The position numbers and the translations under genes are program-made. Below the pieces are notes generated by a model. That model worked only from the letters and a program-made list of their open reading frames with translations, did no database searches and was not told the origin of the DNA. This document shows positions 1 to 64,000 of a stretch of 64,000 nucleotides of DNA, one piece after another (position 1 is the stretch's first letter; each line of letters opens with the position of its first letter). The DNA is from Microbacterium sp. (lineage in GTDB: Bacteria; Actinomycetota; Actinomycetes; Actinomycetales; Microbacteriaceae), in assembly GCA_013823625.1 (NCBI GenBank), contig PNMM01000003.1, forward strand, positions 186,001 to 250,000, written 5' to 3'.

Positions 1-538
1 CGTCAACGACATTCTCACGATGCGGGGCGGCACGACCGTCGAGGTCATGAACACCGACGCCGAGGGGCGCCTCGTCATGGCTGACGGCATGGTGCTCGCG
101 AGCGAAGAGAACCCCGACGCGATCATCGATGTCGCCACGCTCACGGGCGCAGCGATCGTGTCGCTCGGTCGCCGCACGGTTGGCGTCATGGGTGACACCG
201 ACCTCGTGCACGAGATCGTCGCCGCGGGCGAGCAGACGGGCGAGCCGCACTGGCACATGCCGCTGCCCGAAGAGTTGCGGTCACAACTCGACTCGCGCTT
301 CGCCGACATGACGAACCTCAAGCCGGGTAACCGCGACGGCGGCATGCTTGTCGCGGGCATCTTCTTGCGCGAGTTCGTCGGAAAGCGAGCTGACGGCTCG
401 TCGATTCCGTGGGCGCACCTCGACATCGCGGGCGCGGCCGTCAACGAAGGCCCGGCCTACGGCTACCTCGACGCCGGAGCCACGGGCGTCTCGGTGCGCA
501 CGCTGCTGGCCGCAATCGAGTCGCGCTTCGTCGCGTAG
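1..538 (+). CDS. pepA: Leucyl aminopeptidase (M17 family), C-terminal part
   Basis: The reading frame enters from outside the window (codons in phase from base 2) and ends at TAG 538, so only the C-terminal catalytic part of about 178 residues is present. It carries the M17 signature NTDAEGRL at about 63-86, where Asp and Glu bind the two metal ions and Arg is catalytic, followed by the ATLTGA and NLKPGNRDGG segments typical of the family. The enzyme removes N-terminal residues from peptides in the cytoplasm. It ends in a strong hairpin shared with the convergent MFS gene. The family assignment is secure; the start is unseen. Confidence 0.95.
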   Translation, partial: VNDILTMRGGTTVEVMNTDAEGRLVMADGMVLASEENPDAIIDVATLTGAAIVSLGRRTVGVMGDTDLVHEIVAAGEQTGEPHWHMPLPEELRSQLDSRFADMTNLKPGNRDGGMLVAGIFLREFVGKRADGSSIPWAHLDIAGAAVNEGPAYGYLDAGATGVSVRTLLAAIESRFVA

Positions 539-572
539 TCGGCCAGCCTCGGCAAGCGTCGAAGAGGCATGC

Positions 573-613
573 ACGACGAGGGCCCCGGTGCTGTGCACCG
601 GGGCCCTCGTCGT
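573..613. terminator. Bidirectional hairpin terminator
   Basis: A perfect 19-bp stem (573-591 with 595-613) closes a TGT loop between the convergent pepA and MFS genes. There is no T-tract, as is common in GC-rich actinobacteria. The outer arm ACGACGAG/CTCGTCGT recurs in another terminator at 50597-50638. Confidence 0.8.
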
Positions 614-621
614 TGAGCTTG

Positions 622-2250
622 CTAGCTCTTCTTCTCGTCTGACTCGGGGTACCCGACGTAGAGGTCGTCTTTCTGGAAGCCGGGCATGCGTCGTGCGGGC
701 ACGATCGCGAGCGCAGCGAGCCCACCGAGCACGAGCATCGTGGTGCGCAGAGCGTCGAGGCGCGACTGCGTGAACTGATCGACCGCGTAGGCGATCTGCT
801 CGTCGGTCGCGTCAGTGCGGTCGGTGAGCACTTGCTCGAGTTGGGCGTTCGTGAAGAAGTTCACGTTGTCGAAGTTGATCTGCTCGACGATTTCGGGCGT
901 GAAAACCTCCGAGTCGTTCGCCGCCGCGTAGGCCCCTGACGTCAGCAGGCCGACCGCGAACGCCGAGGCGACCGCAATGCCCGCGCTACCCGAGAGATTG
1001 TGGGTCAAGCCGCGAATCGCGCCGACGTCGCCCGCGTTCTCCTTCGGCGCCGATGTCAGCAACGAGTTGAACACGAGCGCGACAACGCAGCCCTGCGCGA
1101 GGCCGAGCACGATGAGGCCGATGACGACCGAGAGCTGGCCCCAGTCATTCGCGATCGTGAACGACAGCCACACGAGCGCGATCGTGACAACGGTCATGCT
1201 CACGCTCGCAATGGTGCGCGGTGCGAAACGCCCATAAAGCCGAGCGACCAGGGTGTTCGCAACGAAAATCGAGATCGTGTACGGAATCACGGCAAACGAC
1301 ACTTGGATGCCCACGAAGCCCTGAACGACCTGCATGTAGAGCGGCATCAAAAAGCTCACGGCGGTTCCGACGAAAAGCATGAGCCCCATGACGGTGACGG
1401 TGGCGCGCTCGCTCGGGTCGCGCACGATGTCGAGGTTGACGAGCGGAACCTGTTGGGCCGCCATGCGCTTGCGGGTGCGGCTAATGAAGAGCTGCGCGAA
1501 GATCACCGCAACCACGAACAGGAAAGGCACGATCGAGAAGTTGCCGATCGAGATCGGAGCGTTCGAGGTCGCCGTCAGCAGACCCCAGTCGTTCATCACG
1601 CTCATGCCGAAGCTCAGCAGAATGATCGACGTCGCGGCGAGAACACCGCCGGTCCAGTCAACGATCAGGTTCTTCTGTGCCGGCACGGGCTTGAGCAAGA
1701 AGCTCAGCGCGAAGTTGATAAGTCCGATCGAGGCGAGGAGCACGAACGACCAGCGCCAGCCGATCGTTGAGGCGAACTGGCCGGCGATGAGGAGTGAGAC
1801 GACCTGAGCGAGCGGGATGCTCGCGGCAAAGTATCCGATCGCCGATGCTTGCTGCTTGCCCTGGAAGCTCGCCGCAATGATGATCGTCAACGCCGGAAGG
1901 GTGATGGCGTTCGACGCACCCGTGATCGACTGCGCGATGAACAGCACCGAGCCGTCTTGCGCCGTCGCAATGAGAATCGCGGCGAGGGCCGGAATGATCA
2001 CGCCGATGCGGAAGGCAAGCACGGGGCCGATCTTCGCGGTGATCTTGGCGCCCAGCAGCAAGAACGCCGAGACCGCAAAGGTGCTCGCCGTGTTGGCGAG
2101 ACCCACGGTCGTCGGTGAGATGCCGAGGTCTTCTGTGATGCCCGTGATCGACACGTTCCACGCGTTGAAGGCGAGCTGCACTTGAGCCAACATGACGACG
2201 AACAGTGGCAACCACGACGATCTGGTTTCGACGACGGAACCTGCGGACAT
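622..2250 (-). CDS. MFS transporter, DHA2-like
   Basis: A 542-residue very hydrophobic protein with about 14 predicted membrane segments, which fits the DHA2 (14-TMS) drug:H+ antiporter group rather than 12-TMS MFS families. The N-terminal half reads like an MFS repeat (GLANTASTFAVSAFLLLGAKI, then an arginine-bounded loop), and a charged cytoplasmic tail ends in SDEKKS. ATG at 2250 is preceded by GGAGG at a suitable distance. It is probably a drug or metabolite exporter in the cytoplasmic membrane; the substrate cannot be read from the sequence. It is monocistronic, 107 bp downstream of the giant membrane gene on the same strand. Confidence 0.85.
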   Translation of the reverse strand: MSAGSVVETRSSWLPLFVVMLAQVQLAFNAWNVSITGITEDLGISPTTVGLANTASTFAVSAFLLLGAKITAKIGPVLAFRIGVIIPALAAILIATAQDGSVLFIAQSITGASNAITLPALTIIIAASFQGKQQASAIGYFAASIPLAQVVSLLIAGQFASTIGWRWSFVLLASIGLINFALSFLLKPVPAQKNLIVDWTGGVLAATSIILLSFGMSVMNDWGLLTATSNAPISIGNFSIVPFLFVVAVIFAQLFISRTRKRMAAQQVPLVNLDIVRDPSERATVTVMGLMLFVGTAVSFLMPLYMQVVQGFVGIQVSFAVIPYTISIFVANTLVARLYGRFAPRTIASVSMTVVTIALVWLSFTIANDWGQLSVVIGLIVLGLAQGCVVALVFNSLLTSAPKENAGDVGAIRGLTHNLSGSAGIAVASAFAVGLLTSGAYAAANDSEVFTPEIVEQINFDNVNFFTNAQLEQVLTDRTDATDEQIAYAVDQFTQSRLDALRTTMLVLGGLAALAIVPARRMPGFQKDDLYVGYPESDEKKS

Positions 2251-2357
2251 GGGGTGGACCTCCGGCTCGGGCCCGCGCGATTGCGAGCGCTGATTCCGCC
2301 ATCTTGCCCCACTCCGCGCCGCTTAGCGAGAGTCGACCCGCCCTCAGCGCTGTGCGC

Positions 2358-5300
2358 CTAACGCAAGTCTCGCAATCGCGCCGTCGGCTCACCCCCGTCG
2401 CCCGCCCGACGCTCTGAGCCGACGGCAATCACGAGCAGCACGATACCCACGACCGCGAGTGTGATCCACCACGGCATGGCTTCGATTCCGCGCCCGATCT
2501 GCACCGAGAAGGCCAGCACGTTTTCGACCGGCAAGATGATCATGCCGAGCACGAACGGTGCCGCGAGGCGCCAGCGCACGCCGACGAGAATCGCCACGAG
2601 CGCGAAGGCCATGACGAGCACGGCACGCCAGGTCTGCGGGTCGGTCGCGGTGGCAAGCATCGACGCAACACCAGTACGACAATGCCGGGGCTCAGCAACG
2701 CCCACGATCCCCTGCGGCCCACGGGCCAGTGGTGCAGGGGGGCGGATGCTGCGCTGGGCCCGCGCACGAAGGTGATAACTCCGGCGAGCAGCAGCATGGC
2801 CCCGAGTGGCACCGAGAACGCCTCGACGCGCACAAACTCGCGCGAACTCCATGCGACGATCGCGGTGACGAGGGCGAGAGCGAACAGCACCCACGCGCGC
2901 GGCAAAGCGGTCGCATGAGATCTCTCGCGCCACACCGCCACGACCATCGTGATGAGAAGCGCCAGACCAACAAGGCTGATCACCCAGACGGGGAGCGGGT
3001 CGACCTCGATCGCCGAGCAGGCCGCGACCACGAGAGCCGTGATGGCGGGCACGAGCGCCCACCGGCGCTGATCCGGCGTCGCGTCGCGAGCGAGCAGAAG
3101 CCCCGCGATGGCAGCGGGCACGGCACCCGCCAGGGCGAGCGCGAGCGCCAGAGCGATGGGAGCGAGGGTGACGGTGGACGGAGCATCCACCACATCCAGA
3201 CCGATTCCGAAGCGTGTGCCCTGCGCCGCGCCGGCCATGCTCGCGACGATCGCTGCTCCCAGGGTTGCTGCGCGCAGCGGGGAAAGTCGGCCCGCCACAC
3301 CCGGTCGCCCGGTCGCGAGTAGTGCCCCGACCACCGTGAGTCCGGCCGCCGTACTGAGCAGGGCGATCGTGCGTGCGGGCGAGGGGTCGTCGCCGGCGGC
3401 GATGAGTCCGAGCACGGGCAGGATCGCGCCGAGCAGGCCCGCGCCGTACAGGCCAGCTCGTGGTCGACCCCGTGCCGTGAGTACGGTTGCCACGGCAACG
3501 ACGGCGAGTGCCGGCGGAAGCAAGTGAGCTTCGGGCGAGGTGACGCCGAGCACGAACCACCCGCACCACAGCGCGGCCGTGGCGATGATTCCCGACAGCC
3601 ACCAGTACGTCGAGATGCGTCGAACCGCTGCAGCGGCGCCCGCGCCGAGCGCGAGCAGTGCGAGCACGAGGGTCGTGATCTCCAGACCAGCGGCATCCCG
3701 CGTGATTGAGAGCATGATGGCGATCGCCGCGGTCAGCCACGTCGTCACCTCGAGGGCCAGCACGACGGTGTTCGCGTCGTTGTCGTCGAGGCCTCGGGCT
3801 CGCAGCGCGGCCTCGAGCCGCGAGAGCACCGGCAAGGTGCCGGCAACAACAGCGGCGATCACCGGCAGCACGAAGGGCGAACCGCTCGATTCGAGCGCGA
3901 CCGCACCGAGGTTGACGATCACCACCGCGATCGACGGCACGATCGCGGCGGCCGCAAGCGCGCGCACGGCTGCGCTCAGGGCTCGACGGTGGGTCAGCAT
4001 GACACTCACCGCGAGAACGATGAGCGTCGAGGTCGAGAGCATGACCCAGGCCGTGCGCTCAACGAGCACAAGGCCCACCGCCATCAGGGCGGGTACCACG
4101 GCGACGATGAGCAGCGTCATCCAATAGTCGGTGCTCACGCGGCTGATGAGCGTGGCCGCGACGGCCACGAGCAGGCCGGCCGTCGCGGTGATGCTCACGA
4201 GCCCGACGAACTCGATTCCGGTGAGCGAGAGAGCGCTCGCCAGAATCACCAGGGCATACGCCGAGCCGACGGCGAGGTGCGCCGGGCGGAAGACGCGCGG
4301 CACGGTCATCGCCAGCGCCACGAGGGCGGCGAGAACGGCGGGCGCAAGCGTCACCGCGAGACCAACCGAGCCCGACGAGCCCCACGAGAGCGATGCCGCG
4401 ATGACGAGGGCCGCGTGCGCCGCGATCACAATCGGCACCCGGTCGGCGGTGGAGGCACGGCGGCCAAGTGGGGTTGCGGTGAAGACAATGGATGCTGCGC
4501 CCACGAGCACGATCGCCGCAATTGCGCGCGCCACGCCGTCGACCTGCACGAGCCCCGTGGCTCCGACGCCCGCGAAGCCCAGCACCCAGAAGGCAGCCGC
4601 TCGGCTCGCAATGCTCGCGGCCGTGGGTCGACCGGCCCGGGCGCGGATGACCCGCGCGTGACTGGCCAGCACGGCGCTGACCACCAGCAACCCGAGCACT
4701 GCGGCCAGGCCGGCGGCTGCCGTGCTCGCGTCGACGGCCACTCGCTCAGCGTTGACGAGAGCAATGAGCGCGACGAGCCCGGCGAGAGACGCTGCGGGGA
4801 GCACGCTCACGACGACCACACTCATTGCACCGGCGAGCACGGTGCTGCGGCGCACAGAACGCTTCGACGTCGTGAGTGCCGTGAGACCGATCAATCCGAC
4901 TCCCGCGGCGAGCGGAACGATCACCACGAACGCGTACTCACCGCCGAGGGGCGCGGTATCAAGCGCAAACGTCGCGAGCACGAGGGCGAGCGCAACGCTT
5001 AGCCCGGCGACACCGCTGAACAGTGCACGCAGCGCGTGTCGGGCCGAGCGACCCACCACGGCGCCCACGCCCAACGCCGCGGCGCTCAACGCGAGCCAGC
5101 GCGGGTCGCCCACGGGCGGCAGGTCAAGCGCGAGCCAGACCAAGAGCGTGAGGGCGATGAGCTGCACGACAACGAGCAGCGCACGTTCGACGCGCACGTC
5201 CACCCCCCGACGACGCTCGAGCACCCTCGCCGCCTCGATGAGAGCCAGTGCCGCCGCCGCTGAGCCGAGAGGCCCCCACAGCGGAATCGATGCGTCGGTG

Positions 5301-6019
5301 AGCGCGGCGCTCGCGAGCAGCGGAACGAGGGGGAGGGCGAGGGTGCCGGAGAGCATCCACGACCGAATGCGCGTGCGCAGCCCAAGTGTGAGCGCGAGCG
5401 AACCGCCCACGAGTGCCCCGATCGTCGCGCCCGCCCACGGGTTAGCGCCCGCGGGCGCGAGCTCGCCGAGTGCTGCGGCCGAGAGCGCGACAAAGATGAC
5501 GCCGAGGGCCGCGACGCACTCCGCCGAGACGCGCAGGGCGCGGCGCATGAGCACGGGGGCTCCCGCCACAAAGAGCACGGCGGCACCGCCGAGCACGGCC
5601 GCGCGGGCGATCGGGTCGGTCAGGTCGGGGTTGAGAAATGTAAAGACGAGGGCGGCCGTCGCCAAGAGCCCGGCGCCGGCAACGGCGAGCACCGATTGCA
5701 GCGTGGTGCTCGCGCGCGCGGGAGCTACTTGCGTTGGGGGTGCAACCGCGGGCGGGGCGGCAACCACGGCGGCCCGGTACGGCTCGACCGCTTGCTTCGG
5801 GATGCTCGCGACAACCTTCTCGAGGGTTGTCAGTGCGGCTGCCGCTGCCGTCGCGGCTGTCCAGACGGCGACCCCGGTGTCGCCGCGAAGGTCAGCGCCG
5901 CACGTCGTGCAGAGTCCGTCGCGCAGCGTTCGGCCACACACCGGGCAGCGCGTTGCGTCGCGTAACTGGTTGACGACTGCGGTGCTCCAGTGCGTCGAGC
6001 GCGTGATCGGCGTGCTCAT
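2358..6019 (-). pseudogene. Giant polytopic membrane protein (SCO7613-like), with a frameshift near its 3' end
   Basis: A frame of about 1117 codons from ATG 6019 is interrupted near 2668. In that frame the tail becomes an Arg/Pro/Cys-rich nonsense run, while the next frame continues with a natural hydrophobic tail (ASMLATATDPQTWRAVL...) and stops at TAG 2358. One missing base in the GTGTT|GCG context around 2665-2671 explains both, giving about 1220 residues in total. The N-terminus has a zinc ribbon (Cys25, Cys28, Cys37, Cys40: CPVC and CTTC) followed by some thirty membrane segments. This resembles the actinobacterial 'SCO7613 C-terminal domain' membrane proteins of unknown function. ATGA overlap with the upstream Cro/C1 gene indicates translational coupling. 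A real mutation and an assembly error cannot be distinguished here. Confidence 0.75.
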
Positions 6020-6237
6020 GCGTTGACCTCGTCGTCAGGGGCCCAGACCAAGATGTCGCCCGGTTGGCACTCGAGTACTCGACAAATCGCTTCCAGTGTG
6101 GAGAAGCGCACGGCCTTGGCGCGGCCGTTCTTGAGCACCGCCACGTTAGCCGGCGTGATATCGATCGCGGCGGCGAACTCGCCCACCGACATCTTCTTTT
6201 GCGCCAAAAGCACGTCGATATTGATGATGATGGGCAT
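6016..6237 (-). CDS. Small Cro/C1-family (XRE) regulator, YozG-like
   Basis: This 73-residue protein is almost entirely one helix-turn-helix domain: residues 16-45 (KMSVGEFAAAIDITPANVAVLKNGRAKAVR) contain the recognition helix, and the C-terminus has the LEAICRVLECQPGDIL segment common to small YozG-like repressors. ATG at 6237 overlaps the stop of the DUF2975 gene upstream (TGATG), and its own stop overlaps the start of the giant membrane gene (ATGA), so three genes are coupled. DUF2975-XRE pairs are widespread. The regulator probably binds the palindrome at 6722-6757 and controls its own operon; that is inference. Confidence 0.9.
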   Translation of the reverse strand: MPIIINIDVLLAQKKMSVGEFAAAIDITPANVAVLKNGRAKAVRFSTLEAICRVLECQPGDILVWAPDDEVNA

Positions 6238-6713
6238 CAGACCACCTCGGCCAAGTCGTTCTCGAGTTGTGTTGCTTTGCGCAAGAGCCCGCGCAGTACG
6301 ACCACGAGCAGCGCAAGCAAGCTGCCGACGACTACTCCGAGCACACCGAGCAGGGCAATCGACGGTGTTGCGGCCTGGGCGCTCGTGATGACGACGAGCG
6401 AACCGAGCACGACGACCGTCGCGATGACGATCGCCACGAGAATCACGTCGACGTACCAGAACGCGCGAGCGTTGAAGATTTCTCCTTCGCGGGTAAGCGT
6501 CAGCAGGCGCCACACGCACACGAGGGCGGCCTGCAGGCAGAGTACGAAGACCGCTGCGGCAATCACGCCTGGCCACAGCAAGTACGCGAGGGGTGGGATG
6601 CGGTCGGCCATTTGGCTAGCGATCGCCGGCACCACCGCTACTTGGCACAGCACCAAGAGGGCGAGAAGCACGGCGATGAGCGCTTTGAGCGAGACGATCG
6701 TGATCCGGTTCAT
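6237..6713 (-). CDS. DUF2975 family membrane protein
   Basis: A 158-residue protein from ATG 6713, preceded by AGGAAC. Four membrane segments lie at about residues 5-28, 45-70, 90-113 and 122-146, with the short motif LTREGEIFN in the loop between the second and third, characteristic of DUF2975. Such proteins are nearly always encoded next to a small Cro/C1 regulator, as here (TGATG overlap), and may inhibit or anchor it at the membrane. No enzymatic residues are visible. It is the first gene of a three-gene operon ending in the giant membrane protein. Confidence 0.85.
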   Translation of the reverse strand: MNRITIVSLKALIAVLLALLVLCQVAVVPAIASQMADRIPPLAYLLWPGVIAAAVFVLCLQAALVCVWRLLTLTREGEIFNARAFWYVDVILVAIVIATVVVLGSLVVITSAQAATPSIALLGVLGVVVGSLLALLVVVLRGLLRKATQLENDLAEVV

Positions 6714-6721
6714 CGCGTTCC

Positions 6722-6757
6722 TATCGTTTGTCGGGCGATATCTATCGACAAACGATA
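6722..6757. promoter_or_regulatory. Candidate operator of the DUF2975-XRE operon
   Basis: A perfect 12-bp inverted repeat, TATCGTTTGTCG (6722-6733) and CGACAAACGATA (6746-6757), separated by 12 bp containing GATATC. It begins 8 bp upstream of the DUF2975 start codon, covering the ribosome-binding-site border and probable promoter. Its size fits two turns of DNA bound by a dimeric Cro/C1 repressor. Confidence 0.7.
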
Positions 6758-6982
6758 CACGGTGCCGACGGTTGCCACGCCCGTCGACCAAAGTGGTCGC
6801 AGCGTTGCCCCCGTCGAGGGATGCCCAGATAGTGAGTCGGCCCCAGAAGAGGGGGGTGCTCTGAGCTTTCGCCCCGAGCCAAAACCTGGGAGTGTTTCTT
6901 TATAGCTTTGGCACCTCCCATGCCACTGGCGCTCTACCCGACTACCCATCGGGCGAGCATCAACCCGAATGAGAGATGTGCC

Positions 6983-9900
6983 ATGCCCTTTTCAGAGTCT
7001 TCGCAGCCTGTCGTACCCCGTCGCCGACGGTTCGCAGCGGCTTTGGCGGTTCTCGCGATGGTCGGCGCACTCTTCTCGCCGCTCGCCCAGGCGACCCCTG
7101 CCCGAGCGGCCACCGACTCGTTGAGTATCTCGATTCTTGAGTGGTCCCTCATGGGCCTCGACAGCAACAACGTGACCACGGGTCCCGACCAGTTTCCGAT
7201 CGGTGCGACCGTCTGCAACATCACGTCGACGCCCGTCACGAACGTCTCGGTCAACTGGATCTGGGACCAAACGAATGCCTTCGTCAACCTCGACGGTAGC
7301 GCGACCAAAACCATTGCAACGCTTGCGGCAAACTCTTGCCAAGAAGTGCGCTACACCGTCGAGATCACGAGAAACACGGCAGCGTGGGAGACGAGCCGTG
7401 ACTTCAGGATCACGGCATCGGCACCCGACGTCAATCTCGTGTCGACGCCAGCGGGTCGTGACATCTACGTCGACAAGATCCAGTCGCAGGCCCGTAACGA
7501 CTCCACGCTGAGCGGTCCGTCGACGGTCACTGTCGGCGACATTGTGACCTACACCCTCAACGGTGGAACGGCCACGCAGGGCTACAACCTGCTCATGGCC
7601 GGTCCGATTCTTGACGGCTCAATCTTCGACGTGATCTCGGTTCAGGCAACCTATGTCAAGCCTGTCGACCCCACCGTTCGAACGGTGTACTTCGCTGACG
7701 GCTGTGTGTGGGTGCCCAACGCAACCCGAGGCGCCTGCTCCCTGCCCAACAACCAGCGCGTAAACTACGGCGGCAACAACATCTCGGTCGTCGTTCAGGC
7801 TCGCGTCATCGGCACGGGAACGGGCGAGATTCAGGGTTTGATCTTCGACCTGTCGGGCGCCTCGTCGCACTACAACTCTGACCTGCCGATCATCACGGTC
7901 ACCTCGAGCAACCCGACCGGTTCGTTCTCGCTGCAGAAGCTCATCACCGACCCGTCGAACGCGGTTCCCGACGGTGAAGTCTTCACCGTTCGCTACAGCG
8001 TGAACGGTGCGCCTTCGGTGGCTGTGAACCTTGTTGCGGGTGCTACTCCGACGGTCATTTCTGGCCTGCCGACCGGTGCGACCGTGACGTTCACGGAAGA
8101 TGCGCCGTCGTTTGGTGGCGTGAACTGGGGCACTCCGGTCTTCTCGCCCGTCGGCGCCTCGATCACGATCGGTAACGGCACGACGCAGGCCGTCACGGTC
8201 TCGAACCCGTTCACCGTGCAGACAGGCTCGTTCTCGCTGCAGAAGTTTGTGAGCGACCCGGGCAATGTTGTGCCCGACGCCAACCCGTTCACTGTTCGCT
8301 ACAGCGTCAACGGAGGCGCGTCGACCGCCGTTCAGCTCATCGCGGGCGACTCGCCCGTTGTGATTTCAGGCATTCCCACCGGCGCAACCGTGACCTTCAC
8401 CGAGGATGCTCCGTCGTTTGGTGGCGTGAACTGGGGAACGCCGGTCTTCTCGCCCGTCGGCGCCTCGATCACGATTGGTAACGGCACGACGCAGGCCGTC
8501 ACGGTCTCCAACCCGTTCACGCTGCAGACGGGTTCGTTCTCGTTGCAGAAGCTCGTGACTGACCCGACAAACGCTGTCCCCGACGGTGAAGTCTTCACCG
8601 TTCGCTACAGCGTCAACGGTGGGGCGTCGACGGCCGTCAACCTGGTGGCCGGTGCTACTCCGACGGTGATCTCGGGCCTGCCGACGGGTGCGACCGTGAC
8701 GTTCACGGAAGATGCGCCGTCGTTTGGTGGCGTGAACTGGGGCACTCCGGTCTTCTCGCCCGTCGGCGCCTCGATCACGATCGGTAACGGCACGACGCAG
8801 GCCGTCACGGTCTCTAACCCGTTCAATCTGCAGACGGGTTCGTTCTCGTTGCAGAAGCTGATCACGGACCCGACCAACGCTGTTCCTGACGGTGAAGTCT
8901 TCACCGTTCGCTATAGCGTGAACGGTGCTCCTTCGGTGGCCGTGAACCTTGTTGCGGGTGCTACTCCGACAGTGATTTCGGGCATCCCAACCGGCGCAAC
9001 CGTGACCTTCACCGAGGATGCGCCGTCGTTCGGCGGCGTCAACTGGGGCACCCCGGTGTTCGACCCGGTGGGTGCGTCGATCACGATCGGTAACGGCACG
9101 ACGCAGGCCGTCACGGTTTCCAACCCCTTCACGCTGCAGACTGGCTCGTTCTCGCTCCAGAAGTTCGTCACCGACCCGGGCAACGTCGTTCCTGACGGTG
9201 AAGTCTTCACCGTTCGCTACAGCGTGAACGGTGCGCCATCGGTGGCCGTGAACCTTGTTGCGGGTGCTGTTCCGACGGTGATTTCGGGTATTCCGACGGG
9301 TGCGACGGTGACATTCGCCGAGGATGCGCCGTCGTTTGGTGGCGTGAACTGGGGCACTCCGGTGTTCAACCCGGTGAGTGCGTCGATCACGATCGGTAAC
9401 GGTACGACGCAGGCCATCACGGTCTCCAACCCCTTCACGCTGCAGACGGGTTCGTTCTCGTTGCAGAAGCTGATTACTGACCCGACGGATGCGGTTCCTG
9501 ACGCTCAGGTGTTCACCGTTCGATACAGCGTCAACGGTGCTCCTTCGGTGGCCGTGACGCTCGTGGCTGGTGCTGTTCCGACGGTGATTTCGGGTATTCC
9601 GACGGGTGCGACGGTGACGTTCACTGAGGATGCGCCGTCGTTTGGTGGCGTGAACTGGGGTACCCCGGTGTTTGACCCGGTGGGTGCGTCGATCACGATC
9701 GGTAACGGTACGACGCAGGCCGTCACGGTCTCCAACCCGTTCACGATCAAGACGGGCACGTTCTCGCTGCAGAAGTTGTTGTCGGGTTCGGGTGCTGGGT
9801 TGGTGCCGGATGGCACGATCTTTGAGGTTGAGTACTCCACGACGGGTCTGACGGGTCCGTGGACGACGGTTGAGCTGGACTCGGACGGCACGGTTGTTGA

Positions 9901-11656
9901 TGGTCCGGTGTTGGCCACGGGCACGGTTGTTGATTTCCGTGAGGTTGTTCGCACGGTTGCGGGCGTGAACCTGATCTCGTCGACGTTCAGTGCTGACCAG
10001 ATCACGATTGGTGATGGCACGGATATTGACGTGACGGTGACGAACGAGTTCGAAACTCAGGTGCCGGCGATTTCGTTGGTGAAGAGTGTGGCCTCGATTG
10101 ATCTGGGCCTGGATGGTGTGTTGGGTGCTGGGGACGAGATCACGTATGCGTTCACGGTGACCAACACGGGCAATGTTGCTTTGTCGAATGTCACGGTGAC
10201 GGATGTGTTGGCCACGATGGATGGTGGTCCGATCTCGTTGGCTGTGGGTGCCAGTGACTCGACCACGTTCACGGCGACGTATGTGTTGACGGCTGCTGAT
10301 GTGACGGCGGGTGGTGTGGAGAACACGGCCACCGCTGAGGGCACGCCGCCGTCGGGTCCGGATGTGACCGATGTCAGTGACACGGGTACGGGTGTTGATG
10401 GTGACCCGGTGACGGATCCGGAGTTGACCGAGACGCCGAGCCCGTTGGGTGAGAACCCGAACGATGACACTGATCCGACGGATGACCCCACGACGGTGCG
10501 GATTCTGCCGTCAGCTGCTGACGATGAGGATCTGGACAACACGATCGGTGATGCTGTCACGGTTGATGTGTTGGCCAATGACTCGGCTGGTTTGCTGCCC
10601 TCGACGGTGCGCATTCTGACTCCGATCACGGGCACGCCGGTGACGTCGTTGGTGGTTGCTGGTGAGGGTGAGTGGACGGTTGACCCGATTACGGGTGCGA
10701 TCACGTTCACGCCTGAGGTGACGTTCTTGGGTGACCCGACGCCGGTGGATTACCGGGCGGCGAATGGTTTCGGTGACACTGCTGAGGCCACCGTCACGAT
10801 CACGTACGTCGAGCCGACGGGCGGGTTCTCTCTGATCAAGACCGTCGTGGACGACCTTGGTGACAAGGTCCCGGCTGACGCGGAGTTCACGGTGAACTAC
10901 AGCGTCGACGGTGCACCGCCCGTTTCGGTGACGCTCATCGACGGCGCAGCTCCCATTGAGATCACGGGCTTGCCGATTGGCGCTGTCGTGACCTTCACCG
11001 AAGATCCGGCACCGGCGTTCCTGGATGTGGTCTGGCAGGCACCGCGGTTCGACCCGCCCAGCGCTCAGATCGTGATCACGAACGAGCTGATTCCGGTGAC
11101 GGCAATCAACGCGGTCGACCTGACGACGTTGGCGCCTCCGGCAATCTCGAGTCGCGCCTACGTGGACGGTGTTCCTAACGGACGCATCACCACCGGGCCG
11201 GCAACGATCATTGACCGCGTGTTCTACCTGAACCTGATCCCGGCGCAGGAATACCGCCTCGATGGCGAGCTCGTCTACATCGAGAACGGCGTGATCGTGT
11301 TCACGGGAATCACGGGTGGAGCGACCTTCACGCCGTCGGCTGCCGATGGAACCACCGAGGTTCCGTTCTCCATGACCGAGCAAGACGTGAAGGACCTGGC
11401 CTCGAAGAAGCTCTTCATCTTCTTGACCTTGTACAACGCAGCCGACGAAGAGGTGGCGTTTGATGGTGCGTCGGTAGCCAACGACCCGTGGTTCGACACC
11501 ACGGAAGAGTGGTTCACGATCGCTCCTATTGGCCTCGCCCTCACGGGTGCCTCGTCGACGCTCGGCCTCGTGGCCGGCGGCCTCTCGGCACTCGCGGCAG
11601 GACTGATGTTGCTGCTCTTCGGGCGTCGTCGCCGAAGCGCTCGCGCGGCCGCCTAA
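6983..11656 (+). CDS. Large repetitive surface protein with sortase sorting signal
   Basis: A 1557-residue secreted protein. ATG 6983 is chosen because GAGAG lies just upstream and a classic signal peptide follows (Arg cluster, hydrophobic core, ...ATPARA cleavage at about residue 37). After a unique region come six 102-residue repeats (312-923) of DUF5979 type beginning TGSFSLQK, a seventh divergent copy (924-1026), a DUF11-like 'conserved repeat' segment (about 1030-1130), a CshA-type fibril repeat (about 1172-1278), an eighth divergent DUF5979 copy, and a VaFE-like (ester-bond) domain. The C-terminus has LALTG (1518-1522), a membrane helix and an Arg-rich tail. LAXTG is the class E sortase signal. 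It is probably a cell-wall-anchored stalk or adhesin. No sortase gene is in the window. Confidence 0.88.
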   Translation: MPFSESSQPVVPRRRRFAAALAVLAMVGALFSPLAQATPARAATDSLSISILEWSLMGLDSNNVTTGPDQFPIGATVCNITSTPVTNVSVNWIWDQTNAFVNLDGSATKTIATLAANSCQEVRYTVEITRNTAAWETSRDFRITASAPDVNLVSTPAGRDIYVDKIQSQARNDSTLSGPSTVTVGDIVTYTLNGGTATQGYNLLMAGPILDGSIFDVISVQATYVKPVDPTVRTVYFADGCVWVPNATRGACSLPNNQRVNYGGNNISVVVQARVIGTGTGEIQGLIFDLSGASSHYNSDLPIITVTSSNPTGSFSLQKLITDPSNAVPDGEVFTVRYSVNGAPSVAVNLVAGATPTVISGLPTGATVTFTEDAPSFGGVNWGTPVFSPVGASITIGNGTTQAVTVSNPFTVQTGSFSLQKFVSDPGNVVPDANPFTVRYSVNGGASTAVQLIAGDSPVVISGIPTGATVTFTEDAPSFGGVNWGTPVFSPVGASITIGNGTTQAVTVSNPFTLQTGSFSLQKLVTDPTNAVPDGEVFTVRYSVNGGASTAVNLVAGATPTVISGLPTGATVTFTEDAPSFGGVNWGTPVFSPVGASITIGNGTTQAVTVSNPFNLQTGSFSLQKLITDPTNAVPDGEVFTVRYSVNGAPSVAVNLVAGATPTVISGIPTGATVTFTEDAPSFGGVNWGTPVFDPVGASITIGNGTTQAVTVSNPFTLQTGSFSLQKFVTDPGNVVPDGEVFTVRYSVNGAPSVAVNLVAGAVPTVISGIPTGATVTFAEDAPSFGGVNWGTPVFNPVSASITIGNGTTQAITVSNPFTLQTGSFSLQKLITDPTDAVPDAQVFTVRYSVNGAPSVAVTLVAGAVPTVISGIPTGATVTFTEDAPSFGGVNWGTPVFDPVGASITIGNGTTQAVTVSNPFTIKTGTFSLQKLLSGSGAGLVPDGTIFEVEYSTTGLTGPWTTVELDSDGTVVDGPVLATGTVVDFREVVRTVAGVNLISSTFSADQITIGDGTDIDVTVTNEFETQVPAISLVKSVASIDLGLDGVLGAGDEITYAFTVTNTGNVALSNVTVTDVLATMDGGPISLAVGASDSTTFTATYVLTAADVTAGGVENTATAEGTPPSGPDVTDVSDTGTGVDGDPVTDPELTETPSPLGENPNDDTDPTDDPTTVRILPSAADDEDLDNTIGDAVTVDVLANDSAGLLPSTVRILTPITGTPVTSLVVAGEGEWTVDPITGAITFTPEVTFLGDPTPVDYRAANGFGDTAEATVTITYVEPTGGFSLIKTVVDDLGDKVPADAEFTVNYSVDGAPPVSVTLIDGAAPIEITGLPIGAVVTFTEDPAPAFLDVVWQAPRFDPPSAQIVITNELIPVTAINAVDLTTLAPPAISSRAYVDGVPNGRITTGPATIIDRVFYLNLIPAQEYRLDGELVYIENGVIVFTGITGGATFTPSAADGTTEVPFSMTEQDVKDLASKKLFIFLTLYNAADEEVAFDGASVANDPWFDTTEEWFTIAPIGLALTGASSTLGLVAGGLSALAAGLMLLLFGRRRRSARAAA
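7916..9751 (+). repeat. Six tandem 306-bp in-frame repeats
   Basis: Units begin at 7916, 8222, 8528, 8834, 9140 and 9446, always exactly 306 bp (102 codons) apart, each opening with Thr-Gly-Ser-Phe-Ser-Leu-Gln-Lys. Long stretches, such as the part encoding DAPSFGGVNWGTPVF, are nearly identical in DNA, including synonymous sites. A seventh unit at 9752 keeps the protein pattern but not the DNA identity. Confidence 0.95.
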
Positions 11657-11670
11657 GCGGCTCGGGCATC

Positions 11671-11725
11671 CACCGCCCCCGTGTTCGCCTCCCGCCTTCG
11701 GGCGAGGGCGAGCACGGGGGCGGTG
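11671..11725 (+). terminator. Long hairpin after the surface protein gene
   Basis: A perfect 13-bp outer stem (CACCGCCCCCGTG at 11671-11683, CACGGGGGCGGTG at 11713-11725) encloses a second partial GC stem. It lies 14 bp after the stop codon and is the likely terminator; no T-run follows. Confidence 0.7.
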
Positions 11726-11791
11726 CGCTTAACGGCGTGCGCAGGCGCACGTATCGCGACGCAGCAGCTCGAAGGCCGAGAACACAGTCAA

Positions 11792-11879
11792 TGGCGGAGA
11801 ATGGGGGATTCGAACCCCCGAGGGCTTGCACCCAACACGCTTTCCAAGCGTGCGCCATAGGCCACTAGGCGAATTCTCC
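11792..11879 (-). tRNA. tRNA-Ser (anticodon GGA)
   Basis: Read on the minus strand, the acceptor stem GGAGAAT pairs with ATTCTCC. The anticodon loop TTGGAAA is closed by ACGC/GCGT, giving anticodon GGA. A long variable arm and the TTCGAATC T-loop follow. The 3' end GCCA is encoded (11792-11795). The length of 88 nt with a class II variable arm is typical for serine. Confidence 0.93.
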
Positions 11880-11930
11880 TGGCGCGGCGCCCCCAACAAT
11901 CTGAGGGACGACGACAGTGAATCCTACCGG

Positions 11931-11936
11931 TAAACT
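11931..11936 (+). promoter_or_regulatory. -10 box of the SRP RNA gene
   Basis: TAAACT lies about 6 nt before the predicted 5' end of the SRP RNA, matching the TANNNT boxes used elsewhere in this window. Confidence 0.55.
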
Positions 11937-11941
11937 GATGG

Positions 11942-12037
11942 CGGCTCCTCGCGTGGCGCCATCCAGGCCAACTCCCCCAGGGCAGAAATGCAGCAAGGGT
12001 AACCGGGCTCTGGCGGGTGCGCGAGGGGTCTTTTTTT
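11942..12037 (+). ncRNA. ffs: Signal recognition particle RNA (small bacterial type)
   Basis: The conserved apical helix is recognisable: GCA-GAAA-TGC with a GNRA tetraloop at 11985-11988, followed by AGCAAGGGTAACC, the asymmetric internal loop bound by Ffh. The outer stem pairs CCTCGCG with CGCGAGG, and seven T residues (12031-12037) end the transcript. It acts with Ffh in co-translational targeting to the membrane. The 5' end is placed by the -10 box and the outer stem and could be off by a few bases. Confidence 0.88.
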
Positions 12038-12117
12038 GTGGGGCGCGAGGCGGCGACGGATGCCCGGCGCAGCATCCACGGGACCATCGGCCCCTGCGCC
12101 CGCTCAGCCAGCCGCTC

Positions 12118-12123
12118 TAGGCT
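12118..12123 (+). promoter_or_regulatory. -10 box of pta (leaderless)
   Basis: TAGGCT ends 7 nt before the pta start codon. There is no Shine-Dalgarno sequence between them, so transcription and translation probably start together. Confidence 0.6.
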
Positions 12124-12130
12124 GGGGGCA

Positions 12131-14284
12131 ATGTCGCGCAGCATCTACATCACGTCAGCCGAGGGCAACTCGGGCAAGTCGACGGTGGCCCTCGGGCTCG
12201 TCGACACGTTGAGCCACCGCGTGCAGCGGGTCGGGGTGTTTCGGCCGATCTCTCGCTCGCGTGATGAGCGCGATTACGTCTTGGAGGTGCTGCTCGCCCA
12301 CGACGGCGTCGACCTCGAGTACGACGAAGCGATCGGAGTCGGCTACGACGAGGTGCACGCCGACCCCGAGGCCGCTCTCACCGTGATTGTCGAGCGCTAC
12401 CACGCGGTCTCGCAGCGCAGCGATGCCGTCGTGATTGTCGGCAGTGACTACACCGACGTCTCGAGCCCCACTGAGCTCTCGTTCAACGCACGCATCGCGG
12501 CCAATCTGGGCGCGCCCGTGCTGCTGGTCGTCGGCGGACGCGAGGGCGGTGCAGCGGGCGGGCGCGGGCTTGCCGAGTCCGCTCCGCGCTCGGCCGACGA
12601 CATGCGTCGGGTGGCAGAAGTTGCCGTCGCCGAACTTGACCACGAGCACGCCCAATTGCTGGGCATCATTGCCAACCGCGTAGACCTCGACGAGCTCGAC
12701 ACTGTTGTCGCGGCGGTGCAGACGGTCGCTCCCGAGGCGCTCGTGTCGGCCATCCCGGATGACCCCTATCTCATCGCGCCCACGGTCTCCGCGGTCATGC
12801 AGGCCTGCGGCGGCACCTTCGAGCGCGGCGACGAGGCTCTGTTGCAACGCGAAGTGCTCGGCGCGGTCGTCGCTGGCATGTCGATGGAGAACGTCTTGCC
12901 GCGCCTCACCGAGGGCGCCGTCGTGCTCATTCCGGGCGACCGCAGCGAGGTCCTGCTCGCGGTGCTCATGGCGCATGCGAGCGAGACGTTTCCGAGCCTC
13001 GCGGCCATCGTGCTCTACGGCGGATTCGAAACGCCGGATGCCGTGCAGAGCCTCGTCGACGGCCTCGACCCGAGCCTGCCCATCATCAGGGCCGAGTCGG
13101 GCACCTACGACACCGTGCGAGCCATCATGGGCGCCCGCGGTCGACTCGCCGCCGACAGCCAGCGCAAGTACGACACGGCACTCGCACTGTGGGAACGCCA
13201 CATCGACGCCGAGGCGCTCATGAACCGGCTCGATGTGACGCGCTCTGACGTCGTCACGCCGCTCATGTTCGAGTTCGACTTGCTCGAGCGCGCGCGCGGA
13301 GACCGCAAGCACATCGTGCTGCCCGAGGGTGATGACGACCGCGTTCTGCGCGCGGCCGGCACGCTGCTGCAGCGCGGCGTGTGCGCCTTGACGATTCTGG
13401 GCGACGAGCAGGCTGTGCGCGCCCGCGCCGCCGAGCTGGGGCTCGACCTGTCGGGAGCGAGCATCCTCTCGACGCACGATGAGGCACTGCGGCACCGCTT
13501 CGCGGAGGAGTACGCGCGGCTGCGCGCGCATAAGGGCGTCAGCTACGAGACCGCACGCGACATCGTGACCGATGTGAGCTACTTCGGCACGATGATGGTG
13601 CACCTCGGCCTTGCCGACGGCATGGTCTCGGGCGCTGCCCACACCACGGCCCACACGATTCGCCCGAGCTTCGAGATCATCAAGACCGACCCGGGTGTGA
13701 GCGTGGTGTCGAGTGTCTTCTTGATGTGTCTCGCTGACCGCGTGCTCGTCTACGGGGACTGCGCCGTGATTCCCGATCCCTCGAGCGAACAATTGGCCGA
13801 CATCGCGATCTCGTCGGCCGCTACGGCCTCGCAATTCGCGATTGAGCCGCGCGTGGCGATGCTCTCGTATTCCACGGGTGACTCGGGCGCGGGCGACGAC
13901 GTCGAGAAGGTTCGCGAGGCCACGCGCCTCGTGCACGAGCGCGCCCCCGAACTGCTCGTGGATGGCCCCATGCAGTACGACGCGGCCGCCGAGCCGAGCG
14001 TCGCGGCCTCGAAGATGCCCGGCTCGCCCGTCGCGGGGCGCGCGACCGTCTTCGTCTTTCCTGACCTCAACACGGGCAACAACACCTACAAGGCCGTGCA
14101 GCGCTCGGCGGGTGCGGTGGCGATCGGCCCCGTGCTGCAGGGTCTTCGCAAGCCCGTCAACGACCTCAGCCGCGGAGCCCTCGTGAGCGACATCGTCAAC
14201 ACCGTGGCGATCACGGCGATTCAGGCGCAACGAACTCCTCCGCCGGCGACCATGCCCGTCTCGACCATCGGTGGCGTCGCGTAG
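12131..14284 (+). CDS. pta: Phosphate acetyltransferase
   Basis: A 717-residue long-form Pta: an N-terminal P-loop-type domain (SAEGNSGKSTVALGL, residues about 8-22), a central DRTGG domain, and a C-terminal catalytic domain from about residue 390 with GMVSGAAHTTAHTIRPSF and the PDLNTGNNTYKAVQRSA motif near the end. It interconverts acetyl-CoA plus phosphate and acetyl phosphate plus CoA in the cytoplasm. ATG 12131 is chosen for its leaderless -10 box and because the family starts there. The stop TAG shares its G with the GTG start of ackA, so the two are translationally coupled as the acetate overflow/assimilation pathway. Confidence 0.96.
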   Translation: MSRSIYITSAEGNSGKSTVALGLVDTLSHRVQRVGVFRPISRSRDERDYVLEVLLAHDGVDLEYDEAIGVGYDEVHADPEAALTVIVERYHAVSQRSDAVVIVGSDYTDVSSPTELSFNARIAANLGAPVLLVVGGREGGAAGGRGLAESAPRSADDMRRVAEVAVAELDHEHAQLLGIIANRVDLDELDTVVAAVQTVAPEALVSAIPDDPYLIAPTVSAVMQACGGTFERGDEALLQREVLGAVVAGMSMENVLPRLTEGAVVLIPGDRSEVLLAVLMAHASETFPSLAAIVLYGGFETPDAVQSLVDGLDPSLPIIRAESGTYDTVRAIMGARGRLAADSQRKYDTALALWERHIDAEALMNRLDVTRSDVVTPLMFEFDLLERARGDRKHIVLPEGDDDRVLRAAGTLLQRGVCALTILGDEQAVRARAAELGLDLSGASILSTHDEALRHRFAEEYARLRAHKGVSYETARDIVTDVSYFGTMMVHLGLADGMVSGAAHTTAHTIRPSFEIIKTDPGVSVVSSVFLMCLADRVLVYGDCAVIPDPSSEQLADIAISSAATASQFAIEPRVAMLSYSTGDSGAGDDVEKVREATRLVHERAPELLVDGPMQYDAAAEPSVAASKMPGSPVAGRATVFVFPDLNTGNNTYKAVQRSAGAVAIGPVLQGLRKPVNDLSRGALVSDIVNTVAITAIQAQRTPPPATMPVSTIGGVA

Positions 14285-15405
14285 TGCGCGTCTTTGTCGT
14301 CAACTCGGGTTCGAGCTCGATCAAGTACCAGCTCGTCGACGTCGTCACCGAACAGGTTGTGCTCGCTGGCTTGCTCGAGCGCCTCGGACAGCCGGGCGGC
14401 GACGCCGCCGACCATGTGGCCGGGATGCGCGTCGTGCTCGATCGCCTCGGCTCAGACGCAGCGTCGATCGCTGCCGTCGGCCATCGCGTGGTGCATGGCG
14501 GCTCGATCTTCACCGCGCCCGTTGTCATCGACGACGAGGTCGTGGCCGGCATTGAAGCGGTGAGCGCGCTCGCGCCGCTGCATAACCCGGCGAATCTCGC
14601 GGGCATCCGTGCTGCGCGCCTCGCTCTGCCTGACGTGCCGCACGTCGCCGTCTTCGACACCGCTTTTCACCAGACCATGCCCGCCGCGGCGTCGACCTAC
14701 GCGATCGACCGGGCCATCGCGGCCGAGTACGGCATTCGCCGCTACGGCTTTCACGGCACGAGCCACCAGTTCGTGGCCGGTCGCGCCGCTGCCGTGCTCG
14801 GGCGCCCACTCGAGAGCCTCAAGCTCATCGTGTTGCACCTCGGCAACGGCTCGTCGGCTGCGGCCATCGACGGTGGCCGTTCGATCGACACCTCGATGGG
14901 GCTCACGCCGCTCGCCGGTCTTGTCATGGGCACGCGCTCGGGCGATGTCGACCCGGGCGTGCTGTTGCACCTCGAGCGCGCTGGCCTCCCGGTGGCCGAG
15001 GTTGACGCCATTCTCAACAGTCGCAGTGGTCTGCTCGGTCTCGCCGGTTCGGCCGACATGCGTGACGTCACCGCGGCCGCTGGGGCGGGCGATGCGGATG
15101 CTGACCTCGCCCTCGACGTCTGGGCCCACCGCATCCGGCACTACGTGGGGGCGTACCTCGCCCAGCTCGGTGGCCTCGATGCCGTCGTCTTCACGGCCGG
15201 AATCGGCGAGAACGCGCCCGACCTGCGAGCCCGCGCGCTCGCGGGTCTGCAGCACCTCGGGCTCACGCTCGACGCCGAGCGCAACGCCGAGCGCTCGCGC
15301 GCGCCGAGGATCATCTCGCCCGACGATGCCCCCGTCGCCGTGCTCGTCGTGCCGACGAACGAAGAGCTCGCGATCGCGCAGGCCGCTGCCACGCTCGTCG
15401 GCTAG
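14284..15405 (+). CDS. ackA: Acetate kinase
   Basis: A 373-residue protein of the ASKHA fold beginning MRVFVVNSGSSSIKYQL, the phosphate-binding signature of acetate kinases, with the second signature GFHGTSH at about 155-161 and the adenosine-motif residues GIGENAPDLR near 305. It converts acetyl phosphate and ADP to acetate and ATP. The GTG start overlaps the pta stop by one base (TAGTG). The length is slightly short of the usual 390-400 residues but all signature blocks are present. Confidence 0.96.
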   Translation: MRVFVVNSGSSSIKYQLVDVVTEQVVLAGLLERLGQPGGDAADHVAGMRVVLDRLGSDAASIAAVGHRVVHGGSIFTAPVVIDDEVVAGIEAVSALAPLHNPANLAGIRAARLALPDVPHVAVFDTAFHQTMPAAASTYAIDRAIAAEYGIRRYGFHGTSHQFVAGRAAAVLGRPLESLKLIVLHLGNGSSAAAIDGGRSIDTSMGLTPLAGLVMGTRSGDVDPGVLLHLERAGLPVAEVDAILNSRSGLLGLAGSADMRDVTAAAGAGDADADLALDVWAHRIRHYVGAYLAQLGGLDAVVFTAGIGENAPDLRARALAGLQHLGLTLDAERNAERSRAPRIISPDDAPVAVLVVPTNEELAIAQAAATLVG

Positions 15406-15446
15406 TCAGCCGACGAATGCCCGGCCCGGGCATCGGAGGTGACGAC

Positions 15447-15452
15447 TACGCT
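15447..15452 (+). promoter_or_regulatory. -10 box of dnaX (leaderless)
   Basis: TACGCT ends 6 nt before GTG 15459. This spacing favours that start over the in-frame ATG at 15417. Confidence 0.55.
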
Positions 15453-15458
15453 GGGCAC

Positions 15459-17615
15459 GTGGTTACCGCCCTCTATCGCCGCTATCGGCCCGAGACCTTT
15501 GCCGAGCTCATCGGCCAGGCGCACGTAACCGACCCCCTGCGGGCTGCTCTGCGCGGCGACCGCGTCAACCACGCCTATTTGTTCAGCGGCCCCCGTGGCT
15601 GTGGCAAGACGACGTCGGCGCGCATCCTTGCCCGCTGCTTGAACTGCGCCGAGGGGCCCACCGACACGCCCTGCGGAGTGTGCCCGAGCTGCGTTGAACT
15701 CAGCCGCGATGGCGGCGGGTCGCTCGACGTAGTCGAGATCGACGCCGCGAGCCACAACGGCGTCGACGACGCCCGCGACTTGCGCGAGCGCGCGGTGTTC
15801 GCCCCTGCGCGCGACCGCTACAAGATTTTCATTCTCGACGAGGCGCACATGGTCACGCCGCAGGGCTTCAACGCCCTGCTCAAGATCGTGGAAGAGCCGC
15901 CCGAGCACGTGAAGTTCATCTTCGCGACGACCGAGCCCGAAAAGGTCATCGGCACGATTCGTTCGCGCACGCACCACTACCCCTTCCGGCTCGTGCCACC
16001 CGCGCAGTTGCTCGAGTACGTTCAGCAGCTCTGCGAGAGCGAGAAGGTCACGATCGAACCCGGTGTGCTGCCGCTCGTCGTGCGCGCCGGCGGCGGCTCG
16101 GTGCGTGACACCCTCTCGTTGCTCGACCAGCTCATGGCCGGCAGTGACGACGCCACCGTCACCTACGAGCGCGCCGTCGCACTGCTCGGCTACACGCACG
16201 GCGCGCTGCTCGACGAGGTCGTCGTGGCCATCGCGGGTCGGGATGCCGAGGGCGCGTTCCACGCGATCGATCGCGTCATTCAGACCGGGCAAGACCCGCG
16301 GCGGTTCGTTGACGACTTGCTCGAGCGATTGCGCGACCTCATCGTCGTGCAGGCGACGGCTGACAGCGCCGCCTCGGTGCTGCACGGCATCCCCGCCGAT
16401 GACCTCGCGAGCATGCGCACGCAAGCGGCCATGTTCTCGCCTGCCGAGCTCTCACGAGCCGCCGATGTGGTCAACCGTGCGCTGACCGAGATGACCGGTG
16501 CCACGTCACCGCGCTTGCACCTCGAACTGATGACCGCGCGCGTGCTCGTGGCGCTCGGCGCCGAGGGCGTCGCGGCGGCACCGCTCGCGCGTGCGGCAAC
16601 GCCCGCCGCCAACGCGCCCGTGCCGGCCCCGGTTGCACCTGCTCCCGCGGCACCCGCCCCGGCGGCTGCCGCGGCTGCCGCCGCACCCGCCGCCGCGCCG
16701 GTTGCGCCCGTTCCGGCGCCCGACGCGACTCCGGCGCCCGAGGCGCCCAGCGCGTCGTCGTTGCCCGCTCCGGCCGACACGATCGTGACGCTCGACGCGA
16801 TTCGGGCCGCGTGGCCCGCTGTGCTCGAGGCCGTGCAGCAGACCAAGCGCAGCTCTTGGACGGTCGTCTTCGGCACATCCGCCGTCGCGCTCGACGACGA
16901 TGTGCTCACCCTCGCTTTTCCGACCGAGGCTGACGCCAACGCCTTCAAGCATCGTGCCGCGCCGGCCGACAGCGTGAGCGAGCACGTGCGAGCGGCCATC
17001 CAGGCGGTCGTCGGGGCGCGCGTCAAGTTCCGCGTTCGGGTCGACCCCACGACGGATGCCCGCGCTTCGCTCGGCACCACTCCCACCGCCTCACCCGAGT
17101 CAGCGGCGGATGCCCCCGCCGACCCCGACCCGGCCCCCGAGTCAGCTCCGGCGCCGGTGGTGAGTACCGCTGCTCCGGCTCGGCCGACCACACCAGCCCC
17201 CGCGGCCGCGGCCCCTGCAGCCGCGGTGACTGACTGGGTCGTGACCGCGATTCCGGGCGCGGCCCCGGCGAGCATCCCTTCGCCCGAATCATCACCGTCG
17301 GCTGAGTCGGGGCCCTCACCCGCGTCTCCCGATTCGGCGACCTCGACGCCCGAGCCAGAAGTCGCCGAGCGCCCCGTCGTTCAGCACCAGACCGAAGTCA
17401 ACGGCCGCCAGCGGTACGGAGAAGCGGTCGTGCGCGAGGTGCTCGGGGCGACCTTCTTGGGCGAAGAGGCGATCGAGCCACTCGTGACCGCGGGCGACGT
17501 CGATCTGTTCGCGACAGCTGCGAGTGGTGACGCGGCACCACCGGCGGCGTCACCGTTCGACCCTGACCGCCCGTCGAGCGCTGAGGCTCCGGATCCCTTG
17601 CGCGACGAGTACTAG
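15459..17615 (+). CDS. dnaX: DNA polymerase III subunit gamma/tau
   Basis: A 718-residue clamp-loader ATPase. Walker A GPRGCGKT is at 44-51, the zinc-binding cysteines at 63, 72, 75 and 78, Walker B is LDEAH, and the TIRSRT sensor/arginine-finger region lies near 170. Domain III is followed by a long Ala/Pro linker (about 375-440), a helical tau-type domain, and a second low-complexity Ala/Pro/Ser stretch before a conserved tail. The GTG at 15459 matches the family N-terminus MVTALYRRYRPETF and has a leaderless -10 box; GGAGG at 15435 is too far upstream to decide the start. It loads the beta clamp at the replication fork. recR follows after 39 bp, as in many bacteria. Confidence 0.96.
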   Translation: MVTALYRRYRPETFAELIGQAHVTDPLRAALRGDRVNHAYLFSGPRGCGKTTSARILARCLNCAEGPTDTPCGVCPSCVELSRDGGGSLDVVEIDAASHNGVDDARDLRERAVFAPARDRYKIFILDEAHMVTPQGFNALLKIVEEPPEHVKFIFATTEPEKVIGTIRSRTHHYPFRLVPPAQLLEYVQQLCESEKVTIEPGVLPLVVRAGGGSVRDTLSLLDQLMAGSDDATVTYERAVALLGYTHGALLDEVVVAIAGRDAEGAFHAIDRVIQTGQDPRRFVDDLLERLRDLIVVQATADSAASVLHGIPADDLASMRTQAAMFSPAELSRAADVVNRALTEMTGATSPRLHLELMTARVLVALGAEGVAAAPLARAATPAANAPVPAPVAPAPAAPAPAAAAAAAAPAAAPVAPVPAPDATPAPEAPSASSLPAPADTIVTLDAIRAAWPAVLEAVQQTKRSSWTVVFGTSAVALDDDVLTLAFPTEADANAFKHRAAPADSVSEHVRAAIQAVVGARVKFRVRVDPTTDARASLGTTPTASPESAADAPADPDPAPESAPAPVVSTAAPARPTTPAPAAAAPAAAVTDWVVTAIPGAAPASIPSPESSPSAESGPSPASPDSATSTPEPEVAERPVVQHQTEVNGRQRYGEAVVREVLGATFLGEEAIEPLVTAGDVDLFATAASGDAAPPAASPFDPDRPSSAEAPDPLRDEY

Positions 17616-17654
17616 CCCGAGCGCGAAACCAAGACGCAAGAGAGCAGAGCTGAC

Positions 17655-18254
17655 GTGTACGACGGAATCATTCAAGACCTCATCGACGAGTTCGGGCGGT
17701 TGCCCGGAATCGGCCCGAAGTCGGCCCAGCGCATCGCGTTTCACATTCTGCAGACCGAGTCGTTCGACGTCGCGCACCTCGCGCAACTGCTCATCGACGT
17801 GCGCGAGAAGGTGCGCTTCTGCGAGATCTGCGGAAACGTCGCCGAAGAGGCGCAGTGCTCCATCTGCCGGGATGTGCGGCGCAGCCCGACCACGATTTGC
17901 GTCGTTGAAGAGGCGAAAGACGTCGTCGCGATCGAGCGCACACGTGAGTTCCGTGGGCTGTATCACGTGCTCGGCGGCGCGATCAGCCCCATCGATGGCA
18001 TCGGACCCGATGACCTGCGCATCGCCCAGCTGCTCGCGCGGCTGCGCGGCGGCACGGTGACCGAAGTCATTATCGCCACCGACCCCAACCTCGAGGGCGA
18101 GGCGACGGCCACCTACCTCTCGCGATTGCTCGTGCAACCGGGTCTCACCGTGTCACGGCTCGCGAGCGGCCTACCGGTCGGCGGCGACTTGGAATATGCC
18201 GATGAGGTCACCCTCGGCCGCGCGTTCGAGGGGCGTCGCACGGTCGAGCGTTAG
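17655..18254 (+). CDS. recR: Recombination protein RecR
   Basis: A 199-residue protein of full family length. The N-terminal helix-hairpin-helix ([17 protein letters not shown], 16-32) binds DNA, a C4 zinc finger uses Cys56, Cys59, Cys68 and Cys71, and a Toprim domain starts at VVEEAKDV (about 83). The C-terminal [19 protein letters not shown] motif is diagnostic. It acts with RecO and RecF in loading RecA at gaps. The GTG start follows a purine-rich AAGAGAGCAGAG tract. It is paired with dnaX upstream. Confidence 0.97.
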
Positions 18255-18312
18255 GCATACACAACTTCTGACGCGGTCATCGTCTTCCGAGTGCCGCGGT
18301 CGCGTTTTCCCT

Positions 18313-18356
18313 AGGTTCTTGGTGCTGGCGCGAAAGTGCCCGCCAAGCCGGAACCT
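18313..18356. repeat. Nested inverted repeat between recR and the MBL gene
   Basis: AGGTTC (18313-18318) pairs with GAACCT (18351-18356), and TGGCG (18326-18330) with CGCCA (18341-18345) inside it. It could end recR transcripts or form a leader structure; TATGCT at 18361-18366 just after it is a possible -10 box for the MBL gene. Confidence 0.45.
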
Positions 18357-18380
18357 GGTTTATGCTCAGACAACGCCACT

Positions 18381-18394
18381 CTGATCATGATCAG
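18381..18394. promoter_or_regulatory. Perfect 14-bp palindrome, possible operator
   Basis: CTGATCATGATCAG reads identically on both strands. It lies between a TATGCT box (18361) and the TTG start at 18426, a position where a repressor would block transcription. Confidence 0.45.
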
Positions 18395-18425
18395 CAAACG
18401 AGGCTCGAATGAATCGGAGTGACCT

Positions 18426-19691
18426 TTGGAGCTGAGTGAGATAGAAGTTAGTGCCAAGCAGTGGGGCGTCGGTCACGGGGGTTTCCACACCCAAACGCTA
18501 GAGGTCCAGCATCGATCCGCCGGTGAACGTGGCAAGTTTCACGTCATCTATGACTGTGGAAGCAAGAATCGAAAAGACTGGCTGAAGCAGGCGATAGACA
18601 ACTTCACCGCGACCGTCGACGAGGGCGACGAGGTGGTAGCTCTCTACATCAGCCACTACGACTTCGATCATGTCAGTGGCCTAAGGCACTTGATGGAACG
18701 GCTTCAAGCGCGCGGTCTTCGAGTCGGAACTGTTGTGGCTCCGTTGCTGACTGACCTGGCCAGAGTCGTGCTCTCGATTGGTAACCGCGCTTCGCCGCGT
18801 TGGTATCGAGATTTCTTGGAGAACCCGAGGGCGGTGTTGTCGGACATGGGTGTGGGCAACATTGTTGAGTTGGATGGTGGCGAAGGGCCTCCAGATGCTC
18901 CTCTTGACCCGCCCACGGACGAGACAGATCCAGCGCAGAACGCGGGAGCCTCCGCAACGGTCGATGCGGCGGGACGAGTCTCGGTGAAGCGCGGCGGGAT
19001 TGAAGTTTGGGAGTTTGTGCCGATTCCGGTGGGACCACCTTTGGAGAGCGACAAACAGAAGAAGTTCTGGATCGAACTACCCAAAGCCCTCGGCGTCACT
19101 GGGTCACGGTCGCAACTGACTCGGGAGGTACTGCGGGAAACCGCTGTATTCGAGGCAGCTAGAGTCAACAAAGCGGTCAAGGCAACCTTGGGCCACAAGT
19201 GGGCGAACTTGCTCTCACTTTGCCTGTACTCAGGGCCAACCGGCTCGATAAACCTTGGCGCAATCGAACCAGATTTCCTTTGTGAACAGGAGTTGCCTCG
19301 CTCCGACATGGCTCGCACAAGAGCTACCGACCTCGGGCCCGTTAGCTGGTTGGGCACCGGAGACGCAACGCTAAACACATCGGAGTACATCGGATACCTC
19401 AAGACGAGACTTGGGCCGTACCGGACTACGAGGATTCGAGCCGTTGGAGCGCCACACCACGGTTCTGAAGGGAACGCGTCGGCAGAGCTTTGGGACTCCT
19501 TCCCGGTTCGCACGGTCGCGACTCTTCACGCATTGGGACTCTATGGACACCCCTCAGAGAAGGTCGTAGATGAGATCTGGGATAGCGGACATCTCCCGCT
19601 TCACGTTGGTCTCCCGACTCAGTCAGTCTCATTCCACCTAAGCGCCACCGGGTCACCGATAGTCGGCTGGAGCTTCCTGGAGTTCCCTTGA
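18426..19691 (+). CDS. ComEC-type metallo-beta-lactamase-fold hydrolase, orphan accessory gene
   Basis: A 421-residue protein with the MBL metal motifs in order: HxDxDH at His77-Asp79-Asp81-His82 (SHYDFDH), a GTGDATL strand carrying the bridging Asp at about residue 320, and APHHGS at about 342. These variants are those of the ComEC/Rec2 hydrolase domain, but there is no membrane segment or signal peptide. The N-terminal VGHGGFHTQTL resembles the VGQGD strand of that group. The start is TTG 18426, set by GGAG 6 nt upstream. GC content and codon use are visibly lower and more mixed (AAA, AGA, CTA, ATA) than in neighbours, suggesting transfer. It sits alone between recR and lysC. It is probably a nuclease or phosphodiesterase; the substrate and biological role are unknown. 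Confidence 0.75.
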   Translation: MELSEIEVSAKQWGVGHGGFHTQTLEVQHRSAGERGKFHVIYDCGSKNRKDWLKQAIDNFTATVDEGDEVVALYISHYDFDHVSGLRHLMERLQARGLRVGTVVAPLLTDLARVVLSIGNRASPRWYRDFLENPRAVLSDMGVGNIVELDGGEGPPDAPLDPPTDETDPAQNAGASATVDAAGRVSVKRGGIEVWEFVPIPVGPPLESDKQKKFWIELPKALGVTGSRSQLTREVLRETAVFEAARVNKAVKATLGHKWANLLSLCLYSGPTGSINLGAIEPDFLCEQELPRSDMARTRATDLGPVSWLGTGDATLNTSEYIGYLKTRLGPYRTTRIRAVGAPHHGSEGNASAELWDSFPVRTVATLHALGLYGHPSEKVVDEIWDSGHLPLHVGLPTQSVSFHLSATGSPIVGWSFLEFP

Positions 19692-19744
19692 TGCCAGTTC
19701 TCGAGTTGGCCACAGGTCCCATCGCCCAGCGAGGTTCATCCATT

Positions 19745-19758
19745 GTGCTCTAGAGCAC
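19745..19758. repeat. Perfect 14-bp palindrome downstream of the MBL gene
   Basis: GTGCTCTAGAGCAC is fully self-complementary and lies about 53 bp after the MBL stop codon and 47 bp before the lysC -10 box. A terminator or operator role is possible. The rest of the 233-bp gap shows no gene. Confidence 0.45.
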
Positions 19759-19804
19759 TAACGATTCGCACTAGCTGCATGCCGCGCCGGGCATCCCTTC
19801 GCAG

Positions 19805-19810
19805 TAGAAT
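19805..19810 (+). promoter_or_regulatory. Likely -10 box of lysC
   Basis: TAGAAT lies about 114 nt upstream of the lysC start, implying an untranslated leader. No convincing -35 box or known riboswitch pattern is visible. Confidence 0.4.
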
Positions 19811-19924
19811 CGTGGCTCAGGCTCGCCACCGCTGTCGCGCCGCCGGCTCGAGCACGTCCCCGCTCACTGCCGCTTTCGACATTCACCCTCAGCCCTGCTG
19901 CGCCATTGATTCAGGAGTACCGCC

Positions 19925-22254
<2,330 letters not shown>

Positions 22255-22262
22255 GCCGCACG

Positions 22263-23054
22263 ATGGCACGCAGCGAGCGGTCGTCGGCCTCCGGGCCGAT
22301 TCGCTCGTATGCCGCCATCGGTGACAGCTACAGCGAGGGCATGGGCGATGAGCGCCCCGATGGCACTCCGCGCGGCTGGACCGACCTTGTGGCCGCGGGC
22401 CTCGCGCACGCCGCCGGCGGATCAATCGGCTACGCCAACCTGGCGATTCGCGGGCGATTGCTCGCGCCGATTCTCGACGATCAATTTCCGGCGGCGCTCG
22501 CGCTCGACCCTGAGCTGCTGAGCATCAACGGCGGCGGTAATGACATCTTGCGGCCGTCGGTCTCGATCGAGGCCGTCGCTGATCGACTGGTGTCGGCCGC
22601 CGAGCGCGCGCTCGAGACGGTGCCGCGCGTCATGATCGTGAGTGGTGGCGACCCGACCCGGCACCTTCCGCTCGGCCGGGTTTTCTCACGACGGGGCAAC
22701 GAGCTCGCCGTCGCTGTGAAGCACCGTCTTGCCGGCACCGACGTGCTCTTCGTCGACAACTGGAGCGACCCCCGACTACCCGAGTTGCGCTTTTGGTCGG
22801 TCGACCGGCTGCACCTCAACGCGCACGGGCACGCGCTCGCCGCGGCCAACGTTCTCGCGGCACTCGGCGCAGCGGTGGTGCCCACCCCCGACGCGCCTGA
22901 CGCGGGCGACGATCTCGCGCGCCCGCGCACGGCCGAATACTGGCGCCGCTACGTGCTGCCCTGGATCGGCCGTCGCCTCACGGGGCGCTCGTCGGGCGAC
23001 CACCGACAGGCCAAGCGGCCCACCCTCGAGCCGTTCGGCCCCGAACACGCATGA
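22263..23054 (+). CDS. SGNH/GDSL-family hydrolase
   Basis: A 263-residue protein with the SGNH blocks in order: block I GDSYSEGMG at about 21-29 (nucleophile Ser), the GGGND block III near residue 93, and DRLHLNAHGH (catalytic Asp and His) near residue 182. No signal peptide is seen, so a cytoplasmic esterase is expected; the substrate is unknown. It starts 8 bp after asd and its last four bases (ATGA) overlap the next SGNH gene, giving a tandem pair of one cytoplasmic and one exported enzyme. Confidence 0.85.
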   Translation: MARSERSSASGPIRSYAAIGDSYSEGMGDERPDGTPRGWTDLVAAGLAHAAGGSIGYANLAIRGRLLAPILDDQFPAALALDPELLSINGGGNDILRPSVSIEAVADRLVSAAERALETVPRVMIVSGGDPTRHLPLGRVFSRRGNELAVAVKHRLAGTDVLFVDNWSDPRLPELRFWSVDRLHLNAHGHALAAANVLAALGAAVVPTPDAPDAGDDLARPRTAEYWRRYVLPWIGRRLTGRSSGDHRQAKRPTLEPFGPEHA

Positions 23055-23713
23055 AGCGCGCGGCACTCGTGCTCGCGGCTGGCCTTGCCCTGCTGGCCGG
23101 ATGCTCTCCCACAGCCGCACCCGGCTCTGACCCGGCCGTACCGACCGCCGAGGGGCCGCTCGTCGCCTTCTACGGCGACTCCTACACGCTCGGAACCGGC
23201 GCGAGCGATCTCAGTCTGCGCTGGTCAACCCAGATCTCGCTCGACCGTGGCTGGCGCGAGTTCAACCCGAGCGTCAATGGCCTGGGGTTCATCAACAATC
23301 GCCGCAGCTTTGCCGACGACGATCTGCCCGCGCAGATCATCGCGCAGCAGCCCGACATCGTGATTGTGACGATGGGGCTCAACGACAACTTTTCGTACGC
23401 CCGCGCCGCACTCGAGATTGAGCAGCAAATCGACCTCGATCTCGACCGCCTGACGACCGCGCTCCCCGACGCTCGCTTCGTCGTCGTCGAGCCCTTTTGG
23501 TACACCGCCGAGCGACCCGCGTCGCTCGACATCATTAGCGGCTGGGTGCGCGATGCCGCCGAGCGAAACGGTGCCGATTACATCGCCGGCGCATCCGAAT
23601 GGATCGCCGGTCAAGACGGTCTCATGGCCGCCGACGGCCTGCACCCCAACGACGAGGGCTACGCGCTCATGACGCGTCTCATGGATAAGGCGCTGCGCGA
23701 ACTCGGTCTCTGA
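23051..23713 (+). CDS. SGNH/GDSL-family lipoprotein
   Basis: A 220-residue protein with a lipoprotein signal: Lys-Arg start, hydrophobic core and lipobox LLAGC with Cys18. The mature part has GDSYTLGTG (nucleophile Ser), GLND block III and the C-terminal DGLHPNDEGY catalytic Asp-His block. It would be a membrane-anchored extracytoplasmic esterase, perhaps acting on acylated wall polymers (inference). It overlaps the upstream SGNH gene by four bases. Confidence 0.85.
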   Translation: MKRAALVLAAGLALLAGCSPTAAPGSDPAVPTAEGPLVAFYGDSYTLGTGASDLSLRWSTQISLDRGWREFNPSVNGLGFINNRRSFADDDLPAQIIAQQPDIVIVTMGLNDNFSYARAALEIEQQIDLDLDRLTTALPDARFVVVEPFWYTAERPASLDIISGWVRDAAERNGADYIAGASEWIAGQDGLMAADGLHPNDEGYALMTRLMDKALRELGL

Positions 23714-23731
23714 CGGTGAGTGTGGGCGCGC

Positions 23732-23737
23732 TACGCT
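23732..23737 (+). promoter_or_regulatory. -10 box of the CDF-like gene (leaderless)
   Basis: TACGCT ends 6 nt before GTG 23744, the same layout as at dnaX. Confidence 0.5.
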
Positions 23738-23743
23738 GGCGCC

Positions 23744-24655
23744 GTGAACACCCGCGTGACCTCGGCTCTTCCCGAACGCACTCTGCTGATGCACTCGGTG
23801 GTCGTCGCTCTGGTTCTTTCGCTCATCGCGATTGTCGCGGGTCTCATCGTTGGCTCACGCATCATCGTGTTCGACGGCGTCTACGGCATCGTCGGGCTCT
23901 CGCTCACGTGGATCGCCCTGCGTGCGTCGCGGGCGTCGCAGAGCGGGCCATCCGATCGCTACCCCTTCGGTCGCGAGTCGCTCACACCGTTCGCGATCGT
24001 GCTGCAGGGGGTGGCGATGCTCGGCACGCTCCTGCTTGCCGCGGTCGACGCCGTTCTCGTCATCATCGACGGCGGCAGTGATGTCGCCCCGATCTCGGTC
24101 GTGATCTACGGGGCGTTCTCGGCTGTCGTCAGCGCCATCTTCACGGCGCACTTGTTCCGTCGCGCGGGGGGCTCAGAGCTCGTGACGGTCGAAGCTCTGC
24201 AGTGGCGCGCTGGCGCCGTGCGCAACGCGGTCATGGTCGCGGGGGCAGCGGTCGCGATTATCGTCTCCACCACGACCTCCGGCGACCTCGTGCGATTCCT
24301 CGACCCGGTGCTCGTTCTCGTCGCCGTAGCAATGCTGGCGCCCATCCCCGTGCGATTTTTGCGGTCGGGCGTCTATGAGCTTCTCGAGGGCGCGCCGCCC
24401 GCCGAGGTGCAGCAACGGGTCGCTCGAATCGTTGACGAGCTTCGCGCGCGGCACGGTCTGGCAGAACCGATCGTGCGCATGTCGAAGCTCGGGCGCAAGC
24501 TGTACGTGCAGGTCGACATCGTCGTCGAACCCGGCTCGTGGACGATCGAGGGGCAAGACGTCGTGCGCCGCGAGCTGCTCGACGCGCTTGCCGAGCTTGA
24601 TTACGACCTGTGGGCCTCGCTCGATCTCACGACCGACCGCTCTCTCGCCGAGTGA
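23744..24655 (+). CDS. CDF-like membrane transporter
   Basis: A 303-residue protein with six membrane segments in the first ~205 residues and a soluble ferredoxin-like C-terminal domain, the cation diffusion facilitator architecture. The RYPFGRESLTPFA loop after the second helix is also typical (YPFG is a CDF mark). However, the usual paired Asp/His ligands in helix 2 and helix 5 are not all recognisable: helix 2 reads FDGVYGIVGL with one Asp, and helix 5 has WRAGAVRNAV with no HxxxD. Metal transport is therefore uncertain. GTG 23744 is chosen for its -10 box. The 3' end lies in a 15-bp tandem duplication. Confidence 0.75.
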   Translation: MNTRVTSALPERTLLMHSVVVALVLSLIAIVAGLIVGSRIIVFDGVYGIVGLSLTWIALRASRASQSGPSDRYPFGRESLTPFAIVLQGVAMLGTLLLAAVDAVLVIIDGGSDVAPISVVIYGAFSAVVSAIFTAHLFRRAGGSELVTVEALQWRAGAVRNAVMVAGAAVAIIVSTTTSGDLVRFLDPVLVLVAVAMLAPIPVRFLRSGVYELLEGAPPAEVQQRVARIVDELRARHGLAEPIVRMSKLGRKLYVQVDIVVEPGSWTIEGQDVVRRELLDALAELDYDLWASLDLTTDRSLAE

Positions 24656-24675
24656 TGAGCCGCCGAGTGATGAGC
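24646..24675 (+). repeat. Perfect 15-bp tandem duplication
   Basis: CGCCGAGTGATGAGC occurs twice with no gap (24646-24660 and 24661-24675), covering the last codons and stop of the CDF-like gene. It looks like a recent slippage event. Confidence 0.9.
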
Positions 24676-24699
24676 GTGCAGCGCAGCGCGGCGCCCTGT

Positions 24700-24705
24700 T
24701 AGCGT
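24700..24705 (+). promoter_or_regulatory. -10 box of the CoA-transferase gene (leaderless)
   Basis: TAGCGT ends 6 nt before ATG 24712. Confidence 0.5.
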
Positions 24706-24711
24706 TCGTGC

Positions 24712-25899
24712 ATGGCTGGCCCTCTGGATGATCTGATCGTCGTTGACCTCAGCCGTGCCGTCGCGGGGCCGCACGCCGCCATGATGCTGGGCGATCTCGG
24801 GGCGCGCGTCATCAAGGTCGAGGCCCCGGGTTCCGGAGACGACACGCGCGCCTGGGGGCCCCCCTTCGTCGGCGCGCCCGAGTCGCGCGAAAGCACCTAC
24901 TTTCTCTCGGCCAACCGCAACAAGCAGTCGATCCAGCTCGACCTGAAAGACCCCGCCGACCTCCAGACCCTGCGGGCAATGCTGCGGCGGGCGGATGTTC
25001 TTATCGAGAACTTCCGCCCCGGAGTGCTCGATCGGCTCGGGTTCGACGCCGCGACGCTCGAGGCCCTCAATCCGCGACTCGTCGTGCTCTCGATTTCGGG
25101 CTTCGGACATGACGGGCCCGAGGGAGGGCGCGCGGGTTACGACCAAATCGCCCAGGGTGAAGCCGGTCTCATGTCACTCACGGGCTCAGGACCCGATGAC
25201 CGACAGCGCGTGGGCGTTCCCATCGCGGACTTGCTTGCGGGCATGAATGGCGCCTTCGGGGTGCTCGCCGCACTGCGGCAGCGCGACCACACGGGCCGCG
25301 GCCAGGTCGTGCGCACGAGTTTGCTCGCCGCGCTCGTCGGCGCGCACAGTTTCGAAGGTACGCGGTACACAGTGGCGGGCGAGGTCGGCTCGGCTCGCGG
25401 CAATCACCATCCGTCGCTCGCGCCGTACGGATTGTTTCCGACGGCCGACGGCGTCGTGCAAGTGGCGGTGGGCAATGACGCTCTCTGGCGGTCGTTCTGC
25501 ACCGTCGTTGATCTCGACCCTGACACGGCAGAGTTCGCCACCAACGCTGCGCGCGTGGCGAATCGTGACGCGCTCATCGGTGTCATCGAGAGTGCGTTTG
25601 CCACCCGAACAAGCGCGGATCTCTTGATCGCACTCGACCATGCTGGTGTGCCCGCGGGCACGGTGCGCTCGATCGACGAGGTCTACGAATGGGCGCAGAC
25701 GCGCTCGCAAGGGCTCGTGGTCGAGGTCGAGCACGACACCCTCGGAGTGATTGAGATCCCCGGCCCACCCCTGCGGTTCTTCGGCTTCGACGGCGACGAG
25801 CAGACGCGGAGCATCCACACCGCCCCTCCGACACTCGGCCAGCACGGCGATGTCGTGCGGCAGTGGCTCGACGAGCCGAATCGACCCGCCGACGACTAG
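24712..25899 (+). CDS. CaiB/BaiF family CoA-transferase
   Basis: A 395-residue class III CoA-transferase. The N-terminal PLDDLIVVDLSRAVAGPHA and GARVIKVE motifs bind CoA, NFRPGVLDRLG is conserved, and GYDQIAQGEAGLMSLTG (about 142-158) carries the catalytic Asp that forms the acyl anhydride. It moves CoA between carboxylic acids; the acid pair cannot be told from the sequence or from neighbours. Its stop TAG overlaps the stop of the convergent TauE-type gene (shared CTAG). Confidence 0.9.
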   Translation: MAGPLDDLIVVDLSRAVAGPHAAMMLGDLGARVIKVEAPGSGDDTRAWGPPFVGAPESRESTYFLSANRNKQSIQLDLKDPADLQTLRAMLRRADVLIENFRPGVLDRLGFDAATLEALNPRLVVLSISGFGHDGPEGGRAGYDQIAQGEAGLMSLTGSGPDDRQRVGVPIADLLAGMNGAFGVLAALRQRDHTGRGQVVRTSLLAALVGAHSFEGTRYTVAGEVGSARGNHHPSLAPYGLFPTADGVVQVAVGNDALWRSFCTVVDLDPDTAEFATNAARVANRDALIGVIESAFATRTSADLLIALDHAGVPAGTVRSIDEVYEWAQTRSQGLVVEVEHDTLGVIEIPGPPLRFFGFDGDEQTRSIHTAPPTLGQHGDVVRQWLDEPNRPADD

Positions 25900-26654
25900 T
25901 CGCGCGGTTTCGCCGGCCGCAGGGCCATCTGCACGATCACGACGACGAGCAACCCGGCAAACAGCCAGCCCGAGACGGCGGGCGGAATCACGAACGCTAG
26001 CCACACGCCCACGAGCGACAGGAGGGCTGCGGCAATGCCCATCGGCAGGGCATCCTGCCACCGAACGAGGCCAGCGCGCAGGTTCGGAATGGTGCCCGCG
26101 AGCGCCCCGGGAATCATCGCGAGCAACGAAGTGCCCTTGGCAATCAGGTCTCCGACCCCGAAGAGCGCAACGAGCACGGGAACCGCGACGATTCCGCCGC
26201 CGATACCGAGCAACCCCGCCATGATGCCCATGATGAGCCCGAGGGCGATGAGGCCGAGAACGGTCGCGACGCCGTACTCGAGGGTTCCGTCTCGATCGGG
26301 CACGACGAGGGCGAGGCGAAGGGCAGCGGCGACGAGCCCCGCGATAAAGAGCCACTTCAGCCAAACGAGCGAGATGCGGCGAAGCAGGAGGGCGCCGAGA
26401 GGGGTGCCGACGATCGCGCCCGCGGCGATGATCGCGGCGGCAAGAATGTCGATCTGGCCCCGCGAGCCGTAGAGCGATGCGCTCACGATGGCCGGCGGAA
26501 TGATCGCAAAGAGTGAGGTGGCGGATGCCCGGCGCTGGTCAAACCGCGCCCACGCCATCATGAGCGGCACCATGATGATGCCGCCGCCAATGCCGAAGAG
26601 CCCCGAGAAGAGTCCTCCGATTGCGCCAATCGCAAGAAGCGGCAGAATCACCAT
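25896..26654 (-). CDS. TauE/SafE-family membrane protein (sulfite/anion exporter type)
   Basis: A 252-residue protein with about eight membrane segments arranged as two repeats, each opening with the family motif: GLFSGLFGIGGGIIMVPLM at about 11-30 and GIMAGLLGIGGGIVAVPVL at about 143-162. Such permeases export sulfite, sulfoacetate or related organosulfur anions; the substrate is not determinable here. ATG 26654 was chosen because it begins directly at the first membrane repeat. It is divergent from mqo with a 54-bp gap and convergent with the CoA-transferase gene. Confidence 0.88.
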   Translation of the reverse strand: MVILPLLAIGAIGGLFSGLFGIGGGIIMVPLMMAWARFDQRRASATSLFAIIPPAIVSASLYGSRGQIDILAAAIIAAGAIVGTPLGALLLRRISLVWLKWLFIAGLVAAALRLALVVPDRDGTLEYGVATVLGLIALGLIMGIMAGLLGIGGGIVAVPVLVALFGVGDLIAKGTSLLAMIPGALAGTIPNLRAGLVRWQDALPMGIAAALLSLVGVWLAFVIPPAVSGWLFAGLLVVVIVQMALRPAKPRD

Positions 26655-26696
26655 CTCAGCGTAGCCCCGCCGCCGTGACGCCCTGTTGAGCGCGAC

Positions 26697-26702
26697 TAAA
26701 CT
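26697..26702 (+). promoter_or_regulatory. -10 box of mqo (leaderless)
   Basis: TAAACT ends 6 nt before GTG 26709. Confidence 0.55.
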
Positions 26703-26708
26703 GGGCGC

Positions 26709-28181
26709 GTGACTGAACCCATCGACGTCGTCCTCATCGGCGGCGGCATCATGAGCGCAACGCTCGGCACGATGCTGCGCCAGCTCGAGCCCACCTGGAC
26801 GATCCGCATCTACGAGCGACTGGGTGACGTCGCCCTCGAGAGCTCGAACCCGTGGAACAACGCGGGCACCGGCCACGCCGCGCTGTGCGAACTCAACTAC
26901 ACGCCCGAACGCCCGGATGGCTCGATCGACATCACCAACGCCGTCAAGGTCAACGAGCAGTTTCAGGTGTCGCGTCAGTTCTGGTCGTACCTCGTGGGCC
27001 AGGGGCTGCTGCCCGAGCCGAGCGCCTTCTTGACCTCGACGCCGCACATGAGCATGGTCTGGGGCGAAGCCAACGTTGAGTACTTGCGCAAGCGCTTTGA
27101 GGCCCTCAAAGACCACCCGTTGTTTTCGGGCATGGAGTTCAGTGATGATGCTGCCGTCATTCGGCAGTGGGCTCCGCTGACCATCCCCGGTCGCGCGAAG
27201 TCACAACCCATCGCGGCGACGCGCATGGCCGCGGGAACCGATGTCGACTTTGGTGCGCTCACTCGCATGCTCATCGACGGTCTCGTCTCGAGCGGCGTGG
27301 GCCTGAGCCTTGAGCACAGTGTGACGGGCATCCGTCGTCAGAAAGATGGTCTCTGGAAGGTGTCGCTGCGACAAGAAGTCGGCTCGACGCCCCTCGAGGT
27401 CTCGGCCCGCTTCGTGTTCGTCGGTGCAGGTGGTCACGCGCTGCCCCTGCTGCAGAAGAGCGGCATCCGCGAGATTCGCGGCTTCGGCGGCTTCCCCGTC
27501 AGTGGGCAGTGGTTGCGGAGCGATGCTCCCGCCGTCGTTGCTCAGCACAACGCCAAGATCTACGGCAAGGCTTCGGTCGGTGCTCCGCCCATGTCGGTGC
27601 CGCACCTTGACACACGCGTCGTCGACGGTCAGCCGAGCCTGCTCTTCGGTCCCTACGCGGGCTTCACGCCGAAGTTCTTGAAGACTGGCTCCTGGTTCGA
27701 TCTGTTCGGCTCGATTCGTTGGCACAACATCATTCCGATGCTGCAAGTGGCCGTGCGCAACCTCGATCTCGTCACCTATCTCGTGGGCGAGCTGATGGCC
27801 TCGCGCGCCAAGAAGCTTGACGCGCTGCGCGAGTTCTACCCCGCGGCCTCGGGCGACGACTGGTACCAGTTGACCGCGGGTCAGCGCGTGCAGATCATCA
27901 AGAACGTTCCCGGCAAGGGCGGCACGCTGCAGTTCGGCACCGAGGTGGTGGCCTCGGCCGACGGCTCGATCGCCGGCCTGCTGGGTGCGTCGCCGGGTGC
28001 ATCGACGGCGCCCTCGATCATGATCGATCTCATCGAGCGCTGCTTCCCCGAGAAGCTCGAGGGCTGGAAGCCCGGTTTGCGCGCGATGGTGCCGAGCTAC
28101 GGCCGCACCGTCTCTGATGACCCGGCGTTTGCCGCCGAGGTGCTGCAGAGCACGGCCGCGACGCTCTCGATCGCGCGTTAG
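26709..28181 (+). CDS. mqo: Malate:quinone oxidoreductase
   Basis: A 490-residue FAD protein. The dinucleotide-binding loop is VVLIGGGIMSATLGTML (6-22), SSNPWNNAGTGHAALCELNYTP (about 46-67) is a diagnostic Mqo block, and SVPHLDTRVVDG near 300 lies in the substrate domain. It oxidises malate to oxaloacetate and passes electrons to menaquinone at the membrane surface, replacing or backing up soluble malate dehydrogenase in the TCA cycle. The GTG start has a leaderless -10 box. Its stop codon overlaps that of galK (TTAG). Confidence 0.96.
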   Translation: MTEPIDVVLIGGGIMSATLGTMLRQLEPTWTIRIYERLGDVALESSNPWNNAGTGHAALCELNYTPERPDGSIDITNAVKVNEQFQVSRQFWSYLVGQGLLPEPSAFLTSTPHMSMVWGEANVEYLRKRFEALKDHPLFSGMEFSDDAAVIRQWAPLTIPGRAKSQPIAATRMAAGTDVDFGALTRMLIDGLVSSGVGLSLEHSVTGIRRQKDGLWKVSLRQEVGSTPLEVSARFVFVGAGGHALPLLQKSGIREIRGFGGFPVSGQWLRSDAPAVVAQHNAKIYGKASVGAPPMSVPHLDTRVVDGQPSLLFGPYAGFTPKFLKTGSWFDLFGSIRWHNIIPMLQVAVRNLDLVTYLVGELMASRAKKLDALREFYPAASGDDWYQLTAGQRVQIIKNVPGKGGTLQFGTEVVASADGSIAGLLGASPGASTAPSIMIDLIERCFPEKLEGWKPGLRAMVPSYGRTVSDDPAFAAEVLQSTAATLSIAR

Positions 28182-29335
28182 TTGCGCGCGGCCCCGTCTG
28201 AGGCCGTGACCACGAAGGTGTCGGGCTGACCGAAGGCGTGCTCACCGAACGCGTTGTCGACCGCCACTTGCACGCGCGAGAGGTCGTCGATCTTGACGAG
28301 GGCGATGGCCGCGCCGCCGAATCCACCCCCGGTCATGCGGGCGCCAATGGCTCCGGCGGCGACGGCGGTTTCGACCGCGAGGTCGAGTTCGGGCACCGAG
28401 ATCTCGAAGTCGTCGCGCATGCTGCGGTGCGAGGCATCCAGCAGATCGCCAATCGCTGACGCGCCCTGGGCCTTCAGCACGGCCACAGTGTCGAGCACGC
28501 GCTGGTTCTCGGTGATGACGTGACGGATGCGCCGAAAGGTCACATCGTCGAGCAGTTCGTGCGCGCGGGCGAGATCGTCGACCGACGCGTCACGCAGGCT
28601 CGAGAACCCGAGCGCCGCGGCTCCGCGCTCGCACGCGGCCCGGCGCTCGCCGTAGCCGCCGGTGGCGTGACTGTGCTTGACGCCCGTGTCGATCACCAGG
28701 ATGGCAAGGCCTGCCTCGGCGAGCCCGAGCGGTACGAGCTCGCTCTCGAGCGTGCGGCAGTCGAGAAAGACGGCGTGATCGGCTTCGCCGAGCAGTGAGG
28801 CTGATTGATCCATGATGCCCGTCGGGGCGCCGACGGCGACGTTCTCGGCACGTTGGCCAACGCGCGCGAGCGTGCGGCGGTCGAGGCCGAGCTGCCACAC
28901 GTCGTTGAGGGCGAGGGCGACGGCGCTCTCGATCGCGGCCGAGCTCGAGAGGCCGGCACCCACGGGAACATCGGAGTCAATGAAGAGGTCGACGCCGGGA
29001 ACAGCGGCGAGGTCGGCACCGAACTCACTGAACGCCCACGCGACACCCAGCGGGTACGCCGACCAACCGTTCAGGGCATCGGGGGTCAGGGCATCGAGGT
29101 CAATCTCGGCGAGCTCGTCGGCGAACGTGCTCGCCACGCGAACGCGGCGGTCATCGCGCACGCCGAGGGCGACAACGGTGCGGCGGTCGATCGCGAAGGG
29201 GAGCACAAAGCCCTCGTTGTAGTCGGTGTGCTCGCCAATGAGGTTGACGCGGCCCGGAGCCGACCACAGGCCGTCGGGCGCCGTGCCGAAAATGGCCTCA
29301 AAGCCCGTGCGTGCGTCGTCGCGAATGTCAGTCAT
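28178..29335 (-). CDS. galK: Galactokinase
   Basis: A 385-residue GHMP kinase with all signatures: GRVNLIGEHTDYN at about 28-40 (galactose binding), the phosphate loop VGAGLSSSAA at about 125-134, and MTGGGFGGAAI near the C-terminus. It phosphorylates alpha-D-galactose at C1. It is the second gene of a galT-galK operon: its ATG lies inside the last codons of galT. The stop overlaps that of convergent mqo. Confidence 0.97.
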   Translation of the reverse strand: MTDIRDDARTGFEAIFGTAPDGLWSAPGRVNLIGEHTDYNEGFVLPFAIDRRTVVALGVRDDRRVRVASTFADELAEIDLDALTPDALNGWSAYPLGVAWAFSEFGADLAAVPGVDLFIDSDVPVGAGLSSSAAIESAVALALNDVWQLGLDRRTLARVGQRAENVAVGAPTGIMDQSASLLGEADHAVFLDCRTLESELVPLGLAEAGLAILVIDTGVKHSHATGGYGERRAACERGAAALGFSSLRDASVDDLARAHELLDDVTFRRIRHVITENQRVLDTVAVLKAQGASAIGDLLDASHRSMRDDFEISVPELDLAVETAVAAGAIGARMTGGGFGGAAIALVKIDDLSRVQVAVDNAFGEHAFGQPDTFVVTASDGAARN

Positions 29336-30437
29336 TGCCCGTCTTCTCGATTCCCTCGCGAATGAATGCGGCCTGTGCTTCGGGCGCGACGTCGCCGATA
29401 AAGGCGCCCATCGCGGCTTCAGAGCCGGCCAGATACTTCAGTCTCTCAGCGCCACGGCGCGGGCTCGTCACTTGCAGCATGAGCCGCACCGAGTCGCGAC
29501 CGACGTGCACGGGTGCCTGGTGCCACGCGGCGATGTAGGGCGTCGGCGTCGGGTAGAGCGTGTCGATGCCGCGCAGCAGTCGCCGATAGAACGGTGCGAG
29601 TTCGTCTTTCTCGGCCTCGGTCAGCCCCGCGAAGTCGGGCACGTGGCGGTGGGGCAATACATGCACTTCGATGGGCCAGCGGGCGGCGAAGGGCACGAAG
29701 GCCGTGAAGTGCTCGCCCTGCAGCACGACTCGCTCGCTCGCCTGCTCACTCTCGAGCACGCGCTCAAAGAGGTCGGGCCCGACCGCGTCGATCGAGCGCA
29801 GCAGGGTGCTCGTGCGCGGGGTGACGAAGGGGTAGGCGTAGATCTGACCGTGCGGGTGGGGCAGGGTCACGCCGATCTCGGCGCCGCGATTCTCGAACGG
29901 AAAGACCTGCTGAATGCCGGGCATCGCACTGAGCGCGGCCGTGCGGTGCGCCCAGGTCTCGATGACGGTGCGTGCACGACTGACCGTTTGCGAGCCGAAC
30001 GAGCCCTCGTGGTCGGGCGAGAAGCACACGACCTCGCAGCGACCGACGCTCGTGCGCAACCGACCGATTCCGATCTCGGCGAGGTCGGCGAGGCCCGAGG
30101 GTGCGTTCTCATGCTCGAGCGCCGGGCCAAAGCTGGGGGAGCGGTTCTCGAACACGGCGACGTCGTAATTGCTCGGAATCTCACTGGGGTTCTCGGCCGA
30201 GGCAGGCGCGAGCGGGTCTTGGTCGGGCGGCGGCATGAAGACGCGGTTCTGCCGGTTGCTCGCGATCGACACCCATTCGCCCGTGAGCACGTCTTGGCGC
30301 ATGCTCGCGGTCTCGGGCCGCGGGTCGAGCACGCGGCGGTCGATCGACCGCTCGGGCCCGAGCGTCGTGTCAGCGTCATCGACGTAAATGAGCTCGCGGC
30401 CGTCGGCGAGCGTCGTGGAATGGAAGCGGATCGTCAC
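29328..30437 (-). CDS. galT: Galactose-1-phosphate uridylyltransferase
   Basis: A 369-residue HIT-superfamily enzyme. It has NRVFMPPPDQDPLAPA near residue 70, the catalytic LPHPHGQIYAYPF block (His-Pro-His) near 190, and a C-terminal VLPHRHVPDFAGL segment contributing metal ligands. It transfers UMP from UDP-glucose to galactose-1-phosphate in the Leloir pathway. The start is GTG 30437. An 8-bp overlap couples it to galK. It is transcribed divergently from the DeoR-type regulator gene, with operator-like repeats in the gap. Confidence 0.95.
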   Translation of the reverse strand: MTIRFHSTTLADGRELIYVDDADTTLGPERSIDRRVLDPRPETASMRQDVLTGEWVSIASNRQNRVFMPPPDQDPLAPASAENPSEIPSNYDVAVFENRSPSFGPALEHENAPSGLADLAEIGIGRLRTSVGRCEVVCFSPDHEGSFGSQTVSRARTVIETWAHRTAALSAMPGIQQVFPFENRGAEIGVTLPHPHGQIYAYPFVTPRTSTLLRSIDAVGPDLFERVLESEQASERVVLQGEHFTAFVPFAARWPIEVHVLPHRHVPDFAGLTEAEKDELAPFYRRLLRGIDTLYPTPTPYIAAWHQAPVHVGRDSVRLMLQVTSPRRGAERLKYLAGSEAAMGAFIGDVAPEAQAAFIREGIEKTGND

Positions 30438-30457
30438 CTCACGATGCTACGGCCGAG

Positions 30458-30508
30458 TGCTTGCGAAAACATAAGCAGTACGCTTTCGATATCGACAGAA
30501 TGCGAAAG
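30458..30508. promoter_or_regulatory. Operator-like repeats between galT and the DeoR-type gene
   Basis: TGCTT (30458-30462) pairs with AAGCA (30473-30477), and CTTTCG (30483-30488) with CGAAAG (30503-30508). The element CGAAA occurs twice and its complement TTTCG once. DeoR repressors bind such repeated half-sites, so this gap probably controls both galTK and the regulator. Confidence 0.5.
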
Positions 30509-30517
30509 GAGCGGGAG

Positions 30518-31312
30518 ATGGATGCCGCGCCCGTTCGTCGCGACCGCATGGCAGCATCCGTCGCCCGCCGTGGCTTTGCTCGCGTGACTGACCTTGCCCG
30601 CGAACTCGGCGTGAGCGAAGTGACCGTGCGCACCGATCTCGCCGCGCTCGAGGCCGACGGACGCGTGACGCGCGTGCACGGCGGCGCGATGCCGAGAGGG
30701 CTCGTTGCCGAGCGCGAGAGCAGCCTTGAGCAGTCGCGCACGCGGCTGACGCGCGCAAAGCACGCCATTGCCGCCGAAACCGCGTCGCGCGTTCACTCGG
30801 GCGAGAGCCTGCTGCTCGACGTTGGCTCGACGGCGCTCGCCGTCGCGAACGCGCTTGTCGCCCGTACCGATCTCGACGAGGTCGTCATCGTGACCAACGG
30901 GCTCGCGATCGCCCTCGCACTCGAGCCGGCGATCCCGCGCTTCACGGTCGTTGTGACGGGCGGCACGCTGCGGTCGTTGCAGCACTCTCTCGTCAACCCC
31001 CTCGCGACGACGTTGCTCGACGACGTGCGCGTTGACCTCGCGATCATTGGCGCCACGGGCATTGAGGCGCAGGCGGGCGTGACCAACGTCAACCTGCCCG
31101 AGGCTGAGGTCAAGCGGCGCATGGTCGCGAGCGCCGCTCGGCGCGTGCTCGCCGCCGACTCGTCGAAGGTTGGCCAGGTGCACTTGGGCCGCGTCGCATC
31201 GCTCGATGAACTCGACGAGCTCATCACCGACGATGCGGCGACGGATGCTGCGCTCGCGCCCTTGCGCGCGGCCGGCTTGCGCGTCACCACCGTGACGCCT
31301 CGGCGCGCGTAA
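30518..31312 (+). CDS. DeoR-family transcriptional regulator of the galactose cluster
   Basis: A 264-residue protein. The N-terminal DeoR helix-turn-helix (RGFARVTDLARELGVSEVTVRTDLAALEADGRVTRVHGGA) is followed by the sugar-phosphate-sensing domain with LLLDVGSTALAVANAL and ADSSKVGQ near the end, both typical of DeoRC. ATG 30518 is preceded by AAAGGAG at 6 nt. Its divergent position to galT-galK and the galM-like gene downstream suggest it represses galactose genes until a phosphorylated sugar binds; the ligand is inferred. Confidence 0.88.
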   Translation: MDAAPVRRDRMAASVARRGFARVTDLARELGVSEVTVRTDLAALEADGRVTRVHGGAMPRGLVAERESSLEQSRTRLTRAKHAIAAETASRVHSGESLLLDVGSTALAVANALVARTDLDEVVIVTNGLAIALALEPAIPRFTVVVTGGTLRSLQHSLVNPLATTLLDDVRVDLAIIGATGIEAQAGVTNVNLPEAEVKRRMVASAARRVLAADSSKVGQVHLGRVASLDELDELITDDAATDAALAPLRAAGLRVTTVTPRRA

Positions 31313-31315
31313 AGT
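31310..31315 (+). promoter_or_regulatory. -10 box of the galM-like gene (leaderless)
   Basis: TAAAGT, at the stop codon of the DeoR gene, ends 6 nt before ATG 31322, giving the epimerase gene its own promoter. Confidence 0.5.
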
Positions 31316-31321
31316 GACCGC

Positions 31322-32245
31322 ATGAGCACTCCTCCCACGGGCGAGCAGTACACCCTGCACCACGATGGGGCCCACGGCCCGGTTGAGGCGGTCGTCACGT
31401 CGGTGGCCGCCGCGCTGCGGCATCTCACCGTCGATGGGCACGACCTCGTGCAGGGTTTCGACGAGCACGAGACCCCACCGTTCGGCTGCGGCATCGTGCT
31501 CGTACCGTGGCCCAATCGCGTGCGAGATGGTCGCTGGGCACTCGACGGTGCCGTGCAGCAGCTCGATCTCACCGAAGTTGATCGCACCAACGCCATTCAT
31601 GGCCTTCTGCGCAACACCCCCTACCAATTGGTCGAGAAGACCGACGATGCCGTGACGCTCGGCGCAGCAGTCGTGCCCCAGCACGGGTACCTGTTTCACC
31701 TCTGGACCACGGTCGAGTACCGCCTCACCGGCAACGGCGTTCGCGTCACGCACAGCGTCACGAACCTCGGCGACCGGCCCGCGCCCTACGCCGTCGGCAC
31801 CCACCCCTTCATCCGCGTCGGCGCGCACTCGGTCGATGAGCTCACGATCACGGCCCGCACGGTTGAGCACGTCATGGTCGACGAGCGCCTCAACCCCGTC
31901 GGCTTCGAGCCCGCGACGGAAGGGTGGGATCTCACCGAGGGTCGCCTCATCAGCGAGCTCGCGCTCGACGACGCCTTCCGCATCGAGCCCGATGCGGATG
32001 GTGTCACCCGCACGGTGCTCAGCGCCTCTGACGGCACCGAGACCGAAGTGTGGCAAGACGGTGACTGGCAGTGGCTGCAGTTGTTCATCACGCGCAGCTT
32101 TCCGACCGCGGGTGGGCCCGTCACGGCCATTGCCGTCGAGCCCATGACCGCGCCCGCCGATGCCCTGAATTCGGGGCTCGGACTGCGGTGGATCGAGCCC
32201 GGAGCGACGTGGGCGGGCAGCTGGGGCATTTGCCGCCCGGCGTGA
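31322..32245 (+). CDS. galM: Aldose 1-epimerase family protein
   Basis: A 307-residue beta-sandwich mutarotase-like protein. LVPWPNRVRDGRW (about 61-73) carries the sugar-binding Asn-Arg pair, NAIHGLLRN (about 92-100) the catalytic-type His, the YAVGTHPF block the second His, and the AVEPMTAPADALN segment near 280 the Glu base region. It would interconvert alpha and beta galactose, feeding GalK. It is 9 bp downstream of the DeoR gene. The family also includes glucose-6-phosphate epimerases, so the galactose role rests on context. Confidence 0.85.
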   Translation: MSTPPTGEQYTLHHDGAHGPVEAVVTSVAAALRHLTVDGHDLVQGFDEHETPPFGCGIVLVPWPNRVRDGRWALDGAVQQLDLTEVDRTNAIHGLLRNTPYQLVEKTDDAVTLGAAVVPQHGYLFHLWTTVEYRLTGNGVRVTHSVTNLGDRPAPYAVGTHPFIRVGAHSVDELTITARTVEHVMVDERLNPVGFEPATEGWDLTEGRLISELALDDAFRIEPDADGVTRTVLSASDGTETEVWQDGDWQWLQLFITRSFPTAGGPVTAIAVEPMTAPADALNSGLGLRWIEPGATWAGSWGICRPA

Positions 32246-32394
32246 GCGAACATCCGTCGCCAGAGTGACCCCATTGCCCTCAAACGGGGGGTATCTCGCG
32301 GGTGTACGGTGCACGCTACTGCTGATTGGATGAGCGCAGGGGCTTGGGATGCGCCCCGCGTGCGATTCGTACGTTCTCGACGGGGGAGTCGATC

Positions 32395-32802
32395 ATGGCC
32401 ATTGCACCAAAGACCATCGTGTTTATTGTCGGCGGGCTCGTCGTGGTGGGTGCGGGATTCGCCCTCGCACCGACTCTCGGAGACGTGTTCAACCAGTCAC
32501 TCGCGTCTGACTCGGAGATTCTTGGCGCTCCGGTCGAGTACTCGGTCAACGACGCGGGTGAGACCTATGGCAGCCCCATCGACGGCACGGTTCCTGACCT
32601 CATCACCGCACGGTCTGACGATGGCGTCATCGGCTATGTGCGCGTGAGTGAGCTTGACCAGCAGCGCAACCTCGCGAAGTCGACGACCAACCCCGACGCG
32701 GTCTTTGCCGTCGATGTCTACGAGTTAGACGGCACGACGGTCGTCGGTTCGCTCACGGTCACGGCCGACACTCCGGGCGCCCGCGACGGCTTCAACAAGT
32801 AG
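32395..32802 (+). CDS. Hypothetical single-pass membrane-anchored protein
   Basis: I do not recognise a family. ATG 32395 is set by GGGGGAG 7 nt upstream. The 135-residue product has one N-terminal membrane helix (about 7-27, IVFIVGGLVVVGAGFALAP) and an extracytoplasmic domain rich in Asp, Ser and Thr with two similar beta-rich stretches, ending in GARDGFNK. The 149-bp upstream gap holds a GGGGC/GCCCC hairpin (about 32338-32357) in the presumed 5' leader. It precedes a convergent tRNA-Lys. Confidence 0.65.
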   Translation: MAIAPKTIVFIVGGLVVVGAGFALAPTLGDVFNQSLASDSEILGAPVEYSVNDAGETYGSPIDGTVPDLITARSDDGVIGYVRVSELDQQRNLAKSTTNPDAVFAVDVYELDGTTVVGSLTVTADTPGARDGFNK

Positions 32803-32814
32803 ATCGAGAGAACG

Positions 32815-32887
32815 TAGGCCCCGTCGGGCTCGAACCGACGACCCGCGGATTAAAAGTCCGCTGCTCTACCAACTGAGCTAGAGGCCC
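32815..32887 (-). tRNA. tRNA-Lys (anticodon TTT)
   Basis: On the minus strand the D-arm reads GCTCAGTTGGTAGAGC, the anticodon stem GCGGA/TCCGC encloses CTTTTAA (anticodon TTT), and the T-loop TTCGAGC is closed by GTCGG/CCGAC. The acceptor GGGCCTC pairs with GGGGCCT, with G-U pairs at the first and sixth positions. CCA is not encoded. Confidence 0.93.
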
Positions 32888-32931
32888 GTGCGCTTCTAAT
32901 CTATCGCGACTCAGCGACGCGCGTGTCGGGC

Positions 32932-32937
32932 TAGCGT
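32932..32937 (+). promoter_or_regulatory. -10 box of the 210-residue protein gene (leaderless)
   Basis: TAGCGT ends 7 nt before ATG 32945. Confidence 0.5.
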
Positions 32938-32944
32938 TGAGGTC

Positions 32945-33577
32945 ATGGTCGACCGCCCCCACCGCCCCGTGCGACTGCCCACCGAGGCGTTCGACGTGCA
33001 CGAGGGTGGGCTCGATCCGGCGGTCATCTTGCGCATCGCCCACGACTCGGCGCGCGCGCTCGTGCACCGCGTGCGGGCGAGTGACGACCCCGACCTCGTT
33101 GAGCGCATGGTCGCCTACACCGACGAGCACGGGCTCGAGACGCTCGCCGAGCTGTGGTCGCGGGCCGGCGCCCGAACGCTGCCCGGGGCCCTGTGGCGCC
33201 TGTCGTTGCTCCGCGCCCTCATTCGCACCGATCCGGCCGGCGTCGCCCTGCTGTTTCAGCGCGGTAGCGAGGTGCTCTCGACGGCCGATGTCGTGGTCGC
33301 CGGAGCCGAGAGCCCTACGGGGCCCGATGAGATTCGCGCCCTTGCCGACGCCGTGCTGCGCGGTGCTTACGTGGGCGACGTTGCCGTGGCGCTCGATCGC
33401 GCGGCCGCGTTCTGCCGAACGGCCGCCGCGGGTGCCGCCGATCTTGCGGACGACGCGGATGCCGCGGCCGACGATGCCCGCGCCGCCGAGCTCACGGCTC
33501 GGGCCGCCCGCCTCGCGTCGAGTGGCCGCGACTTCTCGGCGTGTGCCGCGCTCGAACGTGCGGGGTCGCTCGACTGA
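32945..33577 (+). CDS. Conserved hypothetical actinobacterial protein
   Basis: A 210-residue, soluble, mostly helical protein. The first part (HRPVRLPTEAFD...) and the central LAELWSRAGARTLPGALWRLSLLRALI block look conserved, while the last third is an Ala/Asp-rich, probably coiled or disordered stretch with a short ordered tail (SSGRDFSACAALERAGSLD). Similar Microbacteriaceae proteins are, as I recall, sometimes labelled 'RNA polymerase subunit beta' without basis; nothing here resembles RpoB. The function is unknown. It is flanked by divergent tRNA-Lys and the small-RNA candidate. Confidence 0.7.
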   Translation: MVDRPHRPVRLPTEAFDVHEGGLDPAVILRIAHDSARALVHRVRASDDPDLVERMVAYTDEHGLETLAELWSRAGARTLPGALWRLSLLRALIRTDPAGVALLFQRGSEVLSTADVVVAGAESPTGPDEIRALADAVLRGAYVGDVAVALDRAAAFCRTAAAGAADLADDADAAADDARAAELTARAARLASSGRDFSACAALERAGSLD

Positions 33578-33645
33578 GGTCGAGCATCCGTCGCCCCAGC
33601 ACCGCCGCGACGAGCGCGCGGGAATGCCGCACAGGCGTCGCCGGT

Positions 33646-33651
33646 TACACT
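33646..33651 (+). promoter_or_regulatory. -10 box of the small-RNA candidate
   Basis: TACACT fits the TANNNT consensus used in this window and would start transcription near 33658, where the first hairpin begins. Confidence 0.45.
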
Positions 33652-33657
33652 TCTCAA

Positions 33658-33741
33658 GCCGGGCCGCAGTAACCCCGGGCTCCATTTTTCGCCGCTACGA
33701 GCGGCCACTCGCCGAGAGGCGTTCTGCGGCTCGGCTTTTTT
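33658..33741 (+). ncRNA. Candidate small RNA, about 84 nt, three hairpins
   Basis: An intergenic stretch with a -10 box and a predicted transcript made almost wholly of hairpins: one stem with a bulged G (33657-33663 with 33674-33681, 10-nt loop), a perfect 6-bp stem GCCGCT/AGCGGC with an ACG loop (33691-33705), and a terminator stem plus six T residues (33711-33741). No reading frame of note and no riboswitch class I can name fits. It could instead be the structured 3' end of the 32945 gene transcript; the separate -10 box argues for an independent RNA. Confidence 0.5.
33711..33741 (+). terminator. Intrinsic terminator with T-run
   Basis: GCCGAG (33711-33716) pairs with CTCGGC (33730-33735), directly followed by six T. 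This is one of only two hairpins in the window with a real T-tract, the other being SRP RNA. Confidence 0.85.
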
Positions 33742-33755
33742 CATGAGCAGGGCTG

Positions 33756-33784
33756 TTGCATTATTGCTATGTAGTAGTTATGCT
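33756..33784 (+). promoter_or_regulatory. Sigma-70-type promoter of the XRE-membrane operon
   Basis: TTGCAT (33756-33761) and TATGCT (33779-33784) are separated by exactly 17 bp, and the -10 box ends 6 nt before ATG 33791. It is the best-formed promoter seen in the window. Short GTAG/CTAC inverted elements overlap it and may be operator half-sites. Confidence 0.7.
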
Positions 33785-33790
33785 ACGAGT

Positions 33791-34057
33791 ATGGGACGCA
33801 AGCCAAAGTCAGAAGACCCGGTCTTCAGCCGCATCGAAGAACATCGAGCGCGGGCCGGGCTCAGTCGACAGCAACTCGCCGACGCCGTCGGCGTGCACTA
33901 CCAAACCGTCGGGTACCTCGAGCGGGGCGAGTACGCCCCCTCGCTCGCTCTCGCCCTGCGCATCGCGCAGCTCGTTGGCGTACCCGTCGAACAACTCTTT
34001 TCTCTCACCCCGTTCGCCGAGGCGACGGGCGACCCCGATTCGGAGGAACGCGCATGA
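33791..34057 (+). CDS. Cro/C1-family (XRE) transcriptional regulator
   Basis: An 88-residue protein with an HTH_3 domain at about 12-66: RAGLSRQQLADAVGVHYQTVGYLERGEYAPSLALALRIAQLVGVPVEQLF, the layout of small repressors like YgzD or SinR-type proteins. ATG 33791 has a leaderless promoter. ATGA overlap with the next gene couples it to a membrane protein, repeating the regulator-membrane pairing at 6 kb in reverse order. It probably autoregulates (inference). Confidence 0.88.
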   Translation: MGRKPKSEDPVFSRIEEHRARAGLSRQQLADAVGVHYQTVGYLERGEYAPSLALALRIAQLVGVPVEQLFSLTPFAEATGDPDSEERA

Positions 34058-34572
34058 CCACCAAGAAACTCTCGGCCCGTGAACGCAACGAGCGGGCCGT
34101 CGCCGAGATGGCTGACACCGTGATGCGCGACACGAAGTGGGACTGGATGCGCACCCGTCGCGCGCGACTCACGATCGTTGGCGTGATGATCGCCATGCTC
34201 ATCGCGATTCCGGTCGCGTGGCTGACGCTGCCCGCGCTCGCTGCCCTCGGCGTCGTCGCGCTCGCGGCCGTCGTGTGGTGGGCGCTGCGCATGTCGGTGC
34301 GTGTCGTCGCCGATCTGCCCGACGAATACCTTGATGAGCGGCAGGCGCGCGTGCGTGACCGTGCCTACCTCGAGGCCTACCGCTGGTTCGCGAGCATCAC
34401 GCTGCTTGCCGCAACGGTCGCTCTCGTGTGGTTCGTCGCCACGAGCGAGAACGACCTCGTCACGGTCGACATCACGTGGGCCGGCGCCATGGCCGTCTTC
34501 TGGACCCTTGAGGGCCTCGCGCTCACTCTCCCGTCAATCGTGATCGCCCTGCGCGAGCCCGACCGCACCTAG
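34054..34572 (+). CDS. Four-helix membrane protein paired with XRE regulator
   Basis: A 172-residue protein with a basic N-terminus and membrane helices at about 41-58, 60-82, 108-130 and 140-164. The loop between helices 2 and 3 contains DLPDEYLDERQARVRDRAYLEAYRW, an acidic-basic helix that may contact the regulator. I do not recognise a named family, although XRE-linked multi-pass proteins of this kind are common in actinobacteria. It overlaps the regulator by four bases and ends at a long hairpin shared with arsC. Confidence 0.75.
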   Translation: MTTKKLSARERNERAVAEMADTVMRDTKWDWMRTRRARLTIVGVMIAMLIAIPVAWLTLPALAALGVVALAAVVWWALRMSVRVVADLPDEYLDERQARVRDRAYLEAYRWFASITLLAATVALVWFVATSENDLVTVDITWAGAMAVFWTLEGLALTLPSIVIALREPDRT

Positions 34573-34581
34573 AACGAAACG

Positions 34582-34618
34582 CGAGGGGCCCGGTCTGCTG
34601 AGCAGACCGGGCCCCTCG
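34582..34618. terminator. Bidirectional hairpin terminator
   Basis: A near-perfect 17-bp stem (CGAGGGGCCCGGTCTGC and its complement) around a TGA loop lies between the convergent membrane-protein gene and arsC. Confidence 0.8.
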
Positions 34619-34641
34619 TCGTGTTCGGGCGTTCGTCAGGT

Positions 34642-35064
34642 TCAGGCGGGGGCGATCTCCGCGACGAGAGCTTCGATGCGACGCTTGATGTCGTCGCGGA
34701 TGACCCGCACCGAGTCGATGCCCTGGCCGGCCGGGTCGTCGAGGGCCCAGTCTTCGTAGCGCTTGCCGGGGAAGATCGGGCACGCGTCGCCGCAGCCCAT
34801 CGTGATCACCACATCAGAGTCGACGACCGCCTGCACCGTGAGAATCTTCGGAACATTGTTGGCGATGTCGATGCCCTCTTCTGCCATCGCTTCGATCGCC
34901 ACGGGGTTGATCTGGTCTTTGGGTTCTGAACCCGCCGAGAGCACGGTGACGCGGTCGCCCGCGAAGTGCTGCAAGTAGCCGGCGGCCATCTGCGAGCGGC
35001 CGGCATTGTGTACGCACACGAACAGCACGGTGGGTAGAGGTGAAGTCTCAACTGTCTTCTTCAT
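34642..35064 (-). CDS. arsC: Arsenate reductase, low-molecular-weight phosphatase type
   Basis: A 140-residue LMW-PTP-fold reductase. The P-loop is Cys17-VHNAGR-Ser24 (CX5R plus Ser), the second block TMGCGDACP supplies Cys91 and Cys95, and Asp110 in DDPAG is the general acid. It reduces arsenate to arsenite in the cytoplasm, in actinobacteria usually with thioredoxin or mycothiol/mycoredoxin. ATG 35064 is chosen for the leaderless -10 box TATACT (AGTATA on the plus strand at 35072-35077), which an operator overlaps. It lies downstream of an ArsR-ArsC fusion on the same strand but has its own promoter. Confidence 0.92.
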   Translation of the reverse strand: MKKTVETSPLPTVLFVCVHNAGRSQMAAGYLQHFAGDRVTVLSAGSEPKDQINPVAIEAMAEEGIDIANNVPKILTVQAVVDSDVVITMGCGDACPIFPGKRYEDWALDDPAGQGIDSVRVIRDDIKRRIEALVAEIAPA

Positions 35065-35073
35065 GCTCAGAAG

Positions 35074-35091
35074 TATAGACACACATCTATA
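35074..35091. promoter_or_regulatory. ArsR-type operator in front of arsC
   Basis: A perfect inverted repeat, TATAGA (35074-35079) and TCTATA (35086-35091) with a 6-bp spacer, overlaps the arsC -10 box. The half-site ATAGA/TCTAT is shared with the operator at 36042. Confidence 0.75.
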
Positions 35092-35132
35092 TGTTGCACC
35101 ATCCGGATGCTCGACCCGAGCTGCCCGACTTC

Positions 35133-36044
35133 TCAGCCACGCGCCGTCAACGCGCTCAGCAGCCCGCGCACGCGCCCGTCGATGTCGTCGCGAATCTCGC
35201 GCACGCGGTCGAGGGGCTGCCCCGCCGGGTCGGCAACGGGCCAGTCGAGATACCGCTTGCCGGGAAACACCGGGCACGCGTCACCGCACCCCATCGTGAT
35301 AACCACGTCGGCGGCCCGCACGACGTCGTCGGTGAGGGGCTTCGGAAACTCGCCGCCGAGCGGAACGCCGATCTCGTCGAGCGCCGTGACGACCGCGGGG
35401 CGAATCGCATCGATGGGCGCTGACCCGGCTGTGCGCACCCGCACGCGGTCGCCACCCAGGTGACGCATGATGGCCGACGCAAGCTGCGAACGCCCCGCGT
35501 TCTGAACGCAGACGAAGAGCACGTCGATCGGTTTGCCCGCTGCTCGCTGGCCCGCGGCGTCGAGTGCCGTCGCCTCTTGTGCGCTCAGGCGCTCGCTCGC
35601 GAACTGCGCCGTGGCCGAGGGCAGCGCGCGGCCTCCCTCTCGACCGCGCAGAAGCTCATAGCTGTCGAGCACGACGCGCTGCACAGTCTCGCGCGAGAAG
35701 GTGCCCGCGAATCGCGTGCTGAGGTCATCGATGATGCGCTCGATCAGCTCGGCACTGATCGACTCGTCTGCCGTGCTCGGCGCCCAGTCTTCGAGGCGCG
35801 CAGCGACGGCCTCGGGCAGCGAATACCAGACCTCGCGCCCGCGAGGGGTTCGCTCAACGATGCCCGCCTCGTGCAGCACTCGCACGTGATGCGAGACGGT
35901 CGGCTGACGCAACGTCAGCGCCTCGGTCAGTCGGCCCACGGTCAGCGCGTGATCGTCGGCCTCGAGCAGCAGCCGAGCAATGGCGCCCCGCGTCGCATCG
36001 CCGAGCGCCGCCAGCTCGGGACTCACCGTGTCGCGCGCTCTCAT
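35133..36044 (-). CDS. ArsR-family regulator fused to an arsenate reductase domain
   Basis: A 303-residue fusion. Residues 1-90 form an ArsR winged helix-turn-helix (LTVGRLTEALTLRQPTVSHHVRVLHEAGIVERTPRGREVWYSL), 93-170 a three-helix linker of the type found before LMW-PTP domains, and 173-303 a full arsenate reductase: Cys179-VQNAGR-Ser186, Cys253 and Cys257 in MGCGDACP, and Asp272 in ADPAG. The HTH part contains no cysteine at all, so the usual Cys-based arsenite site of ArsR is missing; all cysteines lie in the enzyme part. The start ATG 36044 sits inside a palindromic operator, indicating autorepression. It is divergent from the aquaporin gene. Confidence 0.88.
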   Translation of the reverse strand: MRARDTVSPELAALGDATRGAIARLLLEADDHALTVGRLTEALTLRQPTVSHHVRVLHEAGIVERTPRGREVWYSLPEAVAARLEDWAPSTADESISAELIERIIDDLSTRFAGTFSRETVQRVVLDSYELLRGREGGRALPSATAQFASERLSAQEATALDAAGQRAAGKPIDVLFVCVQNAGRSQLASAIMRHLGGDRVRVRTAGSAPIDAIRPAVVTALDEIGVPLGGEFPKPLTDDVVRAADVVITMGCGDACPVFPGKRYLDWPVADPAGQPLDRVREIRDDIDGRVRGLLSALTARG

Positions 36045-36059
36045 AGACCTGAGTCTATG
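36042..36059. promoter_or_regulatory. ArsR-type operator between the fusion gene and the aquaporin gene
   Basis: A perfect 7-bp inverted repeat CATAGAC-CTGA-GTCTATG (36042-36059). It covers the start codon and the leaderless -10 box of the fusion gene (TAGACT, plus-strand AGTCTA 36052-36057) and lies next to the aquaporin -10 box, so one site could control both genes. Confidence 0.8.
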
Positions 36060-36067
36060 CGAGCGGC

Positions 36068-36073
36068 TACAGT
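36068..36073 (+). promoter_or_regulatory. -10 box of the aquaporin gene (leaderless)
   Basis: TACAGT ends 6 nt before GTG 36080 and 9 bp after the ArsR-type palindrome. Confidence 0.5.
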
Positions 36074-36079
36074 GTGGCC

Positions 36080-36775
36080 GTGACTGAGCCTTCTCCGACT
36101 GCCCCTGCCCGTTCCCTCGCCATCCGGATGCTCGCCGAAGCCCTCGGCAGCGCAGGCCTTATCGCCACCGTCGTGGGCTCGGGCATCATGGCCACCCGAC
36201 TGACCGACGATGTCGGGGTTCAGTTGCTCATCAACGCCGTGGCAACGGCGGCAGCCCTCGTCGTGCTCATCGTCGTGTTTGGGCCCGTGAGCGGAGCCCA
36301 CCTCAACCCCGTCGTTACCGCCGCGCTTGCGGCGCAGCGGCTCGTGCCCGCGCGAGAAATCCTGCCCACCGTGGTCGCCCAACTCATTGGCTTTGCCGCC
36401 GGCGCGGTGCTGGCCAACCTCATGTTCGGCGACGCAGCCGTGTCGATCAGCACCACCGTGCGCGCCGAGCCCGGGCTGCTGCTGGGCGAAGTGGTGGCGA
36501 CCGCGGGGCTTGTTGCGGTCATCCTGACTCTCGTGGCCCGAGGCCAGCAGAACTGGGTGCCGGCCGCGGTTGGCTTGTACATCGGCAGCGCGTATTTCGT
36601 CACGAGTTCGACGAGCTTTGCTAACCCCGGCATCACCCTCGGTCGCATGCTGAGCGACAGCTTCGCGGGCATCGCTCCCGAGAGTGTTCCCGCCTTCATC
36701 GCCGCCCAGCTCGTGGGTTCTGCCCTTGGCCTGCTGGCGGTGCGATTCGTGCTCGCGCCCGCGCCTCGCGACTAG
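36080..36775 (+). CDS. aqpS: MIP-family channel, AqpS-like (arsenite channel)
   Basis: A 231-residue aquaporin-fold protein with six membrane helices and two half-helix motifs that deviate from NPA: HLNPVV at about 79-84 and ANPGIT at about 187-192. Such variants occur in arsenic-linked aquaglyceroporins. It is divergent from the ArsR-ArsC fusion and shares its operator. In Sinorhizobium, AqpS lets arsenite made by ArsC flow out down its gradient, replacing ArsB; the absence of ArsB or Acr3 here suggests the same. GTG 36080 was preferred to 36074 for its promoter spacing. Its stop overlaps the convergent gene (CTAG). Confidence 0.82.
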   Translation: MTEPSPTAPARSLAIRMLAEALGSAGLIATVVGSGIMATRLTDDVGVQLLINAVATAAALVVLIVVFGPVSGAHLNPVVTAALAAQRLVPAREILPTVVAQLIGFAAGAVLANLMFGDAAVSISTTVRAEPGLLLGEVVATAGLVAVILTLVARGQQNWVPAAVGLYIGSAYFVTSSTSFANPGITLGRMLSDSFAGIAPESVPAFIAAQLVGSALGLLAVRFVLAPAPRD

Positions 36776-37443
36776 TAGGGCCGCGCGTCAATACCGTGCT
36801 CGAGGGCGAGAGCCTGCACCTCGAGGGCGATGTGGTCGCGCGTGGTTCGCATGCCTTGCTTGCCGCTCGTGCGGTCGAGGGCGACGTTCCATCGGCGAAA
36901 CTCGTGCCCCGCGAGGGCATCGAGTTCGTCGTCGCAATTGAGCACGACAATGTGGTCGGCTGCCGCGACAAACTCGGGGGCGATCGGCTTGGGGTATTCG
37001 CCGAACGCGGCAATGCCCAGTTCGTCGAGCGCTTCGGTGACGCCGGGTAAGACCCGAGCCGCGGGCGACTCACCCGCACTCACCACGCGCGTGCCCAGTG
37101 GCGCGACAGCGCGCATGAGCGCGGCTGCCAGTTGTGACCGGCCCGCGTTGCCCGAACAGATGAACAGAAACGAGGGCAACGCGCTGTGGAGTTGCCGCTG
37201 AGTGACCCAGCGCACGGCGTCGAGTCGGTCAGCGGCGAGTTGCGCTGCGAGTGAGCGCGCGTGGCTTGAGGGGTGATCGAGGTGCCGATACCGGCGAAAG
37301 CTATCGAGCACGATCTCTCGAACAGTGTCGCCATCGATGCTGTCGCGATACTGGTCGCCGAGCCGCAGGGCGACCCGATCGATCACGTCGAGCGCGTGCG
37401 GAGCGTGCACGGTCACAGGGCTGACCCCGCTTCGCGCGCGCAA
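36772..37443 (-). CDS. LMW-PTP/arsenate-reductase-like protein with N-terminal helical domain, altered active site
   Basis: A 223-residue protein: a three-helix N-terminal domain (about 16-86) like the linker of the ArsR-ArsC fusion, then an LMW-PTP domain with Cys96-SGNAGR-Ser103. The second block reads VLNCDDELDAL instead of TMGCGDACP, so Cys170 is kept but the partner cysteine is replaced by Leu; Asp190 remains. It may be a divergent reductase, a phosphatase or a sensor. The start is uncertain: TTG 37443 or GTG 37416. A PHO-box-like repeat and GTTCACG (37452-37458) lie upstream, shared with divergent ppk1. Confidence 0.75.
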   Translation of the reverse strand: MRARSGVSPVTVHAPHALDVIDRVALRLGDQYRDSIDGDTVREIVLDSFRRYRHLDHPSSHARSLAAQLAADRLDAVRWVTQRQLHSALPSFLFICSGNAGRSQLAAALMRAVAPLGTRVVSAGESPAARVLPGVTEALDELGIAAFGEYPKPIAPEFVAAADHIVVLNCDDELDALAGHEFRRWNVALDRTSGKQGMRTTRDHIALEVQALALEHGIDARPY

Positions 37444-37478
37444 GACGATCTGTTCACGTGTCTAGGCAACGGGCTCCT

Positions 37479-37496
37479 CGTGAACGTGCGGTGAAC
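37479..37496 (-). promoter_or_regulatory. PHO-box-like direct repeat between the phosphatase-like gene and ppk1
   Basis: On the minus strand, GTTCACC-GCAC-GTTCACG: two 7-bp units at 11-bp spacing, the arrangement bound by PhoP/RegX3-type regulators in actinobacteria. A third GTTCACG lies at 37452-37458. It is 38 bp upstream of the ppk1 -10-like box. Confidence 0.6.
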
Positions 37497-37547
37497 GCCA
37501 TGCGGCTCCCGTGAGTCAGTTGGGCGATTCCTGCCACAATGGGCCGC

Positions 37548-39743
37548 ATGCACGACGAAGGTCTGACAGACACGGGGTACCAGGTCGACGGTGGCGTGGG
37601 CGGCGACTTTGTCGACGACTACGACGAGTCGACAAGTGTTGATGACGGCACCCTGCCCGCCGACCGGTACCTCGATCGCGAACTCAGCTGGTTGCGCTTC
37701 AACCAGCGCGTGCTCGAGCTCGCCGAAGACGACGCTGTTCCCCTTCTCGAGCGGGTCAACTTTCTCGCGATCTTCGCGAGCAATCTCGACGAGTTCTTCA
37801 TGGTGCGCGTTGCGGGCCTCAAGCGGCGCATCGTGACCGGTCTGGCCGTACCCACCAACACGGGCCGAGCCCCGAGCGACGTGCTTGCTGACATCAATGC
37901 GCTCGCACTCGAGTTGCAGCACCGGCACTCCCGTGCCTTCCACGACCTGGTCAAGCCCGCTCTCGATGACGCGGGCATCCACGTCGAGTCGTGGGCTGAC
38001 CTGAGCGACACCGACCGCTCACGCATCGACGAGATCTTCGCGAGCCAGATCTTCCCCGTGCTCATGCCGCTCGCGGTTGATCCCGCACACCCGTTCCCCT
38101 ACATCTCGGGCCTCTCGCTCAACCTGTCGGTACGCGTGCGCAACCCCAAGACCGATCGCGTCGAGTTTGCGCGCCTTAAGGTGCCGACCGTGCTGCCGCG
38201 ATTCGTGCAGTTGCCCGATGACGGCTCGGGCCGGGTGCGCTTCTTGACGCTCGAAGATCTCATTTCGAACCACCTCGACGAGCTCTTTCCGGGCATGGAG
38301 ATCTTGGAGCATCACGAGTTTCGCGTCACGCGCAACGAAGACGTTGAGGTCGACGAAGACGAGAGCGAGAACCTCATTCAAGCCCTCGAGCGCGAGCTGT
38401 TGCGTCGACGGTTCGGCCCGCCCATTCGTCTCGAAATTACCGACGACATGGATGCTGTGACGCTCGGTCTGCTGGTGCGCGAGCTCGGCATCACCGAGCA
38501 AGAGGTCTACCGTCTTCCCGCGCCGCTCGACCTCGGTGGGCTCTTCGAAATCTCCAAGCTCGACCGACCGCACCTCAAGTACCCCAAGCACGTTCCCGTC
38601 ACGCCCTTGCAACTGCAGACCGCAGAGCCCAACACGGCGCCCGATGTGTTTGCCTCGATTGCCCGCGGCGACATCCTCGTTCATCACCCCTACGAGTCAT
38701 TTGCGACGAGCGTGCAGGCCTTTCTCGAACAAGCCGCGCGCGACCCCAACGTGCTCGCCATCAAGCAGACCCTGTACCGAACCAGTGGCGATAGCCCCAT
38801 CATCGAGGCGCTCATCGATGCCGCCGAGCGGGGCAAGGCCGTACTCGCGCTCGTCGAGATCAAGGCGCGGTTCGACGAGCAAAACAACATCGAGTGGGCC
38901 CGCAAGCTCGAGAAGGCAGGCGTGCACGTCGTGTACGGCCTCGTCGGGCTCAAGACACACTGCAAGCTTGCCCTCGTCGTGCGGCAAGAAAAGGGCGGCG
39001 CCCTCAAGCACTACGCCCACATCGGCACGGGCAACTACAACCCCAAGACCAGTCGCATCTACGAAGACCTCGGGCTCTTTACGGCCGATGACCAGGTGGG
39101 CAAAGACCTCACGCGACTCTTCAATGAGCTTTCGGGTTATGCCATCGAGAAGAAGTTCAAGCGATTGCTCGTTGCTCCTCGATACCTGCGGCGCGGACTG
39201 CTCAAGCTCATCGCGGTCGAGACTGAGAACGCGCGCGCTGGCCTGAAGGCGAGCATCCGCATCAAGCTCAATTCGCTCGTTGATGAGGCCATCATCGACG
39301 CGCTCTACCGCGCGAGCGCGGCCGGTGTCCCCGTCGACATTGTCGTGCGCGGCGTCTGCGCGATCGTGCCGGGGGTCGCGGGCTTGAGCGACAACATTCG
39401 CGTGCGCAGTGTGCTCGGGCGCTACCTCGAGCACTCGCGCATTTTCGCCTTTCACAACAACGGCGATCCGCAGGTCTACATCGGCAGTGCCGACATGATG
39501 CACCGCAATCTCGATCGACGTGTCGAGGCGCTCATTCGACTCGTCGATCCGTCGCACTTAGCCGAGATTGACGAGCTGTTCACCCTCACCATGAGTGACC
39601 GAACGGCGTCGTGGCACCTGCAGCCCGATGGCGATTGGAAACGCGTTCACCGTGATGAGCGAGGCAGACCGCTCGCCGACCTGCAGAATGTCACTATGAA
39701 CGCGATCGCGACCCGGCGACGCGGGGGCGCGGCTCGCGCATGA
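37548..39743 (+). CDS. ppk1: Polyphosphate kinase 1
   Basis: A 731-residue enzyme. The N-terminal domain opens with [18 protein letters not shown] (about 43-60), [17 protein letters not shown] follows, and the two phospholipase-D-like catalytic domains carry HHPYESF (about 381-387, His autophosphorylation region), [29 protein letters not shown] and, in the second, RYLEHSRIF. It polymerises the gamma phosphate of ATP into polyphosphate at the membrane. ATG 37548 follows CACAAT (37535-37540) by 7 nt with no ribosome-binding site. Its stop overlaps the mutT1 start (ATGA). Confidence 0.96.
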
Positions 39744-40717
39744 CTCCCGCATCGCACGCCGCCCCGGTGCGTACGGTCTCGGACACGGTCGAGGCGGCCG
39801 GTGCCGTTGTGTGGAAAATGGTCGACGGCAAGGCCCGCATTTTGCTCGTGCATCGCACGCAGCACAAAGACGTCTCGCTGCCGAAGGGCAAGGTCGACCC
39901 GGGCGAAACCCTGCCGCACACCGCCGTGCGCGAGATCGCTGAAGAGACCGGCTTCGAGGTCTCGCTCGGTGCCCCCCTCGGAACGGTCGAATACCGATTG
40001 CCCAACGGGCGTGACAAGGTCGTGCATTACTGGTCGGCCGAAGTGGATGCGGGCCACGCCGAACGCCACAGCTATGAGGCGAACGGCGAGATTCGCGCCC
40101 TCGAGTGGGTGCCGATTGCGAAGGCCGTCAAGCACCTCAGCTACAAGCACGATGCGGACGTTGTCGAGCGCTTCGCCGCACAACTCGAGGCCGGACTCGC
40201 CCGCACCTTCGCGATCATCGTGCTGCGTCATGGCAAGGCCATGCCGCACGAGCAATGGGATGGCCCTGACCACACGCGTCCGCTCTTGCACCGCGGTCTT
40301 GAGCAGTCGCGGTCGGTCGCGGGCGGTGTTGCCGCGTTTGGGCCTCAGGCGCTCGTGACCAGCACGGCGGCCCGCTGCGTCTCGACGATCGCGCCGACGG
40401 CCGACGTCACGGGGCTTGAGGTCAAGCACTCGCGCAGCATCAGTCAAGACGCTTACGCGAGTGATGGCCTTCGTGTTCGTCGCCAGGTTGAAAAGCGCCT
40501 TGCGCGTCGCACGACCGCGGTGCTCTGCAGCCATGGCCCCGTGATCCCGCAGATCATTGGTGCCGTCGCCGAGTTGACGGGGGCCGCGGTCACTCCGGCA
40601 CTCCGCCGCAGCGCTGCGTTGTCAACGGGTGAGTATGCGGTCATGCACGTGTCGGCCGAGGGGCCGGCCCTTCGCCTCGTCGCGATCGAGACGCACGTTC
40701 CGGCTGTCGACGCTTAG
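39740..40717 (+). CDS. mutT1: MutT1-type Nudix hydrolase / histidine phosphatase fusion
   Basis: A 325-residue two-domain protein. The N-terminal Nudix domain has a full Nudix box, [23 protein letters not shown] (about 53-75), and the C-terminal half from about residue 155 is a histidine phosphatase with the RHG motif (VLRHGKAMP). This is the layout of mycobacterial MutT1, which hydrolyses diadenosine polyphosphates and 8-oxo-dGTP/GTP products. It is translationally coupled to ppk1 by ATGA overlap, linking polyphosphate and nucleotide-pool cleaning, a common actinobacterial order. Confidence 0.93.
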
Positions 40718-40732
40718 CCAGATTCGCCACGC

Positions 40733-40770
40733 GTTAACCTGCCGTTCACCTCGGGGGCGGAGCGTAGACA
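40733..40770 (+). promoter_or_regulatory. PHO box and -10 box of pstS
   Basis: GTTAACC (40733-40739) and GTTCACC (40744-40750) form a direct repeat with 11-bp period, the PhoP/RegX3 binding pattern. TAGACA (40765-40770) lies 14 bp downstream as a -10 box, so the PHO box takes the place of a -35 element, as in activated pst promoters. An untranslated leader of about 75 nt follows. Confidence 0.8.
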
Positions 40771-40851
40771 CCGACGCTCCTTACCGTGTCATTCGCCCGG
40801 CCTCCTGCGCCGGGCACGCAATCACGAATCGATCCCCGAAGGGAAAACACA

Positions 40852-41934
40852 GTGAACATCACGCGTGTCGGCAGCTTTGCTGCCATCAGCGTCGCCGCAG
40901 CTCTCGTTCTGAGCGCTTGCGCCACCAACGAAACCCCCACCGACGAGACGCCCAGCGCTCTCGCCGGAAACCTTGTCGGAGCCGGCTCGTCGGCTGTCGG
41001 CGCTGCCCAGGAAGTCTGGATCGCTGAGTTCCAGACCGCCAACCCCGAGGTCACCGTCACGTACGACCCCACGGGTTCGGGCGCTGGCCGCGAGACCTTC
41101 CTTGCCGGTGGTAGCGACTTCGCTGGCACCGACCGCGCGTTCAACGACGAAGAGGTTGCCGCTGGCGGCTTCGCGTCGTGCGCCGAGGGCTCGGGCATCG
41201 TGCAGCTTCCGCTGTACGTCTCGCCGATCGCCGTCATCTTCAACCTCGACGGTGTGTCTGAGCTCAACATGAGCGCTGACGTCATCGCGGGCATCTTCGC
41301 CGGCACGATCACCAACTGGAGCGACGCGGCGATCGCCGACCTCAACGAGGGTGTCGAGCTTCCTGACCTGGCCATCACGCCGGTTCACCGCTCGGACGAC
41401 TCGGGCACGACGGACAACTTCACCGACTACCTCGCTCAGGCCGCTCCGTCGGTCTGGACCTTCGAGGCCGACGGCGTGTGGCCGCTCGACTCGGGTGAAG
41501 GCGCCCAGGGCACCTCGGGTGTTGTCGACGCCGTGACCAACGGCGTGGGCACCATCGGCTACGCCGACGCTTCGCGCGCCGGTGACCTCGGCACCGTTGC
41601 GGTGCAGATCGGTGACGAGTTCGTTCCGTTCTCGCCCGAGGCTGCCGCGGCCGTCGTCGACGCCTCGCCGTTCATCGAGGGTCGTCCCGACTTCGACCTG
41701 AGCATCGAGCTCGACCGCACGCCTGACAGCGCCGCCTACCCGGTCGTGCTCGTCGCGTACCTGGTCGGCTGCGAGACCTACCTCGACCCGGCCAAGGGCG
41801 AGCTCGTCAAGGCCTACTTCAGCTACATGGCTGGCGAGGCCGGCCAGGCTGCTGCTGCCGCCGGTGCCGGTTCGGCCCCGATCTCGGCCACGCTCTTCGA
41901 GCGCGTGACCGCCGCGATCGACGTCATCAGCTAG
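40852..41934 (+). CDS. pstS: Phosphate ABC transporter, substrate-binding lipoprotein
   Basis: A 360-residue lipoprotein with lipobox LVLSAC (Cys23) after a signal peptide. The PBP fold has the phosphate-binding loops GAGSSAVGAAQEVW (about 41-54), DPTGSGAGRETF (SGxGR-type loop near 75) and HRSDDSGTTDNF near 180. GTG 40852 follows GAAGGGAAA. It captures inorganic phosphate outside the membrane. It heads pstSCAB, behind a PHO box, and is separated from pstC by a hairpin that could make PstS the most abundant product. Confidence 0.96.
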   Translation: MNITRVGSFAAISVAAALVLSACATNETPTDETPSALAGNLVGAGSSAVGAAQEVWIAEFQTANPEVTVTYDPTGSGAGRETFLAGGSDFAGTDRAFNDEEVAAGGFASCAEGSGIVQLPLYVSPIAVIFNLDGVSELNMSADVIAGIFAGTITNWSDAAIADLNEGVELPDLAITPVHRSDDSGTTDNFTDYLAQAAPSVWTFEADGVWPLDSGEGAQGTSGVVDAVTNGVGTIGYADASRAGDLGTVAVQIGDEFVPFSPEAAAAVVDASPFIEGRPDFDLSIELDRTPDSAAYPVVLVAYLVGCETYLDPAKGELVKAYFSYMAGEAGQAAAAAGAGSAPISATLFERVTAAIDVIS

Positions 41935-41953
41935 TCAGCACCACCCTGATAAC

Positions 41954-41993
41954 GCCGTGGGGTGTGGGAGCAGTTGCCCCCGCACCCCACGGC
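41954..41993 (+). terminator. Hairpin between pstS and pstC (partial terminator)
   Basis: An 11-bp perfect stem, GCCGTGGGGTG (41954-41964) with CACCCCACGGC (41983-41993), encloses a further GGG/CCC pairing. There is no T-run. Its place after pstS fits partial termination or 3'-end protection of pstS mRNA. The rest of the 153-bp gap ends with the pstC ribosome-binding site GCGGAGGAA. Confidence 0.65.
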
Positions 41994-42087
41994 CGTCAGA
42001 CTGGGGTCGGACCTTGTGATCCCGTTCCCCTGAGCACCACCACGCACGACCCCCTGGCCCATCCTGATTTGCGGAGGAACCGAGTCG

Positions 42088-43047
42088 ATGACCGCGACAG
42101 ACCCGAAGGTTCTCCCCGTCGCATCACAGGGAAAGCCGAAGCAACGACTCGGCGACATCATCTTCTCTCGCACGTCGCTCATCTCAGGCTCGGCCATCCT
42201 TGCGATTCTCGCGGCCGTCGCCATCTTCTTGGTAGGGCAGAGCCTTCCGGCCTTCGTCGCTGATCCCGAAGACTTGATCGGTTCGCCCGCGAGCTTCGGC
42301 GACTACGTCTGGCCGCTCGTGTTCGGCACGCTCTGGTCGGCCACTCTGGCGCTCGTCATGGCCCTGCCGCTCGCCGTGGGAATCGCCCTGTTCATCTCGC
42401 ACTACGCGCCTCGTCGACTCGCACAGATTCTCGGCTACATCGTCGACTTGCTCGCGGCGGTTCCCTCGGTCGTCTTCGGCCTGTGGGGCATCGGCGTTCT
42501 CGCCCCCGCGGTGCTGCCGGCCTACACCTGGCTCGCCGAGAACCTGGGCTGGATTCCTTTCTTCGCACCGCCCGTCTCGGGCACGGGTCGCACGATTCTG
42601 ACGGCGGCGATCGTGCTCGGCGTCATGATCCTGCCGGTCATGACGGCCATCTGCCGTGAGATCTTCATCCAAACCCCCGTGCTTCATGAAGAGGCCGCGC
42701 TCGCGCTCGGAGCAACGCGCTGGGAGATGATCACGATGGCGGTGCTACCGTTCGGGCGCCCCGGCATCATCTCGGGCGCCATGCTCGGCTTGGGCCGCGC
42801 CCTCGGCGAGACCATGGCCGTGGCCATGGTGCTGTCTGCCACGGGCGTCATCACGATCAACCTCGTGAGTTCGACCAACCCGTCAACAATCGCCGCCAAC
42901 ATCGCACTGAGCTTTCCCGAGGCCTACGGCATCAACGTGAACCTGCTCATTGCCACGGGCCTCATCCTCTTCGTGATCACGCTCATCGTGAACTCGATCG
43001 CGCGCTACATCGTCAACCGCCGTAAAGACTTCTCAGGAGCGAACTGA
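42088..43047 (+). CDS. pstC: Phosphate ABC transporter permease PstC
   Basis: A 319-residue membrane protein with six helices after a short cytoplasmic N-terminus. The central DLLAAVPSVVFGLWGI stretch and the EAALALGATRWEMI coupling helix (EAA loop, about 204-218) contact PstB. ATG 42088 is preceded by GCGGAGGAA. pstA starts one base after its stop. Confidence 0.96.
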   Translation: MTATDPKVLPVASQGKPKQRLGDIIFSRTSLISGSAILAILAAVAIFLVGQSLPAFVADPEDLIGSPASFGDYVWPLVFGTLWSATLALVMALPLAVGIALFISHYAPRRLAQILGYIVDLLAAVPSVVFGLWGIGVLAPAVLPAYTWLAENLGWIPFFAPPVSGTGRTILTAAIVLGVMILPVMTAICREIFIQTPVLHEEAALALGATRWEMITMAVLPFGRPGIISGAMLGLGRALGETMAVAMVLSATGVITINLVSSTNPSTIAANIALSFPEAYGINVNLLIATGLILFVITLIVNSIARYIVNRRKDFSGAN

Positions 43048-43048
43048 C

Positions 43049-44128
43049 ATGACTGCGACCGTCGTGCAGACCGGCATTACCAACTCGCTCACGCAAGGTC
43101 AGCTGCACCCCCGCACGCCCTGGGTGATTCTCGGCCTTTCGCTCGCTGCCGCGGGCGGAATCGTCTCGCTCATCGCGAGCGCTGTGTCTTCAGAGTTCTC
43201 GCTCGTCGGCGCCATCGCGCTGGGGGCGCTGTTCTACCTCGTGTCGATCGTCGTCATCAGCCGACTCGTCGAGGGCTCGCGCAAGGCGACCGACCGCTTC
43301 GTGACGGCCCTCGTGACGGGCGCATTCATCATCGCGATGGCCCCGCTCGTGTCGTTGCTCTTCACCGTCGTGGTTAACGGCTCGGCTCGTTTCGACATCG
43401 AGTTCTTTACGAGCTCCATGCGCAACGTCGTGGGCGAGGGCGGTGGCGCGGCTCACGCGATCGTGGGCACGCTGCTCATGACCGGCACCGCCGCGATCAT
43501 CTCGATCCCCATCGGTCTCTTTACGGCGATCTATCTCGTCGAATACGGTCGCGGTCCGCTTGCCCGGGCGATCACGTTCTTCGTCGACGTCATGACCGGC
43601 ATCCCGTCGATCGTTGCGGGTCTCTTCGCTTTCGCCCTGTTCGCGATCTTCTTTGGCCCCGGCGTGCGCATGGGCTTCGCGGGAGCGATCGCTCTCGCCG
43701 TGCTGATGATTCCGGTTGTCGTGCGCTCGTGCGAAGAGATGCTGCGCGTGGTGCCGAACGAGTTGCGCGAAGCTTCGTATGCGCTCGGTGTGCCGAAGTG
43801 GCTGACGATTCTCAACGTTGTTCTTCCGACGTCGGCGGCGGGCATTGCGACGGGCATCATGCTCTCGATCGCTCGCGTCATCGGTGAGACCGCGCCCCTG
43901 CTGATCGTCGCCGGCTTCACCGCGAGCATGAACTACAACCTCTTCGCCGAACGCATGCAGTCGCTGCCCGTGTTCGTCTTCACCTCGTACTCCAACCAGG
44001 GTGTCGACACACAGGCCTACCTCGACCGTGCATGGGCCGGAGCACTCACGCTCATCCTCATCGTCATGCTGCTCAACCTCGTGGCGCGCATCATCGCTCG
44101 CGCCTTTGCCCCCAAGCTCGGCCGCTAA
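43049..44128 (+). CDS. pstA: Phosphate ABC transporter permease PstA
   Basis: A 359-residue permease, longer than usual because of two extra N-terminal membrane helices. The [14 protein letters not shown] segment and the [23 protein letters not shown] coupling loop (about 230-252) are diagnostic. With PstC it forms the phosphate channel. It starts one base after pstC and is followed after 31 bp by pstB. Confidence 0.95.
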
Positions 44129-44159
44129 GCCCAGAACCGACCGAAGGAAAACTGACACC

Positions 44160-44939
44160 GTGTCTAAGCGCATCGAAGTGAACGACCTCAACGTCTACTA
44201 CGGCAAGTTCAAGGCGGTGGAAGACGTCAGCATGGTCATCGAGCCCCGAAGCGTCACCGCCTTCATCGGCCCTTCTGGTTGTGGCAAGTCGACCTTCATT
44301 CGCACGCTCAACCGCATGCACGAGGTGATTCCCGGGGCCTACGTCGAAGGCGAAGTGCTCATCGACGGCGATGACCTCTATGGTCCGGGTGTTGACCCGG
44401 TGCTCGTACGCCGACAGGTGGGAATGGTCTTTCAGCGGCCTAACCCCTTCCCCACGATGTCGATTCGCGACAATGTGCTCGCGGGCGTCAAGCTCAACAA
44501 CCGTCGCATCAGCAAGACCGACGCCGACGAGCTGGTCGAGAAGTCTCTGCAGGGTGCCAACCTCTGGAACGAAGTCAAAGATCGCCTCGAACGGCCCGGC
44601 TCGAGCATCTCGGGAGGTCAGCAGCAGCGTTTGTGCATTGCGCGCGCGATTGCCGTTGAGCCCGAGGTGATTCTCATGGACGAGCCGTGCTCGGCTCTCG
44701 ACCCCATTTCGACGCTCGCGATCGAAGACCTCATTGAAGAGCTCAAGAAGGAATACACGATCGTCATCGTGACCCACAACATGCAGCAGGCCAGCCGCGT
44801 GAGTGACAAGACGGCGTTCTTCAACATCGCGGGCACGGGCAAGCCGGGCAAGCTCATCGAGTACGACGACACCTCGGTGATCTTCTCGAACCCCAGCGTG
44901 AAAGACACCGAAGACTACGTCTCGGGCAAGTTCGGATAA
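44160..44939 (+). CDS. pstB: Phosphate ABC transporter ATP-binding protein PstB
   Basis: A 259-residue ABC ATPase: Walker [10 protein letters not shown] (about 36-44), Q-loop VFQRPNPFP, signature [10 protein letters not shown], Walker [14 protein letters not shown], and the switch His in THNMQQ. GTG 44160 follows GAAGGAAAA. It powers phosphate import and, with PhoU and SenX3, signals phosphate supply. It is convergent with glnR; the 33-bp gap shows no clear terminator. Confidence 0.97.
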
Positions 44940-44972
44940 CCCGACGCGACAGGCGCAGCGCCGCGCAGACCC

Positions 44973-45665
44973 CTAGAAGGTCGAGCGCGCGGGCGCTTGC
45001 TCGTTCTCGTCGTCGTGCACCGTGAAGCGGTAGCCGACGTTGCGCACGGTGCCAATGAGCGATTCCATATCGCCGAGCTTGGCGCGCAAACGCCGCACGT
45101 GGACGTCGACCGTGCGCGTGCCACCGAAGTAGTCGTAGCCCCACACCTCGCTCAGCAATTGCTCGCGGGTAAAGACGCGGCTGGGGTGGGTGGCAAAGAA
45201 CCGCAGCAATTCGAACTCTTTGAACGTGAGGTCGAGGGTGCGGCCGTGCACTTTCGCCGAGTAGCTCGCTTCGTCGATGACGACACCGGATGCCCGAATC
45301 ATGCTCGAGCCTTCGTCGCGCGATTGGCGGCCGATGGCGAGCCGTAGCCGGGCATCCACTTCAGCGGGCCCCGCGGTTTCGAGCAGCACATCGTCGATGC
45401 CCCACTCGGCGTTGACAGCCGTGAGCCCACCCTCGGTGAGCACGACGATGATGGGAGAACCGGCGCCCGTGGTGGTCAAGATCTTGCAGAGAGACTTGGC
45501 GCTGGCGAGATCGCCGCGCGCGTCAACGATGATGACGTCGGCGGGAGGCGCGCCAACGAGAGCCGCCGGTTCCGCCGGAATGCGGCGCACCCGGTGGCTG
45601 AGCAGGGCCAGCGCCGGAAGAACGTCGGTGTTCACCTGCGAGGTCAGGATCAACAACTGAGCCAC
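44973..45665 (-). CDS. glnR: GlnR-type orphan response regulator (nitrogen regulator)
   Basis: A 230-residue OmpR-family protein. The receiver-like domain has Asp48 in [10 protein letters not shown] but lacks the full phosphorylation pocket, and its [33 protein letters not shown] stretch is strongly GlnR-like. The winged-helix DNA-binding domain ([53 protein letters not shown]) is nearly that of Streptomyces GlnR. GlnR regulates ammonium assimilation without a cognate kinase. The start is GTG 45665. Its location beside pst is also seen, as I recall, in Streptomyces. Confidence 0.9.
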
Positions 45666-45703
45666 TTGTCCTCCACGGTGTCTCGCTCAGTGTACAAGCG
45701 CCC

Positions 45704-45709
45704 TAGCAT
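45704..45709 (+). promoter_or_regulatory. -10 box of the 87-residue membrane protein gene (leaderless)
   Basis: TAGCAT ends 6 nt before ATG 45716. The gap to divergent glnR is only 50 bp. Confidence 0.5.
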
Positions 45710-45715
45710 GGGGGC

Positions 45716-45979
45716 ATGACTCGAACGGTCGCCACCGCGCTGCCCGTCTGGATTGCCGTGATTGCGGCGGTCGTCATCGCCGGGCTGATGGTGCCCGCGA
45801 GCGAGTGGTGGGCAGTCTTACCCGCCATCGCCGGGGGCGCGATGATCATGACGTTCATCATTCAAGTGAGCTTGCAGTCGAAAGACGGGCTCGTCATGCG
45901 CATGCTCGTGACGGTCACCGGCGCCTTTGTGTTGCTGGCAATCGCGTCTGTCGTCACGGCCCTCGTCGCGGGCTTCTAA
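45716..45979 (+). CDS. Small three-helix membrane protein
   Basis: An 87-residue protein with hydrophobic helices at about 9-27, 32-51 and 60-85. The loop QSKDGLVMR is the only polar stretch. No family is recognised. It is divergent from glnR, has a leaderless promoter, and is followed by a 36-residue membrane protein gene and a nitrobindin gene on the same strand. Confidence 0.7.
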   Translation: MTRTVATALPVWIAVIAAVVIAGLMVPASEWWAVLPAIAGGAMIMTFIIQVSLQSKDGLVMRMLVTVTGAFVLLAIASVVTALVAGF

Positions 45980-46017
45980 AGCCGTCTCGCGGGCACCGCA
46001 CTCCCAGCGAGCCGTCG

Positions 46018-46023
46018 TAGACT
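46018..46023 (+). promoter_or_regulatory. -10 box of the 36-residue protein gene (leaderless)
   Basis: TAGACT ends 6 nt before ATG 46030. Confidence 0.5.
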
Positions 46024-46029
46024 GGGCGC

Positions 46030-46140
46030 ATGCTTCTCGCGCTTGAGATCTTCTTCATCGGCCTCCTTGGTCTGGCGACGCTCGCGATCGGTTTTGTGTC
46101 GGTCGTCGTGCTCGTCAACCTCTACCGCGGCCAGCGCTGA
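46030..46140 (+). CDS. 36-residue single-helix membrane microprotein
   Basis: ATG 46030 to TGA 46140 encodes a short protein with one long hydrophobic helix (from LALEIFFIGLLGLATLAIGF to about residue 30) and a basic tail NLYRGQR, an N-out/C-in single-pass layout. Support for its reality is a leaderless TAGACT box, helix-shaped composition, and a tight 14-bp gap to the nitrobindin gene, which it may lead. The function is unknown; small proteins of this shape often modulate a larger membrane complex. Confidence 0.55.
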   Translation: MLLALEIFFIGLLGLATLAIGFVSVVVLVNLYRGQR

Positions 46141-46154
46141 TTTCGCCCGGCGCC

Positions 46155-46751
46155 GTGTTCTCTCTCGACACGAGCCTGCCGGCCGAACTGGCCCCGCTCG
46201 CGTGGCTCATCGGCGTGTGGGACGGCACCGGTGTGGTGCACTATCGCGACGGCGACCGCACGCGCGAGCACGAGTTTGGGCAGCGCGTGAGCTTCAGCCA
46301 CGACGGTCTGAACTACCTCAACTACTCGTCGCACACCTGGCTGCTTGATGAGGCAAACACCCCCTTGAGCGCCGAGGCTGGCTACTGGCGCCTGCACCGA
46401 CCCTCGCAAGCGGGCGACCCCGGCCCGGGCATGTTGCCGGGGGAGGGGCCGCGCCCCTACGCGACCGCCGAACAGGTTGAGCAGTTGCGCGCGCCGCACG
46501 GCGGATTCGACGTTGAGGTCGCGCTCATTCACCCCGGTGGCGTAAGCGAGCTCTATCTCGGCCGCGTGGGCGAGGCCCGCATTGACCTGCAAACCGATGC
46601 CGTTATGCGCTCGGCGAGCGCGAAAGACTACGCGGCTGCCACGCGTCTCTACGGGCTCGTTGACGGCCGTCTGCTGTGGGCGTGGGATATCGCCGCGCTC
46701 GGTAACGACTTGCGCACTCACGCCTCGGGAACCCTGAGTCGCGATGCCTGA
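46155..46751 (+). CDS. Nitrobindin-like heme-binding protein (FABP/DUF1794 family)
   Basis: A 198-residue beta-barrel protein. The N-terminal LAWLIGVWDGTGVVHY is the GxWxGxG motif of nitrobindins, and the C-terminal LRTHASGTLSRDA carries the conserved His that binds heme on the proximal side, followed by SGxLxR. Such proteins convert peroxynitrite to nitrate in mycobacteria. The start is GTG 46155. It overlaps the next gene (ygfZ) by 8 bp, an order common in actinobacteria. Confidence 0.88.
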   Translation: MFSLDTSLPAELAPLAWLIGVWDGTGVVHYRDGDRTREHEFGQRVSFSHDGLNYLNYSSHTWLLDEANTPLSAEAGYWRLHRPSQAGDPGPGMLPGEGPRPYATAEQVEQLRAPHGGFDVEVALIHPGGVSELYLGRVGEARIDLQTDAVMRSASAKDYAAATRLYGLVDGRLLWAWDIAALGNDLRTHASGTLSRDA

Positions 46752-47892
46752 GTCCACGTCTCCGAGCCCGCTGCTGGCCCTCTCCGGCGCCGTCGCCATG
46801 TCGTCGACTGCCGACGCCGCGAGCGTCGTCGCGGCGCACTACGGCGACCTGGTTGCCGAGCAACGGATGCTCGCCGCCGGCCGCGCCATCGTCGACCTCA
46901 GCGACCGCGGTGTCATCACCGTCACGGGGCCCGACCGGCTGACCTGGCTCGACTCGCTCACCTCGCAGTCGCTCACACAGCTCGAGCCGGGCCAATCAGC
47001 CGAGACGTTGCTGCTCGACCCCAACGGACGACTCGAACACAGCATCCGTCTCATTGATGACGGCGTCACGGCGTGGTTGCTCGTCGAGGGTTCACAGACG
47101 GCGGCGCTCGCCGCGTGGCTCGATCGCATGCGATTCATGCTGCGGGTCGAGATTGCCGACGTGTCGGCGCAGTGGGCGACGCTCGGGCAGCTTGCACCCG
47201 CAGACGCCTCGCTGCTCGTCGCGCCGGCCGAACCCAACGGCGTGCCCCTCGTGTGGCGCGACCCGTGGCCCACGGTGCAGTCGGGCGGGTGGCAATACGC
47301 GCTCGACGCCGAGCACCCGGGCGCCGACTTCGCGGCCGTTGAGCTACTCATTGAGCGCTCGCGTCTCACCGAGGTCGCCACCGCCGTGCGCGCGGGAGAC
47401 GTGCACGTAGCCGGCACGCTCGCGCTCGAGGCACTGCGCATCGCTGCGTGGCGCCCGCGGTTTGGCGCCGAGGTTGACGACCGCACGATTCCGCACGAGC
47501 TCGACTGGCTGCGCTCGGCCGTGCACCTCAGCAAGGGCTGCTATCGCGGGCAAGAGACCGTGGCAAAAGTGCACAATCTCGGCCACCCGCCGCGTCGCCT
47601 CGTAATGCTGCACCTCGACGGCTCTGACGCTCTGCTGCCCGGCGCAGGATCACCCGTGCTGCTCGAGGGCGCGGCCGTCGGAGCCGTGACCTCGAGCGCC
47701 CGCCATCACGAGCTCGGGCCCATCGCCTTGGCGATGATCAAGCGATCAGTCGACCCGGCCGTGGCTCTCACGGTCGAGACCGAGGGCGTGGCCATCGCGG
47801 CCGCCCAGCAGGTCATCGTGCCGACCGATGCCGGCGCAACCGCGGGGGTTCCGCGGCTTCCGCGGCTCGGCGCCGTCACTCGCCCGGTCTGA
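46744..47892 (+). CDS. ygfZ: YgfZ/GcvT-family folate-binding protein
   Basis: A 382-residue GcvT-fold protein. The family motif KGCYRGQETVAKVHN (about 262-276) contains the conserved Cys of YgfZ proteins, and the TGPDRLTWLDSLTSQSLTQL block near residue 60 is the folate-binding half. It helps maintain certain iron-sulfur enzymes through tetrahydrofolate. The ATG lies within the last codons of the nitrobindin gene, implying coupled translation. Confidence 0.92.
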   Translation: MPESTSPSPLLALSGAVAMSSTADAASVVAAHYGDLVAEQRMLAAGRAIVDLSDRGVITVTGPDRLTWLDSLTSQSLTQLEPGQSAETLLLDPNGRLEHSIRLIDDGVTAWLLVEGSQTAALAAWLDRMRFMLRVEIADVSAQWATLGQLAPADASLLVAPAEPNGVPLVWRDPWPTVQSGGWQYALDAEHPGADFAAVELLIERSRLTEVATAVRAGDVHVAGTLALEALRIAAWRPRFGAEVDDRTIPHELDWLRSAVHLSKGCYRGQETVAKVHNLGHPPRRLVMLHLDGSDALLPGAGSPVLLEGAAVGAVTSSARHHELGPIALAMIKRSVDPAVALTVETEGVAIAAAQQVIVPTDAGATAGVPRLPRLGAVTRPV

Positions 47893-47904
47893 GCGGGGCC
47901 GGTC

Positions 47905-49005
47905 GTGAGCAGGCAGAGTGAGTCGCTGGCGCGGCTTGAGCGCAGCATCCGTCGGCGATTGGATGCTCGCGCCGCTCTCGACCGCGTCGTGCTCTCTCTG
48001 CCCGCCATCGTGCAGATCGTCGTCGCGGCGACCTCGTCGTACCTCATCGCGCGCACGCTCTTGGGCCACGAGCTGCCTCTCGTCGCCGTGACCGTGACGA
48101 TCGTGTCGCTCGGGCTCGCACGCGATACAACGCCGCGGCGCGTGGTCGAAACCGTGATCGGTATGAACATCGGCATCGTCGTGGCGGCGCTGCTCGTGCA
48201 AGTCATCGGGCAGGGCGCGTGGCAGATCGCCGCCATTCTCGTCATCACGCTCGTTGTGGCGCGTGCCGTGTCGGCATCGGCATCCTTCGCGATTGCCGCC
48301 GGAGTGCAGTCGATGCTCGTCGCCGTGCTGCCGGCGCCCGACGGTGGAGTGTTTGCCCGCAGCCTCGACGGCCTCGTGGGCGGAGCCGTGGCGTTGCTCG
48401 TGACGGCCCTCATTCCGCGCTTCGACTTGCTGCGGCAACGCGGTGAGGTAGCCGCGCTGTTCTCGTTGCTCGATCAGTCGCTCACCGGGCTGCACGAGGC
48501 GCTGCGGTCGGGTGACGACGCCGCGGCCGAGCTTGCGCTGGCCCGCAGTCGCCGCAGCCAGATCTTGCTCGACGACTGGGGTCGCGCGCTCGAGAGCGCT
48601 CGGGGGGTCGCTGCCGTGTCGCCGTGGCTGCGATCGCGTCGAGTGCGTCTTGACGACGAGCATCGGTTGCTCGCTGTTGCCGACCTCACTACGCGGCACG
48701 TGCGGGCGATCGCGCGGCGCGTCGAGGTCGTCGTGCGTGACGGGCGTGCGCACCCGGTCTTGGCTGAGCTCGTGCAGACAGCGGCTGAGGTCGTGCGTTT
48801 ACTGGGCCGAAGCCGCGACGATGAGGCCGCGCGCTACGCGGCCCGCGCGGTGGCCGCCGCTCTGGCCTCGAAGTGCTCACCCGCCGCTGTCGAGGGAGTC
48901 GGCGACCAAGTGGTCATCGTGCTACTGCGCCCGCTGGCCTTCGACGTGCTTGTGCACCTCGGCATGCCTGCCGACGATGCCCGGGCGCTGCTTCCGCCCC
49001 TGTAG
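47905..49005 (+). CDS. FUSC-family membrane protein
   Basis: A 366-residue protein with a basic start, six close-packed membrane helices between about residues 28 and 180, and a long helical cytoplasmic domain. The pattern AATSSYLIARTLLGHELPLVAVTVTIVSLGLARDTTPRRVVETVIGMNIGI fits the FUSC/aromatic-acid-exporter group. It probably exports organic acids or takes part in envelope processes; the substrate is unknown. The GTG start is 12 bp after ygfZ. It is convergent with the methyltransferase gene, with stops 4 bp apart. Confidence 0.8.
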   Translation: MSRQSESLARLERSIRRRLDARAALDRVVLSLPAIVQIVVAATSSYLIARTLLGHELPLVAVTVTIVSLGLARDTTPRRVVETVIGMNIGIVVAALLVQVIGQGAWQIAAILVITLVVARAVSASASFAIAAGVQSMLVAVLPAPDGGVFARSLDGLVGGAVALLVTALIPRFDLLRQRGEVAALFSLLDQSLTGLHEALRSGDDAAAELALARSRRSQILLDDWGRALESARGVAAVSPWLRSRRVRLDDEHRLLAVADLTTRHVRAIARRVEVVVRDGRAHPVLAELVQTAAEVVRLLGRSRDDEAARYAARAVAAALASKCSPAAVEGVGDQVVIVLLRPLAFDVLVHLGMPADDARALLPPL

Positions 49006-49009
49006 CACG

Positions 49010-49795
49010 CTACGAACCGGGAGCGACCGACGACCAGGCCACGGTGAGCTCTCCGAGCCTCCAGCGGTCGGCTCCGCCCAGTACGGGCCAGCCCGCGTCG
49101 CGCAACCCGCGCACAGCGGCGATGAACCGCTGGCGCGGCGAAAAGGTCGAGAGCGGCGCCTGACGCGCCCACTGGGCATCAAGATCGCGCAGCAAGTCGT
49201 GCACGGGCTCGCCGGGCACGTTGCGATGAATGAGCGCCTTCGGCAGGCGCTCGGCGACGACCGACGGCCCGCCGAGCTCGTCGAGCGACGACAGGTGCAA
49301 CGCGAGAGTCAAGCTCTGCGGGCCGTCGGGGTCGAGGGCAACCCAACTGGCCACGCGGCCCACTTCACTACACGTGCCCTCGAGCAACAGCCCGCCGGGT
49401 TGCAGCCGCGACTGCAGCCGCGCCCACGCGGCAGGCACCTCGGCTTCGTCGTACTGCCGCAAGACGTTGGCGGCGCGAATGACGGCGGCCCGGGCATCCC
49501 CGTCGAGCGGCACTTCGAAGCCCCCGCGTCGAAAGCTCAGCCCGTCGCGGGCGAACGGAAGCGCCGCGCTCACGCGCTCGGGATCGATTTCGATGCCGAC
49601 GACGCGAGCATCCGCTCGTACGCGGCGCAATCGCTCAAGTAGTTCGAGTGAGGTCCAGTGCGCGGCCCCGTATCCGAGGTCGACCACGAGGGGGTCGGAT
49701 GCTCGCCGCAACGCTGGGTGCGCCGCAATAAAGCGATCCATGCGTCGTAGGCGATTGACGCCCGTGGTGCCGCGCGTGATGCGCCCCTCTGCCAT
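49010..49795 (-). CDS. Class I SAM-dependent methyltransferase
   Basis: A 261-residue protein. Motif I VVDLGYGAAHWTSLELLERLR (about 37-57) forms the SAM loop, an acidic residue in VVGIEID (about 66-72) binds the ribose, and LQPGGLLLEGTCSEVGR resembles post-motif III strands. The substrate is not evident. ATG 49795 is chosen as the start nearest to the conserved domain. It is divergent from gpmA with a 45-bp gap. Confidence 0.8.
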   Translation of the reverse strand: MAEGRITRGTTGVNRLRRMDRFIAAHPALRRASDPLVVDLGYGAAHWTSLELLERLRRVRADARVVGIEIDPERVSAALPFARDGLSFRRGGFEVPLDGDARAAVIRAANVLRQYDEAEVPAAWARLQSRLQPGGLLLEGTCSEVGRVASWVALDPDGPQSLTLALHLSSLDELGGPSVVAERLPKALIHRNVPGEPVHDLLRDLDAQWARQAPLSTFSPRQRFIAAVRGLRDAGWPVLGGADRWRLGELTVAWSSVAPGS

Positions 49796-49828
49796 GCGAC
49801 CATTCTCTCGCCCCCCTGCGGCCCTGGA

Positions 49829-49834
49829 TAGGCT
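49829..49834 (+). promoter_or_regulatory. -10 box of gpmA (leaderless)
   Basis: TAGGCT ends 6 nt before ATG 49841. Confidence 0.55.
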
Positions 49835-49840
49835 GGAGGC

Positions 49841-50584
49841 ATGACGCACACCCTGATTTTGCTCCGCCATGGCCACTCTGTGTGGAACGAGAAGAACATC
49901 TTCACCGGGTGGGTGGATGTCGAACTGACCGAGCAAGGTCGTGCCGAAGCGCGCCGGGCCGGCGAGCTCATCAAGGCCTCAGGGCTCGCGCCGCGCGTGC
50001 TCTACACGAGCCTGCTGAAGCGTGCCATCCACACCGCCAACATCGCGTTAGAGGTCGCCGAGCTCGACTGGCTGCCGGTCAAGCGCAGCTGGCGACTCAA
50101 CGAGCGCCACTACGGTGCCCTTCAGGGCCTCAACAAGGCCGAGACACTTGCCGCTCACGGCGAGGAGCTCTTCATGACGTGGCGCCGCAGCTTTGACACG
50201 CCGCCGCCGCCGCTCGCCGACGACGCCGAGTTCAGCCAAGTGCACGACCCGCGATACGTCGGCATTGACGGTGACGTGCCCCGCACCGAGAGCCTCAAGC
50301 TCGTCATCGACCGCATGCTGCCGTACTGGCACAGCGACATCACGCGTGACCTCGCCGCGGGCCACACCGTGCTCGTCACGGCGCATGGCAACTCACTGCG
50401 TGCTCTCGTCAAGCACCTCGACGGCATTAGCGACGACGCGATCGCCGAGCTGAACATTCCCACGGGCATCCCGCTCGTCTACGAGCTCGGTGACGACTTC
50501 ATGCCCGTCAAGCCCGCCGAATACCTCGACCCCGAGGCCGCTGCCGCTGGCGCCGCCGCTGTGGCCGCGCAGGGCAAGAAGTAA
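49841..50584 (+). CDS. gpmA: 2,3-bisphosphoglycerate-dependent phosphoglycerate mutase
   Basis: A 247-residue enzyme with the RHG motif [18 protein letters not shown] (catalytic His at about 11), the [11 protein letters not shown] block, and the second His in [14 protein letters not shown] near 184. It interconverts 3- and 2-phosphoglycerate in glycolysis. It is adjacent to phoU and senX3-regX3, as in mycobacteria and corynebacteria, and ends in a bidirectional hairpin. Confidence 0.97.
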
Positions 50585-50596
50585 CGCTCTTCATCA

Positions 50597-50638
50597 ACGA
50601 CGAGAGCCCCGCGGCAACTGCTGCGGGGCTCTCGTCGT
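50597..50638. terminator. Bidirectional hairpin terminator
   Basis: A perfect 16-bp stem, ACGACGAGAGCCCCGC and its complement, between convergent gpmA and phoU. The outer arm matches that of the hairpin at 573-613. Confidence 0.8.
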
Positions 50639-50663
50639 GTGCGGGGCGGATGCCCGCGCGAGG

Positions 50664-51314
50664 TTAGTCGGCCGGAACCCAGTCGCCCGTCGCGAGGTAC
50701 TGCACCTTCTTCGAGATCGAGACGGCGTGGTCGGCAAAGCGCTCGTGGTAGCGCGAGGCGAGCGTGGCGTCGACCGTGTCGATCGCTTCGCCCTTCCAGG
50801 TTTCGCCAAGCACCTTGTCGAAGACACTGAGGTGCAGAGCGTCGATCTTGTCGTCTTCGTCGCGAATGAATTCGGCGATCGCGAGGTCTTCGGTCTCAAG
50901 CAGCTCGACGAGCTTGCGGGCGATCGTGACGTCGAGGGCGCCCATCTCTTTGAACGTCGAGCGCAGGCTCTTCGGCACGACCTTGTCAGGGAAGCGGTAG
51001 CGCGCGAGTTGCGCGATGTGCTCGGACATGTCGCCCATGCGCTCGAGCGACGCGCTAATTCGCAGCGCGCTCACGACGACGCGCAAGTCGCGGGCAACCG
51101 GCTGCTGACGCGCGAGAATGTTGATGGCGAGCTCGTCGAGCTCGGCGGCGGCCACGTCGATCTTCGCATCATCCGCGATGACCGTCTCAGCGAGCGAGAC
51201 GTTCGACTCGTTGAAGGCCTGGGTGGCGTTTTCGATTGAGCTAGCAACGAGCCCGGCGATCTCGACAAGTCGCTCGCGCACCTCTCGCAGCTCTTGCTGA
51301 AATACTTCGCGCAT
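50664..51314 (-). CDS. phoU: Phosphate signalling protein PhoU
   Basis: A 216-residue all-helical protein of two PhoU repeats. RISASLERMGDMSEHIAQLARYR (about 85-107) and, in the second half, YHERFADHAVSISKKVQYLATG carry the E/DxxxD-type metal-binding residues of the family. It relays the state of PstSCAB to the SenX3 kinase and restrains phosphate uptake. ATG 51314 marks the family start MREVFQQEL. It is divergent from senX3, with PHO-like half-sites in the gap. Confidence 0.95.
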   Translation of the reverse strand: MREVFQQELREVRERLVEIAGLVASSIENATQAFNESNVSLAETVIADDAKIDVAAAELDELAINILARQQPVARDLRVVVSALRISASLERMGDMSEHIAQLARYRFPDKVVPKSLRSTFKEMGALDVTIARKLVELLETEDLAIAEFIRDEDDKIDALHLSVFDKVLGETWKGEAIDTVDATLASRYHERFADHAVSISKKVQYLATGDWVPAD

Positions 51315-51373
51315 CTGGTCACGTCCTCTATCTGGGGGGTCTCGGCACAATCCCTCTCACCGTGCCGTTCGGC

Positions 51374-51402
51374 GGTGAACGGCTATCAACCCACAGGTGA
51401 AT
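51374..51402 (+). promoter_or_regulatory. PHO-like half-sites between phoU and senX3
   Basis: GGTGAAC (51374-51380) and GGTGAAT (51396-51402) are in the same orientation 22 bp apart, two 11-bp steps, with a poor middle unit. This is weaker than the pstS and ppk1 sites but suits autoregulation of the Pho system. Confidence 0.4.
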
Positions 51403-51460
51403 TCTCGATGACCTCGCCCCGGGTCGTGCCGAAGCGGCTCAGGGTCGGGTCGTCGGTCAC

Positions 51461-51466
51461 TAATCT
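51461..51466 (+). promoter_or_regulatory. -10 box of senX3 (leaderless)
   Basis: TAATCT ends 7 nt before ATG 51474, supporting that start. Confidence 0.5.
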
Positions 51467-51473
51467 AGTGCTC

Positions 51474-52625
51474 ATGGACTCGGCACTGCTCGTGCCCCTC
51501 GCTCTCGCCTTCGGTGCGGTGATCGGGGGCGGAGCCGTCGTCGCGGTCGTCACCGCCGCTCGTCGCGGCCGAATGGCGGCCGACGTCGCCTCCACGACAG
51601 TGCCCGACGGCGTCGATCAAGTCATCGACGCCCTTGAATCGGCAGGGGTTGTTCTCGACCCCAGCAACAATGTCATCAAGGCCTCGGCCCGTGCCGTCAC
51701 GATGGGTCTGGTCTGGCATCGCACCCTCGTTCACGGCCGCTTAGTCGAGTTGGTCGACCGAGTGCGCCGCAGCGGCGAACCGATCACCGAAGAACTCGAG
51801 CTCAGCCGTGGCCCATTGGGTGACGCGTCTTTGCACCTGTCAGTGCGGGTAGCCCGCCTCGGCAGCCGCTTCATGCTCTTGCTCGCCGAAGACCGCACCG
51901 AGTCGTATCGATTGGATGCCGTGCGTCGCGACTTCGTGGCCAACATCAGTCACGAGCTCAAGACCCCGATTGGCGCTATCGGATTACTCGGCGAAGCGCT
52001 CGGCCATGCCGCAGACGATCCCGTGCAAGTGCGGCGATTCGCCGAGCAGCTCACGAAAGAGTCGGGGCGTCTCGCGAGCATGACGCAAGAGATCATCGAG
52101 CTGTCGCGCCTGCAGGCAAAAGATGCGCTGTCTGACCCCGAGATCGTCGACCTTGACCACGTCGTGTCGGCGGCGATCGACCAAAACCGTGTGCATGCCG
52201 AGGCGCAGCGCGTGACCCTCGCGAGTGGCGGCACCAAGGGCCTGAGGGTGTGGGGCGACGAAGCCATGCTCATCACGGCGGTACACAACCTCATCCTCAA
52301 CGCCGTGCAGTACTCGCACTCACCCGCTCGCGTGGGCATCGGCGTGGCCGCGGCAGACGACGTCATCGAGATCGCCGTGACCGACCAGGGCATCGGCATT
52401 CCCGAAGACGAGCTTGATCGCGTGTTTGAGCGCTTCTTCCGTGTCGATCAGGCACGTTCTCGCACAACCGGCGGCACAGGCCTCGGCCTCAGCATCGTCA
52501 AGCACGTCGTGCAAAACCACGGCGGCGACGTTCGCGTGTGGTCGCAACCCGGTCGTGGTTCTACCTTCACCATCCGTCTGCCGCGTGTGCTCGAACCCGC
52601 GGCGTCACGAGCAAAGGCCCGCTGA
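51474..52625 (+). CDS. senX3: Phosphate-sensing histidine kinase SenX3
   Basis: A 383-residue kinase. One N-terminal membrane region (about 4-28), a PAS-like region, then the H-box RRDFVANISHELKTPIGAIGLLGEAL with His160, N-box HNLILNAVQYS, G1 DQGIGIP, F-box and G2 GGTGLGLSIVKH. The sequence follows mycobacterial SenX3 closely. It phosphorylates RegX3 when phosphate is low. Its stop overlaps the regX3 start (TGATG). Confidence 0.94.
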   Translation: MDSALLVPLALAFGAVIGGGAVVAVVTAARRGRMAADVASTTVPDGVDQVIDALESAGVVLDPSNNVIKASARAVTMGLVWHRTLVHGRLVELVDRVRRSGEPITEELELSRGPLGDASLHLSVRVARLGSRFMLLLAEDRTESYRLDAVRRDFVANISHELKTPIGAIGLLGEALGHAADDPVQVRRFAEQLTKESGRLASMTQEIIELSRLQAKDALSDPEIVDLDHVVSAAIDQNRVHAEAQRVTLASGGTKGLRVWGDEAMLITAVHNLILNAVQYSHSPARVGIGVAAADDVIEIAVTDQGIGIPEDELDRVFERFFRVDQARSRTTGGTGLGLSIVKHVVQNHGGDVRVWSQPGRGSTFTIRLPRVLEPAASRAKAR

Positions 52626-53305
52626 TGACCCGCATTCTGATTGTCGAAGACGAATCGTCGCTCTCTGAGCCACTCGCCTACCTGCTGACGCGCGAGGGGT
52701 ACGAGACCACGGTTGCCCCCGACGGCTTGGCCGCCTTGACGGAGTTCGACAGAGCCGGTGCCGATCTCGTGCTGCTTGACCTCATGCTGCCCGGGCTTCC
52801 GGGCACCGAGGTGTGCCGTGAACTGCGCCAGCGGTCGGCCGTGCCGATTATCATGCTCACCGCCAAAGACAGCGAAGTTGACATTGTCGTGGGGCTTGAG
52901 CTGGGCGCCGACGACTATGTGACCAAGCCGTATTCGACGCGCGAACTGCTCGCGCGCATCCGTGCTGTCATGCGCCGCCAGACCGACGCGAATGACCTCG
53001 ACGAGGCGATTCTGAGCGCCGGCACCGTTCGAATGGACGTCGAGAAGCACCAGGTGACCGTTGATGGCGCTGTCGTCGCGATGCCGTTGAAAGAGTTTGA
53101 ACTGCTCGAACTCTTGCTGCGCAACGCCGGACGCGTACTCACGCGGGGTCAGCTCATCGACCGTGTGTGGGGCGCCGACTACTTCGGCGACACCAAGACG
53201 CTCGACGTGCACGTCAAGCGCATCCGCTCAAAGATTGAGCCCGACCCGGCCAACCCGCGCTTGCTCGTGACGGTTCGGGGCCTCGGGTATCGCTTCGAGG
53301 CGTAA
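52625..53305 (+). CDS. regX3: Response regulator RegX3
   Basis: A 226-residue OmpR-family regulator. The receiver domain has acidic residues at 9-10, the phospho-acceptor Asp52 (LLDLMLPG), the Thr in MLTAKD and the Lys in VTKPYSTREL, followed by a winged-helix domain with RVLTRGQLIDRVWGADYFGDTKTLDVHVKRIRSKIE. It would bind PHO boxes such as those at pstS and ppk1. It is coupled to senX3. Confidence 0.95.
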   Translation: MTRILIVEDESSLSEPLAYLLTREGYETTVAPDGLAALTEFDRAGADLVLLDLMLPGLPGTEVCRELRQRSAVPIIMLTAKDSEVDIVVGLELGADDYVTKPYSTRELLARIRAVMRRQTDANDLDEAILSAGTVRMDVEKHQVTVDGAVVAMPLKEFELLELLLRNAGRVLTRGQLIDRVWGADYFGDTKTLDVHVKRIRSKIEPDPANPRLLVTVRGLGYRFEA

Positions 53306-53365
53306 TCGGTCAACCCGACGACAGATGTTCGTCAGGCGTGAGAATGGCGCGACGACCTTTCTCGG

Positions 53366-55291
53366 CTAGCAGCTCACTCGGCTCTCGACCGCCGCACTGA
53401 GCGCACCGGTGCCGCCGAGCAGGAAGAGTCGGTCGGTGTCGAGTCGCCACAGTTCACTCTTCGCCGCAGCGGGAGCGCACGTCGGCCTGACGAGCATGAT
53501 GGGGCCATCGACCTGTCCGGCGAGCCCGACTCCGGCAAGAGCGTCGGGGAAACCCGCGCCCGTCGCCCACAACACCGTCGACGCCGTGTCGAAGGCGTCG
53601 GCGTTGATCGCGGCCGAGGTGGTGTACCGATCGGAGCCGGCGATGCGCTCGACGCTATAAAGCCCGGCGAGCTGGGTCTGGATTGCCGTCGACACCACGC
53701 CGGAGCCGCCGGCAATCTTGATCTCGAGAGGATTCAGCTGATCGAGCAACGCGAGAGTCGCCGCCGGAACGCTATTCGAGAGCCCGTCGACGAGGATCAC
53801 CGCGCCGTTGACCCGTGCTGCGGCCGGACCAGCGCTGAGCGCGTCGGCGAAACCTCGTCCGGTCGCGATGTAGACCACTGCGACGCCGGTGCTATCCGAC
53901 GGGTTAACGAGACCGTAGACGTCGGCGACGATCCGACGGCCCGTGTCGTAACGATCGGCCCCGGCAAGCCGCACAACAATGGCGCCCGTGGCGGCCAACT
54001 GTGACTCGACCTCCGACGATACGACCGAGGTTCCGCCCACGATGTAGATCGTGCCCGGGTTGAGTCGCGCGATCTCCGCGGAGACTTCGGCCGGTATCGA
54101 CGTTGGCGACACCAGCAAAAGCGGCGAATTGCGATACGCCGCAGCCGGACCAGCGGCCAAGGCGTCAGGAAAGTCAGCGCCGCTGGCGATGTAAAGCGCG
54201 CCAGATCCGGCGGGGAACCCCTGTTGAGAGATCTCTACGGCGGTTGCGAAACGGTTCGCACCGGAGAGCCGATCGACCTCGAGTCCGATCTTGAGAACAG
54301 TGTTCACGTCGCTGTCTGTGGCATAGACGAAATTGCCATCAGTGCTCACTGCGGTGCTGTCCACAGCTTGTCCCGCGCCAACGGCATGGATCTTCGTCCG
54401 CGTCGCAATGTCGATCACCCAGAGCTTCGAAGAAGTGACGTCGGTCCTTTGCTCGGTAGCGAAGAGGTACACACCGTCGGGCGAGAGCGAAAGGCCGCTA
54501 ACATACCCGCCGTCGAGAACGATCTCGTCGGTCACCGTTCGTGTGGCGGTGCTGATCACCGAGACACTCGATGAACTCGCGCCCTCATTCGCCACGAACG
54601 CAGACTGGCCATCGAGACTGAACACCACGCGCACCGGATAGTCACCGACGGTGACGAGGGTCGGCGAACCGGGTGTGGCCGGGTCGATGATCGCCACCTG
54701 GTCGGTGCCGGTCAACGTGGTCCAGATGTCTCCGGTTGCCGTTTCGACGGCGATTCCTTGCGCGGAATCGCCGTTCGGAAGCGAGGTGCTTCGGGTCAGC
54801 GTTGTCATCGAGATTGGCACGATGGTGTTGTCAAAGAAGTGACTGACGTACGCCGTTCGAGCCGCCAAGTCGAAAGCGATGGCCCATGGGCCCGTGTCAA
54901 CGGCGACGGTTGCAATAACGGTATCGGTCGTCGTGCTGATGATCGACACGGTGCTGGAGCCACGGTTGGCAACCCACACTTGGCTTCCGCCGGGGCGCAC
55001 CGAGACGCCCTGGGGAGAATCGCCGACGGCGATCGTGGTCGTGGTCTGGGTCGCAAGATCGATGACGGAAACCGTGTCGTCTGCCTTGTTCGCGACGTAT
55101 GCCCGCGAACCGTCGGGGAGTATGGCAATCGATACAGGCTCGACTCCGACACCGATGGTGTCTTGCAGCGAGATTGCACTGGCCGAGTCAGTCGACTGCG
55201 TTGCCGAACCAGCCAACACCAGGGTCGCCACGGTGACCGCGGCAACGAGGCCGCCACCAAACGAGAGCACGGGGAACCGACGTCGCTTCAT
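53366..55291 (-). CDS. Secreted beta-propeller protein with three cell-wall-binding repeats (copy A)
   Basis: A 641-residue exported protein: basic start, signal peptide (about 1-39), a YVTN-type seven-bladed propeller (about 45-340; blades with AYVANKADDTVSVIDLAT-like repeats), then three CWB2 repeats starting RLSGANRFATAVEIS, RLAGADRYDTGRRIVAD and RIAGSDRYTTSAAINAD, each with PDALA/ADALS and a VGG/AGG strand. CWB2 repeats attach proteins non-covalently to anionic wall polymers. It ends in Cys. It is likely a surface binding or scaffold protein. It is followed upstream on the same strand by a paralogue. Confidence 0.88.
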   Translation of the reverse strand: MKRRRFPVLSFGGGLVAAVTVATLVLAGSATQSTDSASAISLQDTIGVGVEPVSIAILPDGSRAYVANKADDTVSVIDLATQTTTTIAVGDSPQGVSVRPGGSQVWVANRGSSTVSIISTTTDTVIATVAVDTGPWAIAFDLAARTAYVSHFFDNTIVPISMTTLTRSTSLPNGDSAQGIAVETATGDIWTTLTGTDQVAIIDPATPGSPTLVTVGDYPVRVVFSLDGQSAFVANEGASSSSVSVISTATRTVTDEIVLDGGYVSGLSLSPDGVYLFATEQRTDVTSSKLWVIDIATRTKIHAVGAGQAVDSTAVSTDGNFVYATDSDVNTVLKIGLEVDRLSGANRFATAVEISQQGFPAGSGALYIASGADFPDALAAGPAAAYRNSPLLLVSPTSIPAEVSAEIARLNPGTIYIVGGTSVVSSEVESQLAATGAIVVRLAGADRYDTGRRIVADVYGLVNPSDSTGVAVVYIATGRGFADALSAGPAAARVNGAVILVDGLSNSVPAATLALLDQLNPLEIKIAGGSGVVSTAIQTQLAGLYSVERIAGSDRYTTSAAINADAFDTASTVLWATGAGFPDALAGVGLAGQVDGPIMLVRPTCAPAAAKSELWRLDTDRLFLLGGTGALSAAVESRVSC

Positions 55292-55452
55292 GAATAGAGT
55301 CCTCTGGGTCGACTAGGGGTGGCTGAAGAACGACGCACGCAGGCGGTGTTCTTGGTGCAATCGGCCAACACGCCGATGCTAGTGATGCAGAACCTGAGTT
55401 GGGAAGATGTCATCTCCTGACCGGGCTGCTCATTCGAGGATCTCGATGTCAG

Positions 55453-55589
55453 CCCGCAACGCCGAGCTACACGGAGTGAGGGTTTACCTACCAGCACGAG
55501 GGGCCCGTCGATCAGATCGACGGGCCCCTCGGCCAGTTGCGGGCTCCCCTCCTCGAGTGCCCGCGACGCTTAGCTACACGGCGTGAGGG
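55453..55589. repeat. 30-bp imperfect direct repeat at the 3' end of CWB2 copy B
   Basis: 55453-55482 and 55560-55589 match at 26 of 30 positions (core AGCTACACGG(A/C)GTGAGGG). The second copy is the stop and last codons (LTPCS) of the paralogue at 55570; the first lies in the intergenic region and lacks the stop. The rest of the 278-bp gap holds the hairpin at 55497 and no gene. Confidence 0.75.
55497..55531. terminator. Hairpin terminator of CWB2 copy B
   Basis: A perfect 16-bp stem, CGAGGGGCCCGTCGAT and its complement, with a CAG loop, lies between the two 30-bp repeats, about 40 bp after the stop codon of copy B. The outer CGAGGGGCCC is shared with the hairpin at 34582. Confidence 0.8.
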
Positions 55590-57504
55590 CCTCGACCGCC
55601 GGGCTCAAGACCCCGGTACCGCCCAGGAGGAAGAGGTACGGCGCTTGCCCGTCGTACAAGCCAGCGAGTGCGCCGGGTGAGACGCAGTTCGGCAGGGTCA
55701 AGTACAGCGGAGCGTTTGCGCGCGCGGCCAAGGTTGCCGCAGCAAGAGCGTCGGGGAAGTTCGCTCCCGTGGCGAACAAGACGGTCTCGCTGGTCGGATA
55801 GGCGTCGGCACTAATCGCCGCCGATGTCTCGTACCGGCTTGCGCCGGCCAGACGACGCACCGTGCTGCTGTTGAACTGGGTGGTCAGTTGGTCCATGATG
55901 GCCTGGCTCACCGCCCCGGTACCGCCCGCGATCGTGATGGTTGTCGGCGCGAGGCTCGAGATCAGCGCGAGCGTGTCGCTCGGAACACTTCCACCCGCTC
56001 CGTCGACGAGGATGACCGGCTCTCCTGATGCGGCCGCGACGGCCCCCGCGCTCAAGGCATCCGGGTAGGCGCGACCCGTTGCGATGAACACCTCTGACAC
56101 GGTGCCCGTCCACAGCTCATCAACGGTTGCGTTGGCCGTGGCATATCGCGTCTCACCACTGATGCGAATCGTATTGGGCTCGATGGCCGTGACGGCATTC
56201 ATGACCGCGTTGGACACGGCCCCCGTGCCACCAACGATGTAGACAGTGCTCGGGTTGAGGCGCGCGAGTTCCGTAGCGACCACGGCAGGAAGGGCGTCGC
56301 GTGCCGTGAGCAGCAGTGGGCCGTCAACAAGGCCCGCGGCCGGCCCAGCGGCGAGAGCATCAGGGAACGTTTCCCCGCTCGCGATGAAGACTGTGCCGAC
56401 TCCACCCGGGAAACCGATGGGGAAGGACTTCTTCGATATCTCGACAGCGGTGGAGTAACGATTGTCGCCCGCGAGCCGCTCTTTCGTGAGACCGATGATC
56501 TCCATCGTGTCGCCAATGGTGTTGAGCACCGCAACGAGGCCGCTGGGAGCGGTTGCAAGGGCAATCGGCTCGTTGCCGACCGCGACACGGGTGATCACCT
56601 CAAACGTCTGCGTGTCGATGACGGCCACAGTGTCATTGGCATACTCGGTCACGTAGGCGAGATCGCCCGAGGGCGAGAAGCTGATTTCGCCGCCAGCGGA
56701 GCTCAGGGGAACACTGGCGATTTCCGAGGTCGCCGAGTTGTTGTAGACCTGAACTCGACCGTTTGCGGCGTCGGTGTACATGAGCGCCCACAACTCGGTG
56801 CCAGCGGGGTTAGACGTGACGTACGACGCTCCCTCGTTGGTGTCGGCGAAGGGAAGAGTGTCGTCAAAAAGCACGTCTCCGGTCGTCAGATCAAGCTTGT
56901 AAATGCGATCCATGCCGGCGCCGCCGTCGTAGTACAAAAACTGCTCGTCGGCAGACAGCACGCCCTGGATTGGCAAACCCAGGCTCGTGCCCAGAGTCGT
57001 GAACGTACGTGTCGCGGTGTCGACAACCTGAACGGTGTCGAAACTGAAGTTCAAGACGTACGCCGTGGCGTCATCGGCCGTAAACAGCGTTGTTCTGGGC
57101 AAGCCACTCACCGCCAGCGTGGCGTCAACCGTATTGGTGCTCGTGTCAATGATGGTGATGGTGGCATCGGTGGCGTTCGACACCCAGACCTCGGTGCCGG
57201 CGTGATTCGCAGCGATGGAGCCCGGGGCAGCTCCAACAGTGATGGTTGAGACGGGGTTCCACGTCGCCGACTCGAACACCGACACAGAGTTGGAGTTCTG
57301 ATTCGTGACGTAGGCAAAGCCATTGGCCATGACGATGTCGTAAGGCTTGTCTTGCGTCGCAAGTGCGCCGAACGATCCGGTCGCACGTGCCGGCGGGGCT
57401 GTGACGGTTTCGACGGCCGCGATCGCGCCCGCGAGCAACGTGGCGCTCAGGATCGCGGCGAGTACCGACTGCGGGCGCAATCGACGAGGGGTGTGGTGTG
57501 ACAT
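55570..57504 (-). CDS. Secreted beta-propeller protein with three cell-wall-binding repeats (copy B)
   Basis: A 644-residue paralogue of copy A with the same plan: signal peptide ending near ...PPARA (about residue 41), propeller repeats (VTNQNSNSVSVFESATW, EVWVSNATDATITIIDTST and others), then CWB2 repeats opening RLAGDNRYSTAVEISKK, RISGETRYATANATVDE and RLAGASRYETSAAISAD. It ends in Cys-Ser. Sequence identity to copy A is moderate, so the duplication is old and the two probably bind different targets. A direct repeat at 57584-57613 may regulate it. Confidence 0.88.
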   Translation of the reverse strand: MSHHTPRRLRPQSVLAAILSATLLAGAIAAVETVTAPPARATGSFGALATQDKPYDIVMANGFAYVTNQNSNSVSVFESATWNPVSTITVGAAPGSIAANHAGTEVWVSNATDATITIIDTSTNTVDATLAVSGLPRTTLFTADDATAYVLNFSFDTVQVVDTATRTFTTLGTSLGLPIQGVLSADEQFLYYDGGAGMDRIYKLDLTTGDVLFDDTLPFADTNEGASYVTSNPAGTELWALMYTDAANGRVQVYNNSATSEIASVPLSSAGGEISFSPSGDLAYVTEYANDTVAVIDTQTFEVITRVAVGNEPIALATAPSGLVAVLNTIGDTMEIIGLTKERLAGDNRYSTAVEISKKSFPIGFPGGVGTVFIASGETFPDALAAGPAAGLVDGPLLLTARDALPAVVATELARLNPSTVYIVGGTGAVSNAVMNAVTAIEPNTIRISGETRYATANATVDELWTGTVSEVFIATGRAYPDALSAGAVAAASGEPVILVDGAGGSVPSDTLALISSLAPTTITIAGGTGAVSQAIMDQLTTQFNSSTVRRLAGASRYETSAAISADAYPTSETVLFATGANFPDALAAATLAARANAPLYLTLPNCVSPGALAGLYDGQAPYLFLLGGTGVLSPAVEALTPCS

Positions 57505-57583
57505 AGCGTGCTCCGGGTTCGAGGAGGGGAGTGACGGCCCAGATGGGTCGCTTCGATCACGCTAAAGGGGGCGGCAACTCGGT

Positions 57584-57613
57584 GCACTACTCAGTTTGCC
57601 GCGGCATTACTCA
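57584..57613 (-). promoter_or_regulatory. Direct repeat upstream of CWB2 copy B
   Basis: On the plus strand GCACTACTCA (57584-57593) and GCATTACTCA (57604-57613), 20 bp apart, differ by one base. They overlap an inverted repeat GCGGCAA/TTGCCGC (57571-57577 and 57596-57602). The position, 80-110 bp upstream of the start codon, suits binding of a dimeric activator. The rest of the 226-bp gap shows nothing recognisable. Confidence 0.5.
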
Positions 57614-57730
57614 TTACCGACCGGCGACTACCTAGTGGCCTCGGTTGACAGACGCCGGACATCCACAGCGCGAACGAGCGATTCGTCGCCCCGAGGGCGA
57701 GCTCAAGGAATTCGTCGCCTTCAGGGCGAG

Positions 57731-58201
57731 TCAGGGAATGTAAAGCTCGTACTCCGGCAAGCTCCCATCGAGCACGGGAACCTGAACTTCAGAGCCCTCG
57801 GCGCCCGAGTACGAGAAGAAGACGGGGATGAGTCCGCCAATGGTGGCGCCAGTACCGGTGAGGATGATCTGTACCTCATCGTCGGGGCCGCCCACGCGCG
57901 TGCGCTCGCCAGCAGCGACGACGATGGCTTCAGAAACGCGTTCGCCGTCGCTCTCCCACTGCACGATGAGGCGGCGGTCGACGTCTGCCGAGCTGGCCAC
58001 CGTCATGACGAGGTTGAGTTCGTCGCCGGTCTCACCGATCAGCAGGGCGTTGCGGATGTCGAGCTCACCCACTTCGGTGCCGACGCCATCGCTCGGGTCA
58101 TAGTCTTCTTGCGTGGCGATGTTGGCCCAGAAGGTGCACCCGGTGGTGCCGAGGAGTAGGGCTGCAGCAAGAGCGATCGACGCCGCTACGCGAGATTTCA
58201 C
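57731..58201 (-). CDS. LpqE-like lipoprotein
   Basis: A 156-residue lipoprotein with lipobox LGTTGC (Cys22) after a signal peptide. The mature beta-rich domain (VGELDIRNALLIGETGDELNLVMTVASSADVDRRL...) resembles the copper-responsive LpqE/PCuAC-like proteins encoded beside carD in mycobacteria, but no Met/His copper motif is visible, so metal binding is doubtful. It is divergent from carD; a TAGACT box for it lies at 58291-58296 (minus strand). Confidence 0.7.
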   Translation of the reverse strand: MKSRVAASIALAAALLLGTTGCTFWANIATQEDYDPSDGVGTEVGELDIRNALLIGETGDELNLVMTVASSADVDRRLIVQWESDGERVSEAIVVAAGERTRVGGPDDEVQIILTGTGATIGGLIPVFFSYSGAEGSEVQVPVLDGSLPEYELYIP

Positions 58202-58368
58202 GAAATGTCTCCTTCAGGCCGTCGGGTTGCCCGGGCACGCAGTGTCTGAAGAGCACCGTCTACGACGCTCACGGAAGCCCCAATGAGCCTAGTCTAGCGA
58301 GCCTTCGGCGCCCGATCGCCTCCCGCGCGACGGCCCTCCCGCCCCGAAAATCTGAGAAACCGCTGTGG

Positions 58369-58374
58369 TAGACT
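58369..58374 (+). promoter_or_regulatory. -10 box of carD
   Basis: TAGACT with a short leader of about 20 nt carrying GGAAGGA before ATG 58402. Unlike most boxes in this window, this one drives a leadered transcript. Confidence 0.55.
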
Positions 58375-58401
58375 GGCAATTCTGCGGAAGGACCATCACC
58401 C

Positions 58402-58884
58402 ATGCTTTTTCAGGTCGGCGAGACGGTCGTTTACCCCCACCACGGTGCGGCAACGATCATCGAAGTAAAGAACCGAACCGTCCGGGGCGAAGAGAAGCTC
58501 TATCTCAAGCTCAACGTCACGCAGGGTGATCTGACCATCGAGGTGCCGGCCGAGAACGTCGACCTCGTGGGCGTTCGCGACGTCATCGGCCAAGAAGGTC
58601 TCGACAAGGTTTTCGAGGTGCTCCGCGCTCCTTTCACCGAAGAGCCCACCAACTGGTCGCGCCGCTACAAGGCCAACCTCGAGAAGCTTGCGTCGGGCGA
58701 TGTCATCAAGGTCTCTGAGGTTGTTCGTGACCTCTGGCGCCGTGACCAAGACCGTGGCTTGAGCGCGGGCGAAAAGCGCATGCTCGCCAAGGCCCGTCAG
58801 ATTCTCATTAGCGAGCTCGCGCTCGCCGAGAAGACCGACGAAGAGAAGGCCTCGACGGTGCTCGACGAGGTTCTCGCCTCGTAG
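58402..58884 (+). CDS. carD: CarD-family RNA polymerase-binding regulator
   Basis: A 160-residue protein. The N-terminal Tudor-like domain ([25 protein letters not shown]) binds the polymerase beta subunit, and the helical C-terminal domain contains [18 protein letters not shown] with the Trp that stabilises the open promoter bubble. It acts at most sigma-70-type promoters. ispDF starts 2 bp after it. Confidence 0.96.
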
Positions 58885-58886
58885 TC

Positions 58887-60062
58887 ATGACGCCGCCGTT
58901 CGCGCCGCGGCTCGCGATCGTAGTCGTCGCTGCCGGCAGCGGCACTCGACTGGGCATGTCGCGCCCCAAGGCCTTTGTGTCTGTCGGGGGCCGCACTCTT
59001 CTTGAACTCGCTCTCGAGGGCGTCTTCGCACAGCCCGAAACTGCGCAGGTCGTGGTGGTTGCTCCCGAGAGTCACCGGGCCGAGGCTGTCTCGATCGGCC
59101 AACGGGTTGCGGGAGCGGCGCGGGATGCCCTCACGGTGGTGGTCGGAGGCGACAGCCGCGCGGCCTCCGTGGCCGCCGGGCTCGCCGCTGTTGCCGAGGG
59201 TGTTGACGTGGTGCTCATCCACGATGCGGCGCGAGCTCTCACGCCGCCCGAGGTCTTCACGCGAGTCGTCGAGCGCGTGCGCGCCGAGAACGTCGGGGTG
59301 ATCCCCGCGCTGCCGGTCGTCGACACGATCGCGCGCCGAGACGCCGCGGGAGCGGTTGTTGAACAGGTTGATCGCTCGCAGCTCGCGGCGATCCAGACCC
59401 CACAAGGGTTTCCGCTCGACGCGTACCGCGCAGCCGTTGCGGCGATCGCGCCCGGAGCCGAGCACACTGATGACGCGAGCGTGTTCGCCACGGCGGGGCA
59501 TCCCGTCGTGACGGTGCCCGGTGATGATCGAGCCTTCAAGGTGACCACCCCGTGGGATCTCCGCCGAGCCGAGCAACTGGTTGCCGGCGACCGGCCCGCC
59601 TTGCGCACCGGTATCGGCGTCGACGTTCACGCCTATGACGACAACCGGGCCTTGTGGCTCGGCGGGCTCTATTGGCCGGGTGAACCGGGGCTTGCCGGGC
59701 ACAGCGACGGTGACGCGATCAGCCACGCGGTGTGCGATGCCTTGCTGTCGGCCGCCGGGTTGGGCGACATCGGCTCGCGGTTCGGAGTCGACGACCCGCG
59801 ATTCGCCGAAGCGCGGGGCGAGGTGTTTCTCACCGCAACCCTCGAGCTCGTGCGCACCGCCGGATTCGAGGTCGTCAACGTCGCCGTGCAAGTGGTCGCG
59901 CAGCGACCCCGCTTCGCCGCGCGACGGCACGAGGTTGAGGCGCTTCTCACTCGCGCGCTCGGTGCACCCGTGAGCGTGGCGGCGACGACGAGCGACGGGC
60001 TCGGCTTCACCGGCCGCGCCGAGGGCGTCGCCGCGATCGCGACGGCACTGCTTCGAGGCTGA
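58887..60062 (+). CDS. ispDF: Bifunctional IspD/IspF (MEP cytidylyltransferase / MECDP synthase)
   Basis: A 391-residue fusion. Residues 1-225 are IspD: AAGSGTRLGMSRPKAFV (about 12-28) binds CTP and DAARAL is the central strand. Residues 232-391 are IspF: GIGVDVHAY with the zinc ligands Asp and His, GLAGHSDGDAISHAVCDALL with the third His, and the ATTSDGLGFTGRAEG tail. The two enzymes act on either side of IspE in the non-mevalonate isoprenoid pathway. It is tightly linked to carD upstream and precedes cysS. Confidence 0.95.
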   Translation: MTPPFAPRLAIVVVAAGSGTRLGMSRPKAFVSVGGRTLLELALEGVFAQPETAQVVVVAPESHRAEAVSIGQRVAGAARDALTVVVGGDSRAASVAAGLAAVAEGVDVVLIHDAARALTPPEVFTRVVERVRAENVGVIPALPVVDTIARRDAAGAVVEQVDRSQLAAIQTPQGFPLDAYRAAVAAIAPGAEHTDDASVFATAGHPVVTVPGDDRAFKVTTPWDLRRAEQLVAGDRPALRTGIGVDVHAYDDNRALWLGGLYWPGEPGLAGHSDGDAISHAVCDALLSAAGLGDIGSRFGVDDPRFAEARGEVFLTATLELVRTAGFEVVNVAVQVVAQRPRFAARRHEVEALLTRALGAPVSVAATTSDGLGFTGRAEGVAAIATALLRG

Positions 60063-60107
60063 GTTGATTTCTGATCGCGCCGGCTGCGTTGATTCCTGAT
60101 CGCGCCG
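60063..60107 (+). repeat. Two 20-bp direct repeats after ispDF
   Basis: GTTGATTTCTGATCGCGCCG (60063-60082) and the same sequence with one change (60088-60107), starting immediately after the ispDF stop codon with a period of 25 bp. Confidence 0.8.
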
Positions 60108-60123
60108 CCGCTTCTGCGGCGCG
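60101..60123 (+). terminator. Hairpin downstream of ispDF
   Basis: CGCGCCGC (60101-60108) pairs with GCGGCGCG (60116-60123) around a 7-nt loop. There is no T-run. Confidence 0.5.
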
Positions 60124-60193
60124 ATGCGGCTCCGCCGACGAGCGCGGTCGTCGTCTTCGCCGCTTGCCTCGTCACGGCCAACACGGCCGCCGG

Positions 60194-60199
60194 TAGGCT
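60194..60199 (+). promoter_or_regulatory. -10 box of cysS (leaderless)
   Basis: TAGGCT ends 6 nt before GTG 60206. Confidence 0.55.
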
Positions 60200-60205
60200 G
60201 GGGCG

Positions 60206-61612
60206 GTGAGCGTGCGCCTGTATGACAGCCTTCAAGCGGCTGTTGTCGACCTCGAACCGCGGGTCGCGGGTCACGTGAGCATGTATGTCTGTGGCCCCAC
60301 GGTGCAATCGGCCCCTCACATCGGCCACTTGCGCAGCGCCCTGGTCTACGACCTGTGGCGGCGCTGGCTCACGGCCCGGGGCTATGCCGTGACCTTCGTG
60401 CGCAATGTCACCGACATCGACGACAAGGTGCTCGCCAACGCGACCGACGACGAGCCGTGGTTCGCCGTGGCCTACCGCGTCGAGCTTGAGTTCACGGCTG
60501 CGTATCGTGCGCTGGGCATCCTCGCTCCCACGTATGAGCCGCGGGCGACGGCGAGCATTCCGCAGATGCATTCGCTCATCGAACGCCTCATCGCGGCGGG
60601 CCACGCCTATGTGGCGACGGATGCCTCGGGCGACGTCTACTTCGACGTGCGCAGTTGGAGCCGCTACGGCGAGCTGACGCGCCAGAACCCCGACGACATG
60701 GACGAGGCGAACGACGCACCCGCGCGCGCCAAGCGCGACCCGCGCGACTACGCCCTCTGGAAGGGCGCCAAGCCCGGCGAGCCGACGACCGCGCAGTGGG
60801 ATTCGCCGTGGGGCCTGGGGCGCCCGGGCTGGCACATCGAGTGCTCGGCGATGGCGGCGCGCTACCTGGGGCCCGCTTTCGACATTCACGGCGGCGGGCT
60901 CGACCTGCGGTTTCCGCACCACGAGAACGAGTTGGCCCAATCGGCGGCCGCGGGTGACGACTTTGCGCAGCACTGGGTGCACAACGGCCTCGTGACCATC
61001 GGCGGGCAGAAGATGTCAAAGTCACTCGGCAACTCGGTATTTGCTGCCGACTTGCTCGCGAGCCACCGCCCCGCGGTCGTGCGCTATTGGCTGGGCTCGG
61101 CGCACTACCGCTCGGGTATCGACTACACGCCGAACTCGCTCGACGAGGCGCAAGCCGCTCTCGAACGCATCGAAGGGTTTCTGGCCCGCGCATCCCGTCG
61201 CATCGCCGACACTCGGTTTGCTGACGAGGTCGCCGAACTGCCCGCCGAGTTCACTGCGGCGATGGATGACGACCTTGCTGTGCCGCAAGCGCTGGCCGTG
61301 TTGCACGATCGCGTGCGGCTCGGCAACGCCGCGCTCGATGCCGATGACCCCGCGGCCGCCGCGCGAGCCCACGCTGAGGTGTCGCTCATGGTGAGCGTGC
61401 TGGGCTTCGATGCGCCCGATGCGGATGCTCGCGCCGACGATCGCGCCCTCCACGCTCTCTCAACTCTGGTCGACCGGCTCATCGCCGAGCGCCGCAAAGC
61501 GCGCGAGTCGCGCGACTTCGCGACGGCCGACCGGATTCGTGACGACCTCGCGGCCGCGGGCATCGTGCTCGAAGATTCACCGACCGCAACCGACTGGAGT
61601 ATCGATGGCTAA
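60206..61612 (+). CDS. cysS: Cysteinyl-tRNA synthetase
   Basis: A 468-residue class I synthetase. YVCGPTVQSAPHIGHLRSAL (about 28-47) contains a zinc-ligand Cys and the HIGH motif; WHIECSAMAARYLGPAFDIHGGGLDLRFPHHENELAQS is diagnostic, with further zinc ligands; KMSKS is at about 270-274. The C-terminal DALR-like anticodon domain ends in RKARESRDFATADRIRDDLAAAGI. It charges tRNA-Cys. Its last 8 bp overlap rlmB. Confidence 0.97.
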   Translation: MSVRLYDSLQAAVVDLEPRVAGHVSMYVCGPTVQSAPHIGHLRSALVYDLWRRWLTARGYAVTFVRNVTDIDDKVLANATDDEPWFAVAYRVELEFTAAYRALGILAPTYEPRATASIPQMHSLIERLIAAGHAYVATDASGDVYFDVRSWSRYGELTRQNPDDMDEANDAPARAKRDPRDYALWKGAKPGEPTTAQWDSPWGLGRPGWHIECSAMAARYLGPAFDIHGGGLDLRFPHHENELAQSAAAGDDFAQHWVHNGLVTIGGQKMSKSLGNSVFAADLLASHRPAVVRYWLGSAHYRSGIDYTPNSLDEAQAALERIEGFLARASRRIADTRFADEVAELPAEFTAAMDDDLAVPQALAVLHDRVRLGNAALDADDPAAAARAHAEVSLMVSVLGFDAPDADARADDRALHALSTLVDRLIAERRKARESRDFATADRIRDDLAAAGIVLEDSPTATDWSIDG

Positions 61613-62597
61613 GCCCGGGCGCCCTGGCGCAAGCAACAAGAAGAAGGGCCCCACCGTTGGTTCAGGCGGCCAGGGTCGACAGGCCCTCGAAGGCCGCGGC
61701 CCGACGCCGAAGGCTGAAGACCGCAGTTGGCACCCTGCCGGCAAGCGCAAGGCAGCGCAAGAGCGGCTGACCGCGGCCAAGACGCGGGCGGGTGGCGGCA
61801 ACGGTGGCGGCCAGCAGTCGAACCGCTCGCGCGCCCCGAAGAAGAGCGCCGACGTCGAGGTCGTGAGCGGACGCAACTCGGTGCTCGAGGCGCTGCGCGC
61901 CAAGATTCCGGCGAACACGCTCTACATCGCGTCGCGCATCGAGATGGATGACCGCGTGAAAGAGGCGTTGTCACTCGCGACGAAGCGTGGCATCCCCGTG
62001 CTCGAAGTCATGAGGCCTGAGCTCGACCGCATGACGGGCGAGAACTCGGTTAACCAGGGCATTGCGATCAGCGTGCCGGCCTATGAATACGCGCACCCGA
62101 TGGACCTCATCTCGCGCGCGGTCGACCGCGGGCACACTCCGCTGCTCGTGGCACTCGACGGCGTGACCGACCCGCGCAACCTCGGGGCGATCATCCGGTC
62201 GACGGCGGCGTTCGGCGGGCACGGCGTGATCGTGCCCCAGCGTCGCTCGGTGGGCGTCACGGCCGCGGCCTGGAAGACCTCGGCGGGCGCCGCCGCGCGC
62301 ACGCCCGTCGCAATGGCCGCCAACCTCACACAGACCCTCAAGGCCATGAAGGCCGAGGGCGTGTTCGTACTCGGGCTCGACGGCGATGGCGACATGTCGT
62401 TGCCGAAGCTCGAGCTTGCCGATCGCCCCCTCGTGATCGTCGTGGGCAGCGAGGGCAAGGGCCTTTCGCGACTCGTGACAGAGACGTGTGACGCCATCGT
62501 CTCGATCCCGATCTCGGCGGCGACCGAGTCGCTCAACGCCGGTATCGCGGCGAGCGTTGCCCTCTACGAAGTGGCGCGGAGGCGCGCGGCCCTCTAG
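61605..62597 (+). CDS. rlmB: 23S rRNA (guanosine-2'-O-)-methyltransferase RlmB
   Basis: A 330-residue SpoU/TrmH-family enzyme. A basic, disordered Gly/Lys-rich N-terminal tail (1-80) precedes the substrate-binding domain and the knotted SPOUT domain with motif 1 DPRNLGAIIRS (about 188-198), motif 2 GSEGKGL (about 282) and motif 3 IPISAATESLNAGIAASVALYE. It methylates G2251-type positions of 23S rRNA. ATG 61605 lies within the end of cysS; the cysS-rlmB order is conserved in actinobacteria. Confidence 0.93.
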   Translation: MAKPGRPGASNKKKGPTVGSGGQGRQALEGRGPTPKAEDRSWHPAGKRKAAQERLTAAKTRAGGGNGGGQQSNRSRAPKKSADVEVVSGRNSVLEALRAKIPANTLYIASRIEMDDRVKEALSLATKRGIPVLEVMRPELDRMTGENSVNQGIAISVPAYEYAHPMDLISRAVDRGHTPLLVALDGVTDPRNLGAIIRSTAAFGGHGVIVPQRRSVGVTAAAWKTSAGAAARTPVAMAANLTQTLKAMKAEGVFVLGLDGDGDMSLPKLELADRPLVIVVGSEGKGLSRLVTETCDAIVSIPISAATESLNAGIAASVALYEVARRRAAL

Positions 62598-62782
62598 CGC
62601 TGCCGGTCTGTGTTGTGTAGCTGGACTTGACGGCTCCGCGTCACTGTCATGCGCGCCCATCGCTGATCATTAGGGGCCGAAAGGCCGCGAATAAGCGTTC
62701 GTATAGGCTCGGAATGGCCTTGGCTGTTCAGTCAGGCTGTCCATCGACGCTCGGTCGTCGCCGTGAGAGAAGGGTGTTGCTG

Positions 62783-63460
62783 GTGCAACTTGATGTCGGC
62801 CCTGAGCTCAGACGGGTCCGCGAGTCGCAGAAGCTCAGTTTACGGTCGGTGGCGAGCGCTGTGGGTGTTTCGGCGAGTCTGTTGTCTCAGGTCGAAACCG
62901 GCAAAACACAGCCCTCGGTCGGCACCCTTTTCGCGCTTGTGCACCATCTGGGCATGTCACTCGATGGCCTGATGGCGCCGTCCACGCGTGAATCGGTGCC
63001 CACCACACGCGGAACAACGCGCGCTCGCGATAACGCACCTCAGCGTCCTGCTGGCCAACCCGCACGGCCGGTCGTACAGCGTCGCGAAGACAATCCGAAT
63101 ATCGAACTGCAGAACGGCGTCCGATGGGAGCGCCTTGCGGCCCACGATGCCACCAAGGTTGACCCACTCATTGTCACGTACGCCCCCGGTGCATCATCGT
63201 CGGCCGACGGCAAGATGATGCGTCATGAATCCGTTGAATACGGCGTCGTGCTGGAGGGCCAGTTCACTCTTCGCGTGGACTTCGACACGTACACGCTCGA
63301 GCCGGGTGACTCGTTTTGCTTTGACGGCTCGCGCCCGCATTTGTTTAGCAATCACGGTGACGTGCCGGCGCGCGGAGTCTGGTTTGTCCTCGAGCGCCGC
63401 GATCTCTCTTACGAGGTGGTGCACGACCACGACGGCGAGCGCAACAAGGTCGCTCGATAG
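62783..63460 (+). CDS. Cro/C1-cupin transcriptional regulator
   Basis: A 225-residue protein. The N-terminal HTH (VGPELRRVRESQKLSLRSVASAVGVSASLLSQVETGKTQPSVGTLFALVHHLGMSLDGL) is followed by a linker and a C-terminal cupin_2 domain with HESVEYGVVLEGQFTLRVDFDTYTLEPGDSFCFDGSRPHLFSN, where the His and Glu could bind a metal or ligand. GTG 62783 is favoured by GAGAGAAGG 9 nt upstream; earlier in-frame starts exist (62714, 62774). XRE-cupin proteins sense small organic molecules. It precedes pntA and could regulate it (inference). Confidence 0.85.
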   Translation: MQLDVGPELRRVRESQKLSLRSVASAVGVSASLLSQVETGKTQPSVGTLFALVHHLGMSLDGLMAPSTRESVPTTRGTTRARDNAPQRPAGQPARPVVQRREDNPNIELQNGVRWERLAAHDATKVDPLIVTYAPGASSSADGKMMRHESVEYGVVLEGQFTLRVDFDTYTLEPGDSFCFDGSRPHLFSNHGDVPARGVWFVLERRDLSYEVVHDHDGERNKVAR

Positions 63461-63553
63461 CCACTTTCGTCACTCGCATCGAGAACCCGGTGTCGATCCT
63501 CGCCTGAGGGGTACTGTTCCACTGATTGCAGTTCCAGCTGAGCGGGAGTGTCA

Positions 63554-64000
63554 ATGAAGATAGCTATCCGGCGCGAACCGATCGAGGGTGAGCGCCGCGT
63601 TGCGGCCACTCCCGCGGCGGTCGCGCAGTACGTTGCCGCGGGATACGCGGTCACCGTCGAAAAGGGAGCCGGAGTCGCGGCCGGGTACGCCGATGCCGCG
63701 TATGCCGAGGCGGGCGCGACGCTCGCGGCGAGCATCTCGCTCAAGGGCGTTGATGTTCTCGTGCACGTGCGCCCGCTCGATGCGGCAACGATCGGCGCTC
63801 TGCCGAAGGGCGCCATGACGATCGGCTTCGCCTCGCCCGCGAGTGAGCTCGACGGGGTCGCGGCGCTCGCCGCTCGAGGAGTGACGGCGTTCTCGCTCGA
63901 ACTCATTCCGCGCATCTCGCGCGCGCAGTCGATGGATGCCCTCACCTCGCAAGCACTCGTGGCGGGGTACCGCTGCGTGCTTGAGGGTGCCATGCGCTTT
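63554..64000 (+). CDS. pntA: NAD(P) transhydrogenase subunit alpha, N-terminal part
   Basis: ATG 63554 follows GCGGGAG and the frame stays open to the window edge (149 codons). MKIAIRREPIEGERRVAATPAAVAQYVAAGY and LIPRISRAQSMDALTSQALVAGYRCVLEGA match the first domain of PntA; the RISRAQSMD block separates it from alanine dehydrogenase. The complete protein moves hydride between NADH and NADP+ at the membrane, driven by the proton gradient. A possible -10 box TACTGT lies in the 93-bp gap after the Cro-cupin gene. Confidence 0.9.
   Translation, partial: MKIAIRREPIEGERRVAATPAAVAQYVAAGYAVTVEKGAGVAAGYADAAYAEAGATLAASISLKGVDVLVHVRPLDAATIGALPKGAMTIGFASPASELDGVAALAARGVTAFSLELIPRISRAQSMDALTSQALVAGYRCVLEGAMRF

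Follow-up and report, generated by a model that had tools for sequence, protein, structure and literature searches.

An ArsR-ArsC fusion lacking regulator cysteines: a possible one-protein arsenate sensor in Microbacterium

Results

The fusion gene and its surroundings

The window, a 64,000-nucleotide stretch of a Microbacterium sp. genome (2,445,973 bases in 4 contigs), contains an ArsR-ArsC fusion gene on the minus strand (35133..36044, 303 amino acids). Both domains are read in one frame without a stop, as in the ArsR-ArsC fusions of clusters C4/C7. An earlier note on this DNA had given the reading frame, strand, and length of the gene and had placed cysteines at residues 179, 253, and 257, all in the reductase domain; these proved exact, the protein has no others, and their codons lie at 35508-35510, 35286-35288, and 35274-35276. 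The closest named contig among the matches listed is a Micrococcales MAG at 85% identity.

Three domains of the fusion exceed their Pfam cut-offs: an ArsR-type winged-helix domain without cysteine (PF01022, residues 19-64, 35853..35990, minus strand), a three-helix 'Phosphatase-like_N' domain as in Cg_ArsC1' (residues 102-155, 35580..35741, minus strand), and an LMWP-fold arsenate reductase domain (residues 175-296, 35157..35522, minus strand). Assignment to the ArsR/SmtB family comes from NF033788 at 64.3 bits (cut-off 55) and PF01022 at 32.9 bits (cut-off 22). The NCBIfam arsenate reductase models match with scores below their cut-offs, and the sequence bears the signature of a thioredoxin-type ArsC of the Cg_ArsC1' kind (Phosphatase-like_N and LMWPc, a CX5R loop, C-x3-C, and DP). 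An AF2 model of the fusion monomer (mean pLDDT 91.6, pTM 0.75) has as its best PDB match 3t38, the C. glutamicum Cg_ArsC1'. We aligned 114 fusions, the distinct proteins among at least 122 full-length fusion ORFs from the matches listed, a sample and not a census, and found C179, R185, S186, C253, C257, D272, and P273 invariant in 114/114. A degenerate enzyme half kept for ligand binding only was ruled out, since the catalytic residues are intact.

Downstream on the same strand lies a stand-alone arsenate reductase gene, arsC (34642..35064, start ATG 35062-35064), which encodes an LMWP-type protein with the same cysteine pattern and is followed by a terminator-like hairpin of 17 pairs (34582..34618, minus strand; one was found, and shuffled sequences average 1.2). 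Divergent from the fusion is a gene for a MIP-family aquaporin (36074..36775, plus strand, start GTG 36074), likely an As(III) channel; its start is perhaps instead a leaderless GTG at 36080, after TACAGT (36068-36073). The NPA-type motifs of this aquaporin are NPV (GAHLNPV) and NPG (FANPGITLGR), and the commonest form in relatives is GAHFNPV with FANPAITIGR (11). At 36772-37443, on the minus strand and overlapping the 3' end of the aquaporin gene by 4 bases with its own 3' end, is a gene for a three-helix plus LMWP protein with 33% identity to fusion residues 86-295. Its Phosphatase-like_N match falls just below the cut-off, and its only cysteines, at 96 and 170, leave it one short of the triad.

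A conserved operator at two promoters

The palindrome ATAGA-N6-TCTAT occurs at two places in the locus. Operator 1 (ATAGACCTGAGTCTAT, 36043..36058) is an exact palindrome that runs into the fusion ATG (36042-36044) and contains a -10-like TAGACT (36052-36057, minus strand), so that the operator guessed at 36042-36059 in the earlier note was essentially right. Operator 2 (35075..35090) lies before the stand-alone arsC and overlaps a -10-like TATACT (35072-35077). No other exact site exists in the 2.45 Mb genome, and the reversed pattern, used as a control, gives 0.

The same pattern was searched in 60 related regions of the lineage of fusions lacking regulator cysteines (up to 14 kb each, 755,526 bases from 59 genomes, this one included). 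They hold 96 exact operators, none away from a fusion or arsC promoter (reversed control 0). The fusion-side operator is exact in 43/60 regions and has at most one mismatch in 53/60; the arsC gene is present in 57/60 regions, with the operator before it exact in 53 and within one mismatch in 57/57. Counted over the stretch upstream of all 78 close homologues of the fusion, an exact operator is present in 59 and one with a single mismatch in 11 more; among the other 36 fusions the exact operator occurs in none and a one-mismatch form in 7.

In 54/58 aligned regions the first base of the operator is at -14 relative to the predicted start, which makes the A and T of the ATG the final two bases of the palindrome. 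In the wider consensus ATAGACTnnnRTCTATG, positions 5, 6, and 16, which lie outside the search pattern, are conserved at 97-98% in the 58 regions, and a TAnnnT box sits 7 nt before the fusion ATG. A conserved -35 is absent from the 58 aligned regions, and 34500-37600 holds no sigma-70 promoter of consensus type. One 17-bp element (36042-36058), kept in 54/58 aligned regions, unites operator, -10-like box, and start codon, and the fusion promoter looks leaderless. The arsC copy of the operator extends as TCTATGCTT (G 43, C 45, T 53, and T 53 of 53), so that its right half holds a TATGCT-like -10. At the level of sequence, then, a conserved inverted repeat covers the fusion's own promoter, as for an autoregulated repressor, which the fusion would be.

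Absence of regulator cysteines across the lineage

In well-studied ArsR repressors, regulator thiols detect the product, arsenite. Residues 1-178 of the fusion are free of cysteine and hold none of the arsenite sites of As(III)-responsive ArsRs (types 1, 2, 3, and the Arsenicibacter type); in the alignment with fusion homologues, its residues at the CxC columns are threonine (35) and glycine (37). Cysteine makes up 0.49% of the 18,723 residues in 48 predicted genes of the window, a frequency at which 178 residues would be cysteine-free with a probability of 0.42. Since cysteine is rare in this genome, its absence from a single fusion is weak evidence: chance alone is a plausible explanation for one protein, and the case rests on conservation across relatives.

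Among 78 close homologues (at least 250 bits; L053 was set aside by hand), 76 are free of cysteine up to the catalytic one, and the absence of HTH cysteines that the earlier note had read from a single protein is therefore real. The other two each have a cysteine in this part, L041 at position 121 of its own sequence and L142 at position 34, and across the 78 proteins the two CxC columns hold cysteine in 1 and 0. The lone N-half cysteine falls in the three-helix part in L041, and also in L246, a fusion from the wider searches below; in L142 it falls in the first CxC column. The only conserved histidines in the N-half of the lineage, H52/H53 in the recognition helix, are common to other fusions, so they make no obvious replacement metal site; with no conserved candidate besides them, such a histidine site was ruled out.

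Other N-half residues are conserved, the charged or aromatic D16, R19, R70, W73, and Y74, and through the arginines the HTH itself might sense a non-thiol ligand such as arsenate or phosphate. This reading can draw on TtSmtB, an unfused ArsR/SmtB protein of Thermus whose release from DNA takes less arsenate than arsenite (PMC5658604). TtSmtB, however, has three cysteines, and the conserved residues would fit ordinary winged-helix folding and DNA contact; we regard a ligand site in the HTH as quite improbable.

The enzyme triad Cys179/253/257 is kept in 114/114 fusions. Because it is equally invariant in fusions that do have a CxC site, catalysis alone explains this invariance. As the fusion's only cysteines, the three could also form a relocated thiol site, in which As(III) would bridge two or three of them and weaken DNA binding: As(III)-responsive ArsRs place their cysteine sites variously (PMC11868830), and a complex of pI258 ArsC with arsenite exists in the PDB (1lju). 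Yet Cys179 belongs to the P-loop and C253/C257 would act in a disulfide relay, and catalysis would be expected to suffer competition from any stable As(III) site; moreover, the partner gene, an aquaporin and not Acr3 (below), argues for arsenate as the signal. Arsenite sensing by the enzyme domain thus seems to us unlikely.

Fusions with a CxC site and the number of fusion origins

The 36 lower-scoring fusions carry C-x-C-D in the HTH in 27 cases (19 as ESCVCDL), which is where type 1 ArsRs have their arsenite site, and lack it in 9. As the 27 were chosen by the motif C[VA]CD, a count of 27/27 would be circular, and the lineage count given is that from the tree, 27/31. This ArsR tree (79 columns, many weak forks), which took in 30 of the 78, has a branch with support 97/93 that unites the 27 CxC fusions with L058, L065, L078, and L096, all without CxC. 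Three of these, L058, L065, and L078, come from Promicromonospora; they nest with two CxC fusions (support 96/95), and each has one cysteine elsewhere before the catalytic one. Because of this nesting, independent loss of the CxC is the simplest reading, and the arsenite site was apparently lost again inside the CxC lineage. Two others of the 9, L053 and L147, nest in the lineage lacking cysteine in the trees and have N-half cysteines off the CxC columns; with both added to that lineage, its cysteine-free count is 76/80.

In a tree of the three-helix and reductase domains (PN-LMWP; 80 rows, 202 columns, with 25 of the 78), a branch with support 98/96 splits the Cys-less lineage from the CxC fusions, which share the side of most unfused three-helix reductases. 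Since the two kinds of fusion fall on opposite sides of this branch, the CxC kind with unfused reductases, they probably had separate fusion origins, and L054 and L063 look like a third. Four proteins labelled unfused (L083, L084, L099, and L193) group with the Cys-less lineage. The label may be wrong, since the matches listed for L084 and L099 span nearly the whole query.

Plasmid and class-wide searches gave further fusions, and eight class-wide loci were read. L244 and L246 each carry the operator twice in its exact form. L249, L251, and L254, more distant fusions from outside the family, of which L249 and L251 are high-scoring, have neither CxC nor an exact operator, so the CxC-less state is wider than the lineage studied, and the other three loci have no clear fusion. 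The place of the CxC in the HTH of L249 is taken by ASAGEL.

An HTH without a recognizable ligand site might also work as a ligand-independent autorepressor that holds arsC and the aquaporin at a low, constant level, leaving the fusion merely bifunctional, and an operator over the start codon would suit such tight autoregulation. Two operators kept across 60 regions would, however, be an odd design for an uninducible switch, and fusion to an arsenate reductase recurs in more than one lineage; we consider uninducible repression rather unlikely.

Aquaporin and Acr3 as partners

We called neighborhoods by codon bias together with tblastn, using a validated Acr3 query (TIGR00832, 436.9 bits). Among loci with at least 2 kb upstream, Acr3 is near 23/27 CxC fusions versus 1/48 Cys-less fusions, and an aquaporin is near 27/48 Cys-less fusions versus 0/27 CxC fusions, though the sequences are related and the Fisher p-values for these counts are uncorrected for descent. 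An arsC cluster follows both kinds (72/78 Cys-less and 20/27 CxC) and so cannot tell the lineages apart. Among the Promicromonospora fusions, L058 forms one run with arsC and a MIP gene, and a MIP gene also lies near L078; over the stretch examined Acr3 is absent from both, and L065 lacks Acr3 and aquaporin alike. An exception to the pattern is L148, CxC-less yet with Acr3. The Promicromonospora stretches concerned are 4480-6650 (L058) and 6071-6856 (L078), with a pyridine nucleotide-disulfide oxidoreductase adjoining in L058.

The Acr3 and ArsB models have no match in the genome under study (the controls matched in 7 and 6 of 14). Elsewhere this genome encodes a PF01758 protein, but the Acr3 model does not match it. 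For AqpS of S. meliloti, the two-way channel is described as useful only when arsenite arises within the cell (PMC6205960), and because a channel of this kind would help only then, arsenate is favored as the signal.

Other ArsR-like regulators

Family, pattern, and codon-pattern searches of this genome found no type-1 CxC-D-L site, and a type-1 CxC ArsR elsewhere in the genome was thereby rejected as a candidate. Six HTH_5 matches besides the fusion have no CxC in the HTH; there are 11 HTH_20 matches, of which the sequences read are those also found by HTH_5. One ArsR-like protein on another contig (L179, C2:133999-134145 and flanks) scores 25.4 bits with PF01022 and lies below the metalloregulator cut-off. 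It ends ...ELCWCIRKSRQMQSI, a C-W-C that forms a C-terminal thiol pair, and might sense thiol-binding ligands as a second thiol regulator in the genome.

A separate CxC ArsR lies within about 6 kb of the Cys-less fusion in 22/60 related regions, of which 20 also have a match to an ArsO-like flavoprotein; this hints at split control by arsenite and arsenate. The 22 regions are L194, L201-L207, L209, L212, L217, L224, L230-L232, L235, L237, L238, and L240-L243. The ArsO-like piece reaches 30 bits where the cut-off is 425, and the names ArsO and CoA-disulfide-reductase are our own labels.

These nearby CxC ArsRs, and the C-W-C protein in the present genome, would fit an arrangement in which another cysteine-containing ArsR-family protein senses and the fusion is a passive co-repressor. 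Set against it are the six other HTH_5 matches without CxC in the HTH and the absence of the CxC-D-L codon pattern, and we think this arrangement very improbable.

Discussion

A reductase domain as the proposed sensor

We propose that the fusion is a DNA-binding autorepressor and that its own arsenate reductase domain is the ligand-sensing part. Without arsenate, the fusion, presumably as a dimer, would sit on ATAGA-N6-TCTAT at the two promoters, where it would cover the -10 boxes of the fusion gene and arsC and reach the divergent aquaporin promoter. Arsenate would then occupy, or turn over in, the P-loop, reacting at Cys179 and next through the Cys253/Cys257 disulfide relay, and a change in the enzyme or three-helix domain would loosen DNA binding, so that arsC and the aquaporin are made. 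We would give an even chance to the proposal that the enzyme half senses arsenate or arsenate turnover and so releases the autorepressor.

That the enzyme domain may itself be the sensor had been suggested in the earlier note from the missing cysteines, with arsenate binding or an arsenylated or disulfide intermediate as the chemistry that might alter DNA binding. Taken alone, the missing cysteines of one protein argue weakly for it, and the ArsR-like protein ending in C-W-C in the same genome counts on the other side. The suggestion draws its best support from comparison: the site is missing lineage-wide and was apparently lost a second time, the triad is complete in every fusion aligned, and the genome has no type-1 site. 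More broadly, and with somewhat less than even confidence, such fusions may be widespread actinobacterial one-protein arsenate sensors in which substrate binding or the disulfide cycle controls the attached repressor, evolved more than once as an arsenite pump gave way to a passive channel.

A repressor with catalytic thiols only would sense substrate or catalysis and would be an arsenate-specific switch. The fusion would then serve to test allostery from enzyme to DNA and might become a part for arsenate biosensors. Fusions with and without CxC provide a ready natural experiment.

Comparison with known systems

ArsR-ArsC fusions were already known, and as far as the literature was searched, what is new is the Cys-less lineage and its operator: among the matches listed, titles and abstract openings gave no account of a cysteine-less fused ArsR or of an ATAGA-N6-TCTAT operator. 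ArsRC2 of Microbacterium sp. A33 reportedly acts as a repressor and shares an operon with ACR3 and arsTX, a context that resembles the CxC fusions and not the fusion described here. Fusions are known in Actinobacteria from clusters C4 and C7 (Firrincieli 2019, PMC6514093), where, as here, ArsR is joined to a thioredoxin-type ArsC, in several genera; an ArsR-ArsC2 fusion is also drawn in a figure legend of that paper, and its passages on C4/C7 do not treat the cysteines of the fused ArsR or its operators. Fusions in L. ferriphilum, Microbacterium, and Sinorhizobium are mentioned elsewhere in a passage that leaves their function open (PMC6205960).

On the regulator side, the fusion shares the ArsR/SmtB winged helix with the As(III)-responsive ArsR types 1-3 (R773, AfArsR, and CgArsR) and the Arsenicibacter type, which as described differ in having cysteine sites in the regulator (PMC11868830), where residues 1-178 of the fusion have no cysteine. 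The 5-N6-5 shape of its operator is also that of a quoted ArsR consensus, ATCAA-N6-TTGAT, and the same source describes a Paracoccus ArsR that is released by diamide (PMC9137774). TtSmtB of Thermus thermophilus, the arsC repressor with the greater response to arsenate noted above, differs in being unfused and in its three cysteines (PMC5658604). Brevundimonas ArsR^M, an ArsR-methyltransferase, likewise joins an arsenic enzyme and an ArsR-type regulator in one protein; its enzyme is a different one, and a figure legend gives As(III)-binding residues for it (PMC10190100).

On the enzyme side, Cg_ArsC1' (3t38) has the same three-helix N-domain and LMWP domain (target TM 0.91 and 0.95, with 43 and 42% identity) and differs in having no DNA-binding domain. 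The spacing of its catalytic C88/C162/C166 (PMC6514093) equals that of C179/C253/C257 in the fusion.
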